Part shown: positions 1 through 64,000 of the stretch, piece after piece
Layout: every line of letters starts with the position of its first letter
Position numbering within the stretch: position 1 is the stretch's first letter
DNA from: Natrinema sp. HArc-T2
Lineage (GTDB): Archaea > Halobacteriota > Halobacteria > Halobacteriales > Natrialbaceae
Assembly: GCF_041821085.1 (NCBI RefSeq)
Contig: NZ_JBGUAZ010000001.1
Coordinates: 682,001-746,000 of the forward strand
Length of the DNA: 64,000 nt
Direction of reading: 5' to 3'
Translations under genes and position numbers: made by a program
The notes under the pieces: model-generated
What the model was told of the DNA's origin: nothing
The model's input: only the letters and a program-made list of their open reading frames with translations
Databases searched by the model: none

Positions 1-2
1 TT

Positions 3-242
3 CGCTACTGCGAGGGCACCGACACGCGGGCCTACCTCGGTGGGACCTGCAACGAGACGGAAACCTCCGCGCGTGCCTGCGCCCACGTCGCGCTCGCGAC
101 GAACGCCGCGCAGGTGCTCGCAAAGCCCGGTATGGGCTTCGACGAGGGGTACATGATCGTCGAAAACGAGATGCGACGAACGATCGCGCGACGAGCACGC
201 AACCAGCCACAACAGACTGACGAGGTGACTGCAGATGACTGA
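3..242 (+). CDS. mal: Methylaspartate ammonia-lyase, C-terminal part (5' end outside window)
   Basis: Only the last ~79 residues are present. The readable C-terminus contains KPGMGFDEG followed by an MIVENEM motif, typical of the end of 3-methylaspartate ammonia-lyase, an enolase-superfamily TIM barrel. The enzyme converts methylaspartate to mesaconate plus ammonia in the haloarchaeal methylaspartate cycle of acetate assimilation. The stop codon overlaps the start of the mesaconyl-CoA hydratase gene by 8 bp, so the two are translationally coupled and the neighbour supports the assignment. The catalytic part cannot be inspected because it lies outside the window. Confidence 0.88.
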   Translation, partial: RYCEGTDTRAYLGGTCNETETSARACAHVALATNAAQVLAKPGMGFDEGYMIVENEMRRTIARRARNQPQQTDEVTADD

Positions 243-1299
243 TTGGACTGATCCCGACACGTTCGCACAGGCACTCGAGCAAGTCGAGACTAAAGAGAAG
301 GGCAACTGCTTCGAGGACTTCGAAGAAGGCGACATCATCGAGCACGACCCCGGCCTGACGCTCACCCAGTTCGGCAACGAACAGTGGATGGGCCAGACGC
401 TCAACCACGACCCCGCCTACTGGCGCACCGACGCCGCCGAAGCACGGGGCTTCGAGGAGCCGCCGGTCCACCCCGACTACCTGACCGCCGCGACGCTCGG
501 TATCACCGTCGAGGACCTCAGTGAGAAAGGCGGCTACTTCCTCGGTCGCACCGACGTTCGCTTCCCCAACGCGCCGGTCTACACGGGAACCGAACTCCAC
601 GTCGAGAGCGAGGTCGTCAACCGCGCCACCTCGAGTTCCCGACCCGAGTACGGCATCGTCTCCTGGCGCACTCGCGGCAAAGACGCCGAAACCGGCGAGG
701 TGCTGTGTTCCTACGAGCGTACGAACATGATCCCGCGTCGCGAACCCGTCGCCACCGACGGGAGCGGTGCCGCCGCTGCCGAGGAGGAAGACGACGGACC
801 CGAACTCCCCGACGAGTTCATTACCCCTGAAGGTGGCTACTTCGAGGACTTCGTCGCCGCACTCGAGGACGCCGACGACGAAAACGCCGCCGTCGCCTAC
901 CGCCACGAACGCGGTCGCACGCAGGACGACGTGACCGTCGCCTCGCTGCCGCTGGCGACGCTCAACACGGCCAAACAGCACCACAACGTCGACGTGATGT
1001 CCGACTCGCCGTCCGGCGACATCGTCACCTACGGCGACGTGACCCGCTCGACGGCGCTCGGCCACGCCCGCTCCGACGAGCAGACCTGGCGCGAGGTCGG
1101 CTTCGACGACGAATCGTTCCACACGTTCGTCGCCGTCGGCGACACCGTCTACGCCTTTACGCGCGTCATCGAGGCCGAAGACGACGCCTCGAGCGACGAG
1201 GCCGGCATCGTCACCTTCGAACACATCGCGTTCAATCAGGACGACGAACCTGTCTATTCGGGGACACGAACCGCCGAGATTCGAAAGCGTTCTAACTAA
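235..1299 (+). CDS. mch: Mesaconyl-CoA hydratase (MaoC-like double hot-dog)
   Basis: A 354-aa acidic protein with two MaoC-like hot-dog halves (about residues 20-160 and 205-350) joined by an Asp/Glu-rich linker near residues 175-195. It fits mesaconyl-CoA hydratase, which hydrates mesaconyl-CoA to beta-methylmalyl-CoA. The assignment rests on the MaoC-type fold and on its position between methylaspartate ammonia-lyase and a malyl-CoA lyase, the gene order of the methylaspartate cycle. The ATG lies inside the end of the upstream gene. A generic MaoC dehydratase would be the alternative, but the context makes the specific role likely. Confidence 0.88.
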   Translation: MTDWTDPDTFAQALEQVETKEKGNCFEDFEEGDIIEHDPGLTLTQFGNEQWMGQTLNHDPAYWRTDAAEARGFEEPPVHPDYLTAATLGITVEDLSEKGGYFLGRTDVRFPNAPVYTGTELHVESEVVNRATSSSRPEYGIVSWRTRGKDAETGEVLCSYERTNMIPRREPVATDGSGAAAAEEEDDGPELPDEFITPEGGYFEDFVAALEDADDENAAVAYRHERGRTQDDVTVASLPLATLNTAKQHHNVDVMSDSPSGDIVTYGDVTRSTALGHARSDEQTWREVGFDDESFHTFVAVGDTVYAFTRVIEAEDDASSDEAGIVTFEHIAFNQDDEPVYSGTRTAEIRKRSN

Positions 1300-1331
1300 C
1301 ACGATCGAACATCATAAACGAATTCAGACAC

Positions 1332-2375
1332 ATGACTGACGACATTCGACTCTGCCGTACGTTCCAGACTGCACCGGCCGCCGTTCCGAAAGACGACTCC
1401 GCGAAGTATCTGCGCTCGGGCCTCGAGGCCGAGGGCTTCCAGGCCCCCGACTGGCTCGTCCCCGACATGGAAGACGGCACCGCGCCGAACATGAAAGACG
1501 AGGGCCTCGAGAACACGATCGATCTCGTCCCCGACTATGACTTCCCTGGCGAGATCTGGCCCCGCGTCGAGTGGAGCTACGAGGACGCCTCCTTCCGCGA
1601 CCGCGGTCGCGAACAGATCGACCAGCTCGTGGGCGAGATCGGTGACGAAATCGAAGGCGTCGTCGTCCCCAAAGTCGGTCGCGTCGAGGACGTCAAACGC
1701 GCCGCCGAAGCCGTCGCGGAAGCAGAGGCCGAACACGGCTACGCCGACGGCTCGATCAAACTCTCGATCATCGTCGAGACCGGTCGCGCCCGCTCGGATC
1801 TCCGCGAAATCTCGAAATTCGGCGAGGAGTCCCGACTGACCGCGCTCGTCTTCGGTCCCGTCGACTACGCCGCCGAACTCGGTGCGCGAGACCTCGGCGA
1901 CGGTCGCCCGCGCTGGGACGGCCTGCTCGAGGCCCTCTCGAACGAAGCCAGCGCCGCCGACCTGCTCTGTATTGGCGGTCCCTTCGACGACCTGTTCAAG
2001 GAACGTGCCGGCCTGACCTACTACAACGCCGACGCCTACGCCGACCAGGTCGAACACGAAGCCCACCTCGGCCTCGACGGCTCCTGGTCGCTGTACCCCA
2101 AACAGACGATTCAGGCAAACACCGTCCACATGCCCACACCCGAGGAACTCGAGCGCGACGTGAGCAAGATCGAGCGCTTCAACGAGGCCAAGGCCGAAGG
2201 GACGGGCGCAGTCACACTCGACGGCCAGATGGTCGACGAAGCGACGTTCAAGGTCTTCCGCAACACGGTCCAGCAGGTCCGTGCGATCGACGAGACCCGA
2301 CCCGCCCAGACCGAGGAGTACTACGACGAGGACCTCCTCGAGCGCGCCCGCGACCTCGAGCTGTCCTACACGTAA
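1332..2375 (+). CDS. Beta-methylmalyl-CoA / L-malyl-CoA lyase (HpcH/CitE family)
   Basis: A 347-aa HpcH/HpaI-CitE family lyase. Family landmarks are VPDMEDGTAP near residue 42, VVVPKVGRVEDV near 110, an IVETGRARSDL segment near 145 and VFGPVDYAAELG near 172. In the methylaspartate cycle this enzyme splits beta-methylmalyl-CoA into glyoxylate and propionyl-CoA. It starts 32 bp after mch and probably shares its transcript. Exact substrate use (beta-methylmalyl-CoA versus malyl-CoA) cannot be read from sequence. It converges on thiI across 97 bp in which I see no gene. Confidence 0.85.
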   Translation: MTDDIRLCRTFQTAPAAVPKDDSAKYLRSGLEAEGFQAPDWLVPDMEDGTAPNMKDEGLENTIDLVPDYDFPGEIWPRVEWSYEDASFRDRGREQIDQLVGEIGDEIEGVVVPKVGRVEDVKRAAEAVAEAEAEHGYADGSIKLSIIVETGRARSDLREISKFGEESRLTALVFGPVDYAAELGARDLGDGRPRWDGLLEALSNEASAADLLCIGGPFDDLFKERAGLTYYNADAYADQVEHEAHLGLDGSWSLYPKQTIQANTVHMPTPEELERDVSKIERFNEAKAEGTGAVTLDGQMVDEATFKVFRNTVQQVRAIDETRPAQTEEYYDEDLLERARDLELSYT

Positions 2376-2472
2376 CCGTCCTGCACGGTACGTGAAACTT
2401 GCCGGCTGATCTCCTCGCGGATCTGTTCTGCGTTCGCGTTCTCCTCTCGACGCCGCTCAGTGGACTCCAGAA

Positions 2473-3651
2473 TTAGGGTGTGACCAGCGTCGCGTCGGCT
2501 GCCGCTGCATCGGCGCGCTCGAACAAATCGTCGGGTTCGGCGTCGAGCAGCGGCTCGAGGCGGGCGTTGGTTTCGACTCGGTCGGGGGTGACCCGGTTGC
2601 AGCCGGCGTCGATCGTCGAGTCGGTGAAGGTGCCGATCTCGCGGGCTTTCGCGACGATGTCGGCTTTGTCCCACGTGAGCAGCGGGCGATGAATCGGGAA
2701 CCGCGTGGCGCGGCTGGTGACCCCGAGGTTGCGGACGGTCTGGCTGGACTTCTGGCCGGCTGCCTCGCCGGTGACGACGCCGTTGGCGTCGACGCGGTCG
2801 GCCAGCGTCTCGGCGGCGCGATAGAAAAAGCGGCGCAGCGAAAGCATCCGACCCTGTTCCATTTCGGAGACCAGCAGGTCGACCGTCTCGCCGCCCGGAA
2901 TCCGATAGACCTGCATGTCGAAGTTCGGTGCGTACTCCGAAAGGATCCGGACTGTCTCCATGGCACGGGCCTCGTGATCGATGCCGCCGTAATCGCCGAG
3001 ATCGACGTAGGCCGGAACGACCGGACTCCCGCGGCGCATCATCTCGTAGGCCGCGACCGGTGAGTCGATACCGCCGCTGACCAGCGCGATGACCGGCTCC
3101 TGCGAGCCAAGCGGCAGTCCGCCCGGGCCGGGGACCGTCTCGAGGTAGATGAACGTCAGATCCTTGCGGACCTCGACGCCGAAGGTCAGGTCGGGATCGT
3201 CGAGGTCGACTTCGGGTTCGAAGTCGTCTTCGACAGCCTCCCAGATTGCAGTGCCGCCCTCGCGGGCCAGATCCTCGCTATCGTAGGGCAGGGTCTTGTC
3301 CGCACGGCGGGCGTCGACGGCGAACGTCCCGCCGTCGTAGCATGCGCGGGCGGTCTCCTCAAGGGCCTCGATGATCCGTGCTTTTTCGGTGCTAACGGTC
3401 AGGGCGGGACTCGCCGAAACGACGCCGAAGGCATCCGTGACGGCGTCGGTCGCGTCCTCAATGGCGTCTTCGCTCGTATGAATCAATGGCCGGTTCCACC
3501 GGCGTTCGACCTCGCCGGGAATCGAGCGGTCGGCGAGGAGGGCCTCGATGTTCTCGACGAGGAGTCCCTCCATGTACCGCTTGACAGTGTTGCTCTTGGT
3601 GTTGACGTCCCCGTGACGGACGAGGACAGTATGGGCTCCCGGGGGGTGCAT
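2473..3651 (-). CDS. thiI: tRNA 4-thiouridine synthetase ThiI
   Basis: A 392-aa protein with an N-terminal ferredoxin-like/THUMP region (about residues 10-165) and a PP-loop ATP-pyrophosphatase domain. The PP-loop motif SGGIDSP is at residues 192-198. ThiI adenylates U8 of tRNA before sulfur transfer. A conserved DAGCNRVTP segment lies near the C-terminus. It lacks the extra C-terminal rhodanese domain of enterobacterial ThiI, consistent with the short archaeal form and another sulfur donor. Monocistronic, convergent with the upstream lyase gene. Confidence 0.93.
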   Translation of the reverse strand: MHPPGAHTVLVRHGDVNTKSNTVKRYMEGLLVENIEALLADRSIPGEVERRWNRPLIHTSEDAIEDATDAVTDAFGVVSASPALTVSTEKARIIEALEETARACYDGGTFAVDARRADKTLPYDSEDLAREGGTAIWEAVEDDFEPEVDLDDPDLTFGVEVRKDLTFIYLETVPGPGGLPLGSQEPVIALVSGGIDSPVAAYEMMRRGSPVVPAYVDLGDYGGIDHEARAMETVRILSEYAPNFDMQVYRIPGGETVDLLVSEMEQGRMLSLRRFFYRAAETLADRVDANGVVTGEAAGQKSSQTVRNLGVTSRATRFPIHRPLLTWDKADIVAKAREIGTFTDSTIDAGCNRVTPDRVETNARLEPLLDAEPDDLFERADAAAADATLVTP

Positions 3652-3733
3652 GGACTGTGATAGATGATTGTGGCTATAAGGGGATTACGAGGTGCGTCTC
3701 AGTCTCGAGCGGGCGAGAGCAGACTTCATCGTC

Positions 3734-4993
3734 TCAGCCGATCGACTCTTCGACCGTCGGACTGAGACTGCCGGTGTAGGTGTAGATCCCAACGACGAGC
3801 ACCACGCCGGCCAGCAGCGGAACGACGGCGCTGAGCGCGTAGAGCACGTCGAAGCCGACCGCGTCCGCGAAGGGCAACGAGACCAGTGGCCCGATCGCAC
3901 CGCCGACGTCGCCGAAGACGTTGTTGGTTCCCATCGCCCGTCCCATACGGTCCTCGGGCGTGAGGTCCGCCAGCAGGGCGGTCAGGGGGCCGCCGACGCC
4001 GCCCTGTCCCGCGCCGATCAGCACGCAGCCGCCGACGACGATCGCAAGCGAGGGTGCAAGCGTCAGGACTGCGAATCCAGTACAGCTCGTTACGAGGAAG
4101 ACCAGCAGGATCGGCACGCGAGCGCCGACGCTGTCGCTGATCTTTCCACCGGAGATGGTGAAGACGGCCCCCGAAAGCGCCGAGGCGGCCATCAAGAGGC
4201 CGGAGGTCCCCTGTTCGCCGTAGTCGATGCCAAATCCAGCGACCTCGAGCGCGAGCGTCATCGACTCGGCCTCGAGGTACAACACGAGCGTCGAGAAGAG
4301 CACGCCGAAGTAGGCAAAGTAGAGCCCGAAATTGACCAGGCCGATGGTCAGTGCGGGCAGGGTGGTCTCGAGGTCCCAGGGTTTGATCGAAGAGTTCGGG
4401 CTCTCGACATGCGTTTCGGGGACGATGAAATACGCAATGACGCTCGCGAGACCAGCAAAGGAGGCTGCAAGGACGAACGCCGTGGCGTTGCTATAGACTT
4501 CGCTGACGATCCCGCCGAGTACCATGCCGGCGGGGAAGCCGAACGTGATCCCGGCTCGGACGATTCCCATGCTCGTCCCGCGCGAGCTGGCCTCGCTGAC
4601 GTCGGCGGTGATCGTATACGCCGTCGCGAACACGAGCGCGCTGCCGACGCCCCACATGATCCGGGCGAGGACGAACCAGACTTCCGGCATCGCGGAGGTG
4701 ATCGCGACCACGTAGCCCGCGGTCGCGGCCCCCTCGATGGCCAGTCCCGCGACGAACGGCTTTCGGGTGCCGATCCGGTCGACGAGCACGCCGGCGGGCG
4801 CGTTCGCGAACAGCCGCGTCCAGCGGTTCGCAGAGAGGATAACGCCGACCATGAACGCCGAAATCCCCAGCACCTCACCGAGGTTCGGCAGGATCGGAAA
4901 GACGACGCCGCCGCCGAAGCCGACGAAGAAGGTACTCGCGACGACGGCGTGGACGACCGAGTTGGTGGCAGAGTCGTGACTCGAGTCAGACAC
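3734..4993 (-). CDS. Major facilitator superfamily transporter
   Basis: A 419-aa polytopic protein with about 12 hydrophobic segments. It opens with an MFS-like first pair of helices (TFFVGFGGGVVFPILPN) followed by VDRIGTRKP, the loop 2-3 MFS motif. A second copy of this pattern (GGKISDSVGARVP) starts the second half, so the internal duplication is visible. The likely start is GTG (MSDSSHDS). It belongs to the drug/multidrug-efflux type of MFS, but the substrate is not readable. The 217 bp on its upstream side, before the SAM synthetase stop, contains no gene I can support. Confidence 0.85.
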   Translation of the reverse strand: MSDSSHDSATNSVVHAVVASTFFVGFGGGVVFPILPNLGEVLGISAFMVGVILSANRWTRLFANAPAGVLVDRIGTRKPFVAGLAIEGAATAGYVVAITSAMPEVWFVLARIMWGVGSALVFATAYTITADVSEASSRGTSMGIVRAGITFGFPAGMVLGGIVSEVYSNATAFVLAASFAGLASVIAYFIVPETHVESPNSSIKPWDLETTLPALTIGLVNFGLYFAYFGVLFSTLVLYLEAESMTLALEVAGFGIDYGEQGTSGLLMAASALSGAVFTISGGKISDSVGARVPILLVFLVTSCTGFAVLTLAPSLAIVVGGCVLIGAGQGGVGGPLTALLADLTPEDRMGRAMGTNNVFGDVGGAIGPLVSLPFADAVGFDVLYALSAVVPLLAGVVLVVGIYTYTGSLSPTVEESIG

Positions 4994-5210
4994 GAGTAGT
5001 CACGACGCGTTTCGGAGCAAACACTGGCAGTACCACGTCTTTCGATTCGTCCTGTTGTACGCGGGATCGATGCTTGATTATTCCGACGCGACACGACCAG
5101 CCCGGGTCAGGGGAGGGCAGGCACTGACGGTTCGACGGAGTCGAAACGTCCAGTCAGATGACGGCGAAGGACCGCGAATGTGGCCGGGCAGCGCCTCGAG
5201 TCGATCGGAG

Positions 5211-6416
5211 TTAGAACGTTGTGAGTTCGCCCTCGATCACACTGCGCGTGATCTCGGTGACGTCGGCGAGTTCCCGGTCGACGATCGCTTCGACATCGGC
5301 GTCGACGTCGGAGACCGCAACACCGTCGTCAGTAACAAGGTGGACGTCGGCGACGTGGGGCTGGTCGATCGGCCGACCGATCTGGGAGAGCAGTCGGACG
5401 CGCAGGTCGCGGATGCCGTCGACCTCGCTCACGACGCTTTCGGCGATCTCCGTCGAGAGGAGGTTGTAGATCTTCCCGATGTGGTTGACCGGGTTCTTTC
5501 CGCTGGTCGCCTCCATCGACATCGAGCGGTTGGGCGTGATGAGTCCGTTCGCACGGTTGCCCCGGCCGACGGAGCCGTCGTCGCCCTGCTCGGCGGATGT
5601 GCCGGTAACCGTCAGGTAGATCGAGCCCTCCTCGTAGTCGTCAGCCGTATTGACGTGGACGTTAACCTCGCGGTCGGTGTGTTCGCGGGCAACGTCCTCG
5701 ACGAACTCCCGAACGGACTCGACGGCCTCGACGTAGGCGTCCATGTCCGCGATGTACTCGTCGACCATCGCCGCGGCGACAGTGACGTCGATCGTGTCGC
5801 CCTCGCGTTTGCCCATGATCTTCACGTCGGGGCCGAGCTCTGGGTTTGCGTCGGCGTACTCGCCGTTCAGCCGGCGCTCGGCCTCGAGGACGATCTGTTC
5901 GGTTTCGGTCAGCGGCGCGTGGCCGACGCCGAAACTCGTGTCGTTGGCCATCGGGACGCTCACTTCGTCCTCACCGAAGACCTCCTGCAGGTCGCCGCTG
6001 CCTTCGCCGAGTTTGACGTCGACGACGATGTCTTCGCCGACCGTTAGTTGCGGAATCTCGGACTCGAGGTACTCGCGGGCGGCTCGCAGCGCGATGGTCT
6101 CGGCTGGGATGGCCTGGCCGTCGTAGTGTTTGGTCGCACGACCGACGATCAGGAGATAGATGGGGTCGACGACCTCGCCGCCGCCGAAAGCGGGTGCGGC
6201 TTCGCCTGCAACGAGTTGTGTTTCGTCGGTGTTGAAGTGCAGCACTTCGCCGACGCGGTCGAGGTACTCGCGTGCGAGCGCCCCGGCGACGCTCTCGGCG
6301 ATCCCGTCACAGATGGAGTCGGGGTGGCCGATTCCCTTTCGTTCGACGATTTCGACCTCCTGGTCTTCGACCGCTTGCCGGTCGATAGATTCGATCCGAA
6401 TGTTCCGCTCGCTCAT
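5211..6416 (-). CDS. mat: Archaeal S-adenosylmethionine synthetase
   Basis: About 401 aa of the archaeal-type methionine adenosyltransferase family, which makes SAM from ATP and methionine and is not closely related to bacterial MetK. Visible landmarks are the N-terminal [12 protein letters not shown], the ALAREYLD segment, [32 protein letters not shown] and the [13 protein letters not shown] motif. I use the ATG that gives [11 protein letters not shown]; a GTG nine bases upstream would add three residues. Monocistronic, followed downstream by the MFS gene. Confidence 0.94.
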
Positions 6417-6522
6417 TGTCGGCACTTGAGCGAGCGTGGTTCTATAACTTGCGGAAACAGATACGCATTAGAAAATGCTTGCTGGTTATTCGGTCGGCTG
6501 GGAATCGAGGGAGGCCGGTCGG

Positions 6523-7065
6523 TCAGGACTCGAGCAGCAGTCCCAGATACGAGGTCCGAATCTGGTCGTCGGGATCGAGTTCCAGCCGCTCGAGGATGTC
6601 GTAGGCACCCTCACGGGCGGTCTCGAGGTCTGATTCGTCCGCGACCTCGGTCTCGACCTCGACGTACTCGCCGACGTCGTCGACTGAATCGAGGGTGACG
6701 GTGTACCCACCGAGCGAGAACCGTTCGCGGTCCTTGCGCACGGTCGCGGTGGGTTCGAAGCCGAGACTCGTCAGGATGGCATCGATCGTCTTGTCGTCTT
6801 CGATCCCGGTTTCGAACTCCTCACGGGTCTTCGTCTCTTCGTCGACGAGGGGACCCTTGTAGGTGACGTGGGTTTCCTCGGCACCGTCGGCGGGGCGCTC
6901 CGAGCGAATCCGCAACGCCTCGTCGGTCTCGGCGAAATCGCGATGTGGCGCGTTGTAGTAGGTGTCCGCCTGCACGACCGAGCCCACCCGCGTCGCCTCG
7001 AGCGCCTCGAGGCGGTCACGGACGGCCGCGAGCTCGGCGGGGACCTTCACTTCGACCTCGTACAT
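6523..7065 (-). CDS. cyaB: CYTH-domain protein (class IV adenylate cyclase-like, CyaB)
   Basis: A 180-aa single-domain CYTH protein. The N-terminal MYEVEVKV carries the ExExK signature that binds triphosphates with divalent metal. Other typical segments are VQADTYYNAPHRDF, ALRIRSE, VTYKGP and ETRTREE-like KTREEFE. CYTH proteins include class IV adenylate cyclases, thiamine triphosphatases and tripolyphosphatases. In archaea the physiological substrate is generally unknown, so adenylate cyclase activity should not be assumed. It is divergent from the FKBP gene with an ~88-bp shared promoter region. Confidence 0.85.
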   Translation of the reverse strand: MYEVEVKVPAELAAVRDRLEALEATRVGSVVQADTYYNAPHRDFAETDEALRIRSERPADGAEETHVTYKGPLVDEETKTREEFETGIEDDKTIDAILTSLGFEPTATVRKDRERFSLGGYTVTLDSVDDVGEYVEVETEVADESDLETAREGAYDILERLELDPDDQIRTSYLGLLLES

Positions 7066-7153
7066 GCCCGTGGAGACGGACGACGGTCGTAAGTATCGGT
7101 CGCTCTCGCTCGAAAACGTCGTACTTAAATGTAGACGGGCGGACGTACAACGT

Positions 7154-8119
7154 ATGACTGAGGATCAAGAGGCCGAGCTAGACGAGCAGGCCGATGACGT
7201 CGACGAAGAAGTAGCCGAGGAAGCCGCCGACGAAGCCGACGGGCTTCAGGAAGGCGACTTCGTCGAACTCGAGTACACCGCCTACACCGTCGAGGACGAG
7301 CAGCTGGTCGACACGACCGACCCCGAGGTCGCCGAGGAAGAAGGTGTCGACGATCAGGGTCAGGAGTTCAAGCCACGAACGATCGTGCTGGGCGAGGGCC
7401 ATATCTTCGAGGGCGTCGAGGACGCACTCGTCGGCTCCGAACCCGGCGACTCCGGCAGCGTGACGATCCCCGCCGAGGACGCCTTCGGCGAGTACGACCC
7501 CGACGACGTCCAGACCGTCAGCGCCGAGAAGATCGACGAGGACGACCGCTACCCCGGTGCGAACGTGCAGATCGACGGCCAGCAGGGCTACATCAGCACG
7601 ATCATCGGCGGTCGCGCTCGCGTCGACTTCAACCACCCGCTGGCCGGTGACGATGTCGAGTACGAGTACGAGGTCCTCGACGTGGTCGACGACCGCGAAC
7701 AGCAGGCCGCCGGTCTCTTCGAGATGTACCTCGGGATGGAGCCCGAACTCTGGATCGAGACGGACGAAGTCGAAGAAGAGGTCCCCGTCGAGCCCGACGA
7801 AGATGACGAGGACGCCGAACCCGAATTCGAGACCGAAACCGTCGAGAAGGAGACGCTCTACCTCGAGTCCACGCCCCAGATGACGATGAACCAGCAGTGG
7901 ATGATGGGCAAACAGCAGATCGGCCAGGACATCATCGAGAAGGTCGGTGTCGACCGCGTCATCGTCCAGGAAGTCATCGACGGCATGGGTGGCATGGGCA
8001 TGGGCGGTATGATGGGCGGCATGGGCGGTATGGGCGGCGGCGACATCGAGGAGGCCCTCGAGGACGCCGACGTCGATGCCGACGAGATCGTCGAAGAGCT
8101 CGAAGGCGCAGAGGAGTAA
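7154..8119 (+). CDS. slyD: SlyD-like FKBP-type peptidyl-prolyl isomerase
   Basis: A 321-aa acidic protein. After a Glu/Asp-rich N-terminus, the FKBP domain starts with GDFVELEYTAYT (about residue 34) and continues with FEGVEDALVG and IPAEDAFGEYDPD. The SlyD signature FNHPLAGDDVEYEYEV lies near residue 160, with the insert-in-flap region between. The C-terminal half is an extra domain containing a Met/Gly-rich stretch near residues 277-296 and an acidic tail. Haloarchaeal FKBPs carry this long extension. It probably acts as a chaperone/proline isomerase. I chose ATG 7154 because upstream residues are not family-like and an AT-rich promoter precedes it. Confidence 0.9.
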   Translation: MTEDQEAELDEQADDVDEEVAEEAADEADGLQEGDFVELEYTAYTVEDEQLVDTTDPEVAEEEGVDDQGQEFKPRTIVLGEGHIFEGVEDALVGSEPGDSGSVTIPAEDAFGEYDPDDVQTVSAEKIDEDDRYPGANVQIDGQQGYISTIIGGRARVDFNHPLAGDDVEYEYEVLDVVDDREQQAAGLFEMYLGMEPELWIETDEVEEEVPVEPDEDDEDAEPEFETETVEKETLYLESTPQMTMNQQWMMGKQQIGQDIIEKVGVDRVIVQEVIDGMGGMGMGGMMGGMGGMGGGDIEEALEDADVDADEIVEELEGAEE

Positions 8120-8141
8120 CGCAGCCCGCCAAATTCTGTTG

Positions 8142-8146
8142 TTTTT
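8142..8146 (+). terminator. T-run terminator after the FKBP gene
   Basis: A TTTTT run 22 bp after the FKBP stop codon, with no stable hairpin before it. Oligo-T tracts are the usual archaeal termination signal. It sits between convergent genes. Confidence 0.4.
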
Positions 8147-8288
8147 CTAAGCCGACACTGACGAGCTCGAACGCGCATTGCTTCCGGTGTTCACCACGGG
8201 ACAAATAGCGGTGCATCGATGGAGTCTGGACAGCCGTCGCTGATGCTCTCGAGAACTGATAGAGCAAGTCGAAGCCGTTGTCGACGCG

Positions 8289-8915
8289 TTACGCGATGTC
8301 GCGGCTCGTGTCGATCGCCACTTCCTCGGTCAACTCGAGTTTGATCGCGTCGGTCGGCTGGCTGCCGCCGCGGAACTTGGGGATCGTGAGGTAATTCTCG
8401 AGTTCGGTGCCGGCGATCTCGGTCCGGAGATCGAAGACGGCATCGACGGCGTGGAAGGTTCGCGTTCGGTTCGCGGGCTCGTTGCGGCCTTTCAGACAGT
8501 GGAGCATGGCGATGCTACCGGTCTCGAGCATCGTGGATTTGAGATCGTTGAGAAAGGCGACGTAGTCGTCCGTGTCGGTCCGCTCTAAGACGTCCATCGT
8601 GTCGATGATGAGGTTGGCACCGTCGGGGAGTGCGCCGATAAGCTGCGTTGCCTCCTCGAGGGGCGTGTCACTCGCGACGTGTCTGACCGTGGGACTGCCG
8701 ACCGAGGACGGTGAGGTCTCGATCGCGTGGCGGACGGCGTCGTCGGTGCGTTCGGTCGAAAGATACAGTGTTCCGCGCGCGGCCGTGAGCTCGTAGAGGA
8801 GGAGTTCGGACTGGCTAGCTGGCTCAGCAGCAAACGCGACGAGACACCCCGGCGGCAGTCCACCGTCGAGTTTGCGATCGAGCACGCTGATTCCGGTGTC
8901 CAGCCGACCGACCAT
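8289..8915 (-). CDS. KaiC/RadA-like (HTR-like) protein with degenerate P-loop
   Basis: A 208-aa protein related to the RecA/KaiC fold. The start MVGRLDTGISVLDRKLDGGLP is the typical KaiC-like opening. However, the Walker A position reads AAEPASQSEL and lacks the Gly-Lys-Thr/Ser of an ATP-binding loop, while a Walker B-like LIIDTMD remains (about residue 100). Haloarchaeal relatives are annotated HTR-like proteins. It probably does not hydrolyse ATP in the usual way. The ATG at 8915 lies ~27 bp from a TTATAC box on the minus strand, consistent with leaderless transcription; two CAATTG motifs (8917-8932) lie between. Confidence 0.75.
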   Translation of the reverse strand: MVGRLDTGISVLDRKLDGGLPPGCLVAFAAEPASQSELLLYELTAARGTLYLSTERTDDAVRHAIETSPSSVGSPTVRHVASDTPLEEATQLIGALPDGANLIIDTMDVLERTDTDDYVAFLNDLKSTMLETGSIAMLHCLKGRNEPANRTRTFHAVDAVFDLRTEIAGTELENYLTIPKFRGGSQPTDAIKLELTEEVAIDTSRDIA

Positions 8916-9090
8916 ACAATTGTAACCAATTGCTGCAGTGCGTGTATAACTCTTTGCCTTGGTATCATGGCCTGCGTCAGCAAGGGACACAAGAGTGTCG
9001 CGCATCCGATTCGCATCTCGTGTCGGCTGGCTCTCGGGGCGAATGGAGAATGGAGAGATTCAAGAGGCACGCAAGAGCCTACACGAACGA

Positions 9091-10032
9091 ATGCGCCACG
9101 ATCACCTCATCACGAGCAAACAATTCTCGCGGGCGGACATCGAGACCATCCTCGATTACGCGGCCGAGATCGACGACGACCCGTCGGCCGTCGCCGACCG
9201 CCACGCTGGAACGTTGCTCGGACTGCTCTTTTTCGAGCCGAGCACGCGGACGAAGATGAGCTTCGAGACCGCGATGAAACGCCTCGGCGGCGACGTCGTC
9301 GACATGGGCTCGATCGAGTCCTCGAGCGTCAAGAAGGGGGAAACGCTCGCAGACACCGTCCGCGTTATCGAGGGGTACGCCGACGCGCTGGTCTTGCGCC
9401 ATCCCAAGGAGGGCTCGGCCACGATGGCCAGCGAGTTCGTCGACGTCCCACTGGTCAACGCGGGAGACGGGGCGGGCCAGCATCCGACACAGACGATGCT
9501 CGATCTCTACACGATCCGGGAAAACGCCGGTCTGGACGATCTGACGATCGGCATCATGGGCGACCTGAAATACGGTCGGACCGTTCACTCGCTGGCCTAC
9601 GCGCTGACGAACTTCGACGCTCACCAGCACTTCATCAGCCCGGAGAGCCTGCAGTTGCCTCGCGAGGTCGTCTACGACCTCCACCAGCAGGACGCGCCGG
9701 GGATCCGCGAACACGACTCCTTAGAGGAGATCCTGCCCTCGCTGGACGTCCTCTATGTCACACGGATCCAGCGCGAACGGTTCCCCGACGAAAACGAGTA
9801 CCAGAAAGTCGCCGGCGAGTACCAGATCGACGCCGAGACGCTCGAGGCCGCGAGCGACGACCTGACGATCATGCACCCGCTGCCTCGCGTCGACGAGATC
9901 GCCCCCGAGATCGACGAGACCGAGCACGCGGCGTACTTCGAGCAGGCCCACAACGGGGTGCCGGTCCGGATGGCCCTGCTAGATCTGCTCTTAAGCGACG
10001 AGGCGGTACTCGGCGGTGATGACGATGAGTGA
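9091..10032 (+). CDS. pyrB: Aspartate carbamoyltransferase, catalytic subunit
   Basis: A 313-aa ATCase catalytic chain, forming carbamoyl-aspartate in pyrimidine synthesis. The start [14 protein letters not shown] matches the family N-terminus. The carbamoyl-phosphate motif [12 protein letters not shown] (about residue 50) and [30 protein letters not shown] and HPLPRVDEI are all present. An in-frame ATG at 9043 would add 16 residues ([16 protein letters not shown]); I prefer 9091 because the family starts there. It overlaps pyrI by 8 bp, giving coupled translation of the two subunits. Confidence 0.95.
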
Positions 10033-10513
10033 CGATCACGACCACCACGACGGCAACGACGAGCACGAACTGCGGGTCAGCAAGATCCGCGACGGGACCG
10101 TGATCGACCACGTCCGCGGCGGACAGGCGCTGAACGTCCTTGCAATCCTCGGCATCGACGGCAGCGACGGTGAGGAGGTCTCGGTCGGGATGAACGTCCC
10201 CTCCGACCGGCTCGCGCGCAAGGACATCGTCAAGGTCGAAGGCCGCGAGTTGAGCCAGGACGAAGTCGATGTCCTCTCGCTGATCGCGCCAGACGCGACG
10301 ATCAACATCGTCCGGAACTTCGACGTCGTCGAGAAACACCGCGTCGAACGACCAGACGTCGTCGAAGGCGTGCTCTCCTGTCCCAACGCCGGCTGTATCA
10401 CGACGAGTGGCGAACCCGTCACCTCTCGGTTTACGGTTCTCGAGGACGGCGTCCGCTGTGACTACTGTGGGACGATCGTCCGCGAGGAGATCGCGTCGCT
10501 GATCGACACCTGA
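10025..10513 (+). CDS. pyrI: Aspartate carbamoyltransferase, regulatory subunit
   Basis: A 162-aa regulatory chain of ATCase, which binds nucleotide effectors and holds the catalytic trimers together. The N-terminal allosteric domain begins [16 protein letters not shown]. The C-terminal zinc domain has four cysteines in a CPNAGC ... CDYCG arrangement (about residues 119-148). The His-rich start (DDHDHHDG) is variable. Possible starts are GTG 10016, ATG 10019 and ATG 10025, all overlapping the end of pyrB. I chose the last. Confidence 0.94.
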
Positions 10514-10592
10514 GACTGCCGGCTGTCCCGTGTTTCAGCCGCGACGAGCATCCAGAATACCTAAGTATTTTCCACCCAATCTTCACCTGTAC

Positions 10593-10703
10593 ATGTCACG
10601 CACCATCAAAATCGTGCTCGCCCTGTTCGTTGTCGCCGTTCTCTACAAGGTCACGTTCGGCGGCTCCGAAGACGTCGAAGTCGATTACGAACCGGCTGAA
10701 TAG
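10593..10703 (+). CDS. Small membrane protein, 36 aa
   Basis: A 36-residue protein: MSRTIKIVLALFVVAVLYK is one membrane helix, followed by a short acidic tail (SEDVEVDYEPAE). A likely TATA box (CTAAGTATTTT) lies ~25 bp upstream, fitting a leaderless gene. I recall similar single-helix mini-proteins as common in haloarchaea; their function is unknown. Pro: promoter position, membrane helix plus acidic tail, and clean stop. Con: no partner gene in an operon. Confidence 0.6.
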   Translation: MSRTIKIVLALFVVAVLYKVTFGGSEDVEVDYEPAE

Positions 10704-10824
10704 TATTTCGACGATCCGTCGACGCCGATCGCACTCGGGACGCGATCGGCTGTCACGGGCGCTCGTCCGACAGTAGCGCACTCCATTCCGAACCGCTTAC
10801 GGTGACGGCGGCGTACCCTGAGCT

Positions 10825-11670
10825 ATGTACGGCGTCGTCACCCGTAACGCCGAGGAGGTACGGTGGCCGGAGTTCGAGCGCGGCTTCTACGAAGTCAAAG
10901 ACGTGACCGGTCGGTCTTCCGAACCGATCGCCGACGGAGTCAATATGGTCTCCTGTTTCGGCGATAATGCCGCCGCTGACGCCGATCCGTCGCTACTGCC
11001 CGTCGACGATATGGGTCGACCAGCCGACCGCCAACAGCCCTACTTCGACTGGGCCTACATCTGCCCGTCCCGCGAGGACTACCGGGAGGGCCTGTTCGAA
11101 GTCATCGACGACTGTGTCGCCGAAAACGAAGACGTTCGCCTCGACGATATCGGGTTCCCGCGCGCCGAATACTGTCGCTGTGGCGTCTGTGAGCAGGCGT
11201 TCGAGGAAAGCGAGTTCGACGACCGCATGGAATGGCGAGCCAGCGTCATCACCGAGTTCGTCGAAGAAGCCGTCGACCGGATTCCAGGGACCGTCTACAT
11301 GACTCTTTATCCCGACCCCTACCCCGGTCACCTCTACGAGCGCGCCGGCATCGACCTCGAGGCCATCGAGGAGTACGTCGACGAGTTCGTCGTCCCGCTG
11401 TACGACACGAACTACGGGACGACCTACTGGCTCGAGACGATCGCGAAAGGGTTCGAGAGCGCACTCGAGACGCCGTTTAATATCGAGTTGTACGCGGTCA
11501 ACGTCGACATCGACAACCTGATCCACGCGAGCGAAGTCGCCCAGGAGTACGCCAAGGGCGTCTTCTTCGGCTACGATGCAGGTAACGGTCGTGCGGCCTT
11601 GCGACGGATGCAGGCCGACGAGCGCGAGGGCGTCACCCACGGCGAACCGGGCTCGGAATCGGACTCCTGA
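10825..11670 (+). CDS. Uncharacterised protein with CRCGVC motif, possible TIM-barrel
   Basis: A 281-aa soluble protein of unknown function. Segments such as DWAYICPSREDYREGLF, DDIGFPRAEYC, GTVYMTLYPDPYPGHL and EYAKGVFFGYD resemble the strand-loop pattern of putative glycosidase-like TIM barrels. A cysteine cluster YCRCGVCEQAF (about residues 115-125) may bind metal. No signal peptide. It stands alone and converges on a PRC-barrel gene, with one copy of the dispersed palindromic repeat in between. I do not assign an activity. Confidence 0.7.
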   Translation: MYGVVTRNAEEVRWPEFERGFYEVKDVTGRSSEPIADGVNMVSCFGDNAAADADPSLLPVDDMGRPADRQQPYFDWAYICPSREDYREGLFEVIDDCVAENEDVRLDDIGFPRAEYCRCGVCEQAFEESEFDDRMEWRASVITEFVEEAVDRIPGTVYMTLYPDPYPGHLYERAGIDLEAIEEYVDEFVVPLYDTNYGTTYWLETIAKGFESALETPFNIELYAVNVDIDNLIHASEVAQEYAKGVFFGYDAGNGRAALRRMQADEREGVTHGEPGSESDS

Positions 11671-11781
11671 TACTGGCGACTCCCAGTACGCCGGCGGCCA
11701 ACGCGTACAGTGCCACATCCTGATCCTTGCCGGAATGGGAGGTCGCGAACGCGGAGAAACCGTGACCGAACACGGGTTCTG

Positions 11782-11855
11782 GTAGGACTCCTGTCAGTGG
11801 GTGCCGGCGGGGCCGCGACCGCCCCCGTGGTCGGGCCGGGGCAGCAGACCGTCTG
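11782..11855 (+). repeat. Dispersed palindromic repeat, family A, copy 1 (divergent core)
   Basis: Begins GGACTCCTGTCAGTGGGTGCC and ends GCAGCAGACCGTCTGAG, the two conserved ends of family A (reverse orientation), with a GC-rich interior that has drifted and shortened. It lies between the convergent 3' ends of the 281-aa gene and the PRC-barrel gene. Confidence 0.75.
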
Positions 11856-11919
11856 AGTTCGGGATCGGATCGGACCTAATTGGGTCTGATCGGGACTCGA
11901 GACATCGGGGAAGACGGTG

Positions 11920-12246
11920 CTATCGGATTCGGTCGTCGTCGCGGTCGATCTCACGATCGGTCGTTTCAGTGTCGGTCGCCATCCCGCTGGTCGTATCGCT
12001 GCCGGAAGTGTCCGGACTGAGGTGAATTTCGTCGTCGGTTATCTGGCTGACCGATGCCTCTTGAAGCGGGTACGTGTCTTCACTGGGATCGCCCCAGCCG
12101 AGCCTCGCTTTGATCGTGTCTGTGATACCTGGGTCCGGTTCGACGTGAGCTGTGCCGTGTTCGACGTCGGCGACGATGCCGACCGTTTCACCGGCGGTGT
12201 TGACGACGTCCTTGCCGACATCGTCGTCGGTAAACTGTGAGGACAT
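11920..12246 (-). CDS. PRC-barrel-like small protein
   Basis: A 108-aa protein. The first ~80 residues (DDVGKDVVNTAGETVGIVAD, then PLQEASVSQITDDEIHL) look like one PRC-barrel: two beta segments around a 'leave the barrel unchanged' GETVG turn. The C-terminal ~25 residues are a charged, disordered tail rich in Thr, Asp and Arg. PRC-barrels are protein-interaction modules; in haloarchaea some take part in cell division, but this copy shows no specific link. ATG 12246 is preferred to the upstream MRDTLL start because the domain begins immediately after it. Confidence 0.7.
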   Translation of the reverse strand: MSSQFTDDDVGKDVVNTAGETVGIVADVEHGTAHVEPDPGITDTIKARLGWGDPSEDTYPLQEASVSQITDDEIHLSPDTSGSDTTSGMATDTETTDREIDRDDDRIR

Positions 12247-12329
12247 TGCACTCTGAGAAAGGAGCGTGTCTCGCAAGGCCGTGGTGCTTGCTGGCGCTTG
12301 CGAACGACACCGAACTTGCGCGCCGGCGA

Positions 12330-13094
12330 CTACTCGAAGGCTGGCTCTCGCTCCTCGAGAAACGCGGTAACGCCTTCTTCGTGGGCCTCAGACGTACGGG
12401 CCTGTGCCTGTAGCAGGTTCTCGTAGTCCAGCCCGTCGTCCCACGATCGACCCAGGTTCTCGTGAATGGCCTGTTTCATCAACCCGATGGTCGCAGTCGG
12501 GCCGCGCGCAAGCTGTGCGACGATGTCCGCGACCCGGTCGTCGAGTTCGTCGGCAGGGACCGCCTCGTTGACTAACTCGAGATCAGCCGCTCGGTCGGCG
12601 TCGATGAACTCGCCGGTAAACGCGAGGCGCTTGGTGGCACGCAGTCCGATGATGTGGGGGAGCATGACGGTGCCGCCAGTGTCAGGGAGCAGCCCGAGCC
12701 TGACGAACGCACAGGAAAATCGCGCATCGGCGGCGGCAACCGCGAGGTCCGCGAGCGCGACGATCGACAGTCCCGCGCCGATAGCATCGCCGTTTACCTT
12801 CGCGACGATTGGGACGGGACACGCGAGCATCGCCTCGACGACGCGGCCGAACGTCTCTGTGACCTGTTCGTAGGCCGCCTGTGACGACCCGGGGAACTCG
12901 GCGAGTGCCTCGAGATCGCCACCGGCGCTGAATGCGTCGCCCGCACCGGTGATGACGATCGCGTCGCACTCCGCGGGCGTGGCAGCGTCGATGGCGTCAG
13001 CCAGGTCGGTTGCCGTCTCGGTCGTGATCGCGTTGCGCGTGTCTGGCCGGTCGAACGTCAGTCGCAACACGCCATCATCGTGATGAGTTTTCAT
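12330..13094 (-). CDS. Enoyl-CoA hydratase/isomerase family protein
   Basis: A 254-aa crotonase-fold protein. Typical motifs are FDRPDTRNAIT near the N-terminus, the oxyanion-hole segment AGDAFSAGGDLEAL (about residue 60), NGDAIGAGLSIVALADLAV (about 100), and LGLLPDTGGTVMLPHIIG (about 130). The usual second catalytic Glu is replaced by Asp in LPDTGG, so hydratase activity is not certain; several crotonases with other reactions have this change. ATG 13094 gives the family start MKTHHDDGVLRLTFDRP. It stands alone, not in a fatty-acid operon. Confidence 0.85.
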   Translation of the reverse strand: MKTHHDDGVLRLTFDRPDTRNAITTETATDLADAIDAATPAECDAIVITGAGDAFSAGGDLEALAEFPGSSQAAYEQVTETFGRVVEAMLACPVPIVAKVNGDAIGAGLSIVALADLAVAAADARFSCAFVRLGLLPDTGGTVMLPHIIGLRATKRLAFTGEFIDADRAADLELVNEAVPADELDDRVADIVAQLARGPTATIGLMKQAIHENLGRSWDDGLDYENLLQAQARTSEAHEEGVTAFLEEREPAFE

Positions 13095-13234
13095 GCCACG
13101 ACTGTTGTGCGCCCGGCTATTAAACGCGGGCCTCGACCTCGTGTTCGTCCGGAAGATGGCACTCGGCGGGTCGAACGGTCGAAAAATCACCGAGATGGCC
13201 GTCGAGCAGGACTGTGGCTCAAGATGGTCAGCAG

Positions 13235-13903
13235 TTAGTTCGTTGGGATCGGCGGTGCGGCAGTCTCTTCTTCGGTCACGTTGAGTTCGGACGTGACGAG
13301 TGCGCGATAGGCACGGCGCAGACGCTCGGAGAGGGCCTGATGGGAGATATCAAGCTCCTCGGAGAGCTCCTGCATCGAGACTTCGCGTGGAATCTCGAAG
13401 TAGCCGTGGTCGATCGCTGCGACCAGCGTCTCGTACTGGCGGGCCGTCAGCCCACACTGGGAGTGTGCCTCCGCTTCTAGGTCGAACAGCCGGACGATCG
13501 TCGGGGTAACGTCGGCGTCGTCGAGGCGGTCGTACAGCGTGCTCACGCTCTCGCGGTCAACGACGCGGACACTGAGCAACCACGTGCCGTTCGAGGCCGA
13601 TGCGCTCAGCACCGTCCCGCCCTCCTCGAGGACGAACTCGAAAGGATCGACGGTGTCCGGTTCGAACTCGATGTCGTACAGCCAGCGGTCCTCGTCGCTG
13701 CTGATCTGCGTGTACGTCCCGATCGCGGTCGCCTCCTCGAGCGCATCCTCGACGGCCGACTGGGACGGGCCGGACAGCCAGAGCCCGTGGCCGCTCGAGG
13801 CGATCACCCGCTCCATCTCGCACGTGAGCGACGGAACGGCGTCGAATAGCTCGCCGGTGCCAGTGCCGTCGGCCTGAATCTCGATGTCTGCAATGGAAGT
13901 CAT
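13235..13903 (-). CDS. HTH-10 family (bacterio-opsin activator-like) transcription regulator
   Basis: A 222-aa haloarchaeal regulator. The N-terminal ~150 residues form the Bat-type sensing region (two-half beta/alpha domain). The C-terminus carries the HTH-10 helix-turn-helix, LTARQYETLVAAIDHGYF then VSMQELSEELDISHQALSER (about residues 155-205). Relatives control opsins, redox and metabolic genes. No neighbour points to a target. An AT-rich sequence upstream (13904-13985) is its likely promoter. I start at MTSIADIEIQ. Confidence 0.85.
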   Translation of the reverse strand: MTSIADIEIQADGTGTGELFDAVPSLTCEMERVIASSGHGLWLSGPSQSAVEDALEEATAIGTYTQISSDEDRWLYDIEFEPDTVDPFEFVLEEGGTVLSASASNGTWLLSVRVVDRESVSTLYDRLDDADVTPTIVRLFDLEAEAHSQCGLTARQYETLVAAIDHGYFEIPREVSMQELSEELDISHQALSERLRRAYRALVTSELNVTEEETAAPPIPTN

Positions 13904-14084
13904 CTGTCTCACCCAGGGGTAGAACGACGATGTCTATAATCTCAGTTCCAAACCACTTAGAAACGGTGTGCGCGAATTACGTGTCTGTTGATCAGTTCTC
14001 TCGGTGCTCGACGACACCCAAACGCGGGTGGCAGTCGACCCGCATCGAGTGCGCTGCGAGTGGGCCCGGTCGTCCCGACGCGGC

Positions 14085-14615
14085 TCACACCTCTTTCCCG
14101 TCGGATCGCTCGACTCCCTCGAGCGCCTGAATCGCCACGACGAGGTCGTCGATCGCGTCGTCGCCGTACCCGACGACGGGACCACTGACCGCAGTCGCCT
14201 CCCGGTCACCGACGAGGATAGTCGGGAGCGGCGACTGCGAGAAGCCCTCGACGAGGACGGTGTCGTAGCCGCGACGTGCGAGACGCTCGAGGGTCCGCGA
14301 AAGCGCCTGTATCTCGGGGTCGTCGGACTCGAGGAGGGCAGCGCCGTCGGAATCCGGCGGATCGCGTTTTCCGTGTGTCGTCACCTCGAACGTCGTCGTC
14401 GGCGTGATTCCGACGACGGTCTCGGCACCCGCAGTTCGATGGCGGTGGGTATCGGTTCCCGGCGTGTCGACTTCGATATCGTGATGGATCGACTTGATCG
14501 TCGCGACGCGACCGTCGGCGGCCAGCCGAGGCACCAGCCGCTCGACGAGCGTCGTCTTCCCGGCGTCGCTCGAGCCAACCAGACAGACGGCCCGCAGTCT
14601 CGTCTCCCGTTCCAT
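14085..14615 (-). CDS. mobB: Molybdopterin-guanine dinucleotide biosynthesis protein B
   Basis: A 176-aa P-loop GTPase-like protein. The Walker A motif GSSDAGKTTLVERL is at residues 14-27, followed by ATIKSIHHDIEVDTPGTDTHRHR, typical of MobB, and DTVLVEGFSQSPLPTILVG in the C-terminal half. MobB assists attachment of GMP to molybdopterin in molybdenum enzymes. No other cofactor gene is near. It lies in tandem behind the metallo-hydrolase gene with 86 bp between. Confidence 0.9.
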   Translation of the reverse strand: MERETRLRAVCLVGSSDAGKTTLVERLVPRLAADGRVATIKSIHHDIEVDTPGTDTHRHRTAGAETVVGITPTTTFEVTTHGKRDPPDSDGAALLESDDPEIQALSRTLERLARRGYDTVLVEGFSQSPLPTILVGDREATAVSGPVVGYGDDAIDDLVVAIQALEGVERSDGKEV

Positions 14616-14701
14616 ACGGCCACATCGCAGTCACGGCATAAACCACTATTCAGCGGTGCCCAACACCCCATCGTCCGCCGCCAGTGCCCCCTCCGTCAGC
14701 C

Positions 14702-15367
14702 TCAAAACAGTTCGACGCGGATGCCGTCGGCCTCGAGATCGGCCGCGAACGCCTCGGCGTCGGTCTCGATCGGCTCGAACGTATCGTAGTGCACGGGCAA
14801 CACCAGCCCGGCGTCGACGCTCCGGGCGAAGTCGGCGGCCTCGGCGCGGTTCATCGTGAAGTGACCGCCGATCGGCGGGACGAACACGTCCGCCGCAATC
14901 GACTCGTGATGGGAGAGGAAGTCCGTATCCGACGGGAAGCAAACGGTCGTTCCCTCGAGCGCCAGCCGAAGGCCGATTACCTCGCCGTCGGCGTGGAACG
15001 GCTCGCCGTCGTCGTCGACGTGGGTCCCGTCGGGATCGTTGTAGGCAGGGATCGTCTGCACGTCGATTCCCGCGACGGTCGTCTCGCCCTCGTACGGGAG
15101 GTCGACGACATCGACCGCTAACTCGTCGGTGTCGATCGCCTCGTAGGCCGCAACGGTAGCGTCCGGCCCCGACACGGCTGCGATCGCCGTCGGATCGTAG
15201 TGGTCGAAATCGTCGTGGGTGACGAAAATCACGTCGCCGTCTCCCGGTTCGTCCTCGAGTACCTCGCTCCACGGATCGATATAGATGGTCGTTCCGTCCG
15301 TGGTCTCGAGGCGAACGCTTGCGTGGCCGAGGCGCTCGAACGTGAGTCCTTCGTAGTCGACTTGCAT
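14702..15367 (-). CDS. MBL-fold metal-dependent hydrolase (UlaG/YtkL-like)
   Basis: A 221-aa metallo-beta-lactamase fold protein of the small UPF0173-like type. The start MQVDYEGLTFERLGHASVRL is family-typical. Metal ligands are visible as THDDFDHYDP (an HxDxDH-like site in a THxHxDH position, with the first His replaced by Asp), IGGHFTMN and LPVHYDTFEPI. The altered first motif (TH-D-DFDH) is worth noting. Substrate unknown. An upstream extension to 15559 would run into the tRNA region and is rejected. The promoter lies between 15368 and 15430. Confidence 0.83.
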   Translation of the reverse strand: MQVDYEGLTFERLGHASVRLETTDGTTIYIDPWSEVLEDEPGDGDVIFVTHDDFDHYDPTAIAAVSGPDATVAAYEAIDTDELAVDVVDLPYEGETTVAGIDVQTIPAYNDPDGTHVDDDGEPFHADGEVIGLRLALEGTTVCFPSDTDFLSHHESIAADVFVPPIGGHFTMNRAEAADFARSVDAGLVLPVHYDTFEPIETDAEAFAADLEADGIRVELF

Positions 15368-15438
15368 GGTGACTCGAGGGTATGTGGTGGGTCGTCTTAT
15401 AGGTCGGACGTTCGCTCGAGAAGTCGGACAGGGCAGAC

Positions 15439-15458
15439 GCGGGCCGGGCGCGATTTGA
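15439..15458. repeat. Duplicated tRNA-Lys 3' end (possible att scar)
   Basis: A 20-bp exact copy of GCGGGCCGGGCGCGATTTGA, the 3' acceptor/T-arm end of the tRNA-Lys gene, whose own copy is at 15536-15555. Spacing is 97 bp. Between them, 15484-15505 holds a degenerate copy in the opposite orientation (GTTCAAATCACGCTGGCC). Partial tRNA 3' ends are what integrases leave behind, but no integrase is present here. Confidence 0.65.
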
Positions 15459-15536
15459 CACACACGGTCGGACGTGCTCACTGCGTTCAAATCACGCTGG
15501 CCGCGTTGCTCCTCATGAAAGTGTTCGTCGCAAAAG

Positions 15537-15610
15537 CGGGCCGGGCGCGATTTGAACACGCGACCGTCTGATTAAGAGTCAGACGCTCTGCCGGACTGAG
15601 CTACCGGCCC
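15537..15610 (-). tRNA. tRNA-Lys (anticodon CTT)
   Basis: A 74-nt cloverleaf on the minus strand. The acceptor stem is GGGCCGG/CCGGCCC with discriminator G. The D-arm contains AGCTCAGTCCGGCAGAGC. The anticodon stem TCTGA/TCAGA encloses loop CTCTTAA with anticodon CTT (Lys, AAG codons). The T-arm is GTTCAAATC. No CCA is encoded and there is no intron. It reads away from the TrkA-N/DHH gene. Confidence 0.96.
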
Positions 15611-15769
15611 TGTATCTCCGACTTTCTCTCGGTCGTTCAAATACGTTTCCCTTGGAAGGCGCTGTGACAGCCATCCACGCGCGATTGCTGGCTCGAGCCA
15701 CCGGCTCGAACCATCAGTTTATGCCACGCTTCGGGAACATTAAGTGCGGTGGGTCCGACCACACGGGCA

Positions 15770-17227
15770 ATGAGTACGGGGGTTACGATTTCGTCGATTT
15801 CTGATTACGCTATCTTGGGCTGTGGCAGCGTCGGGTATGCCGTCGCGGAGGAACTCGTCGAACAGGGCAAAGACGTCTCCATCATCGATCGCGACGAGAG
15901 CCGCGTCGAATCGCTCCGCGATCAGGATCTGGATGCTCGAACTGCCGACATCCGCGATGAGGAGATCGCCGACTTGGTCGCCGACCGCGATGTCGTCCTG
16001 ATCCTCGCGTCGGACGTCGAATCGAACAAACAGGCCCTCGAGCACATCCGCGAGGCAGACGACGACCAGTTCGTCGTCGCCCGCGCGAGCGATCCCGTCT
16101 CCGGCGACGAACTCTCCGAGCTCGGAGCCGATATCGTCATCAACCCCTCTTCGGTCATCGCCGAGTCCGCGCTACGAGCGCTCGAGTCCGGCGAACTCGA
16201 GTACAACGCGAGCCAGCTCGCCAGCATCGTCGAGGAGACGTCGACGCGACTGGCGATCGTCACGCAGGACAGTCCGGATCCCGACTCGATCGCCAGCGCG
16301 GCGGCACTGCAGGCGATCGCCGACCATCTGGGGATCGACTCCGACATCATCTATCTGGGCGATGTCGGCCACCAAGAGAACCGCGCGTTCGTCAACCTGC
16401 TGGGGATCGACCTCGTCCAGTGGGACGAGATCGAGGATCATTCGGTCTACGACACCGTCGCCTTAGTCGATCACGGGACCGCAGGCGACATGGAACTGCC
16501 CGTCGACATCGTCATCGATCACCACGAGTCGGAGACCGAGGAGGGCGTCGAACCCGACTTCGTCGACATCCGGCCGAACATGTCCTCGACGTCGACGATC
16601 ATGACGAAGTACATCCAGGAGTTCGATATGAACGTCTCCGAGGAGGTCGCGACGGCATTGCTCTACGGCATCCGCGCGGAGACCCTGGATTTCAAACGCG
16701 ATACGACCCCCGCCGATCTGACCGCCGCGGCCTATCTCTATCCGTTCGCGAACCACGACACCTTAGAGCAGGTCGAATCGCCGTCGATGTCCCCCGAGAC
16801 GCTGGACGTACTCGCGGAAGCGATTACGAATCGCGACGTCCAGGGCAGCCATCTCATCTCCAACGCCGGCATCGTCCGCGACCGCGAGGCACTGACCCAA
16901 GCCGCCAGCCATCTCTTAAATCTCGAGGGTGTGACCACCACGGCGGTCTTCGGCATCGCCGACGAGACGATCTTCCTCGCCGGTCGCTCGAAGGACATCC
17001 GCATCAACATCGGCAAAGTCCTCGAGGATGCCTACGGCGAGATCGGCGAGACCGCCGGCCACTCCACGCAGGCCAGCGCAGAGATTCCGCTGGGTATTTT
17101 CACCGGTATCGAAATTTCGGATGGCACGCGGGATACGTTACTCGAGTTGACCGAAGAGGCGGTCAAACGGACGCTGTTCGACGCGATGGGCGTCGAGGGA
17201 AGTAGCGAAGGCTCGAACGGCAACTAG
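15770..17227 (+). CDS. TrkA-N (Rossmann) / DHH phosphoesterase fusion protein
   Basis: A 485-aa two-domain protein. The N-terminus is a TrkA-N/RCK NAD-binding domain (DYAILGCGSVGYAVAEEL with GxGxxG, residues ~11-28). The rest is a DHH/DHHA1 phosphoesterase: DSPDPDSIASAAAL (~167), LVDHGTAGD (~235), IDHHES (~251) and a C-terminal GRSKDIRIN region like the substrate-binding DHHA1 domain. Such fusions are common in haloarchaea and may degrade small nucleotides or oligoribonucleotides under control of the nucleotide-sensing domain; the substrate here is unknown. I start at ATG 15770, after a GTG at 15749. Confidence 0.88.
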   Translation: MSTGVTISSISDYAILGCGSVGYAVAEELVEQGKDVSIIDRDESRVESLRDQDLDARTADIRDEEIADLVADRDVVLILASDVESNKQALEHIREADDDQFVVARASDPVSGDELSELGADIVINPSSVIAESALRALESGELEYNASQLASIVEETSTRLAIVTQDSPDPDSIASAAALQAIADHLGIDSDIIYLGDVGHQENRAFVNLLGIDLVQWDEIEDHSVYDTVALVDHGTAGDMELPVDIVIDHHESETEEGVEPDFVDIRPNMSSTSTIMTKYIQEFDMNVSEEVATALLYGIRAETLDFKRDTTPADLTAAAYLYPFANHDTLEQVESPSMSPETLDVLAEAITNRDVQGSHLISNAGIVRDREALTQAASHLLNLEGVTTTAVFGIADETIFLAGRSKDIRINIGKVLEDAYGEIGETAGHSTQASAEIPLGIFTGIEISDGTRDTLLELTEEAVKRTLFDAMGVEGSSEGSNGN

Positions 17228-17305
17228 TCGCGTTCCACGCCAGTACTGGTGGGTCGAGCTCACGGGGAGCTGCCAGTTCGGCCCAGTCGGCGACGCGTGG
17301 AAGGC

Positions 17306-17599
17306 CTAAACGAGCAGTTCGTCTTCTTCGTCGTCGGGTTCACGGACGCGCTCGACGACATCGTTGATCAGGATGATGTCGCCGACAGAGCGGACCCAGC
17401 GGTAGGGAACGATGATGCCCTGCCCGCTGCGGGCTTCTTCGGCGAACAGTTCGCTGTTTAAGTTTGCGAGTGCGAGTCCGGAGACGACCTCGCCGTCGAT
17501 GTTCAGTCTGAGATCCTCGACTTCGCCGACGAAGACGCCGTTGTTCGAGTAGACCTCGCGACCGACGAGAGAGGTGATCTCTTGGGGTGTGTCGTCCAT
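17306..17599 (-). CDS. PRC-barrel domain protein (CdpB-like)
   Basis: A 97-aa, single-domain protein. The PRC-barrel is clear: SLVGREVYSNNGVFVGEVED, LNIDGEVVSGLAL, IIVPYRWVRSVGDIILI. The tail is acidic. Stand-alone PRC-barrel proteins of this size in Haloferax (CdpB1, CdpB2) were shown to bridge SepF and FtsZ in division; assigning this one as an orthologue needs a phylogeny. It converges with the TrkA-N/DHH gene, 78 bp apart. Confidence 0.8.
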   Translation of the reverse strand: MDDTPQEITSLVGREVYSNNGVFVGEVEDLRLNIDGEVVSGLALANLNSELFAEEARSGQGIIVPYRWVRSVGDIILINDVVERVREPDDEEDELLV

Positions 17600-17644
17600 G
17601 TCTGAGATCATGTGTGGTGGACTCTTAACTTTTGGTTCGGCGAG

Positions 17645-17820
17645 ACAGTCAGACCGTCAGACAGTCTGGAATCACCGCGTCCCGGCACACACAGGGCGAT
17701 CGCGGGCCCACCGACACCCACTGATACGGTCTGTTGTAACGAGTGACCGGTACAACCGCAGTGCGGGTCGCGGTCCCACCGGAACCCACTGACAGTCGTC
17801 CGTATGACAGGAGTCCGTCT
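17645..17820 (+). repeat. Dispersed palindromic repeat, family A, copy 2 (tandem composite)
   Basis: A full copy occupies 17723-17806 (TGATACGGTCTGTTGTAACG ... CCCACTGACAGTCGTCCGTATG). A degenerate left copy (17645-17725) ends GGGCCCACCGACACCCACTGA and shares the TGA with it, and a further end fragment GACAGGAGTCCGTC follows (17806-17819). It fills much of the 354-bp gap (17600-17953) between two minus-strand genes, downstream of the DRTGG gene. In the rest of that gap I see only the PRC-barrel gene's promoter side and nothing else. Confidence 0.8.
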
Positions 17821-17953
17821 CAGATACCAGTCCATGATCGCCGATCGCACACGAACGACCATCGCCGTAGCAGTGAGCCGTGAACCGCGATCGGTGTACG
17901 CCGCCCTCTGGCCGACAGTGTCTGGGGACAACCGAACCGCGACCGCGACGCGT

Positions 17954-19108
17954 CTACCCCAGAATCGAGTCGACGGCTGCGTGATCGGACAGTAACTGCT
18001 CCATTCGGTCGACCGTCTCCGCATCTCGCGTCCGACCGCTTCGAATCACGTCCTCTGCACGCTCGACGGTCGCGAGCGTGTCCGTCTGCACGGAGAGGAT
18101 GGGGACGCCTTTGTCGCTTGCCTGCCCGAGGATCGTTCCCGACGGGCGGTGGCCACCGGTCAGGATGAGACAGCGGACGCCGGGTGCCTCGAGCGCGGCG
18201 GTATGAATTTCGGCTCGGTCACCGCCGGTGATGACGGCGGCGTCTTTCGTCCGACGGAAGCGTCGCAGGGCGCTGTCGGCTCCCATCGCCCCGACTGAGA
18301 ATCGCTCGACGTAGCTGTCCTGTCCCTCGTCGACGAGCATCGTCGCGCCGAGTTCGTCTGCGAGGTCGGTGACGGTAACACCCGACAACTCTCGTTCGCT
18401 CGGGAGGACGCCGTGGACCGGAATCCCCTGTCCCTCGAGAAACGGAACCACGTCGGTCTCGAGTTGGTCGTAGGCTGCGTCGGGGACGTCGTTGAAGACG
18501 ACGCCGGCAAGCCGGTCGCCGAACTGCTCGGCAGCGGCGAGCACGTCGTCGATGTCTCCCGGAATTTCGTACGAGGCGACCAGCAGGACGCGGGCGTCGA
18601 ACAGGTCCGCGATGTCGGCGTCGGTGAGATCGACGAGTTGGCCGATATCGTACCGACCGCCGCCCTCGACGAACATCCGATCGTGGTCCGCCGCGAGCGT
18701 CGTGAACGCGTCCTGGACGCGCTCGCGAAGTTCGTCCGGCGTCTCGCGACCGCGGATCACCTGCTCGATGAACGTCGGGGAGTAGACGACCGGCTCGAGG
18801 TCGTGGATCTCCGCCTCCAATTCGAGCAGTTCGCGTGCGAGCAGCGGGTCCTCGTCTAAGGTCTTGCCAACGTTGCTCTGGAGTCGGGTGCCTTTGGGTT
18901 TCATGTAGCCGACGCTGTCGCCCGCGCTCTGGGCGAGCCGGGCGAGTGCCAGCGTGATGGCCGTCTTGCCGGTGCTCTCTGCGAGCGAACTCACGAGGAG
19001 CGTGTCAGTGTCGTCAACCGCCTCGGTGGCACTGGACGTGCTGTCGGTTTCAGTAGTCGTCTCGCGATCGGCATCCGTGGGAGTGGGGTCTGAATCGGTG
19101 TCGGTCAT
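17954..19108 (-). CDS. DRTGG-domain / Pta-N-like P-loop protein
   Basis: A 384-aa protein. After a disordered Thr/Asp-rich start, it has a BioD/CobB-like P-loop domain (TLLVSSLAESTGKTAITLAL, ~residues 37-56; MKPKGTRLQSN; FVEGGGRYDIGQLVDL) as in the N-terminal region of long phosphotransacetylases. A DRTGG domain follows (DSALRRFRRTKDAAVITGGDRAEI region, ~275-300). It lacks the catalytic phosphotransacetylase domain. Its start overlaps the stop of the ADP-forming synthetase by ATGA, so the two are co-translated and it probably regulates or partners that enzyme. Confidence 0.82.
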   Translation of the reverse strand: MTDTDSDPTPTDADRETTTETDSTSSATEAVDDTDTLLVSSLAESTGKTAITLALARLAQSAGDSVGYMKPKGTRLQSNVGKTLDEDPLLARELLELEAEIHDLEPVVYSPTFIEQVIRGRETPDELRERVQDAFTTLAADHDRMFVEGGGRYDIGQLVDLTDADIADLFDARVLLVASYEIPGDIDDVLAAAEQFGDRLAGVVFNDVPDAAYDQLETDVVPFLEGQGIPVHGVLPSERELSGVTVTDLADELGATMLVDEGQDSYVERFSVGAMGADSALRRFRRTKDAAVITGGDRAEIHTAALEAPGVRCLILTGGHRPSGTILGQASDKGVPILSVQTDTLATVERAEDVIRSGRTRDAETVDRMEQLLSDHAAVDSILG

Positions 19109-21216
19109 TGGTTCTCGGTGTCGAGTGTCTCCGTGTCGACGGTGAGCCGCAAATCGATTGCCTGTACGCCGTCTGCGCTCGCCACGAGCGGATTGATATC
19201 GAGCTCGAGGATCGACGGGAAGTCCGTCACGAGCTGTGAGAGCCGCTGGATCGTCTCGACGACGCCCTCGATGTCCGCGGACTCGCGGCCGCGAGCGCCG
19301 CGCAACAGCGGTGCAGCCTGGATCTCGTCGATCATCTCGCGAGCCTCACGCTCGCCGATGGGCGCGATACGAACCGACGTGTCCTCCAAGATTTCGACGA
19401 AGATGCCGCCGAGGCCGAACAACAACAGCGGGCCGAACTGCGGATCGCGATTCATCCCGACGATCGTCTCGGTCGCGGCCTCGAGATCGACCAGTTCCTG
19501 CACCTGGACGCCGACGATCGTCGCGTCGGGCTGGTAGCTGCGTGCCCGGGCGACGATGTCCTCGTAGGCGTCGTAGACATCGTCAGTTGCGACGCCGACT
19601 TTGACACCGCCGATGTCGGATTTGTGTGATATCTCGGGGCTGACGATCTTCATGACGACGTCGCCGTCGATCTCCGCGGCCACCTCGCGGGCGCGGGCAG
19701 GGTCGTCGACGATCTCGCCGGTCGGCGTCGAAATCCCGTAGGCCTCGAGCAAGTCCATCGATTCGACACCGAGTCGGTTGTTGTCGCGACGGTCGGCGCG
19801 TGCCAATATGTCACGGGCACGCGCTCGGTCCACGTCGAACGTCTCGGGGTCGTCAGTCGATTGCTCGTGAATATCGCGGAACCGCGCGAGCGCATCGAGA
19901 CCCGACACCGCCCGCGAGGGATCGAAGTAGTTCGGGATCCCAGCCTCGCGCAACGTTGCTTCGGCGTCGCGAACGCGTTTCCCGCCCATCAGGCAGGTTA
20001 CGACCGGTGTCTCGTGTGCCTCGCGAGTCTCGATCACCGTCTCGGCGAGGTCGTCGTACGACAGGACCGCCGTCGGCGCGGCGACGACGACCGCGCTGCC
20101 GACGTTGGGGTCAGCGAGTGCGATCTCGAGAGCCTCGCCGAAGCGATCGACGTCGGCATCGCCGATCGCGTCGATCGGGTTGTAGACGTTGGCCTCGTCG
20201 GGCATCGCATCGGCCAGCGCCGTGATCGTCTCGTCGGTAAAGTCGGCGATCTCGAGCGTCGAGTCACCGACCGCGTCAGTCGTCAACACGCCGGGGCCGC
20301 CCGCGTTCGTCACGACGGCGACGCCGTCGGTGTCGGGCTCGGGCAGCCCTGCAAGTGCCCGTGCGTAGTCGAACAGCTCTTGGACCGAATGGGCTCGAAG
20401 GACGCCGGCCTGCTCGAGGCCGGCCTCGTAGGCTCGTTCGCTGCCGGCGATCGCACCGGTGTGCGAGGAGGCCGCCTTCGCGCCGGCGTCCGTCCGACCG
20501 GATTTAACGAGGACGATCGGTGTCTCGTCGGTCACCTCGCGAGCGGTCTCGAGAAACGTCTGCCCGTCGTCGATGTCCTCGAGATAGCCGATGATAACGT
20601 CAGTTTCCGGGTCGTCGTCCCACTCGCGGATAAAGTCGGTTTCGTCGAGGACAGCCTTGTTACCGAGCGAGACGACATTCTGAAAGCCGATTCCCTCGTC
20701 GGTCGCCCAGTCGAGGACGGCGGTGATGAACGCACCTGACTGGCTCAGAAAGGAGATCGACCCCTCGAGTGCGTCCTGTGGGCCGAACGAGGCGTTCATC
20801 CCGTTTGGCGTCGCCATGATGCCGAGACTGTTGGGACCGACGACGTTGAGGTCGTATTCGGCGGCGAGCTCGCGCAGTCTGCGTTCGCGTTTCGCGCCCT
20901 CGCTGCCCGTTTCGGCGAACCCGGCGGTAATGACGACGACGTTCGCAACGCCTGCCTCGGCGAGGTCCCGAATCGAGTCGCTGACGATATCGGGCGGTAC
21001 GACGACCACCGCCAACTCGATCGGCGGGGCGCTCTTCGCGTCCGGATAACACTCGAGTCCGAGGACCGTCTCGCGCGAGGGATTGATCGGGACGACCTCG
21101 CCGTCGAACCCGTCGCGCAGGTTCTCGAGGATCGCCCGCCCGACCGCGCCCTCACGGTCGGTCGCGCCGACCACGGCGACGGTCTCGGGATCGAAGAGTG
21201 CGGATAACCGTCCCAT
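19105..21216 (-). CDS. acd: ADP-forming acetate--CoA ligase (fused alpha and beta)
   Basis: A 703-aa protein. The N-terminal CoA-binding Rossmann domain (TVAVVGATDREGAVGRAILEN, ~13-33) is followed by the succinyl-CoA-ligase-like domains with the phospho-His segment SSHTGAIAGSERAYEAG (~254) and a C-terminal ATP-grasp domain (DVVMKIVSPEISHKSDIGG, ~525). It makes acetate (or another acyl acid) and ATP from acyl-CoA, ADP and phosphate. Haloarchaea and other archaea use it for overflow acetate. The fused order fits the archaeal ACD of one-subunit type. First gene of an overlapping pair with the DRTGG gene. Confidence 0.92.
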   Translation of the reverse strand: MGRLSALFDPETVAVVGATDREGAVGRAILENLRDGFDGEVVPINPSRETVLGLECYPDAKSAPPIELAVVVVPPDIVSDSIRDLAEAGVANVVVITAGFAETGSEGAKRERRLRELAAEYDLNVVGPNSLGIMATPNGMNASFGPQDALEGSISFLSQSGAFITAVLDWATDEGIGFQNVVSLGNKAVLDETDFIREWDDDPETDVIIGYLEDIDDGQTFLETAREVTDETPIVLVKSGRTDAGAKAASSHTGAIAGSERAYEAGLEQAGVLRAHSVQELFDYARALAGLPEPDTDGVAVVTNAGGPGVLTTDAVGDSTLEIADFTDETITALADAMPDEANVYNPIDAIGDADVDRFGEALEIALADPNVGSAVVVAAPTAVLSYDDLAETVIETREAHETPVVTCLMGGKRVRDAEATLREAGIPNYFDPSRAVSGLDALARFRDIHEQSTDDPETFDVDRARARDILARADRRDNNRLGVESMDLLEAYGISTPTGEIVDDPARAREVAAEIDGDVVMKIVSPEISHKSDIGGVKVGVATDDVYDAYEDIVARARSYQPDATIVGVQVQELVDLEAATETIVGMNRDPQFGPLLLFGLGGIFVEILEDTSVRIAPIGEREAREMIDEIQAAPLLRGARGRESADIEGVVETIQRLSQLVTDFPSILELDINPLVASADGVQAIDLRLTVDTETLDTENQ

Positions 21217-21387
21217 CGCTCGAGCGTTCGCCAGGCAGTGTGTTAAGCGTATGGCGTGTTCCAGCGATCCGGCAGGCGCTGGCAGACGAGGTGCCGGCTC
21301 GAGCAGTCAGCGGGTCAAGTGGGTGTGTAGCTGTGATAGCCAGACACAGTTCAAGATATATGTGTTAGCATAAAAACTAATCCAGTG

Positions 21388-21852
21388 ATGGTTAACGTTC
21401 GTCCCCGCCGCATTGCCCTCGGTACCACGCTACTGGGTGTGGTCAGTCTCCTGACTGCAGTCGTGTTGTTCACGACGATTCCCGAAACGCCACCCGGAGA
21501 CGGGTTCGCAGCCGGTCTCACCGGTATTTTCGTGTTCCTGTACGCGGTCGCGGGACTGCTCGCGCTCGTGGAGGGAGGGCTGTTATATCTCGTGATGCGA
21601 CTGTGGGACCCGGCTGACTGGCCGCGGCGACTGCTCACGATCGGGGCCGTTGCTGGAGGAGTCTCCGTCCTTCTGTTGATCGGTCCCCTCCTGCTTCTCC
21701 GGCTCGTCGAATCCCTCTTCGGTCGGCTCATTCCGTTGGGCAACGTTGGCCTCGGTATCGGGCTCTTGCTCGTCCCAATCGGGCTCGTCTGCTCCGTGCT
21801 GGGTCTCGTGGTTCAACTCGTCGATAGCTCGAGCGTTCGAACTCGCACGTAA
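21388..21852 (+). CDS. Small four-helix membrane protein
   Basis: A 154-aa protein, mostly hydrophobic, with four predicted membrane helices (about residues 12-30, 44-66, 75-100 and 115-145). Helix four contains GNVGLGIGLLLVPIGLVCSV. Family not recognised. A TATA-like ATATATG ends 25 bp before the ATG, so it is probably leaderless. A GTG one codon earlier (21385) is possible but less likely. It is divergent from acd and convergent with the metal transporter operon, with a repeat copy between. Confidence 0.65.
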   Translation: MVNVRPRRIALGTTLLGVVSLLTAVVLFTTIPETPPGDGFAAGLTGIFVFLYAVAGLLALVEGGLLYLVMRLWDPADWPRRLLTIGAVAGGVSVLLLIGPLLLLRLVESLFGRLIPLGNVGLGIGLLLVPIGLVCSVLGLVVQLVDSSSVRTRT

Positions 21853-21882
21853 GGAGCAGTTGTAGTGATGAGAACCGGGCAG

Positions 21883-21965
21883 ACGGACTCCTGTCAGTGG
21901 GTGCTGGAGCACCTGCGACTGCCCTGCGGGTACACCGGGGAACTCAGTACAGCAGACCGTCTCAG
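21883..21965 (+). repeat. Dispersed palindromic repeat, family A, copy 3
   Basis: Reads ACGGACTCCTGTCAGTGGGTG at the left and AGTACAGCAGACCGTCTCAG at the right (reverse orientation). It fills the gap between convergent genes and ends 4 bp before the stop codon (TAA on the minus strand) of the permease gene. Confidence 0.8.
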
Positions 21966-21969
21966 TGGG

Positions 21970-22989
21970 TTAATGCATCGAGATCGCCGGCGACGACCGG
22001 CTCGAGGCGAAGACCGCAAGCAGATAGCAGGCGATGGCGACGACGACGATCGAGCCACCAGTGGGCAGGCTCTGTGAGATCGAGAGGACGAAGCCGCCGA
22101 TGACGGCCACCTGCCCGAAGAGGATCGAGAGGTAGATCGTCTCTCGGAAGCTCTGAGCGAGGTGGGTCCCAGCGGCGACGGGGACGACCAGCATCGCGGC
22201 GACGAGGATCACGCCGAGGATCTGCATTGCGCCGACGACGACGACGGCCGTCATCACGATCAACAGGGTGTTGTACCACGTGACGTTGAGCCGTGCGACG
22301 CGGGCGGCCTGCTCGTCGAACGTAATGAACAGCAGCTGTTTATAGGTCGCGACGGTGACGGCGACGACAACCACGCTAATGACTGCCATCAGCCGCGCGC
22401 CCGAGGGCGTGACGACCGAGATGCTGCCGAAGATGTAGTCCTGGACGTTGATGCCGGACATCCCGCGACCGTAGCTGATGACCAGCGTCCCAATAGCGAA
22501 GCTGCCGGTCAGCATGATCGCGATCGGCACATCGCCGTAGGTATCGGTTCGCTCGGCCAGCCACTGGACGGCGAGTGCGCCCAACACCCCGACGACGAGC
22601 GCGATGACCATCAGCGAGCCGTTCCAGCCGGTGATCGAACTCACCAGCAGCCCGACTGCGACGCCGGCAAAGGCCGTATGCGCCAACGTCTCGCCGATCA
22701 GGGCCATCTCGCGGTGGACGAGATACGTGCCGACCAGCGGCGCGACGACGCCGATCAGGATCCCCGTCGCGATCGAACGCCACATGAACGGATGATAGAA
22801 GACGTTCGTCCCGAGGTAGTGATCGGCCCACCAGCCCGCGATCCGGAGCTGTTCGTACATCGTTCCGACGAACGGGACCTCACGCAACGCGTCGATCGCC
22901 AGCAGCACGACCATCGCCACTGCGAGGACGGCAGTCACGGCGATCCCGACGTGCTCGAGCCGTCGCCGGAGGGAATGTCGCTGTGTCAT
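21970..22989 (-). CDS. znuB: Zinc/manganese ABC transporter permease (ZnuB/MntB type)
   Basis: A 339-aa protein with about 8-9 membrane helices of the ABC-3 family. Recognisable segments are FMWRSIATGILIGVVAPLVG, LVHREMALIGETLAHTAFAG (with the conserved E-T/L-S-H motif) and VGAMQILGVILVAAMLVVPV. It carries metal ions across the membrane. It is last in a three-gene operon: substrate binding, ATPase, permease, with 4 bp separating it from the ATPase gene. Zn versus Mn cannot be decided from the permease. Confidence 0.9.
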   Translation of the reverse strand: MTQRHSLRRRLEHVGIAVTAVLAVAMVVLLAIDALREVPFVGTMYEQLRIAGWWADHYLGTNVFYHPFMWRSIATGILIGVVAPLVGTYLVHREMALIGETLAHTAFAGVAVGLLVSSITGWNGSLMVIALVVGVLGALAVQWLAERTDTYGDVPIAIMLTGSFAIGTLVISYGRGMSGINVQDYIFGSISVVTPSGARLMAVISVVVVAVTVATYKQLLFITFDEQAARVARLNVTWYNTLLIVMTAVVVVGAMQILGVILVAAMLVVPVAAGTHLAQSFRETIYLSILFGQVAVIGGFVLSISQSLPTGGSIVVVAIACYLLAVFASSRSSPAISMH

Positions 22990-22993
22990 CGGT

Positions 22994-23731
22994 TCAGTGG
23001 TGGTGGTGGACGACCTGGCCCGTCGCGCCGTAGGCCTCGGTCAGGGCATCGCTTTCGACGAACGATTCGGTATCGCCGTGGTGGTACAGCTCCGTGTTGA
23101 TACAGGCGATCCGGTTCGCCCGATCCGTGACGACGCCGATGTCGTGTTCGATCAGGATGATCGTGATCCCATCGTCGTTGAGCGACTCGAGCAACTGGTA
23201 GAACGCGTCGCGGGATTCGGCGTCGACGCCGACGGTCGGCTCGTCGAGTGCCAGCAGGTCGGCCTCGGAAGCCAGCGCGCGGGCGATATAGGCCCGCTGG
23301 CGCTGGCCGCCCGAAAGCTGGTTGACCTGCCGATCTGCGAGGTCAGTAATGCCGACGGTCTCGAGTGCGTCGTCGACGATCGCGTGATCGTCGGCAGTCA
23401 GCCGACCGTGGCCCGCGTGGGCGAATCGGCCCATCGTCACCGCTTCGCGGACGGTAACTGGCATCGAGCCGCCGCCGCTGGTGGCCTGCTGGGAGACGTA
23501 GCCGATGCGCTCGCCGTCGTCGAACGCCGAGACAGGCTCGCCGAAGAGTTCGATCGTGCCGCTGTCGGGCGTGCGCAGGCCGAGCATGAGATGCAAGAGC
23601 GTGGTCTTGCCCGAGCCGTTGGGGCCGATCAGGCCCAGAAAGTCCCCCTCATCGACCCGGAGCGTGACATCCTTGACCGCCGGCTGTTCGCCGTAGGCAA
23701 ACGTCACGTTCTCGAGTGCGACGACAGTCAC
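22994..23731 (-). CDS. znuC: Zinc/manganese ABC transporter ATP-binding protein (ZnuC type)
   Basis: About 245 aa. Walker A GPNGSGKTTLLHL (~38), signature LSGGQRQRAYIARAL (~140), Walker B LLALDEPTVGVD (~159), and a switch His in IILIEHDIGVV (~195). The His-rich C-terminus (VVHHHH) may bind metal. I start at the GTG that overlaps the stop of the binding-protein gene (GTGA), giving VALENVTFAYGEQ. Longer starts upstream run through the other gene. Confidence 0.92.
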   Translation of the reverse strand: MTVVALENVTFAYGEQPAVKDVTLRVDEGDFLGLIGPNGSGKTTLLHLMLGLRTPDSGTIELFGEPVSAFDDGERIGYVSQQATSGGGSMPVTVREAVTMGRFAHAGHGRLTADDHAIVDDALETVGITDLADRQVNQLSGGQRQRAYIARALASEADLLALDEPTVGVDAESRDAFYQLLESLNDDGITIILIEHDIGVVTDRANRIACINTELYHHGDTESFVESDALTEAYGATGQVVHHHH

Positions 23732-24747
23732 TGTGCGTCTAGTACCTCTCTGAACGCGGGAAGGTTTATCTCTTCCATTTGCTCGAGGTACCCCCAGCCC
23801 TCGTCTTGCCACGTCGCGAGCGTTCCCGAGAGATGTGTAATCGGCATCGCGTCGGTGGCGTCGCTCTCCTCAATGATCGTCTCGACGAGCGGATAGGCGC
23901 CGTCGGGATCCTCGAAGGGATCGTAGAGGATCGTCTCGATCCCCTCCGAATCGACAAGGTCGATCGTCTCGGAGATGTCGCTGGCACTCGGCTCTTCCTG
24001 CGGAGAGACGCCGACCGGCGTGTGAATCTCGAACCCGTACCGGTCCTGCAGATAGGTAAACGAGTCATGCCCAGCGAAGACGGCGACGTGTCGGTCTGCC
24101 GTCTCGAGTAGCTCCGTGAACTGCTGGTCGACGGACTCGAGAGCTGATTTGTACGACGCGGCGTTCTCCTCGTAGGTTTCGGCGTTGTCCGGATCAGCCT
24201 CGGCCAGACCCGACGCGATCGTGTTGACGATCTCCGTTGCGAGCACGGGATCGAGCCAGACGTGTGGATCGATCGACGCGCCGCCGTGATCGTGGCCGTC
24301 GTTGGTCTCGTTGCTGTGATCGCCCTCGCTCTCGTGGTCGTGGCTGTCGGTCTCGTGATCCCAGCCAAGCAACTGGTCGTCCAGTCCCGCGAGTCCGTCG
24401 ATCACGGCGACGGTGTCGTAGTCGGCCTCGAGCGTCGCCGCGACGTCTTGGGCCCACGAGAACGCGGGCGTATCGAAGTAGACGAAGACGCCGGCGTCGG
24501 CGATGTCCCGGGTGAGGTCGCCGCTTGGCGACCAACCGTGGCCTGCCTGTCCGGTCCCCACCGGGTTCTCGAAGTCGATCGCGTCGCCGCTGACCTGCTC
24601 GGCCCAGTCCCACAGCGTAAAGAAGGCGGCGTAGCCGGCGTCGAGATTCGCGTCCGCCGCGCTGATATCGTCGAGACAGCCGGCGACGGTACTCACGGTG
24701 GCTGCGCCGGCAGCCGTCTGCAGCAGCGTCCGCCGTGTCAGCTTCAT
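23728..24747 (-). CDS. znuA: Zinc/manganese-binding lipoprotein (ZnuA type)
   Basis: A 339-aa cluster A-1 binding protein. It has a Tat lipoprotein signal: TRRTLLQTAAGAATVSTVAGC with the lipobox Cys at residue ~24. Metal-site residues are seen in the mature part (GHGWSP region, HVWLDPVLA and AGHDSFTYL). A His/Asp-rich loop (DHETDSHDHESEGDHSNETN...) around residues 131-152 is the zinc-chaperone loop found in ZnuA and favours zinc over manganese. First gene of the operon; promoter and palindromic operator lie directly upstream. Confidence 0.92.
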   Translation of the reverse strand: MKLTRRTLLQTAAGAATVSTVAGCLDDISAADANLDAGYAAFFTLWDWAEQVSGDAIDFENPVGTGQAGHGWSPSGDLTRDIADAGVFVYFDTPAFSWAQDVAATLEADYDTVAVIDGLAGLDDQLLGWDHETDSHDHESEGDHSNETNDGHDHGGASIDPHVWLDPVLATEIVNTIASGLAEADPDNAETYEENAASYKSALESVDQQFTELLETADRHVAVFAGHDSFTYLQDRYGFEIHTPVGVSPQEEPSASDISETIDLVDSEGIETILYDPFEDPDGAYPLVETIIEESDATDAMPITHLSGTLATWQDEGWGYLEQMEEINLPAFREVLDAQ

Positions 24748-24753
24748 ACTCGA

Positions 24754-24767
24754 GGCTAGTGCTAGCC
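24754..24767. promoter_or_regulatory. Operator-like palindrome in the znuA promoter
   Basis: GGCTAGTGCTAGCC, a perfect 6-2-6 inverted repeat, lies 7 bp upstream of the znuA start codon and immediately downstream of a TATAAATATT box (24770-24780), where a bound repressor would block transcription. A metal-sensing DtxR-type repressor would fit. The site is visible; the regulator is inferred. Confidence 0.6.
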
Positions 24768-24943
24768 GAGTATAAATATTATTATCTAGGGGACTAGTTT
24801 TGTTAATTCTCGCCGTTGGCAGCGACCTCTGTTAATAACAACTGCCCGTATAGCGAGCTGAGTTATTATACCATCAGATCGATACTCAGCGGCGAGCCGG
24901 CTTGGCGAGGGATCGAGGCCGCGAGAAAGCCAGCGCGCCGGTC

Positions 24944-25366
24944 CTATTCGAGCGCGACCTCGAGTCGGGTTCCATCGAGCCGCCGGTACGACGGGGGACG
25001 ACCCGAAGCCGGGTCACGAACCACCTCGAACGCGTCGAATCGGATCACGAGTCGACCGGGGTCGATCGTCGCCCGAAGCATGGGGCCGCGGCTGGTCACG
25101 ACGACGTAGGGCGGTGCGGGGACGGGGGTTGCCCGGAGTTCGCACCCGGTCGCCTCGACCGCGTCGACGAGTACGCTCGGCAGCGTCTCGTCGATGCCAG
25201 CATCCGAGAGCGTCCGACGGAGCCCGTCCGCGACCGTCTCGCTGTCGGTCGTTCGCGCGGTATCCCAGGGGGCAGCGACCGCGTCGGCACAGGCGTCGAT
25301 CCCGTCGACGATCGACGCGTGGTCCGTCCGGATCCGACGCCGCACGTCACGGACTAGGTGGGACAT
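24944..25366 (-). CDS. Uncharacterised 140-aa protein
   Basis: A 140-aa soluble protein without recognised family. The N-terminal half is helical (MSHLVRDVRRRIRTDHASI) and the C-terminal half beta-rich (PPYVVVTSRGPMLRATIDPG, RLVIRFDAFEVVRD). Coding character is supported by acidic composition and high third-position GC. It reads toward the znuA promoter region. Function unknown. Confidence 0.65.
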   Translation of the reverse strand: MSHLVRDVRRRIRTDHASIVDGIDACADAVAAPWDTARTTDSETVADGLRRTLSDAGIDETLPSVLVDAVEATGCELRATPVPAPPYVVVTSRGPMLRATIDPGRLVIRFDAFEVVRDPASGRPPSYRRLDGTRLEVALE

Positions 25367-25423
25367 AAATTCCGGTGGAACGGGAACGCACTAAGGCGTC
25401 ACGACTCGAGTCGGCGCGTCGCG

Positions 25424-26566
25424 CTAGTCGCGCTGCGTCTCGAGGACGCCCACGTTTAGCGTCCGAACCCGCGTCAGGACGCCGCGGAGTCGGCGTCGCC
25501 ACGACCCTCGCTGGGACGTGAGTTCGCGTCGGAGCCGCTCGTTTTCGTCCTCGAGGGAACGAGTTTTCGATTCGAGTTCGCCGAGTTGCGCTTCGAGCGT
25601 CTCGACTCGGTCCTCGAGCCGGTACCGACGGCTGCGCTGTGCCGCGCGGTCGTTTCGCAACTGATCGCGTTCGCGCCGGAGGCCGATCAGCTGGGCCTCG
25701 AGGTGCTCGCGCTTGCGGCGGTCCGATGCGACGACTGAGGGACGTTCCATGCCGTCGGTCGCCGTCCCGTCGGCGTCGAGCTCGAGATGCCCCGAGTGGG
25801 TCGCGTTGACGACAACACCGACGAGCAGGATCAGGCCACCGAAGTACAGCCAGGTCAGCAGGAGGAGGATCGCGCCGATCGGGCCCGCCGAGTCGGAGCT
25901 ACTCGCAAACGCGACGTAGACCTGAAACAGCGACTGCAGCGCCGCCCAGCCGACGGCGGCGACGACGACGCCCGGCAGCACCTCCCGAACGGAGACGTCG
26001 GTGTCGGGGAAGAAGTAGTACATCGGGAGGAAGGCGATCGTCAGTCCGACCACGAGCAACAGCGGATTCAACACTCCAATGAAGGGGATACTCGGGAAGA
26101 ACGCGAACACGACGGTCGCCAATGCCGCAGCGACCAGCGCGACGCCGATCGTCGCGAAGACGACGGCCCCGTCGCGGAGCTGGTCGACCAGGGAGTTCTC
26201 CGCGGTCGACGCGTAGATCTCCGAGAAGGCGGTGTCCAGCCCCCGGAAGATCTTCAGCGATCCCCAGACGAGCGCAACGAGTCCGATGAGGGAGGTGCCG
26301 ACGCTGCCGGTATCACCTTCGATCCCGTTCTCGAGCATGACCTGGCCGCTCTCGGGCAGGAACCCCTCGGTCGTCGTCGAGACCTGTTCGGCGAGCGCTT
26401 GATCGCCGACGAACGACACCAGAAAGAACAGCAACACGAGTAACGGGATCAACGAGACGAACGCCTGATAGGCGATGCTGGCCGCCATGAACGTCACGTT
26501 CTTCTCCTGGATTCCGGTCACAACCGACTTCGAGAAGGGAGCGGCGTCGCGGACGGAGCTAGCCAT
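25424..26566 (-). CDS. YihY/BrkB family membrane protein with C-terminal coiled coil
   Basis: A 380-aa protein. The first ~265 residues hold six membrane helices of the YihY (formerly 'RNase BN') family; typical pieces are IAYQAFVSLIPLLVLLFFLV near the start, ALVWGSLKIFRGLDTAFSEIY and YYFFPDTDVSVREVLPG. The C-terminal ~100 residues form a charged coiled coil (DRVETLEAQLGELESKTRSL) with an Arg-rich end. The coiled-coil tail is an addition to the basic family architecture. Function of the family is unclear; the old nuclease name should not be used. Confidence 0.85.
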   Translation of the reverse strand: MASSVRDAAPFSKSVVTGIQEKNVTFMAASIAYQAFVSLIPLLVLLFFLVSFVGDQALAEQVSTTTEGFLPESGQVMLENGIEGDTGSVGTSLIGLVALVWGSLKIFRGLDTAFSEIYASTAENSLVDQLRDGAVVFATIGVALVAAALATVVFAFFPSIPFIGVLNPLLLVVGLTIAFLPMYYFFPDTDVSVREVLPGVVVAAVGWAALQSLFQVYVAFASSSDSAGPIGAILLLLTWLYFGGLILLVGVVVNATHSGHLELDADGTATDGMERPSVVASDRRKREHLEAQLIGLRRERDQLRNDRAAQRSRRYRLEDRVETLEAQLGELESKTRSLEDENERLRRELTSQRGSWRRRLRGVLTRVRTLNVGVLETQRD

Positions 26567-26651
26567 ACCGACGGTCCGTCACAGGGCCTGATAGCGGCCC
26601 GGCTTGCAGCCACACGCCCCGTTTGGCTGGTTCCGAGCCGAGACAGGTCGT

Positions 26652-27617
26652 TCACTCCGCCTCGAGTAATGTCTCCACTGCATCGCGGGTCGGGAGCGCC
26701 GCCATCGCGCCGCGAGTGGTGGTCGCCGTCGCCGCGACCGCGTTCGAAAATGCCACCGCGTCCGCGAGCGTGTGGCCGGCTCGCAGCGCGGCGATCGCTC
26801 CGGCGACGAACGCATCGCCAGCCCCTGTGGTATCGACCGTCTCGACCGCGAACCCGGAGTGAGAAACCGTGTCCGCGGGCCAAGGTGCGTCGTCGTCGGC
26901 GACGGCGATGGCACCCTCGCTCCCCCGTGTTACGAAGACGGTGTGAGCCTGGGCCGCGACGTCGCCGATCACCGCTCGAGCGATGTCGGTCGACGACTCG
27001 CCCGTTTCGCCTAGCAACTCGAGTTCGTCGACCGTCGCGAAACAGACGTCGACGTGGGCGAGCACATCGCGAGCGACGCTTGCGAACGTCTCCTCGTTGG
27101 GCCACAGTTCGGGCCGCCAGTTCGGATCGAACGACGTCGTACAGCCGGCCGCGGCGGCCCGCTCGAGCAACTCCAGCGTCGCTGTCCGTGAGGAGCCACC
27201 GGCGAGCGTTACACCGCCAGCGTGAACCCACTCGCAGTCGGCCAGCGTCTCGTCGCCGATTCGGCCAGGCTCGAGACGTGTATCGGCGGTCCCGTCGCGG
27301 TAGAAACTAAACTCACGGTCGCCAGTCTCGTCGTGCGTGACGAACGCGAGCGTTGTCTTTGCCTCGCCGTCACGGGTGACGAACCGGTCGGGGAGGCCAC
27401 AGTCGGCCAGCGTCTGCTCAAGGTAGCGACCGAACGGATCCGCCCCGACGCGGGTCCAGAACAGCGGCGGCTCGTCGAGTCTGGCGAGCGCGACGGCGAC
27501 GTTCGCGGGCGCACCGCCAGGACGGCGCTCGAAGCCGGCGACGTCCTCGAGTGGGCCGGCTCGCTCGGGAATGAAGTCGATCAAGGTTTCGCCAGCGATG
27601 AGCACGTCGTTGGCCAT
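26652..27617 (-). CDS. PfkB-family sugar kinase (fructokinase-like)
   Basis: A 321-aa ribokinase-fold kinase. The first PfkB signature region FERRPGGAPANVAVALARL is at ~28-47 and the second, with the catalytic Asp, is DTTGAGDAFVAGAI at ~256-269. The opening VLIAGETLIDFIPE resembles fructokinases, so fructose is a plausible substrate, but other sugars or nucleosides are possible. It is divergent from the 380-aa lipoprotein gene. A 11-bp inverted repeat lies in the shared promoter region. Confidence 0.87.
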   Translation of the reverse strand: MANDVLIAGETLIDFIPERAGPLEDVAGFERRPGGAPANVAVALARLDEPPLFWTRVGADPFGRYLEQTLADCGLPDRFVTRDGEAKTTLAFVTHDETGDREFSFYRDGTADTRLEPGRIGDETLADCEWVHAGGVTLAGGSSRTATLELLERAAAAGCTTSFDPNWRPELWPNEETFASVARDVLAHVDVCFATVDELELLGETGESSTDIARAVIGDVAAQAHTVFVTRGSEGAIAVADDDAPWPADTVSHSGFAVETVDTTGAGDAFVAGAIAALRAGHTLADAVAFSNAVAATATTTRGAMAALPTRDAVETLLEAE

Positions 27618-27648
27618 ATCTCGTCTACCATGCCGCGACGGTAATCCG

Positions 27649-27680
27649 TTCGGTGTCGACCGTCATGATTCGACACTGAA
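27649..27680. promoter_or_regulatory. Inverted repeat between the PfkB kinase and lipoprotein genes
   Basis: TTCGGTGTCGA and TCGACACTGAA (10 of 11 positions symmetric) separated by 10 bp, 32 bp upstream of the kinase start. A candidate operator for the kinase gene or the divergent gene. No regulator is near. Confidence 0.45.
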
Positions 27681-27728
27681 CTGTCATAGAAACAATCAAA
27701 TTGGGTGGGGTTCGAACTACTAGTAATT

Positions 27729-28871
27729 ATGAACTATATTCATCGGCGGACACTACTTGCGATAGGAGCGACCGGCCTCGTCGGCAGTGGAGCGGGCTGT
27801 CTAAACGACGACAACAAGACAGACGAGCGCGACCCGGGCGAGCAGAACAACGACGGCAGTGACCTCCGCCCGCCTGCACGGTGGATCCCGACCTCGGCAG
27901 GATCGGATCTGTTCTTCAAGTACACGGATCTCGAGACCGTCCGAAGCCACGAGGACAGTCTTTTGGAGGACACGATCGACGAAATCCCGTTCGCGCCGTC
28001 CGGTGCTGGCGGGCGGATCGTCGGGCGACTGCAAACCGAGCCGACGTTCGAGTACATCCTCGAGTTCGGGCCGGAAGGTGAGAGTGGTCACTACGTGATT
28101 CGCGGAACGTTCGACCTCGCTGGGCTCGACGTAGGCGACCCAATCGACGAAGTGGGTGAGTTCGAAGTCTTCGAAGCGGCGGGGGAATCGGTCGCCGCCT
28201 CGAGCGACACGCTGGTCGTCGTCGATCCCGAGGTCGGCAGTATCGACGACGTGCTGGCGGCGGGTCTCGACGGGACGGATCGGCGAGTCGACAGCGACGG
28301 GTTGTTCGAGACGGTCCTCGAGCACATGGGCGACGACACACTCGGCTCCGGAATTATCCCCAAATCCGACGAGCGAGGCAGTTGGTGTTTCTCATGGGCT
28401 ATCGAATCCGAGACGACGACGTACACGCAGGCGTTGCTCAACAGAGATACGTCCGGAGTAGACGAGGACGAACTGGAAGCAGAGCTAGCCAATGAGTCGT
28501 CCATGGCCGAGTTCGAGACGGTTTCAGTCGATATCGATGGGGACATTGTCGTCACGACTGGAACCCGTCCAACAACGGAGTTTCAGTACAACGACTTCTT
28601 CGCGAAGCGCAAGGCCGGTCGTACTGGGATAGACGTAGCCGTCTCCATCGACGTCGAGACGGCAACGCAAACGGTCACTGTAACACTCACGTCGTTCGAG
28701 GTAGGGGGCCACGTCGAGGTCCGCGATAGCAACGGCACCCAGGCCACGTTGACCGAACAGGGTCAAGAAGCAACGCTCGAGTACGATGTTGGTGACTCCG
28801 AAACCATTTCGGTTGTGCACATCCACGGCGACAGAGAATCGGAGTTCGCGACTGAAACAGTGGAATTCTGA
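27729..28871 (+). CDS. Tat-exported lipoprotein of unknown function
   Basis: A 380-aa protein. The signal HRRTLLAIGATGLVGSGAGC is a Tat signal with lipobox Cys at residue ~25, followed by an acidic disordered linker (NDDNKTDERDPGEQNNDGSD). The mature domain is beta-rich, with no family I recognise. It is anchored outside the membrane. TATA-like AACTACTAGTAATT precedes the ATG by a few bases, so the leader is very short. Convergent with the aldehyde dehydrogenase gene. Confidence 0.78.
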   Translation: MNYIHRRTLLAIGATGLVGSGAGCLNDDNKTDERDPGEQNNDGSDLRPPARWIPTSAGSDLFFKYTDLETVRSHEDSLLEDTIDEIPFAPSGAGGRIVGRLQTEPTFEYILEFGPEGESGHYVIRGTFDLAGLDVGDPIDEVGEFEVFEAAGESVAASSDTLVVVDPEVGSIDDVLAAGLDGTDRRVDSDGLFETVLEHMGDDTLGSGIIPKSDERGSWCFSWAIESETTTYTQALLNRDTSGVDEDELEAELANESSMAEFETVSVDIDGDIVVTTGTRPTTEFQYNDFFAKRKAGRTGIDVAVSIDVETATQTVTVTLTSFEVGGHVEVRDSNGTQATLTEQGQEATLEYDVGDSETISVVHIHGDRESEFATETVEF

Positions 28872-28940
28872 ACAGCGATTTGCGGAAACGAAATTCGGAG
28901 CGCAGTACGGCGAACGGACTGGGATCGTCCGCTCTGGTGC

Positions 28941-30410
28941 CTACAGCACGATGCTCTTCTTGCGCATCATCGAGTGGATCGAGGCGTCGAGTCCCTCACG
29001 ACCGATACCCGAGTCCTTGTTGCCGCCGAAGGGGACGTCACCGAGGCCGTGGCTCGGCGCACCGTTGATGCGGACCGCGCCGGCGTCGATGCGCTCGGCC
29101 ATCCGCATCGCGCGCTTGTAATCGCTGGTGAAGACGGCGGCGTCGAGTGCGAGGTCAGAGCCGTTGGCGATCTCGAGTGCCTCCGCCTCGTCTTCGAACG
29201 TCGTGATCGCCGCGATCGGGCCGAACTGCTCTTCGTCGACGACGCGGGCGTCGTGAGGGACGTTCGCGAGCAGCGTCGGCTCGAAGAATTGGTCGGCGAG
29301 TTCGTTCGGGACGCCCTCGGGGGCGCGCCGCTGGCCGCCGCGGACGATCTCCGCGCCCTTCTCGACGGCATCCTCGACGAGCGTCTCGACCCAGTCAGCC
29401 TGATCCTCGCTGATGAGCGGACCGAATGCGGTGTCCTCGTCGAAGAGATCGCCCGCCTGCCAGGCGTCCATCTGGCCATCGAGCAAGTCGACGAGGTCGT
29501 CGTGGACCGACTCGTGGGCGAGCACACGCGAGATAGCCGAACAGCGCTGGCCAGCGTACTTGAACGAGCCTTTGGCGCAGTTGCCCGCGACGTCGGTGAG
29601 GTCGGCATCATCGAAGACGACCGCCGGGGCGTTCCCGCCCAGTTCCATGTGCAGGTTGACCATGCCGCTCTCACGGGCGACGTGTTTGCCCGCGCCCGAG
29701 GAACCGGTCATGGCGATCGCATTGACGCGGTCGTCGCCGGCGAGGACGTCGCCGATCTCGCCCGCTTCGCCCGGGACGAAGTTGAACGCGCCGTCCGGCA
29801 TCCCGTCGACAGCGGCGATGATGTCGGCGAGGATTGCCGCCGAAATCGGCGTCTTGCTCGCGGGTTTGAGTAAGACGCTGTTGCCGGCCGCGATCGCGGG
29901 CGCGACCTGTAACGCGGTCGTCGCCAGCGGGTAGTTGTACGGCGTGATACAGAGGACGGCACCGATCGGTTCGTGTTTGACGATCGCCTGCCAGCCCTCG
30001 TGGCCCGCCGTCGACCCCTCGCGGTACTCGCCTTTGCTGACGATGTTGCGCGCCTCCTCGGCCGCCCGGTCGAACCGCTCGGCTGCCTGTTCGACCTCGC
30101 CGCGGGCCGACGAGATCGGTTTGCCGGCCTCGCGGACGATGACCTCGGCGAGTTCCTCCTCTCGCTCGCGGAGCCCTTCTGCGATCGTTTCACACCACTC
30201 GGCACGCTTGACGACGGTCGTCTCCCGGAGCGTCGGCTTGATTTCGTGTGCGGTCGCGAGTGCAGCCCGTGCTTCTGCCGGTCCCGCGGCGGCGACCTGT
30301 GCAAACGCCCCACCCTCGGCGAGATCCGAAATCGAGAGCACATCCGCTGTCTCGAGCCACTCGCCGTCGACGTAGAGCCGCTCTCGCCGCTGTGCGGTTC
30401 TGGTTGCCAT
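28941..30410 (-). CDS. Aldehyde dehydrogenase (GapN/lactaldehyde dehydrogenase-like)
   Basis: A 489-aa NAD(P)-dependent aldehyde dehydrogenase. Motifs: KHEPIGAVLCITPYNYPLA (~142), GSSGAGKHVARESG, MELGGNAPAVVFDDADL with the catalytic Glu (~245), KYAGQRCSAISRV with the catalytic Cys (~284), and EQFGPIAAITTF (~385). The GQRC context resembles non-phosphorylating GAPDH and lactaldehyde dehydrogenases rather than succinate semialdehyde dehydrogenase. Substrate cannot be fixed. I start at MATRTAQRRERLYVDGEW; an ATG seven codons earlier is not family-like. Divergent from dpsA. Confidence 0.88.
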   Translation of the reverse strand: MATRTAQRRERLYVDGEWLETADVLSISDLAEGGAFAQVAAAGPAEARAALATAHEIKPTLRETTVVKRAEWCETIAEGLREREEELAEVIVREAGKPISSARGEVEQAAERFDRAAEEARNIVSKGEYREGSTAGHEGWQAIVKHEPIGAVLCITPYNYPLATTALQVAPAIAAGNSVLLKPASKTPISAAILADIIAAVDGMPDGAFNFVPGEAGEIGDVLAGDDRVNAIAMTGSSGAGKHVARESGMVNLHMELGGNAPAVVFDDADLTDVAGNCAKGSFKYAGQRCSAISRVLAHESVHDDLVDLLDGQMDAWQAGDLFDEDTAFGPLISEDQADWVETLVEDAVEKGAEIVRGGQRRAPEGVPNELADQFFEPTLLANVPHDARVVDEEQFGPIAAITTFEDEAEALEIANGSDLALDAAVFTSDYKRAMRMAERIDAGAVRINGAPSHGLGDVPFGGNKDSGIGREGLDASIHSMMRKKSIVL

Positions 30411-30484
30411 GTCTCTCTCTTGGGCCGCCACATTGAAAATGTTTACTCAACCCCGAAAAAATAAAGAGTATATTGACGGTGTCC

Positions 30485-30536
30485 TCTGATAACATGTAAT
30501 ACGGCGAGTGCGCGCACGAGGTGTCCCATTATCAGA
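30485..30536. promoter_or_regulatory. Nested inverted repeat between ALDH and dpsA
   Basis: TCTGATAA (30485-30492) and TTATCAGA (30529-30536) form a perfect 8-bp inverted repeat around a central GTGCGCGCAC palindrome (30508-30517). GGTGTCC also occurs twice nearby as a direct repeat. It lies between divergent genes, upstream of both promoters. Confidence 0.45.
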
Positions 30537-30542
30537 ACAGAT

Positions 30543-30559
30543 CTTTTGATATACAAAAG
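30543..30559. promoter_or_regulatory. 17-bp palindrome upstream of dpsA
   Basis: CTTTTGATATACAAAAG (6-bp arms CTTTTG/CAAAAG) lies ~25 bp upstream of the likely TATA box TTTTAA (30583-30588), which in turn is 27 bp before the dpsA start. Position fits an activator or repressor site for dpsA; nature of the regulator not visible. Confidence 0.5.
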
Positions 30560-30614
30560 AAATCTTCATCCATGGCCAGGTTTTAAGTCGATCGGGCCTG
30601 TATCGATACCTGGG

Positions 30615-31160
30615 ATGAGTACTCAAAAGACCGTCCGCCAGTCGGCTGACAGTGTCGAGGAGAACAGTCTTCGCCTCGAGCAAGATAAAGCCGAGCAGAT
30701 CGTCGACGCGCTGAACACGGAGTTGGCAAACGCCTACGTGCTCTACCACCAGCTGAAAAAGCACCACTGGGTCGTCGAGGGCGCGGAATTCCTCCCGCTT
30801 CACGAGTTCCTCGAAGAAGCGTACGAACACGTCGAGGAAGGCGCAGACGAGATTGCCGAGCGCGCCCAGGCACTCGGCGGCGTTCCCGTGTCGGGTCCAG
30901 CAAACCAGGAAGAACGCGCAACCGTCGAGTTCGAAGGTGAGGACATCTACGACGTCCGCACGATGTTCGAGAACGACCTCGAAATGTACGGCGACATCAT
31001 CGAATCGATGCGCGACAGCATCGAACTCGCCGAGAACCTGGGCGATCACGCCACTGCCGAAATCCTGCGCGAGATCCTCGTGACGCTCGAGGAAGACGGC
31101 CACCACTTCGAGCACTATCTCGAAGACGATACGCTAGTGCGCGAAGACGCGACGCACTAA
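30615..31160 (+). CDS. dpsA: DpsA, ferritin-like DNA-starvation/iron-storage protein
   Basis: A 181-aa four-helix ferritin-like Dps protein, close to the length of characterised haloarchaeal DpsA. Ferroxidase-site residues are seen in YHQLKKHHWVVEGAEFLPLH and EFLEEAYEHVEEGADEIAER (His and Glu ligands, ~residues 48-80). It stores iron as ferric oxide and protects against Fenton damage. ATG 30615 gives MSTQKTVRQSADS. Promoter with TTTTAA box 27 bp upstream. Followed by a family A repeat 5 bp after the stop. Confidence 0.94.
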   Translation: MSTQKTVRQSADSVEENSLRLEQDKAEQIVDALNTELANAYVLYHQLKKHHWVVEGAEFLPLHEFLEEAYEHVEEGADEIAERAQALGGVPVSGPANQEERATVEFEGEDIYDVRTMFENDLEMYGDIIESMRDSIELAENLGDHATAEILREILVTLEEDGHHFEHYLEDDTLVREDATH

Positions 31161-31164
31161 GCAC

Positions 31165-31247
31165 TGATACCGTCTACTATCACGAGTTCCCCGGTGGGCC
31201 CGCCGGACGGTCGCGGTCTCACCGGCACCCACTGACAGGAGTCCGTG
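31165..31247 (+). repeat. Dispersed palindromic repeat, family A, copy 4
   Basis: GATACCGTCTACTATCACGAG at the left and CCCACTGACAGGAGTCCGT at the right, with GGTGGGCCCGCC / GGTCTCACC in the core. It begins 5 bp after the dpsA stop codon. The rest of the 327-bp gap to the 57-aa gene (31248-31487) contains no gene I can support. Confidence 0.85.
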
Positions 31248-31487
31248 CGACTCACGGCGAACGAGGGAGACCCGGCCCGACGGCGCGTCGACGACCGCTG
31301 GAGCGGAGGGCCGAACAGCGGAGACAGCTTTTTGACCGAGTCCGATCGGAAACGAAGCGTCGTTTGCGATCGGGACGAGGTATCACAACTAACGAGTCAC
31401 ACCGATCGCACGATGGCCCAGCGATCGACCGTGCAGTGACTACCAGTGGCGATAGCGAGACCCGTGTCGTTCCGAACGACGGTGAGA

Positions 31488-31661
31488 TTAGGGCTCGAGG
31501 TCAACGATGAGATCCGTCGCGATCCAGCCGTCGCTGTTGTTTTGTTCGGTAAAAACGACCTTTCCGGGGCGGGTCTCGTGGCTCGTCACGGCCACCGCCG
31601 GCTCCTCAATCTCGGGGGTATCGTCTGCGTCTGTGTCTTCCCTGCGAGCGGGCACGTCCAT
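31488..31661 (-). CDS. 57-aa acidic protein with C-terminal GWIATD motif
   Basis: A 57-residue acidic protein (MDVPARREDTDADD..., ending NNSDGWIATDLIVDLEP). I recall this short ending as widespread in haloarchaeal mini-proteins of unknown function. It is too short for most gene callers, but reading frame, acidity and a TATA-like TTTTTAGATT box at the right distance support it. A TTAGGC-GA-GCCTAA palindrome sits between box and start, which suggests tight metal or iron control. Convergent with dpsA. Confidence 0.72.
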   Translation of the reverse strand: MDVPARREDTDADDTPEIEEPAVAVTSHETRPGKVVFTEQNNSDGWIATDLIVDLEP

Positions 31662-31670
31662 CACGATTAG

Positions 31671-31684
31671 TTAGGCGAGCCTAA
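31671..31684. promoter_or_regulatory. Iron-box-like palindrome TTAGGCGAGCCTAA
   Basis: A perfect 6-2-6 palindrome 10-23 bp upstream of the 57-aa gene and just downstream of its TATA box. It resembles the DtxR/IdeR operator core (TTAGG...CCTAA). A half-site GGCCTAA lies at 31714-31720. The regulator is inferred. Confidence 0.6.
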
Positions 31685-31827
31685 ATCTAAAAAGGTTTTG
31701 GTCGGCCTAAGACATGCTGCTGGACAACGACATCCGGTGACTGGTCTTCTATTCGGTGGGTTCGCCTATCGACGTGCATCACGCGAAGATAGTACCTTTT
31801 TTCGTACCGGAGCGATTTCATCGTCAT

Positions 31828-32151
31828 ATGAGTTCACACGAGAACAGGTCACAGGGGCCAATGGATCGGCGCGGTCGGAATCTGGTCGCCCACCTGTTCG
31901 ACGTTGATATCGAACGCATCGAATCACTGAGCTGGTCGCTTGGCAACCAAATCATCGCCGAGGGGGACACAGACCAGCGCTTTCGATTCGATCACCAGCG
32001 GTCCACCCGGACAGTGACTGCGTTCGAGGTAACCGACTATACGTGCGTGCTCCGGCTGCGGACTCCGGTCGGTCGCGAGAAGTTTTACGGGATTGCACGC
32101 GCCGACCTCGAGCCCGATCCGATCGCCGCCGACTGGGTTCGGACGGCGTGA
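31828..32151 (+). CDS. Uncharacterised 107-aa protein
   Basis: A 107-aa soluble protein starting MSSHENRSQGPMDRRGRN. A beta-rich body (RFRFDHQRSTRTVTAFEVTD, CVLRLRTPVGREKFYGI) follows. No family recognised. ATG 31828 is preceded by a TTTTTTCG stretch 25-30 bp upstream that could serve as the promoter box. The upstream iron-box-like palindrome is ~145 bp away, so shared control is uncertain. Confidence 0.62.
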   Translation: MSSHENRSQGPMDRRGRNLVAHLFDVDIERIESLSWSLGNQIIAEGDTDQRFRFDHQRSTRTVTAFEVTDYTCVLRLRTPVGREKFYGIARADLEPDPIAADWVRTA

Positions 32152-32189
32152 GCCACGCCGAATCAGGTCCCACAGAGCGATCTCACGAG

Positions 32190-32272
32190 TATAGTAGCCA
32201 CTGAACGTCAGTGCAACCTGATCGCACGACAGCTGTGCGATCAGTGTGTCACTCGTTTCAGTTGTTACTATA
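32190..32272. mobile_element. MITE-like hairpin element, family B, intact copy
   Basis: 83 bp with terminal inverted repeats TATAGTAGCCACTGAACG / CGTTTCAGTTGTTACTATA (about 15 of 18 paired) and an inner perfect 10-bp stem CTGATCGCAC / GTGCGATCAG around a 7-nt loop. The whole element can fold into one hairpin. It has no coding capacity. A degenerate half-copy is at 46081-46126. Confidence 0.65.
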
Positions 32273-32305
32273 GCTTCATTGGGCTTGGGCGCGCAACGAC
32301 CGCAC

Positions 32306-32809
32306 ATGGAGTACGACGTCGTTCAGGGTGACATTGCCGCACAGTCAGCCGACGCGCTCGTCAACGCCGCCGGCACGAGCCTTCGGATGGGCTCTGGCGT
32401 CGCCGGCGCGCTCCGACGCGGCGCGGGCGGGGAGATCAACGAGGATGCGATGGCGAAGGGGCCGGTCGACCTCGGCGACGTCGCGGTCACCGACGCCTAC
32501 GACCTCGACGCCGAGTACGTCATCCACGCGGCTGCGATGCCCCACTACGGAGACGGGCAAGCAACTGCTGCAAGCATCCGGAACGCGACCGAAAACAGCC
32601 TCGCGAAAGCCGACGAACTCGGCTGTCGCTCGCTCGTGATTCCTGCGCTCGGCTGTGGTGTCGCCGGCTTCGATCTCACGGAGGGAGCGGCGATCATCGG
32701 CAGCGTGATCGACGACTACGACCCGGACACGCTCGAGGACGTTCGCCTGATCGCCTACAGCGACGCGGAGTACGACGCGATACAGCGGGCGACCGAATCG
32801 ACTCGGTAG
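32306..32809 (+). CDS. Macro-domain (ADP-ribose-binding) protein
   Basis: A 167-aa macro domain. Motifs: VVQGDIAAQSADALVNAAG at the start, RMGSGVAGALRRGAGGEIN (the ADP-ribose loop, ~31-49), VIHAAAMPHY, and ALGCGVAGFDLTEGAAI (~115-131). Such domains bind or hydrolyse ADP-ribose derivatives such as O-acetyl-ADP-ribose. No partner toxin or sirtuin gene is adjacent. The gene follows the family B element by 33 bp. Confidence 0.9.
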   Translation: MEYDVVQGDIAAQSADALVNAAGTSLRMGSGVAGALRRGAGGEINEDAMAKGPVDLGDVAVTDAYDLDAEYVIHAAAMPHYGDGQATAASIRNATENSLAKADELGCRSLVIPALGCGVAGFDLTEGAAIIGSVIDDYDPDTLEDVRLIAYSDAEYDAIQRATESTR

Positions 32810-32884
32810 CGGCTGGACGCTCGAGCAGGTTTTGAGAAACGGTGGTAGTTTTTCCACGAGGCAGGTTCAATCGTCACCTGAAGA

Positions 32885-33307
32885 ATGTACGATACGATCC
32901 TGATTCCGACCGACGGGAGCGAACAGGCCGAGCGCGGCATCGACCATGGACTCGATCTCGCTGCCCAGTACGACGCAACGGTGCTGTGTCTCTACGTCGT
33001 CGACGAGCGTCGATACGGAAGGCCGCCGGCGCTTGGCACTGTCGAGGTCGACCACGAGAAACACGAAGACGAAGCCATCGAACTGCTCGAAGAGATCGAA
33101 GCCCGCGGTCGCGACCGCGGCGTCGAAGTCGAACACGAGTGTCGACGCGGCAATCCGTGGGACGAGATCGTCACCCTCGCCGAGCGCGAAGACGCCGATC
33201 TGATCGTCATGGGGCGGCGTGGGGTGACAGACGACCGGCGAACACCGCTCGGAAGCGTCACCGAACAGGTCATGCGCCAGACGGAAATCCCCGTCCAGGC
33301 GGTCTGA
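32885..33307 (+). CDS. Universal stress protein (UspA family)
   Basis: A 140-aa Usp. It begins MYDTILIPTDGSEQAERGIDH and ends with the ATP-binding loop MGRRGVTDDRRTPLGSVTEQ (G-2x-G-9x-G-S pattern, ~110-128), so it is probably an ATP-binding type. Single domain. Monocistronic, convergent with purM. Role unspecified. Confidence 0.92.
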   Translation: MYDTILIPTDGSEQAERGIDHGLDLAAQYDATVLCLYVVDERRYGRPPALGTVEVDHEKHEDEAIELLEEIEARGRDRGVEVEHECRRGNPWDEIVTLAEREDADLIVMGRRGVTDDRRTPLGSVTEQVMRQTEIPVQAV

Positions 33308-33336
33308 TCGGGCTGAGAGGGCGATCCACGCCCGGT

Positions 33337-34332
33337 TCAGGACAGCGAGAGGCCGCGAATCTCGACCGAGTCCCCGTCCTCGACGTGGCCGATAACCTGC
33401 CCGTCGGTGTCGGCGACGAGGTCATCGGCACGCTCCTCGGGGAGCGCAACGACGAAGCCGGTCCCCATGTTGAACGTCCGGTGCATCTCTTCGTCCGTAA
33501 CGTTCCCCTCTTCCTGAACGAACTCGAAGATCGGCTGGGCCGGGAACGGGTTTTCGATCACGTACTCGTTGTCGCCCATCCGAAGCAGATTGGTCCAGCC
33601 GCCGCCCGTGATGTGTGCCGCTGCGCGGATGCCGTGGTCGCGCATTGGCTCGAGCAGATCCGTATAGAGTCGCGTCGGTCGCAGCAGTTCCTCGCCGATC
33701 GACCGGTCGGTATCATGTGGAAACGCGTCGGTGTACTCGTGGTTGCGCGTGACGGCCTCGCGAGCGAGCGTGAGGCCGTTCGAGTGAACGCCGTTCGAGG
33801 CGAAGCCGACGAGGACGTCGCCGACATCGGCCTCGCCTGCGAGGATCTCGTCTTTGCCGGCGAGACCGGCACAGGTCCCCGCGAGGTCGAAGCCGTTGAT
33901 CACGTCGGGCATGACGGCTGTCTCGCCGCCGAGCAGGGTCATGTCGGATTCCTCGAGGCCAACGGCGAGCCCTTCGCCGATCTCGTTGGTGAGGTCGTCG
34001 TCAGGCTCGTCGATCGCGAGGTAGTCGACGAACGCGATGGGCTCGACGCCCGCCGCGACGAGGTCGTTGACGTTCATCGCGATGCAGTCGATCCCGATCG
34101 TCGAGAAGTCCTCGATCGCTTCTGCGACCATGAGTTTCGTGCCGACGCCGTCGGTCGCCAGCGCCAGATACCGGTCGCCGATATCGATCAGGCCGGCGTA
34201 CTCGGTGGTCAGGTCGCTGCCGAAGGCCTCGAGCAAGGCCGCGGTTGCGTCTTCGCTTGCCTCGATGTCGACGCCAGTCTCGGCGTACGTGAGTCGATCC
34301 GCCTCGGTTCTCTCGTCATCCGTGTCGGTCAT
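33337..34332 (-). CDS. purM: Phosphoribosylformylglycinamidine cyclo-ligase (AIR synthetase)
   Basis: A 331-aa PurM. Motifs: LTYAETGVDIEASEDA at the start, ATDGVGTKLMVAEAI (~59), MNVNDLVAAGVEPIAFVDYL (~83), LGGETAVMPDV (~128), GFASNGVHSNGLTLAR (~169) and HITGGGWTNLLRM (~240). It closes the imidazole ring in step five of purine synthesis. PurL, the preceding enzyme of the pathway, is encoded separately at 60.4-62.5 kb. ATG at 34332 is preferred to the 10-residue extension. Confidence 0.94.
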   Translation of the reverse strand: MTDTDDERTEADRLTYAETGVDIEASEDATAALLEAFGSDLTTEYAGLIDIGDRYLALATDGVGTKLMVAEAIEDFSTIGIDCIAMNVNDLVAAGVEPIAFVDYLAIDEPDDDLTNEIGEGLAVGLEESDMTLLGGETAVMPDVINGFDLAGTCAGLAGKDEILAGEADVGDVLVGFASNGVHSNGLTLAREAVTRNHEYTDAFPHDTDRSIGEELLRPTRLYTDLLEPMRDHGIRAAAHITGGGWTNLLRMGDNEYVIENPFPAQPIFEFVQEEGNVTDEEMHRTFNMGTGFVVALPEERADDLVADTDGQVIGHVEDGDSVEIRGLSLS

Positions 34333-34412
34333 ACTCGAAGGACCTCTCGGGGCGAGCAAAAGGTCACCGGTCCGGCGGAGCCACCGCGGTCAGCGACGAC
34401 CGCTTGTGGGTC

Positions 34413-35066
34413 TCAGAAGAGCCCGACGAAGAAGAGAACGTAGCCCGCAAGCAGGACGCTCGGGACGAACACCAGTGCGAAGACACCCTTGTGCCACTTG
34501 AGGACGGATTTCCCGTCCAGCGGACCGAAGGGGATCATGTTGAACGCGGCCAGAAAGAGGTTGATCCCGACCCCCATCTGCCCGATCGCCGTGAGCAGGG
34601 CCGGCAGGAAGCCTGGCGTCGCAGCGAACATCAGCAACGGGACGAAGAGGGCGGCGAGCAGGAGATTCGTCACCGGGCCGGCGACCGCGATCAGTCCGTT
34701 CTCCCGCGTCGTGATCTGGCCCCGATGGTAGACGGCCCCAGGTGCGGCAAAGAGGAAGCCGACGACTGCACCGAGCAACGCCAGAAAGAGCATCTGGTAG
34801 TCCGCGCGAAACTCGGCGATCTGGCCGTGTTCGATCGCGACGACCTTGTGTGCGAGCTCGTGCAGCAGGAAGCCGACGCCGACAGTCACGAAGCTGATCC
34901 CGACCGAGATGGTGAACTCCTCGACACTGGCGAGCCCGCGGTGAAACGGCGCTCGGATCAGCGCAAACGCCACGCTGAGCGCGATCCAGGCCACGGCGAG
35001 ATCCCGTAGCTCCCTGTCGCTGAACGTGAGGTCGTGCTCTTGGGTGTGAGTCGTCCGATGGCTCAT
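34413..35066 (-). CDS. Site-2-protease-family membrane metalloprotease (M50)
   Basis: A 217-aa integral membrane protein with about five helices. The zinc motif HELAH is at residues 69-73, in VGFLLHELAHKVVAIEHG, and the second ligand motif of the family appears as NMIPFGPLDGKSVLKW (~175-190). This is the cropped, domain-poor S2P form. It likely cuts membrane-embedded substrates. Its start codon shares one base with the stop of the TraB gene (TGATG), so the two are co-translated. Confidence 0.88.
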   Translation of the reverse strand: MSHRTTHTQEHDLTFSDRELRDLAVAWIALSVAFALIRAPFHRGLASVEEFTISVGISFVTVGVGFLLHELAHKVVAIEHGQIAEFRADYQMLFLALLGAVVGFLFAAPGAVYHRGQITTRENGLIAVAGPVTNLLLAALFVPLLMFAATPGFLPALLTAIGQMGVGINLFLAAFNMIPFGPLDGKSVLKWHKGVFALVFVPSVLLAGYVLFFVGLF

Positions 35067-36835
35067 CAGAGGAAACCTCGCAGTAGCTCGAGGCTGTTTT
35101 GCGCCCCTTGGAGGAGCTGGCCCATCAATGCGTCGACGCCGCCGATCTCGGGTGCCAGCCACGGCAACACCACGAACGGGAACAGGAACGTCGCGATCAT
35201 GCTCCCGATGTTCGTCAGCGCGACGATCATGATCAACCGAAACAGCGGGACGTCGAACATCGCCGAGAGGGCCTCGTCGATCGGCTGTTCGGTATCGTCG
35301 ACGATCTCGTTTAACGTCTGGATGTCACGGACGTTGACCGGTCGGTGTCTGAGTTCGACGTAGCCGGCGAACCAGCCCGGCGCGAGCAGCGGGTTGATAC
35401 TCGTCAGCCAGGCGATCGCACCGCCGACGCCCGCGCTGGTCCAGCGCGCGCCGGCCAGCCGCGCCAGCCCGAAAGCAAAGACTCCGTTGAACAGGAACCA
35501 GGCGACAAACAGTTTCAGCAGGAACGTGTTCCTGACCCCCGCCATGATCAGCAGGAAGAAGAAGGCCAGAAAGCCCACCATGATCAGGTAGCCGCCGATC
35601 TTCAGCGGCGAGAACCGGCGGCTCGAGGTGGTGCCCGAGATCGACTCGAGCGACGGCAGTTCCTCGGGATTTCGCAGGTAGTGTTCAATGCCGGCTTTGT
35701 GGCCGGCACCGACGACGGCGAGGACGTCGTATCCCTGTTCACGCAACTCATAGAGGTTGTGTGCGATGTAGGCGTCGCGTTCGTCGATCAGGGCGTTTGC
35801 GCCGCCCGGACTGAACTGGCGGAACTCCTCCATCATCGCGTCGACGACGTCGCCGTCGGTCATCTCCTCGATGGCGATTTCGTCGACGTCCTCGACATCA
35901 GCACCGAATGCGTCGAAGACGAGCCCGAGGACGAGCCCGATCGTCACGCCGACACCGAGACCGGCAAGAGATCCAGCCGTGCCGCGGACCGCGTAGAGAC
36001 CGACGTTCTCGAGGGTCGCAGCCGAGAACGGCCCGACGAACGTGCCGGTCACGACCAGCGCGAGCCCGCCGACAATGCCGAGGACGACCCCGGCGAGAAT
36101 CCGTATCGAGAATCCCGAAAGATAGCCGCCGGCGTACTGGCCTGCGGACTCGAGGGAGGGAAGCGCCGCGAGGCCGACGAACGCACCGATGAGTGCACCG
36201 ATCGCGCCGCCGCCGGCATACTGCAGCAGTGTGGGATCGGACAGCCCGACCAACAGCACGTCACCGATGCCAAGTAGTGGGGCAAGAAACGCACCGATGA
36301 CGAGCCCGACGAGCGCACCACTGACGGCACCGAGCGTGAGCCCGAGGGTTCGGGGCTCGGTGATTCCGAGTGCGAGCCCGCCAACCATCTTCAACTTCTC
36401 GACACCGGAGAGCCGACTCCAGAACCGCTGGATCGTCACCTGAATGTCGCGGTCGACCAGCGCGACGCCGCTGCCGTTTGCCTCGGCGGCTTCGATGCCG
36501 GCTCGCATGTCGGCACCCGGCTCGATGTCGAACTGGTCACCAAGCCGTGACTGGACGTACGAGAGCATCCAGTAGGCCAGAAACTGGAAGACGGTGTTGC
36601 CCGACAGGAGGTCTTCGGCTTCGATGTCGTCGGGTGTTCCACCTTGCATCTGGCGGTAGCGCCCCTCGTCGAGTTCGACGGCGACGACATCGGGATCCTC
36701 CCGGTCGATCGTTTCGCGCACTTCGTCGACACTCGCTTGCGAGACGTGTGCTGTCCCGAGGACCTCGACGGAGCCGCCGTCGCCATCGGGTGGTGCTGGC
36801 GGCTCCGGCACGTCGGCCTCGCCTGCATCGCTCAT
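35066..36835 (-). CDS. TraB-family protein with multi-helix membrane domain
   Basis: A 589-aa protein. The soluble TraB domain starts SVEVLGTAHVSQASVDEV (GTxHVS, ~22) with VAVELDEGRY (~50); its second conserved motif VVGAGHKAGIEHYL lies near residue 378. Between them (about residues 150-310) and at the C-terminus (about 400-560) are two blocks of Gly/Ala-rich membrane helices. TraB/Tiki-type domains are metalloprotease-like or pheromone-processing proteins; activity in archaea is unproven. The start is ATG 36835. First gene of a pair with the M50 protease. Confidence 0.85.
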   Translation of the reverse strand: MSDAGEADVPEPPAPPDGDGGSVEVLGTAHVSQASVDEVRETIDREDPDVVAVELDEGRYRQMQGGTPDDIEAEDLLSGNTVFQFLAYWMLSYVQSRLGDQFDIEPGADMRAGIEAAEANGSGVALVDRDIQVTIQRFWSRLSGVEKLKMVGGLALGITEPRTLGLTLGAVSGALVGLVIGAFLAPLLGIGDVLLVGLSDPTLLQYAGGGAIGALIGAFVGLAALPSLESAGQYAGGYLSGFSIRILAGVVLGIVGGLALVVTGTFVGPFSAATLENVGLYAVRGTAGSLAGLGVGVTIGLVLGLVFDAFGADVEDVDEIAIEEMTDGDVVDAMMEEFRQFSPGGANALIDERDAYIAHNLYELREQGYDVLAVVGAGHKAGIEHYLRNPEELPSLESISGTTSSRRFSPLKIGGYLIMVGFLAFFFLLIMAGVRNTFLLKLFVAWFLFNGVFAFGLARLAGARWTSAGVGGAIAWLTSINPLLAPGWFAGYVELRHRPVNVRDIQTLNEIVDDTEQPIDEALSAMFDVPLFRLIMIVALTNIGSMIATFLFPFVVLPWLAPEIGGVDALMGQLLQGAQNSLELLRGFL

Positions 36836-36977
36836 TACAGGCTCAACTCGGCGGCGACTTTTACCAGTATCGGACACCAGGTCGAACGTGTCACCGGTCG
36901 CAGTCGTGACGCGGACTGTCCTTGACTCCCCGTCGGCCGGGACCATACTTATGAAAGTGGGCGTACAAGTCACTGGT

Positions 36978-37133
36978 ATGCCTCACGATCAGGACGTCGA
37001 AGGTGCGAACGATCCGGACTCTGCGTCGACGTACGAATGCCTGCAGTGTGGAAACGTCATCGAAGCGACGACTAATCCGGGGAAATGCGAGTGTGGCGGC
37101 GAGTTCCACAACCGGGCGAAATCGCTCGAATAA
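36978..37133 (+). CDS. Rubrerythrin-like zinc-ribbon micro-protein, 51 aa
   Basis: A 51-residue protein with two Cys pairs: YECLQCGNVIEA and GKCECGGEFHNR, the zinc-ribbon/rubredoxin-like knuckles found in haloarchaeal 'rubrerythrin-like domain' mini-proteins. ATG 36978 is preceded at about 25-30 bp by a CATACTTATGAAAG box. Probably a metal-binding small regulator or redox protein; function unknown. Divergent from the TraB operon. Confidence 0.82.
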   Translation: MPHDQDVEGANDPDSASTYECLQCGNVIEATTNPGKCECGGEFHNRAKSLE

Positions 37134-37145
37134 AAGACCGATCGA

Positions 37146-37373
37146 CTACTCTGCGTCAGTCGAACCGGACCGCGGATCGTACTCCTCGGCGGTCTCGAGT
37201 AGGTCCTCGATGGTTCCACGGGTGTCGGCAGCGGTCGCGCCGACGAGCCCACCGATCGCACCGCCAGTACTCGCGGCGTTGCGACTGAAGACGCTGCCGA
37301 TTGCTGCACCGATCGCTGCTCCGATGGCTGCGTAGCGCGCACGCAGCAACACTTCGCTGAGACGTTCTCTCAT
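37146..37373 (-). CDS. Glycine-zipper small membrane protein, 75 aa
   Basis: A 75-aa protein with a hydrophobic Gly/Ala segment (AAIGAAIGAAIGSVFSRN, then TGGAIGGLVGATAAD, about residues 15-48), consistent with a glycine-zipper membrane helix or helices, followed by an acidic tail. Family not recognised. It ends 12 bp from the end of the 51-aa zinc-ribbon gene (convergent). The AT-rich stretch at 37380-37415 is its likely promoter. Confidence 0.65.
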   Translation of the reverse strand: MRERLSEVLLRARYAAIGAAIGAAIGSVFSRNAASTGGAIGGLVGATAADTRGTIEDLLETAEEYDPRSGSTDAE

Positions 37374-37465
37374 GTGTCGTACGTTGTGACTGTGAGTGAT
37401 AAATATATCTCTCGAGCGCGCGTGACGAGGGAGACGGGGTGAAAAAGCGGCGTCTGGAGACGTAC

Positions 37466-38245
37466 CTACAGGAGCGTCTCGACGGCGGCAAGCGACTCGA
37501 GGACGTGGTCGGGTTCGATCGACGACTCGGCGAGGACCGTCCGGTCAGTGACGCCGGTGAGTACCAGAGCGGTCTCCATACCGGCGCGATTCCCGAGTGC
37601 GATATCGGTGTTGAGCCGGTCGCCGACGACGAGCGTGTTCGCGGGCTCGGCGTCCAGCCGGTCCATCGCTGCGGTAGCCGCGATCGAGGACGGTTTGCCA
37701 AGAATCGCATCCGGCTCGCGACCGGCGACGGCCTCCATCGCAGCGAGGATCGCCCCCGTCCCCGGAATCTCGCCTTCGTCAATCGGGATCGTCGCGTCGG
37801 GATCGGTGCCGTAAAACGGTATTTCGCCCTCGAGCGCTCGCAGCGACTCCCAGAGCGTTCCGAACGAAAACTCCCTGTCGAACGATCCCAAGACGACTTC
37901 CGCCGCGTCGGGATCGTTCGTCAGTTCGACGGCTGCGTCCTCGAGAATCGCCTCGAGTCGCCCGTCGCCGACGAGAAAGACCCGCTCGCCAGGGTGGGTC
38001 GCCGCGAGGTACTCAGCCGAGACGGTCGCAGAGGTGAGGACGGTCGCCGGATCGACGTCGATCCCGTGGGGTGTGAGTTTCGCCCGGTAGTGGTCGGCGC
38101 CGCGCGTCGGATTGTTCGAGAACAGGAGTCGCGAACAGCCCGCTGCCTCGAGCGCTCGTAGACCATCGATCGCGCCGGGAAGCAACGCTTCACCCCGGAC
38201 GATCGTTCCGTCGACATCGAGGATCGCCGCCTCGTACGTTGTCAT
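37466..38245 (-). CDS. HAD-superfamily phosphatase, NagD/PGP type
   Basis: A 259-aa HAD IIA hydrolase. Motif I is ILDVDGTIVRGEALLPGA (DxDGT, Asp nucleophile at residue 8), motif II LFSNNPTRGAD (~43), motif III/IV KPSSIAATAAM and GDRLNTDIALGNRAGM (~206). Relatives dephosphorylate small sugar phosphates, phosphoglycolate or nucleotides. ATG 38245 is chosen; the longer frame starts before the motif I region by 33 unlike residues. Divergent from the 155-aa gene. Confidence 0.88.
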   Translation of the reverse strand: MTTYEAAILDVDGTIVRGEALLPGAIDGLRALEAAGCSRLLFSNNPTRGADHYRAKLTPHGIDVDPATVLTSATVSAEYLAATHPGERVFLVGDGRLEAILEDAAVELTNDPDAAEVVLGSFDREFSFGTLWESLRALEGEIPFYGTDPDATIPIDEGEIPGTGAILAAMEAVAGREPDAILGKPSSIAATAAMDRLDAEPANTLVVGDRLNTDIALGNRAGMETALVLTGVTDRTVLAESSIEPDHVLESLAAVETLL

Positions 38246-38388
38246 TGCCCGCGGATACGGATGGCAGGCGATTGAGTGTTTGGATGGGCAAGACGAATCC
38301 AACAGCACATGACCGGCAGTGCCCACGGCTCGTTCCACCAGCACGACCGGTGGGAATTCTTATCCGACGATCCGACCTACGACCGCGT

Positions 38389-38856
38389 ATGACACTCGAG
38401 GCCGAGCCCCCCGAACCGCCGGAACTGGAGTTCGTCGACCCGAACGAGTACGAGGATGCAACGATTAGCGCCGACGGCGAGGAGATCGACTACCGTCGCG
38501 AGGAGCTGCAGGCGTTCCTCGAGGAGGGCGCATGGGAGGAGGCGTTCGACGAGTGGCGCGTCGACACCGATCTCACAGAGCGTGAGTACGGAATTGCCCG
38601 CGATCTCGAGCTGTTCGGCGGGTTTGATTTCTTCTGGGACGACTTCGCCGACCGCGTCGGCTATCACGCACCGGGAATTCCGGAAGACTGGCAGGCACGG
38701 GAGTATCATCCCGACCTCGACACCTGGGGGACGGTCTCGGCGATCAACGCCGAACTGACGGAGTTCGGGCAGCTCGTCTCCGTGACTCTCAAAGAGGAGT
38801 ACGTCGACTGGGAAGCCGAGTACGAACCGCCGGAAGACCTGCCAGATTTCGACTGA
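38389..38856 (+). CDS. Uncharacterised acidic 155-aa protein
   Basis: A very acidic soluble protein (MTLEAEPPEPPELEFVDPNE... ending PEDLPDFD). The body is rich in Trp and Tyr: WRVDTDLTEREYGIARDLE, GFDFFWDDFADRVGYHAPG. No cysteine, no helices crossing the membrane. Not recognised. The start ATG follows a TATCCGAC stretch ~30 bp upstream. A family A repeat copy begins 14 bp after its stop. Confidence 0.7.
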   Translation: MTLEAEPPEPPELEFVDPNEYEDATISADGEEIDYRREELQAFLEEGAWEEAFDEWRVDTDLTEREYGIARDLELFGGFDFFWDDFADRVGYHAPGIPEDWQAREYHPDLDTWGTVSAINAELTEFGQLVSVTLKEEYVDWEAEYEPPEDLPDFD

Positions 38857-38869
38857 GACGGACGTCCGT

Positions 38870-38954
38870 CATACGGACTCCTGTCAGTGGGTGCCGGTGA
38901 GACCGCGACCGTCCGGCGGGCCCACCGAGAACTCGTAACAGCAGACTGTCTCAG
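38870..38954 (+). repeat. Dispersed palindromic repeat, family A, copy 5
   Basis: CATACGGACTCCTGTCAGTGG at the left, core GGTGAGACCGCGACCGTCC, right end CGTAACAGCAGACTGTCTCAG. Closest of the reverse-oriented copies to the consensus. It lies 14 bp after the stop of the 155-aa gene and 100 bp from the next, convergent gene. Confidence 0.85.
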
Positions 38955-38988
38955 TGGGTAGCGGCGCACCCACGACCCGCTATGCGAG

Positions 38989-39020
38989 CCCACCGGATCC
39001 CCGTGACAGCAACCCGTATG
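38989..39020 (+). repeat. Family A repeat, degenerate end fragment (copy 5b)
   Basis: CCCACCGGATCCCCGTGACAGC then AACCCGTATG; about 25 of 32 positions match the consensus right end, in the orientation opposite to copy 5. It suggests a decayed second copy next to copy 5. Confidence 0.5.
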
Positions 39021-39053
39021 TGGGCTGGGGACGTCGGACGAGCACAGGGCGGA

Positions 39054-39233
39054 CTATCCGGTCCACTCGCCTGCGAGATCGCCGCTGATGTTTTCGCGCC
39101 AGTGTTCGAACCCTTCTTCACAGTCGGTGCTGTCATCGATATGATCGACGAAGCCGGCGCCGGGTGATGTGAGTTCGTCGCCACAGAACGGACAGATGAC
39201 CGGGTCGCGCCAGTTCGTTGCGTTGGTTGCCAT
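39054..39233 (-). CDS. Zinc-finger micro-protein, 59 aa
   Basis: A 59-residue protein. Cys-x2-Cys (VICPFCGDEL) and a downstream His/Cys pair (FVDHIDDSTDCEEGF) form a C2HC-type zinc finger. TATA box on the minus strand (ACTTATATAA, about 39257-39266) is ~25 bp before the ATG at 39233, so the mRNA is leaderless. Haloarchaeal zinc-finger micro-proteins are a recognised group; this one's role is unknown. Confidence 0.8.
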   Translation of the reverse strand: MATNATNWRDPVICPFCGDELTSPGAGFVDHIDDSTDCEEGFEHWRENISGDLAGEWTG

Positions 39234-39437
39234 TCTCACTGCGGTCTATAATGAACTATTATATAAGTCTCGTGCGTTAAGAACTATTACAATTGGCATG
39301 GCATATGATCTCATTTAATTTGTGTGGCTCGAGACATGCTGTCCCTCGGTTGTCTGTACTCGGTGTCCTGCCGTTCAGTAGCAATCGACAGCACACTCAT
39401 GGAAAGCGTTAACATACACCACCACATACGTAGTGAC

Positions 39438-39569
39438 ATGACTCTCAGAAACGAACGGGAATACGTATGCGTGCAGTGTGGCCGACGGGAAACGGTCGGC
39501 GACGCACTCCTCAGTACCTGTCAGCAGTGCGGGAGCGAGATGCGAAACGCCGAGTTGATCCGCGAGTAG
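39438..39569 (+). CDS. Rubrerythrin-like zinc-ribbon micro-protein, 43 aa
   Basis: A 43-residue protein, MTLRNEREYVCVQCGRRETV... with a second pair STCQQCGSEM, a two-knuckle zinc ribbon related to the 51-aa protein at 36978. The first ATG in frame upstream (39399) is less likely. No strong TATA box; AACATACACC ends about 20 bp upstream. Convergent with the long actin-like gene. Confidence 0.75.
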   Translation: MTLRNEREYVCVQCGRRETVGDALLSTCQQCGSEMRNAELIRE

Positions 39570-39649
39570 ACACCGCCAGCACCGTCAGTCCTCGCTGTCA
39601 CTCGCTCGAGCGCCGCCAGCCCCCTTCTGAACCGATCCGTAACGCCGCG

Positions 39650-42600
39650 TCAGCGAGCGACGGTCATCGCGACGCCGAGCAAGACGAGACCGACGATGAC
39701 CGCCCCCGCGCCGGTCGCGGCACTGCCGACGAGCACGGCAACGGCTCCGGCGACGACACCCGCAGCACCACCGCCAGCGGCGATCGACGACAGAAGCCCC
39801 GGCGTCGCGCTCGTGTCTGCCCGCACGGTGTCGAGTTCGCTCCGAAGCGCCTCGAACTCTTCGTCTCGGTCACCCTGTGTCTCGATATCGCCGAGCCGTG
39901 TGTCGATCGTGCTGAGACGCTGCTCGAGCGCAGAGTGTTCGTCAGCAATCGTAGCCAGCCGTCCATCCAGTGCGTCGAGTTCGGAGTCGAGCGCCTCGAC
40001 CGCCGATTCGTCGGGACTGGAGTCGACAGCCTGCGCGAGGTCGTCGTGATCCGTCCGAAGCGACTCGAGTCGATCGGCGACGGTCGAGACGTCGGCTTCG
40101 ATCGCGGTCACGGCAGCCTCGCTCGCCGCATCATCGACCGCTTCGATGCGGTCACTGTGATCGTCCAATCGATGCGCGACCTCATCGAGTCGGTCGGTAT
40201 GATCGTCGAGTCGGTTCGTTGTCTCCACGACTCGTTCGTCGTGGTCGTCCAGCCGATTCGCGGTTTCGTCAAGACGCTCGGCGTGATCGGTTAGTCGGTT
40301 CTCAGCCTCATCGTGACGGTCGTCGTGGTCGTTGAGCCGGTGCTCGGTCTCGTCGACGCGCTCATCGATCGCCGACATCGTCTCGGCAAGCGCGTCCGTT
40401 TCGCGCTCGAGGTCGGCTTCGAGCGCAGTGAGGTCTGCCGCGAACGTCGTTTCCACGTCGTCGAGCCGGTCACCGACCGTCTCGAGCGTCGTCACGAGGT
40501 CATCGATCTCGTCCTCGGCGTTGGCGAGCGCGTCACGCAGCGTATCCAGCTCGTCGTCCGTGACCGATTCGGCATCGCTCCGTTCGACCATCGACTCGAG
40601 CGCCGCGAAATCGTTGTCAAGCGCGCTCGTCGCCGACTCGAGACGGGCATCGATGTCGGTGACGGTTTCGTCGATCCGCTCCTCGAGTGTGTCTTCGAGC
40701 GAGTCGACCGAGGACTCGAGTCCGCGGATGTCCGCTTCAACCGTCTCGAGATCCGTCGCGAGGCTGTCGACCGTCTCCGTGCTGGCTGCGCGCGCCGTGA
40801 GGTCATCCAGTTGCGTTTCGATCGCCGAAATCGTCCCGTCAACGTCGTCGAGTGCCGCCTCGAGCTCCGTTATCTCATCCTCTATGCGGGTGTCGAACGT
40901 CTCGCGGACCGTGTCCAGTTCGTCGTCGATAGCGCCGAGTTCCTCGTCGAGCGTCGTCTCGACTGTCTCGAACCGTGCGTCGGTCCGCTCGACGTGTTCC
41001 GCGAGTCGGCCAGCAACGCCGTCGAGGCGCGTCCGCAGTTCTTCGAGCCGGCCAGCGACGCCGTCGAGTCGCGCCTCGCGCTGCTCGAGGGCTTGCTCGA
41101 GATCCGTGATCTCGTCTGTGAGCTCCGAGACGGTTCCCTCGAGTGTCTCGAGTGACGCTTCGGTCGCGGCGGCCACCGCGAGGTCGTCGACCTCTGTCCG
41201 GACCTCGTTGAGTGCCTCGTCGATCGTCGCCGCCCGATCGGTGACGGTCTCGAGATCGGCAGCCAACTCGACGAGTCGATCGTCGAGCGTGGATCGCTCG
41301 TCGGCTGCTGTCGCCTCGACTTCGGTGAGCGTTTCGTCGACGTCGTCGACATCGGCCTCGAGCGCGTCGAACGCGTCCGACAGGGCCTCGAGGTCGTCGG
41401 AGAGCCGCTCAATGTCGTCGTCGAGACTCGCAACGACCGTTTCGGTAGCGTGGGTCTCGCTTTCGGCCTCGAGCTCGGCCAGGTCGTCGGCGAACGACTC
41501 GAGCCGGTCGTCGAGTGCGGCGACGTCTTCGGCAGCGGCTGTCTGGGCGTCGACGTACTCGAGGTCCTCGAACAGCGCCTCGAGATCCTCGCGGACGGAC
41601 TGGATCTCGTCATCGCGATTGGCAAGTCGGTCGAACAGCTGGTCGATAGCGTCGTCCGTGGGATCGGGGTCCGCGTCGGCGGCTTCGAATTCGTCGAAGG
41701 AGAGTGCCGTATTCGTAGGTGATCCGCCCTCGAGAGCCGATTTCGCGTCGGGCGGGGACGTGTCGGCTCCAGCGAGTTCGGGTCTGGTTATCGCTTCGTC
41801 GGCCTTGACGTCGTCTCGCGCGGCCGCGAGCGCGCCCCTGACGGCGCTCTCAGCGGGCGTGTCCGCGAGTCGAACGTCTCGGACCGAGAACGGGACCGTC
41901 GCCGCATCGAAACGCCCTCCGACGAGGAACTCGAGGCCCTCGATCGCCCCGTCGCCCGCGATCGCGACTGGGATGGACAGCCCCCGCTGGACATCGGTCT
42001 CGTCGGCTTCCGCTCGGATCGCGTCGATCAACTCGGCCACGAGGTCGTCGTAGGCCTCGGCGAGGGCGCTCTCGAGCCCGCCTGCTGCCACGTCGGGGTC
42101 GAGCGTCAGGTCCTCGAGTGTACTGGCCACCTGTGGTGGCGCGTGATCGGTGTCGGCGGCCACGCGGTCGACGATCCACTCGTGGCCCTTCGCGATCGAA
42201 ACGGCAACCGCCGGCACGCCGTAGTACGCCACCGTAGCACTGGTCGTCTGGGCCTCGAGACAGACGCCGAGCCCGGTGTAGTTGTCGGCTGCAAACTGAT
42301 CGTAGATGACGGCGAACCCCTTGCTGATCGGCCTTGGTTCGACGTCGCGATCGGTCAGTGCTGCTGTTACGGCCTCGTGGTGGGTGTCGGTCGGCGCTGC
42401 CGTATCAACCGGCGTTCCCACCGTCGTATAACAAAGTCGACCGTCGGTCGCGTCCCCGATGGCGTCGTCGACGAGCGCGTCCAGAAGGGGCAGCGCATCT
42501 GCAGGGACATCCCCAGCAAGCATACCGTCTACGAACAGTGACTGGGGTTCCCCCTCGGTCGTCTCTGCGGCGTTCTGGGCTGCCGTCCCGACCGCATACG

Positions 42601-42769
42601 TCGTTTCGTCGACCTGGACGGTGTCGCTCTCCGCTGCGAGTTCAGCCGCTGCAAGCGTGTCGTCGTCGACCGGCAGCACGATCGGCGGGACCGAATCGAT
42701 CGTCGGGCCGTCACCGTCGTCGGTGGCGGCGCGAATCGCTGCTGGCCCGATGTCGAGACCGTACTCCAT
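39650..42769 (-). CDS. Actin-like ATPase domain / long coiled coil / C-terminal membrane anchor
   Basis: A 1039-aa protein. Residues ~1-320 look like an actin/MreB-type ASKHA domain: phosphate-1 loop YGLDIGPAAIRAA (3-15), a phosphate-2-like strand GLGVCLEAQTTSATV (166-180), the following YYGVPAVAVSIAKGHEWI (182-199), and an adenosine-loop-like VAIAGDGAIEGLEF (268-281). Residues ~372-985 are an almost continuous coiled coil of Ala/Leu/Asp/Glu heptads; residues 806-875 are five 14-residue repeats. The end (990-1039) is a Gly/Ala-rich pair of membrane helices. No close named family. ATG 42769 gives MEYGLDIG. Divergent from pckA. Confidence 0.72.
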   Translation of the reverse strand: MEYGLDIGPAAIRAATDDGDGPTIDSVPPIVLPVDDDTLAAAELAAESDTVQVDETTYAVGTAAQNAAETTEGEPQSLFVDGMLAGDVPADALPLLDALVDDAIGDATDGRLCYTTVGTPVDTAAPTDTHHEAVTAALTDRDVEPRPISKGFAVIYDQFAADNYTGLGVCLEAQTTSATVAYYGVPAVAVSIAKGHEWIVDRVAADTDHAPPQVASTLEDLTLDPDVAAGGLESALAEAYDDLVAELIDAIRAEADETDVQRGLSIPVAIAGDGAIEGLEFLVGGRFDAATVPFSVRDVRLADTPAESAVRGALAAARDDVKADEAITRPELAGADTSPPDAKSALEGGSPTNTALSFDEFEAADADPDPTDDAIDQLFDRLANRDDEIQSVREDLEALFEDLEYVDAQTAAAEDVAALDDRLESFADDLAELEAESETHATETVVASLDDDIERLSDDLEALSDAFDALEADVDDVDETLTEVEATAADERSTLDDRLVELAADLETVTDRAATIDEALNEVRTEVDDLAVAAATEASLETLEGTVSELTDEITDLEQALEQREARLDGVAGRLEELRTRLDGVAGRLAEHVERTDARFETVETTLDEELGAIDDELDTVRETFDTRIEDEITELEAALDDVDGTISAIETQLDDLTARAASTETVDSLATDLETVEADIRGLESSVDSLEDTLEERIDETVTDIDARLESATSALDNDFAALESMVERSDAESVTDDELDTLRDALANAEDEIDDLVTTLETVGDRLDDVETTFAADLTALEADLERETDALAETMSAIDERVDETEHRLNDHDDRHDEAENRLTDHAERLDETANRLDDHDERVVETTNRLDDHTDRLDEVAHRLDDHSDRIEAVDDAASEAAVTAIEADVSTVADRLESLRTDHDDLAQAVDSSPDESAVEALDSELDALDGRLATIADEHSALEQRLSTIDTRLGDIETQGDRDEEFEALRSELDTVRADTSATPGLLSSIAAGGGAAGVVAGAVAVLVGSAATGAGAVIVGLVLLGVAMTVAR
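40145..40354 (-). repeat. Five 42-bp tandem repeats inside the coiled-coil gene
   Basis: Five in-frame 42-bp units encode 14-residue repeats of the form DExxxRLxDHxxRx (for example DETANRLDDHDERV, DEVAHRLDDHSDRI). They extend the coiled coil by exactly two heptads per unit. Confidence 0.75.
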
Positions 42770-43154
42770 GCCCTCGGCAACTCGAACCACCCTCTTGTGA
42801 CTTTTCCCGGGAATACCAGATGTGATACTGCCGGACGGCACGGGTCAGACACCGAGCAGACGCACGGCACAATCGCTGACGGCGAGGGGATATCGAGGCG
42901 TGAGTGGACAGTCATGAACAGCTAACGAGCCCCAATCTAGTAAGAAAACCGACACAGGTGAGTTCAGAATTATCTCGTATCTGAATACTTGTGACAGGGA
43001 GTCACGGAGCCTGTGTCATAGGGGTGTGCCAATCAGAGTATTGCCGGCTACTCAGGGTCTACGCACCGTACGTCACCTCGTCACTGGGTACGCCATGCCA
43101 CACAAAGAGAGAAATCCTCACGTTTATCTATCAGGCTGGTGGTGGTTTATGTGT
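42770..43154. promoter_or_regulatory. 385-bp divergent promoter region of the actin-like gene and pckA
   Basis: No gene supported here. The pckA side holds TTTATCTA (43123-43130), a TATA box 25-30 bp before the start. At 42951-43017 three perfect inverted repeats are nested: GACACAGG/CCTGTGTC enclosing TTCAGA/TCTGAA and GTGAC/GTCAC. On the minus strand the outer stem is followed by GGTTTTCTT. This may be a structured RNA or a complex operator. Confidence 0.55.
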
Positions 43155-44666
43155 ATGTCTGAAACCGGGACGGAGTCTCGTCCGCTGGTCCGGCAACTTC
43201 CCGATCCAGCGGCAGCGTCGAACGTCCGGTACAACCCGTCGCTTGAGGAGCTGCGTGAACTTGCCAAACCCGACGAGACGACGACCGAGTTCGGGTCGCC
43301 GTCGTACGTCAGCGAGTTTCGGTCGCGGAGTTCCGATCGGACGAAAAACGCCATCGACCACGAGTTCACCGACCACGATCAGGAACTGATCGACGACGCC
43401 GTCGATCTGGCTTCCGACGTCGAACTGGTCTGTGTCGACCGGCTGATGGGCCGCCATCCGGACGCGTCCTTCTGCTGTCGTCTGTTCGTTCCCGTCGAGC
43501 ACGCTCGGATCGCCTACGCGTGGGCGAACCTCTTCGAGCCCGCCGACGGGGCGGACCCCGATCTCTACACCGTCCAGCTGCCCGACTACGACGAGACTGC
43601 GATTCGCGTCCTGCCCGACACCGGCTTTACCGCCGTGCTGGGCAGCGACTACACCGGTGAGGCCAAGAAATCGTTCCTGCGGCTGTTCATGTATCGGATC
43701 AAACAGCAGGGCGGCCTCGGTCTCCACGCGGGCAGCAAGCGCGTCCGCGTCCGCAACGAAAACGACGAGCTCCAGACCGTCGGTCAGGTGTTCATGGGCC
43801 TGTCCGCGACCGGCAAGTCCACGCTGACCTCCCACGGCTGCTGGCTCGAGGACCCCGAAGACGCGTCCATGCTCCAGGACGACGTCTGTGGGCTGCTCTC
43901 GGACGGCTCCGTCGCCGGCAGCGAGGGACAGGGACTGTTCATCAAGACGATCGGCCTCGGCGAGGACGAACAGCCCGAACTCTACGAAGCTGCAACCGAC
44001 GAGTCGGCCATCCTCGAGAACGTCGCGGTCGACGACGACGGCACCGTCCACTTCGACGAGGACCGCTATACCTCGAACTCTCGGGCGATCATCCAGCGTG
44101 ACGAACTCGAGAGCGCCGACGAGGAGATCGACCTCGGCAGCATGGATCAGGTCTTCTTCATTACGCGCAACCCCCTGATGCCGCCGGTCGCCAAGCTCAA
44201 CGAAGAGCAGGCCGCCGTCGCATTCATGCTCGGCGAGTCGATCGAGACCAGTGCGGGCGATCCGTCGCGGGCCGGCGAGTCGATCCGCGTCGTCGGGACC
44301 AACCCCTTCATCATCGGCTCTGAAGGTGAAGAGGGCAACATCTTCCACGAACTGATCGACATTCTCGACGTCGACTGTTACGTGATCAACACGGGATATC
44401 TCGGCCAGAAGTCCCAGGACATCGGTGTCACCGAGTCCGTGACGATTCTCACCGAGACCGCTCGCGGCACCATCGAGTGGACCGACGACGAGGAGATGGG
44501 GCTGACGATCCCCGAAACCGTACCTGGCATCGACATCGAGGAGTTCTACGTGCCGGACCACGTCGAGGACTACGACGAGGCGCTTTCGGACCTCCGCGCC
44601 GAACGGCGGGAGTATCTCGAGCAGTTCGAGCAACTCCGCGACGAGATCAAAGACGCCGTGTACTGA
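43155..44666 (+). CDS. pckA: Phosphoenolpyruvate carboxykinase (ATP)
   Basis: A 503-aa ATP-type PEPCK. The kinase P-loop is GLSATGKSTLTSHG (~218-231). Other motifs: RIKQQGGLGLHAGSKRVRVR, DDVCGLLSDGSV and VFFITRNPLMPPVAKLNEEQ. It forms PEP from oxaloacetate for gluconeogenesis, which fits growth on acetate via the methylaspartate cycle. Start: MSETGTESRP at 43155 or ATG 43149. A TATA box 25-30 bp upstream implies a leaderless transcript. Confidence 0.93.
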   Translation: MSETGTESRPLVRQLPDPAAASNVRYNPSLEELRELAKPDETTTEFGSPSYVSEFRSRSSDRTKNAIDHEFTDHDQELIDDAVDLASDVELVCVDRLMGRHPDASFCCRLFVPVEHARIAYAWANLFEPADGADPDLYTVQLPDYDETAIRVLPDTGFTAVLGSDYTGEAKKSFLRLFMYRIKQQGGLGLHAGSKRVRVRNENDELQTVGQVFMGLSATGKSTLTSHGCWLEDPEDASMLQDDVCGLLSDGSVAGSEGQGLFIKTIGLGEDEQPELYEAATDESAILENVAVDDDGTVHFDEDRYTSNSRAIIQRDELESADEEIDLGSMDQVFFITRNPLMPPVAKLNEEQAAVAFMLGESIETSAGDPSRAGESIRVVGTNPFIIGSEGEEGNIFHELIDILDVDCYVINTGYLGQKSQDIGVTESVTILTETARGTIEWTDDEEMGLTIPETVPGIDIEEFYVPDHVEDYDEALSDLRAERREYLEQFEQLRDEIKDAVY

Positions 44667-44831
44667 ACTGCCGGACGCTCGGTTGTCCGACCGGAGACGC
44701 GTACGTGATGTCTTCTGGCGTGCGCGATCGCATGAGCTCTGATTCCTGCTACAATTACCAAGCGCGAGCGACGGGGCTTCGCTTGCCGCACACGAATACT
44801 GTTATATGTGTCGAGTTCCCACGGGTGGGTA

Positions 44832-45023
44832 ATGAGCGCACAGGTACGAACACCGACCGCGCGAGTCTGTGAAGTATGCGACCGCGCCGAAGTCTGGGAC
44901 GAAGAGCTCGAAGCGTGGCAACTTGCCCGCGAAGACGGCGAGAAACAGGTTGGTAATCCACACTGCCTCCACGAGTGGGACATCAACGGCACGTTCAATC
45001 CGGTCGACGAATCCGATAGCTAA
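44832..45023 (+). CDS. HEWDINGTFNP micro-protein, 63 aa, with Cys pair
   Basis: A 63-aa protein: MSAQVRTPTARVCEVCDRAE... ends with CLHEWDINGTFNPVDE. A CxxC pair (~13-16) and a later Cys/His (CLH, ~46) could bind zinc. It is a small haloarchaeal protein of unknown function. ATG 44832 is ~30 bp after CTGTTATATG, a TATA box, so probably leaderless. Confidence 0.78.
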   Translation: MSAQVRTPTARVCEVCDRAEVWDEELEAWQLAREDGEKQVGNPHCLHEWDINGTFNPVDESDS

Positions 45024-45099
45024 CGATCGGGCCACGCGACGGTCGTCGCCCGCACGTCGTGGTAGTATCCTTTTTCCCGGCTCGAGCGTAGCCGCTGTT

Positions 45100-45402
45100 A
45101 TGCCAACGGTCTACATTACAGCCCCACTCGAGGCAGCCGACGAGCTCGCCGAAACGCTCGTCGCGGAGCGACTCGCCGCCTGCGTCAACCGGGTCGAGAC
45201 GACCTCGACGTACCGCTGAGAGGGTGAGGTCCACCACGATGACGAAGTGATCCTCTTCGTGAAGACGACCGACGACGTCTACGACGACCTCGTCGCATAC
45301 GTCGAAGAACAGCATCCCTACGACGTGCCCTGCATCGAGCGGTTCGACGAGGACGACGTCCTCGAGTCGTTCGCGACGTGGCGAGCCGACAGCGTCGAGT
45401 AG
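45100..45402 (+). pseudogene. cutA: cutA (divalent-cation tolerance), broken by an in-frame TGA
   Basis: Read through, this is a 100-aa CutA1-like protein: VYITAPLEAADELAETLVAE, ACVNRVETTSTYR, then EGEVHHDDEVILFVKTT, and VPCIERFDEDDVLESFA. Codon 40 (45217-45219) is TGA where CutA proteins usually have Trp (the ...YxW(K/E)G segment), so one base change TGG to TGA explains it. No good restart codon lies near. The remaining frame is clean to the final TAG, so the change is recent or a sequencing error. Confidence 0.82.
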
Positions 45403-45484
45403 CCGAGCGGGTACGACAGACGGTCACAGGCGATGATTGGCTGAATTAGCAACCCTTAAAACTCGCGCACGGGTTGTGACGGGT

Positions 45485-45967
45485 ATGGCTGGAACCATCG
45501 AAGTGCTCGTTCCGGGTGGCCAGGCCAACCCTGGCCCGCCGCTCGGTCCCGAGCTCGGACCGACCCCCGTCGACGTGCAGGCTGTCGTACAGGAGATCAA
45601 CGATCAGACCGAGGCGTTCGACGGGACCGAAGTCCCCGTCACCGTCGACTACGAGGACGACGGCTCCTTCGAGATCGACGTCGGTGTGCCACCGACGGCG
45701 GCGCTTGTCAAGGACGAAGCCGGCTTCGAAACCGGCAGCGGCGAGCCCCAAGAGGACTTCGTCGCGGACCTCTCCGTCGATCAAGTCAAGAAGATCGCCG
45801 AGCAGAAACACCCCGATCTGCTCGCGTACGACACGATCAACGCCGCGAAGGAAGTCGTCGGCACCTGTGCCTCGATGGGCGTCACCATCGAAGGCAACGA
45901 CGCTCGCGAGTTCAAAGAGCGCGTCGACAGCGGTGAGTACGACGACGTGCTTGCAGCCGACGCATAA
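45485..45967 (+). CDS. rpl11: Ribosomal protein uL11
   Basis: A 160-aa archaeal uL11: MAGTIEVLVPGGQANPGPPL, PTAALVKDEAGFETGSG, and the C-terminal rRNA-binding part EVVGTCASMGVTIEG. It binds the GTPase-associated region of 23S rRNA. In this genome it is separated from uL1 by a minus-strand gene and 1.0 kb, as is known for some haloarchaea. Promoter box CCCTTAAAAC lies ~25 bp upstream of ATG 45485. Confidence 0.97.
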   Translation: MAGTIEVLVPGGQANPGPPLGPELGPTPVDVQAVVQEINDQTEAFDGTEVPVTVDYEDDGSFEIDVGVPPTAALVKDEAGFETGSGEPQEDFVADLSVDQVKKIAEQKHPDLLAYDTINAAKEVVGTCASMGVTIEGNDAREFKERVDSGEYDDVLAADA

Positions 45968-46080
45968 TCTGAGATACCGTTTCGGTACGCGGGTGCCCGC
46001 GTCTTCTTTGTGATGGCACCCTCATTCGATGCCGCTATCAGCGTTGGTACCGGGACAGTTTCTTCCACCGTACTGACAAT

Positions 46081-46126
46081 ATTGTAGCCACCCCTCGTCA
46101 GTGCAGGTTCAGGGAGGCCGATCGCA
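46081..46126 (+). repeat. Family B element, degenerate half copy
   Basis: ATTGTAGCCACCCCTCGTCAG then TGCAGG ... GATCGCAG matches the left end of the element at 32190 (TAGTAGCCAC, CGTCAGTGCA, GATCGCA) with small indels. The right half is missing. It lies between the convergent uL11 and membrane-protein genes. Confidence 0.5.
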
Positions 46127-46143
46127 GCTCGAGCGCGCCAGAA

Positions 46144-46752
46144 CTAGATCTTGTTCGCAGGTGGAACGGTTCGCTCGTCAGGTCGTGCCGTCCCAGCGCC
46201 GCCAAACAGCACGCGAACCCCCGCACCGAGACCGAGCGCACCGGCGAGCCCAGCAATGGCGACGGTCGCCGGTAGCGCCAGCCCGGCGAGCCCGCTCACG
46301 AGCGCGCCGACGACGATGCCGACCCACAGCCGGTCGCTTCCGAGCCGTGAGGCGATCGTACAGCCGATCGCGGTGAGCCCGATCGCCAGCACCACTGGAA
46401 TGACTGTCGCTCCGAGAATGACCAGCGGGATACCGAAGAACACCCCGACACTGGTGTCGACGATGAGATAGCCCGTTCCCGCGAGCGCGCTGACGACGAG
46501 CAGACTCGGGAACCCGATCCCGACCGAGATCACCGGACTCTGGCGCGATTTTCGGACCGCTTTGCTCCCATGGCTATGGAGCAATCCGAGCACGATCATC
46601 GTGACGAGCACGGCGACGACGAACTGGATACCAACCCGGACGAACGGCTCGAGTGATCGATACGCCGCGAGCGCGCCGTCGGCGACGGACAGCGTGCCGG
46701 TCGAATCCGAAGCCGGCTGCCCAACCCTAGTATATAATTCTAATGGCCACAT
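46144..46752 (-). CDS. Uncharacterised multi-helix membrane protein
   Basis: A 202-aa protein with five likely membrane helices (about residues 40-62, 78-97, 104-125, 130-150 and 158-180), Gly/Ala/Val rich; it begins MWPLELYTRVGQPASDSTG. Not recognised. A minus-strand ATTATAAG box ~23 bp upstream supports start 46752 and a leaderless mRNA. It separates uL11 from the uL1 operon. Confidence 0.75.
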   Translation of the reverse strand: MWPLELYTRVGQPASDSTGTLSVADGALAAYRSLEPFVRVGIQFVVAVLVTMIVLGLLHSHGSKAVRKSRQSPVISVGIGFPSLLVVSALAGTGYLIVDTSVGVFFGIPLVILGATVIPVVLAIGLTAIGCTIASRLGSDRLWVGIVVGALVSGLAGLALPATVAIAGLAGALGLGAGVRVLFGGAGTARPDERTVPPANKI

Positions 46753-46906
46753 CGACGTATATTACACGAGATCTTATAATAGAACTTTTGATAATCAGGG
46801 TGACATACCATTCGGTGTTGTGAGGAGCGACCGTGTTGTGGTGAGACGCGCGGTCACATACCAGGATCGCGGGTAGTTCGACGGGTTTAAGTCTGCGATG
46901 ACACTT

Positions 46907-46976
46907 GGTTCAACGGAGACAGGCATCGCCTGTTTCACTGACCCGTAGGAGCACTCCTGCGTACTACGGAGGTGAA
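46907..46976 (+). promoter_or_regulatory. uL1-operon leader with two hairpins (candidate L1 autoregulation)
   Basis: After a TTTAA box (46886-46890) a ~70-nt leader contains hairpin ACAGGC-ATC-GCCTGT (46919-46933) and hairpin GTAGGAG-CA-CTCCTGC (46945-46960), then a perfect Shine-Dalgarno GGAGGTGA (46969-46976). In Halobacterium the uL1 operon leader was described as carrying an L1-binding, rRNA-like structure; this leader fits by position and shape. Confidence 0.55.
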
Positions 46977-46978
46977 CG

Positions 46979-47611
46979 ATGGCAGATTCGGATATTGAAA
47001 CAGCAGTAGCCCGCGCACTCGAGGATTCGCCCAATCGGAACTTTACCGAGACGGTCGACCTCGCGATCAATCTGCGCGACTTAGACCTGAACGAACCGTC
47101 GAACCGCGTTGACGAGTCGATCGTCCTTCCGTCCGGAACCGGACAGGAAACTCGCATCGTCGTCATCGCCGAGGGAGAAACCGCAGTCCGTGCCGAAGAG
47201 GCAGCGGACGAGGTCCTCTCGGGCGACGACGTAGCCGATCTGGACGACGACGAGGCCAAGGACATGGCCGACGAGACGGACTTCTTCATCGCCGAAGAGG
47301 CGATGATGCAAGACATCGCCCGGCACCTGGGTACCATTCTCGGTCCCCGAGGGAAGATGCCGGACCCGCTCGCACCCGACGACGACGTCGTCGAAACCGT
47401 CAACCGGCTCAAAAACACCGTGCAGCTTCGCTCCGGCGACCGACGAACATTCCACACCCTCGTCGGCGCCGAAGACATGGATGCCGAGTCGATCGCCGAC
47501 AATATCGACGTCATCCTGCGTCGCCTGCACGCCGACCTCGAGAAGGGGCCCCAGAACATCGACGCCGTCTACGTGAAGACGACGATGGGGCCGTCCGTGG
47601 AGGTGGCCTAG
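46979..47611 (+). CDS. rpl1: Ribosomal protein uL1
   Basis: A 210-aa uL1: [37 protein letters not shown], and the signature-like [12 protein letters not shown] (~120-131). It forms the L1 stalk and usually represses its own operon. It has a strong Shine-Dalgarno, unlike the leaderless genes around. First gene of the uL1-uL10-L12 operon. Confidence 0.96.
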
Positions 47612-47612
47612 A

Positions 47613-48653
47613 ATGAGCGCACAGGCTGAACGCAAAACCGAGAACCTTCCCCAGTGGAAGAAAGAGGAAGTCGACGAACTCGCCGAGATCATCAGCGAGT
47701 ACGAGAGCGTCGGCATCGTCGGCATCGCCGGCATTCCTTCGAAGCAGCTTCAGGACATGCGCCGCGACCTGCACGGCACCGCCGAGTTGCGCGTCAGCCG
47801 CAACACCCTGCAGACGCGCGCGCTCGAGGACGCCGGCCTCGGCGACCTCGTCGAGCACATCGAGGGACAGGTCGGCATCGTCGGCACGAACGAGAACCCG
47901 TTCTCGCTGTACAAGGAGCTCGAGGCGTCGAAGACGCCCGCTCCGATCAACGAGGGCGAGGTCGCGCCCAACGACATCGTGATCCCTGAAGGGGACACCG
48001 GTGTCGACCCGGGACCGTTCGTCGGCGAACTCCAGAGCATCGGCGCGAACGCACGCATCGAAGAGGGTTCGATCCAGGTTATGGAGGACTCGACGGTCTT
48101 AGAGGCCGGCGAGGAAGTCTCTGCGGATCTGTCGAACGTCCTCAACGAGTTGGGCATCGAGCCCAAGGAAGTCGGACTCGACCTGCGCGCCGTCATCGCT
48201 GACGGCGTCCTGTTCGACCCCGCAGACCTCGACATCGACGTCGAGGCCTACCGGAGCGACGTGTCGACGGCCGCTGCTCGCGCCCAGAACCTCTCGATCA
48301 ACGCGACGTTCCCGACCGCGGCGACCGCACCGACGCTCATCGCCAAGGCCACGGGCGAGGCCAAGAGCCTCGGCCTGCAGGCCGCGATCGAGGACGAAGC
48401 CCTCATGCCCGACCTCGTCAGCAAGGCCGACGCACAGCTGCGTGCGCTCGCGACCCAGATCGACGACGAGGAGGCACTCCCTGAGGAGCTTCAGGGCGTC
48501 GAGGCGGCCGCTCCGGCGGCAGCCGACGACGAGGACGAATCGGCAGACGACCAGACCGAAGACGAGGCTGAGACCGACGAGGCCGACGCCGACGATGATG
48601 ACGACGAAGACGACGGCGACGGCGCGGCAGGTCTCGGCGAAATGTTCGGATAA
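47613..48653 (+). CDS. rpl10: Ribosomal protein uL10 (P0)
   Basis: A 346-aa archaeal P0-type uL10. Segments [40 protein letters not shown], and the P0-specific insertion (VEVNEGEV-like [18 protein letters not shown]) are seen. The C-terminal tail is highly acidic and ends GLGEMFG, the conserved stalk tip also found in P1. It carries the L12 dimers. Start is one base after the uL1 stop; a GGAGGTGG site lies inside the end of uL1. Confidence 0.96.
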
Positions 48654-48674
48654 CGACTCACGGAGGATACACCA

Positions 48675-49016
48675 ATGGAATACGTATACGCTGCACTCAT
48701 CCTGAACGAATCGGACGAAGAGATCAACGAAGACAACCTCACGAACGTGCTCGACGCCGCCGGCGTCGACGTCGAAGAGTCCCGCGTCAAGGCGCTCGTC
48801 GCCGCGCTCGAGGACGTCGACATCGACGAGGCCGTCGAAGAAGCCGCTGCCGTCCCCGCTGGCGGAGCCGCCGCAGGCGGTGCCGCAGCTGCGGAAGGTG
48901 GCGACGACGACGACGACGACGCTGAAGAGACCAGCGACGTGCCGGACACGACGGACGAAGACGAGGAAGAAGAGGAAGACGCCAGCGGTGAAGGCCTCGG
49001 CGAACTCTTCGGATAA
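48675..49016 (+). CDS. rpl12: Ribosomal protein P1 (L12e)
   Basis: A 113-aa archaeal stalk protein. N-terminal dimerisation helices [20 protein letters not shown], an Ala/Gly hinge ([18 protein letters not shown]), then an acidic tail ending GLGELFG. It recruits translation GTPases. GGAGGA Shine-Dalgarno 9 bp upstream. Last gene of the operon. Confidence 0.97.
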
Positions 49017-49056
49017 CCGCTCCGTCGATCCGGTTTCGACGAGTTGCACACCCCGA

Positions 49057-49061
49057 TTTTT
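49057..49061 (+). terminator. T-run terminator of the ribosomal operon
   Basis: GATTTTTCTTG, 40 bp after the L12 stop codon, with no strong hairpin, is a typical archaeal oligo-T terminator. Confidence 0.5.
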
Positions 49062-49166
49062 CTTGCGCTCGCGGATGAGTGGCGACGCCGCAGTGGAGCG
49101 GCGCCGACGGCTCACGCTCCACGGCGAGCCGAGAGTATATGAGTGAAGGCGCGGCCAGAGCCGCCA

Positions 49167-50405
49167 ATGGCTGCCCCAGTGGAGGTCGTCGTTGAGCCGG
49201 CGCTGACGCTGCAGTTGCTCGCGTGGGTCCTCGCCGGCTCGCTGTGTGGGACCTGTAGCGGGCTCGTCCCGGGACTACACGCCAACAACTTCGCACTCGT
49301 GCTGGCAGGAATCGCTCCGTCAGTCCCCGGCCCGCCGCTGTTCGTCGGCTGTGCGATGCTCGCCGCCGGCGTCGTCCACACCTTCCTGAACGCCGTCCCG
49401 GCGATGGCGCTCGGCGTTCCCGACGCGGAGATGGCCGTCACCGCGTTGCCGGGTCACCGACTGGTCCTCGAGGGACGTGGCCCCGAAGCGATCAGACTCT
49501 CCGCACTCGGGAGCGTCCTCGCCGTCCTCGCTGCGGTCCCGCTTGCTGTCCCTGTGACTCGCGCCGTGACCGTCGTCTACCCGACGCTGCGGGCCCATCT
49601 ATCGGTGCTCCTCGCAACGATCGTGGTCGCGTTACTCGCCTCGGAGCCGACGTGGCGAAGCCGCCTGGGTGGCCTGCTCTCGTTCGGGCTGGCCACCGGA
49701 CTCGGCGCACTCACCCTGGATCTCTCGCCGGCAGCGCCGCTCGAGGTGGGCGGCACCCTCGCGCCGCTGTTTGCCGGCCTCTTCGGGGCACCGGTGTTGA
49801 TCGACGCGGTTCGCGGGAGCGGGATCCCCCGGCAGGACGGCCTCGAGATCACAATGTCGCGCGGACTCCTCGGGGGGACGGCGGTCGCCGGCACGCTCGC
49901 GGGTGCTGCAGTCGGCTACCTGCCCGGTATCACGGCTGCGATCGCCGCCGTCGCGGTGCTGGTCGTCGTCCCGGCGGAAGCCAGTGACCGGGGGTACATC
50001 GTCGCGACCAGCGGCGTCGACACGGCCAACACGGTTTTCGCGCTTTTCGCGCTGGTCGCCATCGGCCAGCCCCGAACCGGCGTGCTGGTCGCCGTCGACA
50101 GTCTGGGCGTGCCACTCGAGATACCGATCCTGCTTGCTGCCGTCTTGCTCGCGGGACTCGTCGGCTTCGCGCTCATCCTGGTCGTCGGGGACGCCTATCT
50201 CGAGTTCGTCGGGCGGCTCCCCTACTGGCAGGTGTCGGCTGCCGTTCTCGCAGTGCTTCTCGTGCTCTCGTTCCTGTTTACCGGCGTGGTCGGCATTGCG
50301 ATCTTTCTCGTCGCGACCGCGATCGGGCTGGTTCCGGTTCGGCTGCGAGCTCGGCGCGTCCATCTGATGGGTGTCTTGATCGGGCCGCTGATGCTTGGGA
50401 TCTGA
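49167..50405 (+). CDS. TctA-like transporter permease
   Basis: A 412-aa protein with about 10-12 hydrophobic helices of the TctA/DUF112-like family. The opening GTCSGLVPGLHANNFALVLA carries the family's glycine-rich loop, and a second matching loop VGYLPGITAAIAAVAVLVV occurs near residue 250. In bacteria TctA works with TctB and TctC for tricarboxylates; neither partner is present here, and substrate is unknown. I use ATG 49167 over GTG 49143. Confidence 0.75.
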   Translation: MAAPVEVVVEPALTLQLLAWVLAGSLCGTCSGLVPGLHANNFALVLAGIAPSVPGPPLFVGCAMLAAGVVHTFLNAVPAMALGVPDAEMAVTALPGHRLVLEGRGPEAIRLSALGSVLAVLAAVPLAVPVTRAVTVVYPTLRAHLSVLLATIVVALLASEPTWRSRLGGLLSFGLATGLGALTLDLSPAAPLEVGGTLAPLFAGLFGAPVLIDAVRGSGIPRQDGLEITMSRGLLGGTAVAGTLAGAAVGYLPGITAAIAAVAVLVVVPAEASDRGYIVATSGVDTANTVFALFALVAIGQPRTGVLVAVDSLGVPLEIPILLAAVLLAGLVGFALILVVGDAYLEFVGRLPYWQVSAAVLAVLLVLSFLFTGVVGIAIFLVATAIGLVPVRLRARRVHLMGVLIGPLMLGI

Positions 50406-50415
50406 CGTTTCAGTA

Positions 50416-51258
50416 TCAGCGGTCATCCGGACCTGCCGCTCGAGCGGCTGCCACGAGGTCTGCGACGCGCTCGCTGGCGACTGGCGCGGTCGTCTCCCCG
50501 CCGTCTTTAAGCGCAGTGCCGACGATGACGCCGTCTGCACCCGCTTCGAGACAGTCGCCGACGGTCTCGGTCGTCACCCCGCTGCCGACAAACACCGGAG
50601 TCCGATCGTGGCCGTGTGCTGTCAGCTCATCGGAAACGCGCTCGACATCTGCAAGCGGCGTTTCGACGCCCGTTCCTGGTCCGGAGACGATCACGCCGTC
50701 TGCCCGACCGCGCTCGACCGTCTCGAGCGCTGTCCGGTCGATCGGTCGCTCGCCGACTGGCGTCGCGTGTTTGACGTGGACGTCCGCGAGGATTGCGACA
50801 TCGGTTGCAAGCCGATCACGGAGCCGAAGCGTTTCGTGGGCGCGGCCCTCGAGCACACCCTGATCCGTCGCGGCGGTACCGACGTGGACGTTGACGCGGA
50901 CGAACGCGGCATCGACGGCTGCGGCGATCGACAGCGCTGCCTCGGCGTCGTTACGAAGCACGTTGATGCCGACCGGCACGTCGACGGCGTCGGTCACGGT
51001 CGTCGCAATCGCTGTCATCTCTGCAACGACGTGTTTCGATACGTCATCCGGATAGAACGGGGAATCTCCGAAGTTCTCGAGGATGATCCCGTCGATTCCG
51101 CCGTCGGAAAGCCGGCGTGCGTCCGCGAGCGCACGAGCGCGGACGGCGTCGCGGTCGCCGTCGAATTCAGGCGCGCCGGGCAGCGCCGGGAGGTGGACCA
51201 TGCCGACGACGGGCCGGTCGGCGCCGAAGCGCTCGAGCAGTGCTGTCCTCGTGGTCAT
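50416..51258 (-). CDS. BtpA/SgcQ family TIM-barrel protein
   Basis: A 280-aa protein. Typical segments are VVGMVHLPALPGAPEF, GGIDGIILENFGDSPFYP, FVRVNVHVGTAATDQG, DVHVKHATPV and VFVGSGVTTETVGD ... IVGTALKDGG. BtpA of cyanobacteria stabilises photosystem I; other members are found in sugar-nucleoside operons. Haloarchaeal function unknown. Convergent with the TctA-like gene; the 116 bp upstream is shared with the OYE gene. Confidence 0.85.
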   Translation of the reverse strand: MTTRTALLERFGADRPVVGMVHLPALPGAPEFDGDRDAVRARALADARRLSDGGIDGIILENFGDSPFYPDDVSKHVVAEMTAIATTVTDAVDVPVGINVLRNDAEAALSIAAAVDAAFVRVNVHVGTAATDQGVLEGRAHETLRLRDRLATDVAILADVHVKHATPVGERPIDRTALETVERGRADGVIVSGPGTGVETPLADVERVSDELTAHGHDRTPVFVGSGVTTETVGDCLEAGADGVIVGTALKDGGETTAPVASERVADLVAAARAAGPDDR

Positions 51259-51374
51259 ACCAGTGCTGGGAGCGCGAGCGGGATAACGTGATGTGGTGGC
51301 GAGATAGGGGCTCGAGCCGGCAATCCCCTCCCCCACCAGGGCTGTTTTCTCTCTGCCGAGGGTATTTCCAGCCG

Positions 51375-52475
51375 ATGGCCGACTTGCTCTCCCCGTTGTC
51401 GCTGCGCGAAACGGAGATTCCGAATCGCATCGCCGTCTCACCGATGTGTCAGTACTCCTGTGAGCCCGACGGCCTGGCGACCGACTGGCATCGGGTTCAC
51501 CTCGGGAGCCGTGCCGTCGGCGGTGCTGGCATCGTCATGACCGAGGCAACCGCCGTTGAGCCACGCGGTCGTATCACACCCCACGACCTCGGGATCTGGA
51601 GCGACGAGCACGCGGCAGCGCTCGAGCCGATTACCGAGTTTATCCGCGAGCAGGGGTCCGTGCCGGGAATCCAACTCGCTCACGCGGGTCACAAGGCGAG
51701 CAAAACGCGGCCGTGGGACGGCAACGTGCCGAAACAGCCCGACGAAGGAGGGTGGGAAGTGCTCTCACCGTCTCCGAATGCCTATCCGCCGTTCGACGGC
51801 GACCGACCGGCACTGTGCAAGGCCGACGCGGACGACATACAGGGCGTGATCGACGCCTACCGTGCCGCGGCCGAGCGCTCGCTTGCAGCCGGCTTCGAGA
51901 TTGCCGAGGTGCACGCGGCCCACGGCTATCTGCTCCACGAGTTCCTTTCGCCGGTCACGAACCGCCGGACGGACGACTACGGCGGCAGTTTCGAGGACCG
52001 CACGCGACTGCTCCGCGAGGTCGTCACCGCAGTCCGTTCGGTCTGGCCCGACGACAAGCCGCTTTTCGTCCGCATTTCCGGCACCGACTGGCTCGCAGAC
52101 CGCGAATCGTGGACTATCGAACACTCCATGCGGCTGGCCGACGACCTCGCACCCCTCGGTGTCGATCTGGTCGACGTCAGCTCCGGCGGCCTCCACCCCG
52201 AACAGGCCGTCCCCGGCGGTCCGAACTTCCAGGTGCCACTGGCCGAACGCGTCCGCAGGGGGGCCGACGTCGCCGTCGGCGCGGTCGGCGGCATCACCGA
52301 ACCCGAACAGGCCGACGCGCTGGTTCGCAACGGTCGCGCCGACATCGTGCTCGTCGGCCGGGAGTTCTTGCGCGATCCGTACTTCGGGCTCCGCGCTGCT
52401 GGCGAACTCGAGCGCGATCCGGACGACATCACAGCACAGTGGCCAGTTCAGTACCGCCGAGCCGCCAATCGGTAA
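51375..52475 (+). CDS. NADH:flavin oxidoreductase (Old Yellow Enzyme, YqjM-like)
   Basis: A 366-aa OYE-family flavoprotein. FMN/substrate motifs are AVSPMCQYSCEPDGL (with the redox-tuning Cys of the YqjM class, ~20), QLAHAGHKAS (~99), VHAAHGYLLHEFLSP (~178) then NRRTDDYGGS (~195), and VAVGAVGGITEPEQADAL (~305). It reduces activated C=C bonds with NAD(P)H. Native substrate unknown. ATG 51375 starts MADLLSPLSLRE. Divergent from the BtpA-like gene. Confidence 0.92.
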   Translation: MADLLSPLSLRETEIPNRIAVSPMCQYSCEPDGLATDWHRVHLGSRAVGGAGIVMTEATAVEPRGRITPHDLGIWSDEHAAALEPITEFIREQGSVPGIQLAHAGHKASKTRPWDGNVPKQPDEGGWEVLSPSPNAYPPFDGDRPALCKADADDIQGVIDAYRAAAERSLAAGFEIAEVHAAHGYLLHEFLSPVTNRRTDDYGGSFEDRTRLLREVVTAVRSVWPDDKPLFVRISGTDWLADRESWTIEHSMRLADDLAPLGVDLVDVSSGGLHPEQAVPGGPNFQVPLAERVRRGADVAVGAVGGITEPEQADALVRNGRADIVLVGREFLRDPYFGLRAAGELERDPDDITAQWPVQYRRAANR

Positions 52476-52510
52476 TCGAATCAGGTCAGGTTAGCCGCCC
52501 TCTCAAGCGC

Positions 52511-53323
52511 TCATCTACCGTCGTAGTCGTCTAACCACCCCGTCACTGCCGACTGCAACGCGCCCGTGGTCGTGCCGATGTTCAGCAACTGATACCCCTG
52601 CTGTGCCTTCTCGTTGACGTCGTCCATTCCGAATCCGAGCCCGCCGACCGGGACATCCGCCTCGAGGGCTGCCGATCGGATCGTCTCGACGGCTTCCTCG
52701 ACCTCGGGATGATCGAACTCGCCTGGATGCCCCAGTGAGACCGAGAGGTCGAGCGGCCCGATGAAGACGAAACCGAGTTCCGGTACTTCGAGAATGTCCT
52801 CGAGGTCGTCGAGCGCTGATTGGGTCTCGACTGTCACGCCGACGACGACCGACTCGTCTTCGGTCGTCACGTAGTCGTCGGCGAGCCCCCAGCGGCTCGC
52901 ACGGGGGTTCGCGAGCCCGCGCCGGCCGGGATCGCCGTCGTACTCGAACCGACCCGCACGGACCGCGCGCTCGAGTTCCTCGGCGCTGCCGACACGTGGA
53001 AGGAACACGTTCCGGACGCCGGCGTCCAGTGCCTTGCGGACGAGCGCCGGATCGGTGTCGGGGACGCGAACCAGTAGTTCCGTCTCGGTACCGTCGACCG
53101 CCCGAAGCAGCCCCTCGAGCCGGTCGGCGTCCCACGGACTCGGCCCGCCGTGCTCGAGGTCGATCCAGACGAAGTCGACGCCGAGCGCTGCGTAGAGTTC
53201 GACGATCGTCGGACTGTACGTGCTCTCGAGGACGCCGAGCGCGACGTCGCCGGCCTCGAGCGTCTCGCGGAGTTGGTTTCCGCGTGGCTGATGGCTCACG
53301 ACTCGGGCTCCCACGGCCACCAT
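52511..53323 (-). CDS. HpcH/HpaI aldolase family protein
   Basis: A 270-aa class II pyruvate aldolase. Motifs: FVWIDLEHGGPSPWDADRLE (catalytic His/acidic region, ~50), VFLPRVGSAEELERAVRAG (~115), GVTVETQSALDDLEDIL (metal Glu, ~168) and FVFIGPLDLSVSLGHPGEFD. It likely cleaves 4-hydroxy-2-oxo acids to pyruvate or a related acid plus aldehyde. The start is ATG 53323 (MVAVGARVVS); GTG starts 53320 or 53299 also possible. Convergent with OYE. Confidence 0.87.
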   Translation of the reverse strand: MVAVGARVVSHQPRGNQLRETLEAGDVALGVLESTYSPTIVELYAALGVDFVWIDLEHGGPSPWDADRLEGLLRAVDGTETELLVRVPDTDPALVRKALDAGVRNVFLPRVGSAEELERAVRAGRFEYDGDPGRRGLANPRASRWGLADDYVTTEDESVVVGVTVETQSALDDLEDILEVPELGFVFIGPLDLSVSLGHPGEFDHPEVEEAVETIRSAALEADVPVGGLGFGMDDVNEKAQQGYQLLNIGTTTGALQSAVTGWLDDYDGR

Positions 53324-53371
53324 TAAAATCGATCTGCCGACCGGTTGCCCGTCGAGACAGTCAGCTCGTCT

Positions 53372-53935
53372 CTACTCGTCTTTCCACTTGATCGAACAGC
53401 CCTGCGAGGGCTGCCACTCGAGATCGACCGCTTCGCCGGCCAGGACGGCGTCGATCGCCTCGCGAATGTGGAACCGGGTCGGCTCGTCGTCGGGGTTCAG
53501 CGCGTCGTCGAGGCGACCGTGATAGACCAGTCGGAACTCGCCGTCCGACCGGGCAAAGAGGAACGGATCTGGCGTGCAGACCGCACCATACGCCCGGGCA
53601 ACATCCTGGCTCTCGTCGCGGAGATAGGCGTCGTACTCGATCGTTCCGTCGTCGACGTACGTCTGCATCGCCTCGAACGAGTCGTCGGGATATTCGTCGG
53701 CGTCGTTCGGATTGATCCCGACGACCGCGACATCGTCGTACTCCGCCGAGAGGTCGTTCAGCAGGTCGAACTTCGCCTGTGCGTACGGACAGTGATTGCA
53801 CGTAAAGACGACTAACAGCGCCTCGTTGTCGGCAAACGACGCGAGCGAGTGGGTGTTCTCGTCGACACCCTCGAGTTCGAACTCGGGGGCGACGTCGCCG
53901 GCCTCGAGTTCCGATTCGGATTCCTTCAGGACCAT
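53372..53935 (-). CDS. Peroxiredoxin-like thioredoxin-fold protein (AhpC/TSA)
   Basis: A 187-aa thioredoxin-fold protein, MVLKESESELEAGDVAPEFE. The redox site is VFTCNHCPYAQAKFDLLN (CxxC-P, ~43-60) followed by YDDVAVVGINPNDADEYPDD. The CNHCPYAQ motif marks the 'redoxin/thioredoxin family' group. No signal peptide, so cytoplasmic. It may reduce peroxides or disulfides. In tandem after the aldolase on the same strand (48 bp). Confidence 0.87.
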   Translation of the reverse strand: MVLKESESELEAGDVAPEFELEGVDENTHSLASFADNEALLVVFTCNHCPYAQAKFDLLNDLSAEYDDVAVVGINPNDADEYPDDSFEAMQTYVDDGTIEYDAYLRDESQDVARAYGAVCTPDPFLFARSDGEFRLVYHGRLDDALNPDDEPTRFHIREAIDAVLAGEAVDLEWQPSQGCSIKWKDE

Positions 53936-54142
53936 GCCAGATCGTTCGGGTCGTTCGTCCTTAACGCTCCCGCTCGGTGTGGCTGGCTCGAGCGACCGCT
54001 GACGGAGAGCAGGGCGTGACTGGCTGGCTGCTCATCGCTGGTCGTGCCCGTCATCTGGTTTGGCAGCCAGATAGACAGCCTGTGCTGACAGTCAGGGTCG
54101 TCGTGACAGCGTATTTTTTGCGCTCGGCTCGTCAACCGGGAT

Positions 54143-54592
54143 ATGCAAGGGTTGCGCTGGCTCCAGATGAGCGACGACGAGATCGCAGACTTCCTCGGTC
54201 GCGGTGGGACGGGCGTCCTCTCGTTTGCCACCGGGTCAGACGAGCCGCCGGTTTCGATACCGGTGTCCTACGGCTACAACGCGGATGAGAAACTGTTGTA
54301 CTATCAGCTGTCGACGCCCGAAGACAGCCGGAAGAGCGACCTCATCGACCAGCCCGTCTCGTTCGTCGTCTACGGGAGATCCGATGGCAAGTGGGAAAGC
54401 GTCATTGCAACGGGTACGCTCGATGATATCGAGGACAAACCGTACGAATCCAGTGCGGTTCAGGGGATGTGGGCGATTGAGATCCCGCACGTCGACATCT
54501 TCGAACGACCGCGAGACGAGGTCACGTTCCACTTTTTCAGCCACGATCCCGACACGCTGACGGGACGAAAAGAGGTCCCCTCTCGTTCCTGA
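54143..54592 (+). CDS. Pyridoxamine 5'-phosphate oxidase-like FMN-binding protein
   Basis: A 149-aa split-barrel flavin-binding protein: MQGLRWLQMSDDEIADFLGR, GVLSFATGSDEPPVSIPVSY, and FVVYGRSDGKWESVIATGTL. This group (PPOX-like, F420 or FMN binding) has varied activity. It is single-copy and alone. A GTATTTTTTG box ~25-30 bp upstream gives a leaderless mRNA. The upstream 207-bp gap holds an ATCTGG-TTTGGCAG-CCAGAT hairpin (about 54053-54072) and no gene. Confidence 0.86.
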   Translation: MQGLRWLQMSDDEIADFLGRGGTGVLSFATGSDEPPVSIPVSYGYNADEKLLYYQLSTPEDSRKSDLIDQPVSFVVYGRSDGKWESVIATGTLDDIEDKPYESSAVQGMWAIEIPHVDIFERPRDEVTFHFFSHDPDTLTGRKEVPSRS

Positions 54593-54654
54593 CAGTCCTG
54601 CGACATCTCCCCAACCGTAAATCGGCGCATAGCCGACGGGTCGGCGGACCTGTG

Positions 54655-54882
54655 CTAGCCGAACAGTTCAGCGATCGAGAGGAGAACGCTTGGAACGACG
54701 AGCAGGGCGATCCCGACGACGATCAGGACAAGCGGCAAGACGAGTATCCCCATGTCGGTCAGCAACCAGAGTCCAAGGCCGGCCACCACCGCGACCACCC
54801 CGACCAGCCGAAGCAGCCAGACGAATACGCCTTCGAGCTCCGAATCGGCGACGAGATCGACGAGTTCGAGCACATCGTCCAT
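54655..54882 (-). CDS. Small two-helix membrane protein, 75 aa
   Basis: A 75-aa protein with two membrane helices (FVWLLRLVGVVAVVAGLGLWL and ILVLPLVLIVVGIALLVVPS, split by TDMG). Charged N-terminus MDDVLELVDLVADSELEG. A family of small haloarchaeal membrane proteins of unknown function. Convergent with the PPOX-like gene. Confidence 0.72.
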   Translation of the reverse strand: MDDVLELVDLVADSELEGVFVWLLRLVGVVAVVAGLGLWLLTDMGILVLPLVLIVVGIALLVVPSVLLSIAELFG

Positions 54883-55037
54883 AGCTGACTGAATATGTCA
54901 ACCCACAGCACTTGAATTCGGTGCTCGACCATTCCGGCTCGTCTCAACGGATCCATCGCCTCGAGACCGGCCTCCTGCCACCGAGCCACAGGGTGCGACG
55001 ACTCACATATTTGTACCTTCAGGATCATCGACGAGGT

Positions 55038-55718
55038 ATGAAGACGCTCGAGGTCACCGACGAACAGTACGCCTTCATCCAGCACCTCCGCGAGGAGATC
55101 TCCGAATCCGTCGTCGGCAAATACGGCTTCGTCCGCGAACGCGATGCCGTCCAGTTTCTGATCGACAATCTCGACGGCGAGGTCGAACTCGACGCCGACG
55201 AGTTCGACTCCTCGGCGACCGACGACGTCGCGGCCTCCGTCGGCGCTGCCATCGACGGCGACGACGATCCACACGAACTCGCGGAAGTCTCGTACATCGA
55301 AGACGAGACGGCAACGGCAGCGACCGACGATCGACTGGACGACGATGCCGACGCCGACCGCGAGCCAACGGTGACTGAGCCGGAGACGGCCGACGGCGAA
55401 TCCGCAGGGAGCGACTCGGAGACGGATGACGTGGACGACGGATCGGCTGACGAGTCGGGCGCACCCGACGAGACCGTGCCGGGGACGGGTGGAGACGCCG
55501 ATTCGGACAGTGACGACGACAGCAACAGCGGGGATGGCTCGGCCGACGACGACGACATGTTAGACGAGATGATGAGCCTGCTCGAGACCCACGACGACAA
55601 GTGGCAAGAGTCGAGTTCGGCTGACTACCGATATGCCGTCGACCTCCCCGACGGCTCGACCGAACAGGTCCAGACGAAAGACGACGTGCGGGCGTTGCTG
55701 TTCAAGAACTACCGCTGA
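55038..55718 (+). CDS. Acidic-linker protein with conserved ends, 226 aa
   Basis: The first ~55 residues (MKTLEVTDEQYAFIQHLREE, SVVGKYGFVRERDAVQFLID) and last ~55 (DEMMSLLETHDDKWQESSSA, YRYAVDLPDGSTEQVQTKDD) look folded and conserved. Between them are ~110 residues of Asp/Ser/Glu/Thr low complexity. The N-terminal piece resembles a ribbon-helix-helix-type dimeriser (MKTLEV opening), so a regulator is possible; not proven. Terminated by a T-run CTATTTTTG (55742-55748). Confidence 0.72.
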   Translation: MKTLEVTDEQYAFIQHLREEISESVVGKYGFVRERDAVQFLIDNLDGEVELDADEFDSSATDDVAASVGAAIDGDDDPHELAEVSYIEDETATAATDDRLDDDADADREPTVTEPETADGESAGSDSETDDVDDGSADESGAPDETVPGTGGDADSDSDDDSNSGDGSADDDDMLDEMMSLLETHDDKWQESSSADYRYAVDLPDGSTEQVQTKDDVRALLFKNYR

Positions 55719-55851
55719 TCCCTCGGCAACGAGTACTGTCCTATTTTTGTCTCATCAAGGCGAGCAGTGACGCGGGAACGCAACCTCTCGTCGGTGCAAC
55801 GAACGCGACAAGAACGTTAGACCTTTACTCGCGCTCGCGCTTCGAAGGGAT

Positions 55852-56337
55852 ATGAGCGAACGCGAGGTGCTCGAGTTGCTTCGTGAGAACGCGCGATACT
55901 CGGCGGCCGATATCGCGCGAATGACCGACCTCGAGGAAGACGAGGTCGAGGCAGCCATCGAGGAACTCGAGGCAGCAGGTCTGGTACGTGGCTACCAGGC
56001 GGTCGTCGACTGGGATCGGCTCGAGGACGAGCGCGTCCGCGCCGAGGTCGAGTTGAACGTCCGTCTCGACCGCGAGACGGGCTACGACGACATCGCAGAG
56101 CGCCTCGCACGGTTCCCGCAAGTCACGGCGTTGCGACTGGTCAGCGGTGACTACGACTTCGACATGGAAGTCGAGGGCGACTCTATCCGCGAGGTTTCCC
56201 AGTTCATCAGCGAAAAGGTCGCGCCTGTCCCCGAGATCACCCAGACGGTCACCCACTACGTGATGACTTCCTACAAGGAAAACGGGATCGAACTCGGTGA
56301 CGGCGAGGACGACGACCGCCTCTCCTATTCACCCTGA
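55852..56337 (+). CDS. Lrp/AsnC family transcription regulator
   Basis: A 161-aa Lrp-type protein. N-terminal winged helix: EVLELLRENARYSAADIARM and EDEVEAAIEELEAAGLVRGY (~5-45). C-terminal RAM ligand domain: LARFPQVTALRLVSGDYDFD (~85-105), VHYV-type end. Placed 2 bp before an aminotransferase gene, so it probably regulates amino-acid metabolism including its own operon. Confidence 0.92.
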   Translation: MSEREVLELLRENARYSAADIARMTDLEEDEVEAAIEELEAAGLVRGYQAVVDWDRLEDERVRAEVELNVRLDRETGYDDIAERLARFPQVTALRLVSGDYDFDMEVEGDSIREVSQFISEKVAPVPEITQTVTHYVMTSYKENGIELGDGEDDDRLSYSP

Positions 56338-56339
56338 CA

Positions 56340-57497
56340 ATGACGTTCGAACTGTCAGACCGGGTGCAGGCGGTCCCGCCGTCGGGCATCCGCCGGTTCT
56401 TCGAAATCGCCGAGGAACGCGACGAGGTCATTTCGCTTGGTGTCGGCGAACCCGACTTCGCGACGCCGTGGGCAGCCCGCGACGCCGCGATCACGTCCTT
56501 AGAGCAGGGTAAGACCTCGTATACGGCAAACCGGGGCAAGCGCGAACTCCGCGAGGCGATCGCCGACTACGTCGCCGACCGGTTTGACCTGGGCTACGAT
56601 CCCGACGAGGAGATCATCGTCACCGCCGGCGCCAGCGAGGCTGTCGATCTGGCTTTCCGGGCGTTCGTCAACCCCGGCGACACGGTCGCGATCGCCCAGC
56701 CGGCGTACATCTCCTACGAGCCCGGCGTGATCTTCGCCGGCGGCGAGGTGTTGCCGGTCCCAACCAGAGAGGAAGACGACTTTCGGCTCACCGTCGAGGG
56801 GCTCGAGGAGGCCGGCGCGGCCGACGCCGACGTGCTCGTCCTCTGTTATCCCAACAACCCGACGGGGGCGATCATGCCCGAGGAGGACTTAGAGCCGATC
56901 GCCGAGTTCGCCCGCGAACACGACCTGACGGTCTTCTCGGACGAGATCTACGCCGAACTCACCTACGACGGCGAGCACACCTCTATCGCGAGCCTCGAGG
57001 GGATGCGCGAACGCACCATCGTCTTCAACGGCTTCTCGAAGGCCCACGCGATGACCGGCCTCCGACTGGGCTACGCACTCGGACCGGCAGACGCGATCGG
57101 TGCGATGAACAAGATCCACCAGTACACGATGCTCTCGGCCCCGACGACGGCCCAGTACGCCGCACTCGAGGCGCTCGACTCCTGTGACAACGACGTCGAA
57201 GAGATGGTCGAGGAATACGACCGCCGGCGGCGGTTCGTCCTCTCGCGGTTTCGTGAGATCGGGATGGACGTCTTCGAGGCCAAGGGTGCGTTCTACTGCT
57301 TCCCCGAGGTGCCCGAAGGGTTCACCGCCGAGGAGTTCGCCGAGGAAGTCCTTCGCGAACAGGGCGTCGCGGTCGTCCCCGGCGATGTCTTCGGCGATGT
57401 CGGCGAGGGTCACCTGCGGGTCTCCTATGCGACCGGCCTCGAAGACCTCCGGAGAGCACTGAATCGGATCGAGGCGTTCGTCGCGGACCACGCCTGA
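56340..57497 (+). CDS. Aminotransferase class I/II (aspartate-type)
   Basis: A 385-aa PLP aminotransferase. Landmarks: FFEIAEERDEVISLGVGEPD, YPNNPTGAIMPEEDLEPI with the Asn that contacts PLP (~175), FSDEIYAELTYDGEH (~205), and the PLP-lysine FNGFSKAHAMTGLRLGY (~230). Group I alpha/gamma aspartate/aromatic type; specificity not readable. Cotranscribed with the Lrp regulator. A family A repeat begins in its TGA stop codon. Confidence 0.91.
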   Translation: MTFELSDRVQAVPPSGIRRFFEIAEERDEVISLGVGEPDFATPWAARDAAITSLEQGKTSYTANRGKRELREAIADYVADRFDLGYDPDEEIIVTAGASEAVDLAFRAFVNPGDTVAIAQPAYISYEPGVIFAGGEVLPVPTREEDDFRLTVEGLEEAGAADADVLVLCYPNNPTGAIMPEEDLEPIAEFAREHDLTVFSDEIYAELTYDGEHTSIASLEGMRERTIVFNGFSKAHAMTGLRLGYALGPADAIGAMNKIHQYTMLSAPTTAQYAALEALDSCDNDVEEMVEEYDRRRRFVLSRFREIGMDVFEAKGAFYCFPEVPEGFTAEEFAEEVLREQGVAVVPGDVFGDVGEGHLRVSYATGLEDLRRALNRIEAFVADHA

Positions 57498-57579
57498 TAC
57501 GGTCTGCTGTCACGATGTCCCGGTGGGCCCGCAGTACGGGTCGCGGTCCCACTGGCACCCACTGACAGGAGCCCGTATG
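57496..57579 (+). repeat. Dispersed palindromic repeat, family A, copy 6
   Basis: GATACGGTCTGCTGTCACGA ... GGTCGCGGTCCCACTGG ... CCCACTGACAGGAGCCCGTATG. The first bases overlap the TGA stop of the aminotransferase gene. The remaining gap to the sensor gene (57580-57813) holds that gene's promoter region (TATTATATTC, 57638-57647) and no other gene; total gap 316 bp. Confidence 0.85.
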
Positions 57580-57813
57580 AATCGGACGCGAAGCATTCGT
57601 CGCGCCCGTTCTCAGAAAGCACAGCGCTGACTCGCTATTATATTCGAACAGACCTGTTGGACACAGTACAGAGCGCCCTGCAGCCACGACACTAAAATAG
57701 GGGGTTCACAAACAATGGGCTGACTGTCCGTCGATGGTATCAACGACTGTGGGAGAAGGGCGTCTCGAGCGCGGGACGGGGCCGAATCGAACGGGTGCCG
57801 GAGGTGTCGCGCC

Positions 57814-59676
57814 GTGACGACGCGCTCCGTCCCGATCGTCGATCGCGTCACCGACGCATTCTTCGCGCTCGATACCGGCTTTCGGTTCACGTATCTCAAC
57901 GAGCGGGCCGAGACGCTGCTGAAACGCTCCCGCGAGGAGTTGATCGGTCGGGTCATGTGGGACGAGTTCCCCCAGACCGTCGAGACGCAGTTCCCCGACG
58001 GGTTCCACCGCGCGATGGACGAACAGGTGCCGGTTTCCTTCGAGATCTATCACACCCACCTCGAGACGTGGTTCGAAGCCCGTGCCTACCCCTCCGAGAC
58101 CGGCCTCTCGGTCTATATGCGCGACGTCAGCGAGCGCAAGGCTCAAGAGACGACGCTGGCCCAACACGCCGCGGTCGTTGAGGCGATCCGCGATGCCGTC
58201 GTCACGCTCGATCGCAACCGCGAAATCGTCACCGTCAACGGCGCGACTGAATCGGTCATCGGCGCGGACCGCTCACAGCTCGTCGGCGAGCACGTCGAGA
58301 CGCTGACCGAGCTGGCTGGAATCGACGACGACCACGCCGTCGAGATCGGGCGGGCGATCACCGACGTCGACATCGGCACCGCCGACCGCCGCCAGCTCGA
58401 GTTGCCCTACACCGGACCCGACGGTGACGACCGGATGGGCGAGGTTCGGTTCGTTCCCATCGAAGACAACACGGCGACCGTCGCCGCCGTCATCCGCGAT
58501 ATCACCGAGCAACACGAGTACGACCGCGTCGTCACGTCGCTTCACGAGGTCACCCGGTGGCTTCTCGGCTCCGACGACCCCGAGGAGATCTGTGCGATCG
58601 CCGTTCACTCGGGCAGCGACCTGCTCGATCTGCCCATCAGCGGCATCTGGCTGCTCGAGGGGGAACACGGCTATCTCGAGCCGGTCGCCGGCACTGCCGG
58701 TGCCCACGACGAGTTCGGCGGTCTCCCCCGGTTCAATCCCGGCGAGAGTGTCGTCTGGGATGTCTTCGAGGCCGGCGACATCGAACTGTTCGACGACCTC
58801 GATGCGACGGACGAACTCTACGATCCCGACACGCCGCTTCGCTCGGAGATCATCGCGCCCATCGGCACCCACGGCGTGCTCATGACCGGCTCGTTCGATC
58901 CCCACCGGTTCGACGAGACCGACGTCGATCTCATCTCAACGCTCGTCGAGAACACGCGCGCCGCCCTCGACCGGGCCGACCGGGAACGGGTTCTCAGAGA
59001 CCGGACCGCCGAACTCGAGCGCCAGACCGAACGCCTCGAAGCCGTCGCGGACATCCTCTCGAGCGACCTCCAGCACCAACTCGACGCGGTCGCCGACGCG
59101 ATCGAGGACGACGATGCCGACGAGTGGGAGTTTCCCCTCGCGGAGAACACCGTCGAAACCACGCTCGATCGGGCCGAACGCCTCGTCGACGACGTCCGCG
59201 AGTTCGCCCGAAACGCGACCGCCGTCGGCCCCCGAAGCCGGATCGACCTCGCGTCGGCGATCGCCGACGCCGTCAGCGACTCTCGCGTCGACGAGGACGC
59301 GCTCGTCGTCGACGCGACAGCCACGCTCCGGGCCGACTCTGACCGATTCGTCCACCTCCTCGAGACAGCCTTCGACAGCGCCGCCGCGCGGGCCGACGAC
59401 GACGTGACGATTCAGATCGGGTTGGTCGGCTTCGACGACGACGGCACGCGCGGCTTTTTTATGCTCGATGACGCCGCTGAAATCCCGCCAACCGCACACG
59501 ACCGTGTTCTCGATCCGACCGCCGACGACGAGACCGCGATCGACGGGCTCGGCCTCGCACTCGTCCGTGCCATCGCCGAAGCCCACGACTGGACGTCTAC
59601 CGTCACGAACGGCCACAACGGCGGCACGCGGATCGAAATCCGAGATATCACGACCCTCGAGCGCCGTCTCTCGTAG
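57814..59676 (+). CDS. PAS-PAS-GAF sensor histidine kinase with degenerate kinase core
   Basis: A 620-aa protein: PAS (DRVTDAFFALDTGFRFTYLN, ~9-100), second PAS (~115-235), GAF (~245-390), then a histidine-kinase-like core. The H-box reads DILSSDLQHQLDAV (413-426): the phosphorylated His of the usual SHDL motif is Ser417. N-box Asn is Ser522 (ETAFDSAA). The DxGxG box is DDAAEIPP, without glycines; only GLGLALV resembles a G2 box. Probably a pseudokinase or sensor only. GTG start. Convergent with the HalX regulator. Confidence 0.82.
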   Translation: MTTRSVPIVDRVTDAFFALDTGFRFTYLNERAETLLKRSREELIGRVMWDEFPQTVETQFPDGFHRAMDEQVPVSFEIYHTHLETWFEARAYPSETGLSVYMRDVSERKAQETTLAQHAAVVEAIRDAVVTLDRNREIVTVNGATESVIGADRSQLVGEHVETLTELAGIDDDHAVEIGRAITDVDIGTADRRQLELPYTGPDGDDRMGEVRFVPIEDNTATVAAVIRDITEQHEYDRVVTSLHEVTRWLLGSDDPEEICAIAVHSGSDLLDLPISGIWLLEGEHGYLEPVAGTAGAHDEFGGLPRFNPGESVVWDVFEAGDIELFDDLDATDELYDPDTPLRSEIIAPIGTHGVLMTGSFDPHRFDETDVDLISTLVENTRAALDRADRERVLRDRTAELERQTERLEAVADILSSDLQHQLDAVADAIEDDDADEWEFPLAENTVETTLDRAERLVDDVREFARNATAVGPRSRIDLASAIADAVSDSRVDEDALVVDATATLRADSDRFVHLLETAFDSAAARADDDVTIQIGLVGFDDDGTRGFFMLDDAAEIPPTAHDRVLDPTADDETAIDGLGLALVRAIAEAHDWTSTVTNGHNGGTRIEIRDITTLERRLS

Positions 59677-59679
59677 CCT

Positions 59680-60267
59680 CTACTTGTCGACGAGAGAATC
59701 GCGGGCGATGTCCTGACAGACCTGTCGGTATCCGTCCCGTTCCAGCAGTTCCGTCACCGTCTCGTCGACCCGGGCACGGCGGACGGCCAATCGATCCGTG
59801 AGTTCGGCGTACCCCTGGCTGGACTGCCGCTCGGCCTCCGTCTTTCGCTCGTCGAGCAGCGCTTTCTTCGACGCGAGCATGAACAACTCCTGGAGCTGCT
59901 CGTCGTAAGTCGCACGAAGGCGGAGTTGCTCGATAACGTCGGTGAGTTCGCCCTGGGAGACCGGTTTGACGAGGTAGTCGTCGAACCCCAGCTCGACGAT
60001 GTCGAAATCTGGCTCGATCGCCGTCACCATCGCGACCTGACAGCCGAGCGATCGCTCTCGGACGGTCTCGAGGACAGTATCGCCCGACAGATCTGGCATC
60101 CGCCGATCGAGCAAGACGATATCGATCGTGTCGTCGATCGCATCGAGCGCAGCAGTGCCACGGGTCGCAGTCTCGACATCGTACTCATCCTCGAGCCACG
60201 CGGTATAGAGGGCCGCGAGGTCGGGTTCGTCTTCGACGATCAGAATGGACGGTGTCTCAGTAGTCAT
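59680..60267 (-). CDS. Response regulator with HalX domain
   Basis: A 195-aa REC-HalX protein. REC: SILIVEDEPDLAALYTAWLE with acidic pocket, phospho-acceptor Asp54 in IDIVLLDRRMPDLSG, and Lys in DDYLVKPVSQGEL (~102). The C-terminal HalX helix (~125-190, LFMLASKKALLDERKTEAER) is a haloarchaea-specific output domain of unknown action. Key residues are intact, unlike the adjacent sensor. Confidence 0.9.
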   Translation of the reverse strand: MTTETPSILIVEDEPDLAALYTAWLEDEYDVETATRGTAALDAIDDTIDIVLLDRRMPDLSGDTVLETVRERSLGCQVAMVTAIEPDFDIVELGFDDYLVKPVSQGELTDVIEQLRLRATYDEQLQELFMLASKKALLDERKTEAERQSSQGYAELTDRLAVRRARVDETVTELLERDGYRQVCQDIARDSLVDK

Positions 60268-60369
60268 CGAACGTGCTCCGGAACTGTCCGTTCGATGAAC
60301 GAATCGTCCCGCCAGTATATCAATATTCCGGGCAATCGACGGAACGCCCGGGCCTGCCGATCTCGACCG

Positions 60370-62523
60370 TTACTCGAGTTCGCGTCCGATCGTCGCGCGT
60401 TGCTCGCTGATCTCGGTTGCGTCGGTTTCGATCGTTCGGTCGCCAACGTCGATCGTGAGTCGCCCGTCGTCGGTCGCAGCGCCGAGTTTGACGACCGGCG
60501 CGACGCCGTCGAACGCCTCGCGGACTGTCTCGACCGAGTCGGTCTGGATCAGTGCGCGACCGGGCTGCTCGTAGAAGAGTTCGCTCGCGGGGTCCTCCCC
60601 CGGAAGCGAGACCTCGAGGCCGGCGTCGTCGGTGACCATCTCGGCGAGGGAAACGGCGAGACCGCCGTGGCTGACGTCGTGGACGGCCAGCGTCGTGTCG
60701 TCGTCTGCGACTGCGGCCAGCGTTTCGACGAAGCTGGTGGGTTCGTCGGGCAGTTCGGGGAACCCGTCGCTGCCGTCGAACTGTGCGAGATACTCGGAGC
60801 CGCCGAGGCCGAGGTCGCCTGCCTCGAGTCCGAGGTCGCCGACGAGCACCAGGTCGCCGTCGGCGTCGACCGACAGCGGCGGCGCGTCGTAGCCGTCTTT
60901 GGCACCGACCATCGCCAGCGTCGGCGTCGGCGGAATCGGCCCCGCGACGGAGTCGTTGTACAGCGAGACGTTGCCGCCGACGATCGGCGTCGACAGCGTC
61001 TCACACATCTCTGCGAGGCCATCGACGATACCAGTAAAGCCACCGTAGACGTCAGGCTTCTCCGGATTACCGCCGTTGAGGCAGTTCACTGCGGCCAGTG
61101 GCGTCGCGCCTTTGGCCGCGATGTTCGTCGCGTTCTCGAGTGCGACCGCGCGGGCACCCTCGTAGGGCGCGACGTCGGTCCAGTTGGGTGCCGCACCCGA
61201 GGAGATCGCCAGGCCCTGTTCGGCTTCGCGGACGGCGATGATAGCCGCGTCGTCGCCCGGCCCCACGCTCGTGCGGACGCCGACTTCGTGGTCGTACTGG
61301 CGGTAGACCCACCGCTTCGAGGCCGTGTTCGGACTCGAGACGACGGCATCGAACGCGTCCTCGAGGTCGACATCCGGCAGCTCAGTCTCTGGCTCCTCGA
61401 GGTCCTCGGTCGGGAGGTCGTTCATCGGCGCGCCCTCGCCGAGGAAGTAGGCGTCGACGTCGACGACCGTCTCGCCCTCAAACGTACAGACGTAGTTGCC
61501 GTCGGTGACCTCGCCGATGACCGAACAGCCGAGATCGAACCGCTCGACGATCTCGCGTACGCGGTCGACGTTGTCCGGCTCGACCTCGTAGCACATTCGC
61601 TCCTGCGATTCGGCGAGCAGGATCTCCATGGCGTTCATGTTCGGCTCGCGCTGGTGGACACGCTCGAGTTCGATCCGTGCGCCGAGGTCGGCTTTGGCGA
61701 CCATTTCGCTCGAGGCACCGCCGAGGCCGGCGGCACCGAGGTCGCGGGCCGATTCGATCAGGTTCTCGTCGACGAGCGCCTCGTTAGCCTCGATGAGCAG
61801 CTTCTCGGCGTAGGGGTCTCCAACCTGCACTGCAGGGCGGTCTTCAGTTTCGGCGTCTTCGGCGAGGTCCTCGCTGGCGAAGCTCGCGCCGCCGAGTCCG
61901 TCGCGACCGGTGGCGTTACCGACGAGGACGAGCTTGTTACCCGGCTCCTGTGCCTCGGCGGTGACGAGTCGCTCTTCGTTCGTCAGCCCAACACAGGCGA
62001 CGTTGACTAACGGATTGCCCTCGTATTTGGAGTGGAAGTCGACGCTGCCGGCGACGGTGGGGACGCCGATACAGTTGCCGTAGTGGCTGATCCCCTCGAC
62101 GACGCCCTCGAAGAGGTACTTCGAGTGGTCGTCGTCGAACTCGCCGAAGTACAGCGAGTCCGCGAGCGCGATCGGGTACGCGCCCATCGAGAGCGTGTCC
62201 CGAACGATGCCGCCGACACCGGTCGCCGCGCCGTCGAACGGGTCGACGTAGGAGGGGTGGTTGTGGCTTTCGATCCCCATCGTGATGTACGTGTCACCGG
62301 CCTCGTCGTCGCCGCTGTCGGGGAGTGCGACGACTGCCGCGTCGTCGCCCGGCCCGATGACGACGTTCTCGCCCTCGCTGTCGAAGGCCGACAGCAGCGG
62401 TCGCGAGGAGCGGTACGCACAGTGCTCGCTCCAGAGGTTCTCGAACAGCGCCGCCTCCGCCCGTGTCGGCTCCCGGTCCAGTTCGGAAACGACGAGTTCG
62501 CGGTCCGAATCGGCAAGACTCAT
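60370..62523 (-). CDS. purL: Phosphoribosylformylglycinamidine synthase subunit PurL
   Basis: A 717-aa small-type PurL. Motifs: [20 protein letters not shown] (~26), the ATP-site loop [19 protein letters not shown]-type [20 protein letters not shown] (~98), [37 protein letters not shown] and [17 protein letters not shown] (~600). It converts FGAR to FGAM using ATP; it needs PurS and PurQ, which are not in this window. Pathway partner of PurM at 33-34 kb. Confidence 0.95.
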
Positions 62524-62684
62524 TCATCTAGGTGATGAAAGTGGGCCGGTAAAGGGGTTTCTATATGCACGTTTGTGGATATCGGTTTCGGTCGCTCGAG
62601 CGGCTGGTTCGCAGTCGAGCGATCGACGATAGGAAAACGAAGCAGGAGCTTGCTGCTATCCGATACCGACGCGCCGCGATGTCC

Positions 62685-63233
62685 TTATTCGAAGTCGAGA
62701 TCGAACTCGAGGGACACCTGGTTCGTCACGTTGTCGTACAGCGGCGACGTCTCGAGGACTTCCTCGTGTAACGCCTCGAGTTCCTCGTCCGACGCGTCGG
62801 CGTCGATGTGGGTCGTCGCACGAATCTCCTCGTATCCTGCCCGAACCTCGTCGCTCAGCCCGAGGAAGCCCCGGAGGTCGATGTCGCCCTCGAACTCGAA
62901 GCGCATGTCGTCGATTTCGATTCCCTTCGCCGCGGCGTGGCCCGCGTAGGTCACGCTGAGACACGAGCCGATGGCAGCCAGGAGGTGTTCGACCGCGTTC
63001 GGGCCGGTCCGTTCGCCGAGCAACGCCGCTGGTTCGTCGCCGGTTACGGTGAACTCCGGCGATTCGATCGTCGTCTCGTTCTGTTCGAAGTCGCTAATGC
63101 GTGTCTCGCTGGCGAAGCCACCCGTCCACTCCGTCTCGGCACGGAACGTGAACGACGCTTGCTCCGACTCTGCAGAGACGCCTTCGATGAGCGACTCGAG
63201 TTCGTCGACATCGAGTCCGTTTGTTCTGGTCAT
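62685..63233 (-). CDS. OsmC-family protein
   Basis: A 182-aa OsmC-like thiol peroxidase-fold protein: FRAETEWTGGFASETRISDF, GPNAVEHLLAAIGSCLSVTY with the conserved Cys (~99), AAKGIEIDDMRFEFEGDIDL, and C-terminal SPLYDNVTNQVSLEFDLDFE, where the second Cys of true Ohr/OsmC peroxidases is not present (SPLYDN). So the classical two-Cys cycle is incomplete. ATG 63233. Divergent from a paralogue at 63576. Confidence 0.88.
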   Translation of the reverse strand: MTRTNGLDVDELESLIEGVSAESEQASFTFRAETEWTGGFASETRISDFEQNETTIESPEFTVTGDEPAALLGERTGPNAVEHLLAAIGSCLSVTYAGHAAAKGIEIDDMRFEFEGDIDLRGFLGLSDEVRAGYEEIRATTHIDADASDEELEALHEEVLETSPLYDNVTNQVSLEFDLDFE

Positions 63234-63575
63234 GAGTGATTTGTGCAATATTCCGTCCCCTGCAGACTCTGATAACCCTTTCGAAGTAGTCACAACATAT
63301 GGTATCAGATTAGGAAGAACTAGCAATATTCGTATCTAATTAACACCAAATATTTTGCGTTCCTGGATAGAGTCGCAGTCGGCACTAGTTATCGAACTCC
63401 ATTGAACGAACAGTACTGCCCGTATAACGTCTGTTTTCGAGACCAATATGCTCAACAGCACATCTCAGAACTAGCTGCACGTCGGGTATAGTTACCTCAT
63501 CTCATTCGGAAATAATGTCTATTTCCGCCGGGTTTACAACCGGGACAGCGCTACCTGGTATTGGATAGTATCTGC
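63234..63575. promoter_or_regulatory. 342-bp divergent region of the two OsmC genes
   Basis: AT-rich, no gene supported. CGGAAATA-ATGTC-TATTTCCG (63507-63527) is a perfect 8-bp-arm palindrome 49 bp upstream of the right-hand OsmC start. A TATA-like GTATAACG is near 63420. The palindrome is a likely operator for a redox-sensing repressor. Confidence 0.55.
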
Positions 63576-64000
63576 ATGACTCTGAAGAACGGAATCGATA
63601 TGGAGAAGTTCGAACAGCTCACTGCCGCTGCCGAGGACGACCCGGAAAACGCCGACTTCCGGTTTTTTGCGGAAACGGAGTGGACCGGCGATACGACGTG
63701 TGAAACCACCGTCAGTGAGATCGAAAAAGGGGACACGCTCGTCGACTCGCCCGAGTTCACCATGGAAGGTGCGTTGTTCGGCCACCGTGACGCACCGAAC
63801 GCACTCGAGCAGTTGCTGTCCTCGCTTGGGACCTGTCTGACGATCACCTACGCCGCCCACGGCGCAAAGCGGGATATCGAGATCTCCGAGATCCGCCTCG
63901 AGTTCGAGGGCCGGGCCGACATGCGCGGCCTCCTCGGGCTCGCCGACGACGTCCGCCCTGGCTTCGATCACATCGAGTGTACCGCACACGTCGAGTCACC
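63576..64000 (+). CDS. OsmC-family protein, 5' part (runs off window)
   Basis: The first ~141 residues: MTLKNGIDMEKFEQLTAAAE, FFAETEWTGDTTCETTVSEI, PNALEQLLSSLGTCLTITYA with the conserved Cys (~90), KRDIEISEIRLEFEGRADMR. A paralogue of the divergent 62685-63233 gene with the same FAETEWTG and E-FEG segments. The second half lies outside the window, so the second Cys cannot be checked. Confidence 0.85.
   Translation, partial: MTLKNGIDMEKFEQLTAAAEDDPENADFRFFAETEWTGDTTCETTVSEIEKGDTLVDSPEFTMEGALFGHRDAPNALEQLLSSLGTCLTITYAAHGAKRDIEISEIRLEFEGRADMRGLLGLADDVRPGFDHIECTAHVES

Follow-up and report, generated by a model that had tools for sequence, protein, structure and literature searches.

A Volactin-family actin fused to a long coiled-coil rod and a predicted membrane hairpin in Natrialbaceae

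What kind of protein joins an actin-like head to a long coiled coil and a membrane tail, and what might it do in a haloarchaeon that also encodes a stand-alone actin? The question arises from the window, a 64,000-nucleotide stretch of Natrinema sp. HArc-T2 DNA, in which positions 39650-42769 on the minus strand form one uninterrupted frame of 1039 aa with an ATG start at MEYGLDIG. An earlier note on this DNA had given the same frame, strand and length, and the three actin landmark strings that it had picked out are all found in the translation. The protein and its neighbours are laid out as follows.

41819..42769, minus strand: actin-fold head, Volactin family PF25216, residues 1-317 (Pfam, AF2, Foldseek/VIA)
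41654..41818, minus strand: acidic Pro-rich linker, residues 318-372 (composition, homologue linkers)
39815..41653, minus strand: long acidic coiled-coil rod, residues 373-985 (periodicity, AF2, homologue lengths)
39653..39799, minus strand: C-terminal hydrophobic Gly/Ala hairpin, predicted membrane anchor, residues ~991-1039 (hydropathy, conserved pattern)
43026..44666, plus strand: ATP-type PEP carboxykinase (PEPCK), divergent neighbour and conserved syntenic flank (Pfam PF01293, synteny)
38239..38856, plus strand: 205-aa ORF, convergent neighbour and other syntenic flank (synteny, empty sites)

The fused gene has no operon partner, as both the divergent PEPCK gene and the convergent ORF lie on the opposite strand. 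The 205-aa ORF at 38239-38856 (+) has no Pfam match; relatives of the genus have it at 75-95% identity, some of them with a tandem paralog (~40-45% identity). An Rfam search returned nothing.

The head matches the Pfam Volactin model PF25216 with 389.4 bits (E=2.1e-116; curated cut-off 35 bits) over model positions 1-321 of 321, and all 29 of the 29 full-length homologues match it as well. An AF2 model of the head, computed from an alignment of 45 heads, has a mean pLDDT of 88.3 and a pTM of 0.89 and shows the two-domain actin/ASKHA fold. Searched against the PDB with Foldseek, it finds MreB best (E=1.8e-12), followed by related actins, and VIA-align pairs it with MamK (Z 26.7, 288 residues, 3.1 Å), MreB (Z 25.2) and eukaryotic actin (Z 24.5). 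A profile search of PDB sequences gave FtsA as its sole match (E=0.003). The predicted fold and the family match together confirm the head as a Volactin-family protein. The earlier note was therefore right to call it an actin and mistaken in leaving it unplaced, since it belongs to a known family and is a paralog of a solo volactin in the same genome. This second volactin is a 343-aa protein (G000:C1:777986-778948 (-), locus L087) that is 32% identical to the head. The only hit in an MreB-family search of the same genome was a partial match in a 648-aa frame, which we read as a putative DnaK.

The described volactin (VolA, HVO_2015) belongs to the same family across the entire head, but it is a stand-alone protein of ~340 aa without a coiled coil or membrane segment. 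The rod and hairpin add ~700 residues to that design, and the protein is thus not a stand-alone volactin. Salactin of Halobacterium salinarum, likewise a haloarchaeal actin homologue, is a separate actin, reported as closest to MamK and typically present in single copy; that account makes no mention of a coiled coil or membrane tail (PMC10746226).

The rod contains a single Pro and 12 Gly in 613 residues and has a net charge of -155. Its hydrophobic residues recur with a period of 3.56 residues, at a power of 1.08 compared to 0.37 ± 0.05 in 200 shuffled sequences. The full-length AF2 model predicts helix from 372 to 984, mostly at pLDDT 50-84, interrupted briefly at about seven points (near 408, 440, 535, 661, 735, 880 and 919), and so bears out the earlier wording of an "almost unbroken" coiled coil; confidence in this model is moderate (pTM 0.34) and its global arrangement is not interpretable. 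The breaks lie close to similar motifs (among them AATEASLETLEG, ASTETVDSLATDL and SSPDESAVEALDSEL; window 39815-41653, minus strand), as if the rod were built of hinge-linked segments. As one continuous helix, at 0.1485 nm per residue, the rod would measure ~91 nm, which is an upper bound. The rods of 34 full-length proteins span 141-847 residues (median 617), whereas head and hairpin are retained. Such freedom in length is easier to square with a spacer or tether than with a rod bearing fixed binding sites.

Kinship of the rod to myosin, tropomyosin or SMC proteins was considered and rejected, because dozens of unrelated coiled-coil families match it, which is heptad noise. The resemblance to the rods of EzrA, crescentin and tropomyosin is equally of low specificity, resting on the heptad pattern, and those proteins lack an actin head. 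Pfam reports only Volactin and non-specific coiled-coil families in the protein, with no myosin-like P-loop motor domain; with neither a motor domain nor a partner gene, the "myosin-like" scaffold that had been proposed finds no support.

The C-terminal tail has Kyte-Doolittle means of 1.4-2.3 (19-residue windows) from residue 991 to the end. Its last 49 residues comprise two hydrophobic stretches parted by a Gly/Ala/Ser/Thr turn, GSAATGAG, and carry the conserved pattern AGGGGAGVVAG...G...G. These features are consistent with a hairpin that is predicted to anchor the protein in the membrane, and both of its ends would then face the cytoplasm. The periodicity, which is far above that of the shuffles, and the modelled helix uphold the claim of a long coiled coil, and the hydropathy and conservation of the tail agree with a predicted membrane segment. 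At the other end of the rod, the linker (window 41654-41818, minus strand) is variable except for a short motif, T-x-L-[AS]-F-D, found immediately before the rod in 16 homologue linkers. Its last two residues, F358 and D359, are conserved in at least 90% of 29 full-length proteins, and the start of the rod (DDAIDQLFDRLANRD) is also conserved. This motif may serve as a docking site or peptide.

The nucleotide site required a correction. The earlier note had read a Glu in place of the phosphate-2 Asp, which proves to be a register error: in the model the phosphate-2 strand comprises residues 166-171, L171 occupies the canonical Asp position, and E172 is the next residue, a variable one (Gly in 20, Glu in 17, Asp in 3 and Arg in 3 of 43 fused heads). 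The Asp position holds Leu, Ile, Val or Met in fused heads and Phe in 54 of 54 stand-alone volactins. As the Asp is absent from the solo proteins too, its loss is, judged from sequence, shared by the whole Volactin family, and Haloferax volactin, which lacks it, still makes dynamic filaments (PMC10869688). What sets the fused heads apart is the loss of residues that are invariant in solo volactins, with E146 replaced by Thr in 38 of 43 and G174 by Gln in 30 of 43, and an altered R194-G195-G196 loop that has lost G196, a residue invariant in solo haloarchaeal volactins. E146 lies in an A-E-P segment that, aligned by eye, would match the E-E-P motif of MreB, and it is not conserved in phage volactins. 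It is possible that the fused heads have reduced or changed hydrolysis. The phosphate-1 Asp and Gly are retained in most fused heads of family f1 (D6 in 41 of 43, G8 in 37 of 43), as are T176 and G272, which leaves nucleotide binding and self-assembly possible.

To what extent is this architecture a fixed unit? Of the 125 family f1 genomes, at least 81 carry the fused form (head matches at E<=1e-60), in all 81 within open frames of at least 649 aa, and two further f1 hosts, G089 and G130, were detected through the tail sequence. The named f1 hosts, Haloterrigena sp. H1, Natronorubrum, Natronobiforma and three Natrialba species, are all Natrialbaceae. In families f7 and f10 there are five more such fusions (780-909 aa); their genes sit at other genomic positions and their hairpins differ in sequence. 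Re-examination of other order-level genomes yielded no fused copies, second matches being nearly all short and weak, in frames of ~350-575 aa, and the f5 genomes checked likewise showed none. A search of 391 genomes with the tail sequence matched solely fused-volactin ORFs and one fragment, a 208-aa frame in the fragmented assembly G301, where the corresponding head lies on another contig. That fragment aside, no case of a tail encoded without a head was found in these 391 genomes. Head and tail thus occur together in every homologue examined.

The PEPCK and/or ribosomal L11 flank is kept at ~30 of 43 distinct loci. The fused gene is missing from 9 of the 29 genomes of the window's genus, and it is therefore dispensable. 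Six of these nine loci were read for hidden copies. Five (in G019, G016, G020, G222 and G008) show a clean gap of ~1.1-1.6 kb between the same flanks, and the syntenic site of G023 (L157:6361-6684) holds a decayed remnant in which the start of the head is joined to its end, with a large internal deletion and a frameshift. Loss removes head and tail together. Intact copies are under purifying selection, as in close pairs dN is lower than dS in head, rod and tail (dN/dS ~0.24-0.35 in the head and ~0.3-0.5 in the rod).

In a tree rooted with the volactin-like proteins of three large phage/viral contigs, solo volactins and fused heads form separate clades (support 97/94 and 96/91, respectively), and in an earlier tree without an outgroup all fused heads lie on one side of a single branch. 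This pattern fits an early haloarchaeal duplication, one fusion event and later losses, although the long branches call for caution. Within family f1 the two copies differ greatly in conservation, with a mean pairwise identity of 96% among 26 sampled solo volactins compared to 54% among 43 fused heads. Head, rod and hairpin look to have been kept as a unit since a seemingly single ancestral fusion, beside an almost invariant solo volactin. On this view the duplication would have left one actin copy invariant, presumably the one that polymerises, and let the other diverge as a tethered protein.

Dynamic filaments in vivo and a role in disk shape are known for Haloferax VolA only, and the filaments of that protein cross the cytoplasm and meet the membrane by their tips alone, for which binding factors have been proposed (PMC10869688). 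We tentatively favour, at a little under even confidence, a reading in which the fused protein is a membrane-tethered volactin paralog whose head binds or caps volactin filaments, or joins them terminally, and so holds or seeds them at the membrane. The hairpin would sit in the cell membrane with the head and rod in the cytoplasm, and the rod would dimerise and serve as a spacer, or as a flexible arm reaching up to ~90 nm. The head, with its altered active-site neighbourhood, may then bind or cap the ends of volactin filaments or add to them as a terminal subunit, and the filaments would thereby be anchored or nucleated at the membrane. The earlier note had proposed a membrane-anchored actin that links filaments to the envelope; the predicted rod and hairpin of that architecture stand, and the linkage itself is plausible. 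Haloferax volcanii, in which no actin other than volactin has been identified, anchors the tips regardless (PMC7617734). Given this and the lack of a fused form in f5, tip anchoring does not need the fused protein, and an anchoring role cannot be universal.

The same features might be arranged otherwise. The heads might co-assemble into an independent membrane-attached actin polymer from which the coiled coils radiate or bundle, a second cytoskeleton beside volactin. The complete actin fold of the model, the retention of D6, G8, T176 and G272, and the polymerisation of volactin in vivo (PMC10869688) all agree with this. It is made unlikely, in our judgement, by the loss of several solo-invariant residues near the active site, and the great differences in rod length between close relatives fit a regular bundle poorly, though they are compatible with one. 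Somewhat less probable again is a membrane-tethered nucleotide switch, using the fold as PilM or Hsp70 does, which would scaffold or sense some process at the envelope and form no filaments. Non-polymer actin-fold proteins are many, the conserved T-x-L-[AS]-F-D resembles a docking peptide, and the fast evolution of the head (54% mean identity, against 96% for the solo volactins of the same family) would suit such a role; however, the head scores over its full length within a polymerising family, and a switch would lack a conserved operon partner, the window's flanking genes being on the opposite strand.

The clean syntenic absences in close relatives and the decayed G023 remnant also bring to mind a dispensable accessory or conflict protein, directed, for instance, at phages or mobile elements with volactin-like actins, and huge phages do encode volactin homologues. 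We regard this as very improbable. The gene has a stable chromosomal site by PEPCK/L11 in most hosts, with no defence-island setting, PADLOC matches are confined to the coiled coil and non-specific, and the hosts of volactin-bearing phages are not known as haloarchaea.

The membrane-tethered paralog that we favour would play a part roughly akin to that of RodZ for MreB or FtsA for FtsZ, except that the actin carries its own anchor. MreB with RodZ shares the fold and the combination of an actin with a coiled coil/TM membrane anchor, but the bacterial anchor is a separate protein and not, as in the present case, part of the actin chain. FtsA, the single PDB profile match, likewise has an actin fold and ties a filament to the membrane; it does so with a short C-terminal amphipathic helix and no long rod, and it binds FtsZ. 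A narrower form of our reading places the fused protein, as an actin subunit with its own rod of up to ~90 nm and its own membrane anchor, at the tips of volactin filaments, so that one paralog supplies the polymer and the other its attachment. This is doubtful; if true, haloarchaea would possess a self-contained actin system that includes its own link to the membrane.

We found no description of a fused archaeal actin/coiled coil in the open-access papers in PMC, in agreement with the novelty claimed for the architecture. The Volactin family is known, and the predicted actin-rod-hairpin arrangement appears undescribed in the literature searched. For the membrane attachment of archaeal actin filaments, the fused protein offers a concrete and genetically separable candidate link in Natrialbaceae. 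Annotation with PF25216 by the head alone hides this second architecture.

Volactin-family actins also sit in very large viral/phage contigs, and the family reaches beyond haloarchaea. PF25216 matches L160:4791-5831 (IMGVR_UViG_3300042261_002269) at 4e-66, and the proteins from L163 (LR745208.1, 485 kb) and L164 (LR756511.1, 595 kb) are 37% and 34% identical to the solo volactin, respectively. Large plasmids bear solo volactin genes at L161:1165-2193 (Haloarcula marismortui pNG700) and L162:2171-3205 (Natrinema thermotolerans CP031304.1), both annotated as hypothetical proteins. At L142:4391-5354 (G131:C4), on a 13-kb contig, a solo volactin is split across two reading frames, and two intact copies are present elsewhere in the same genome.
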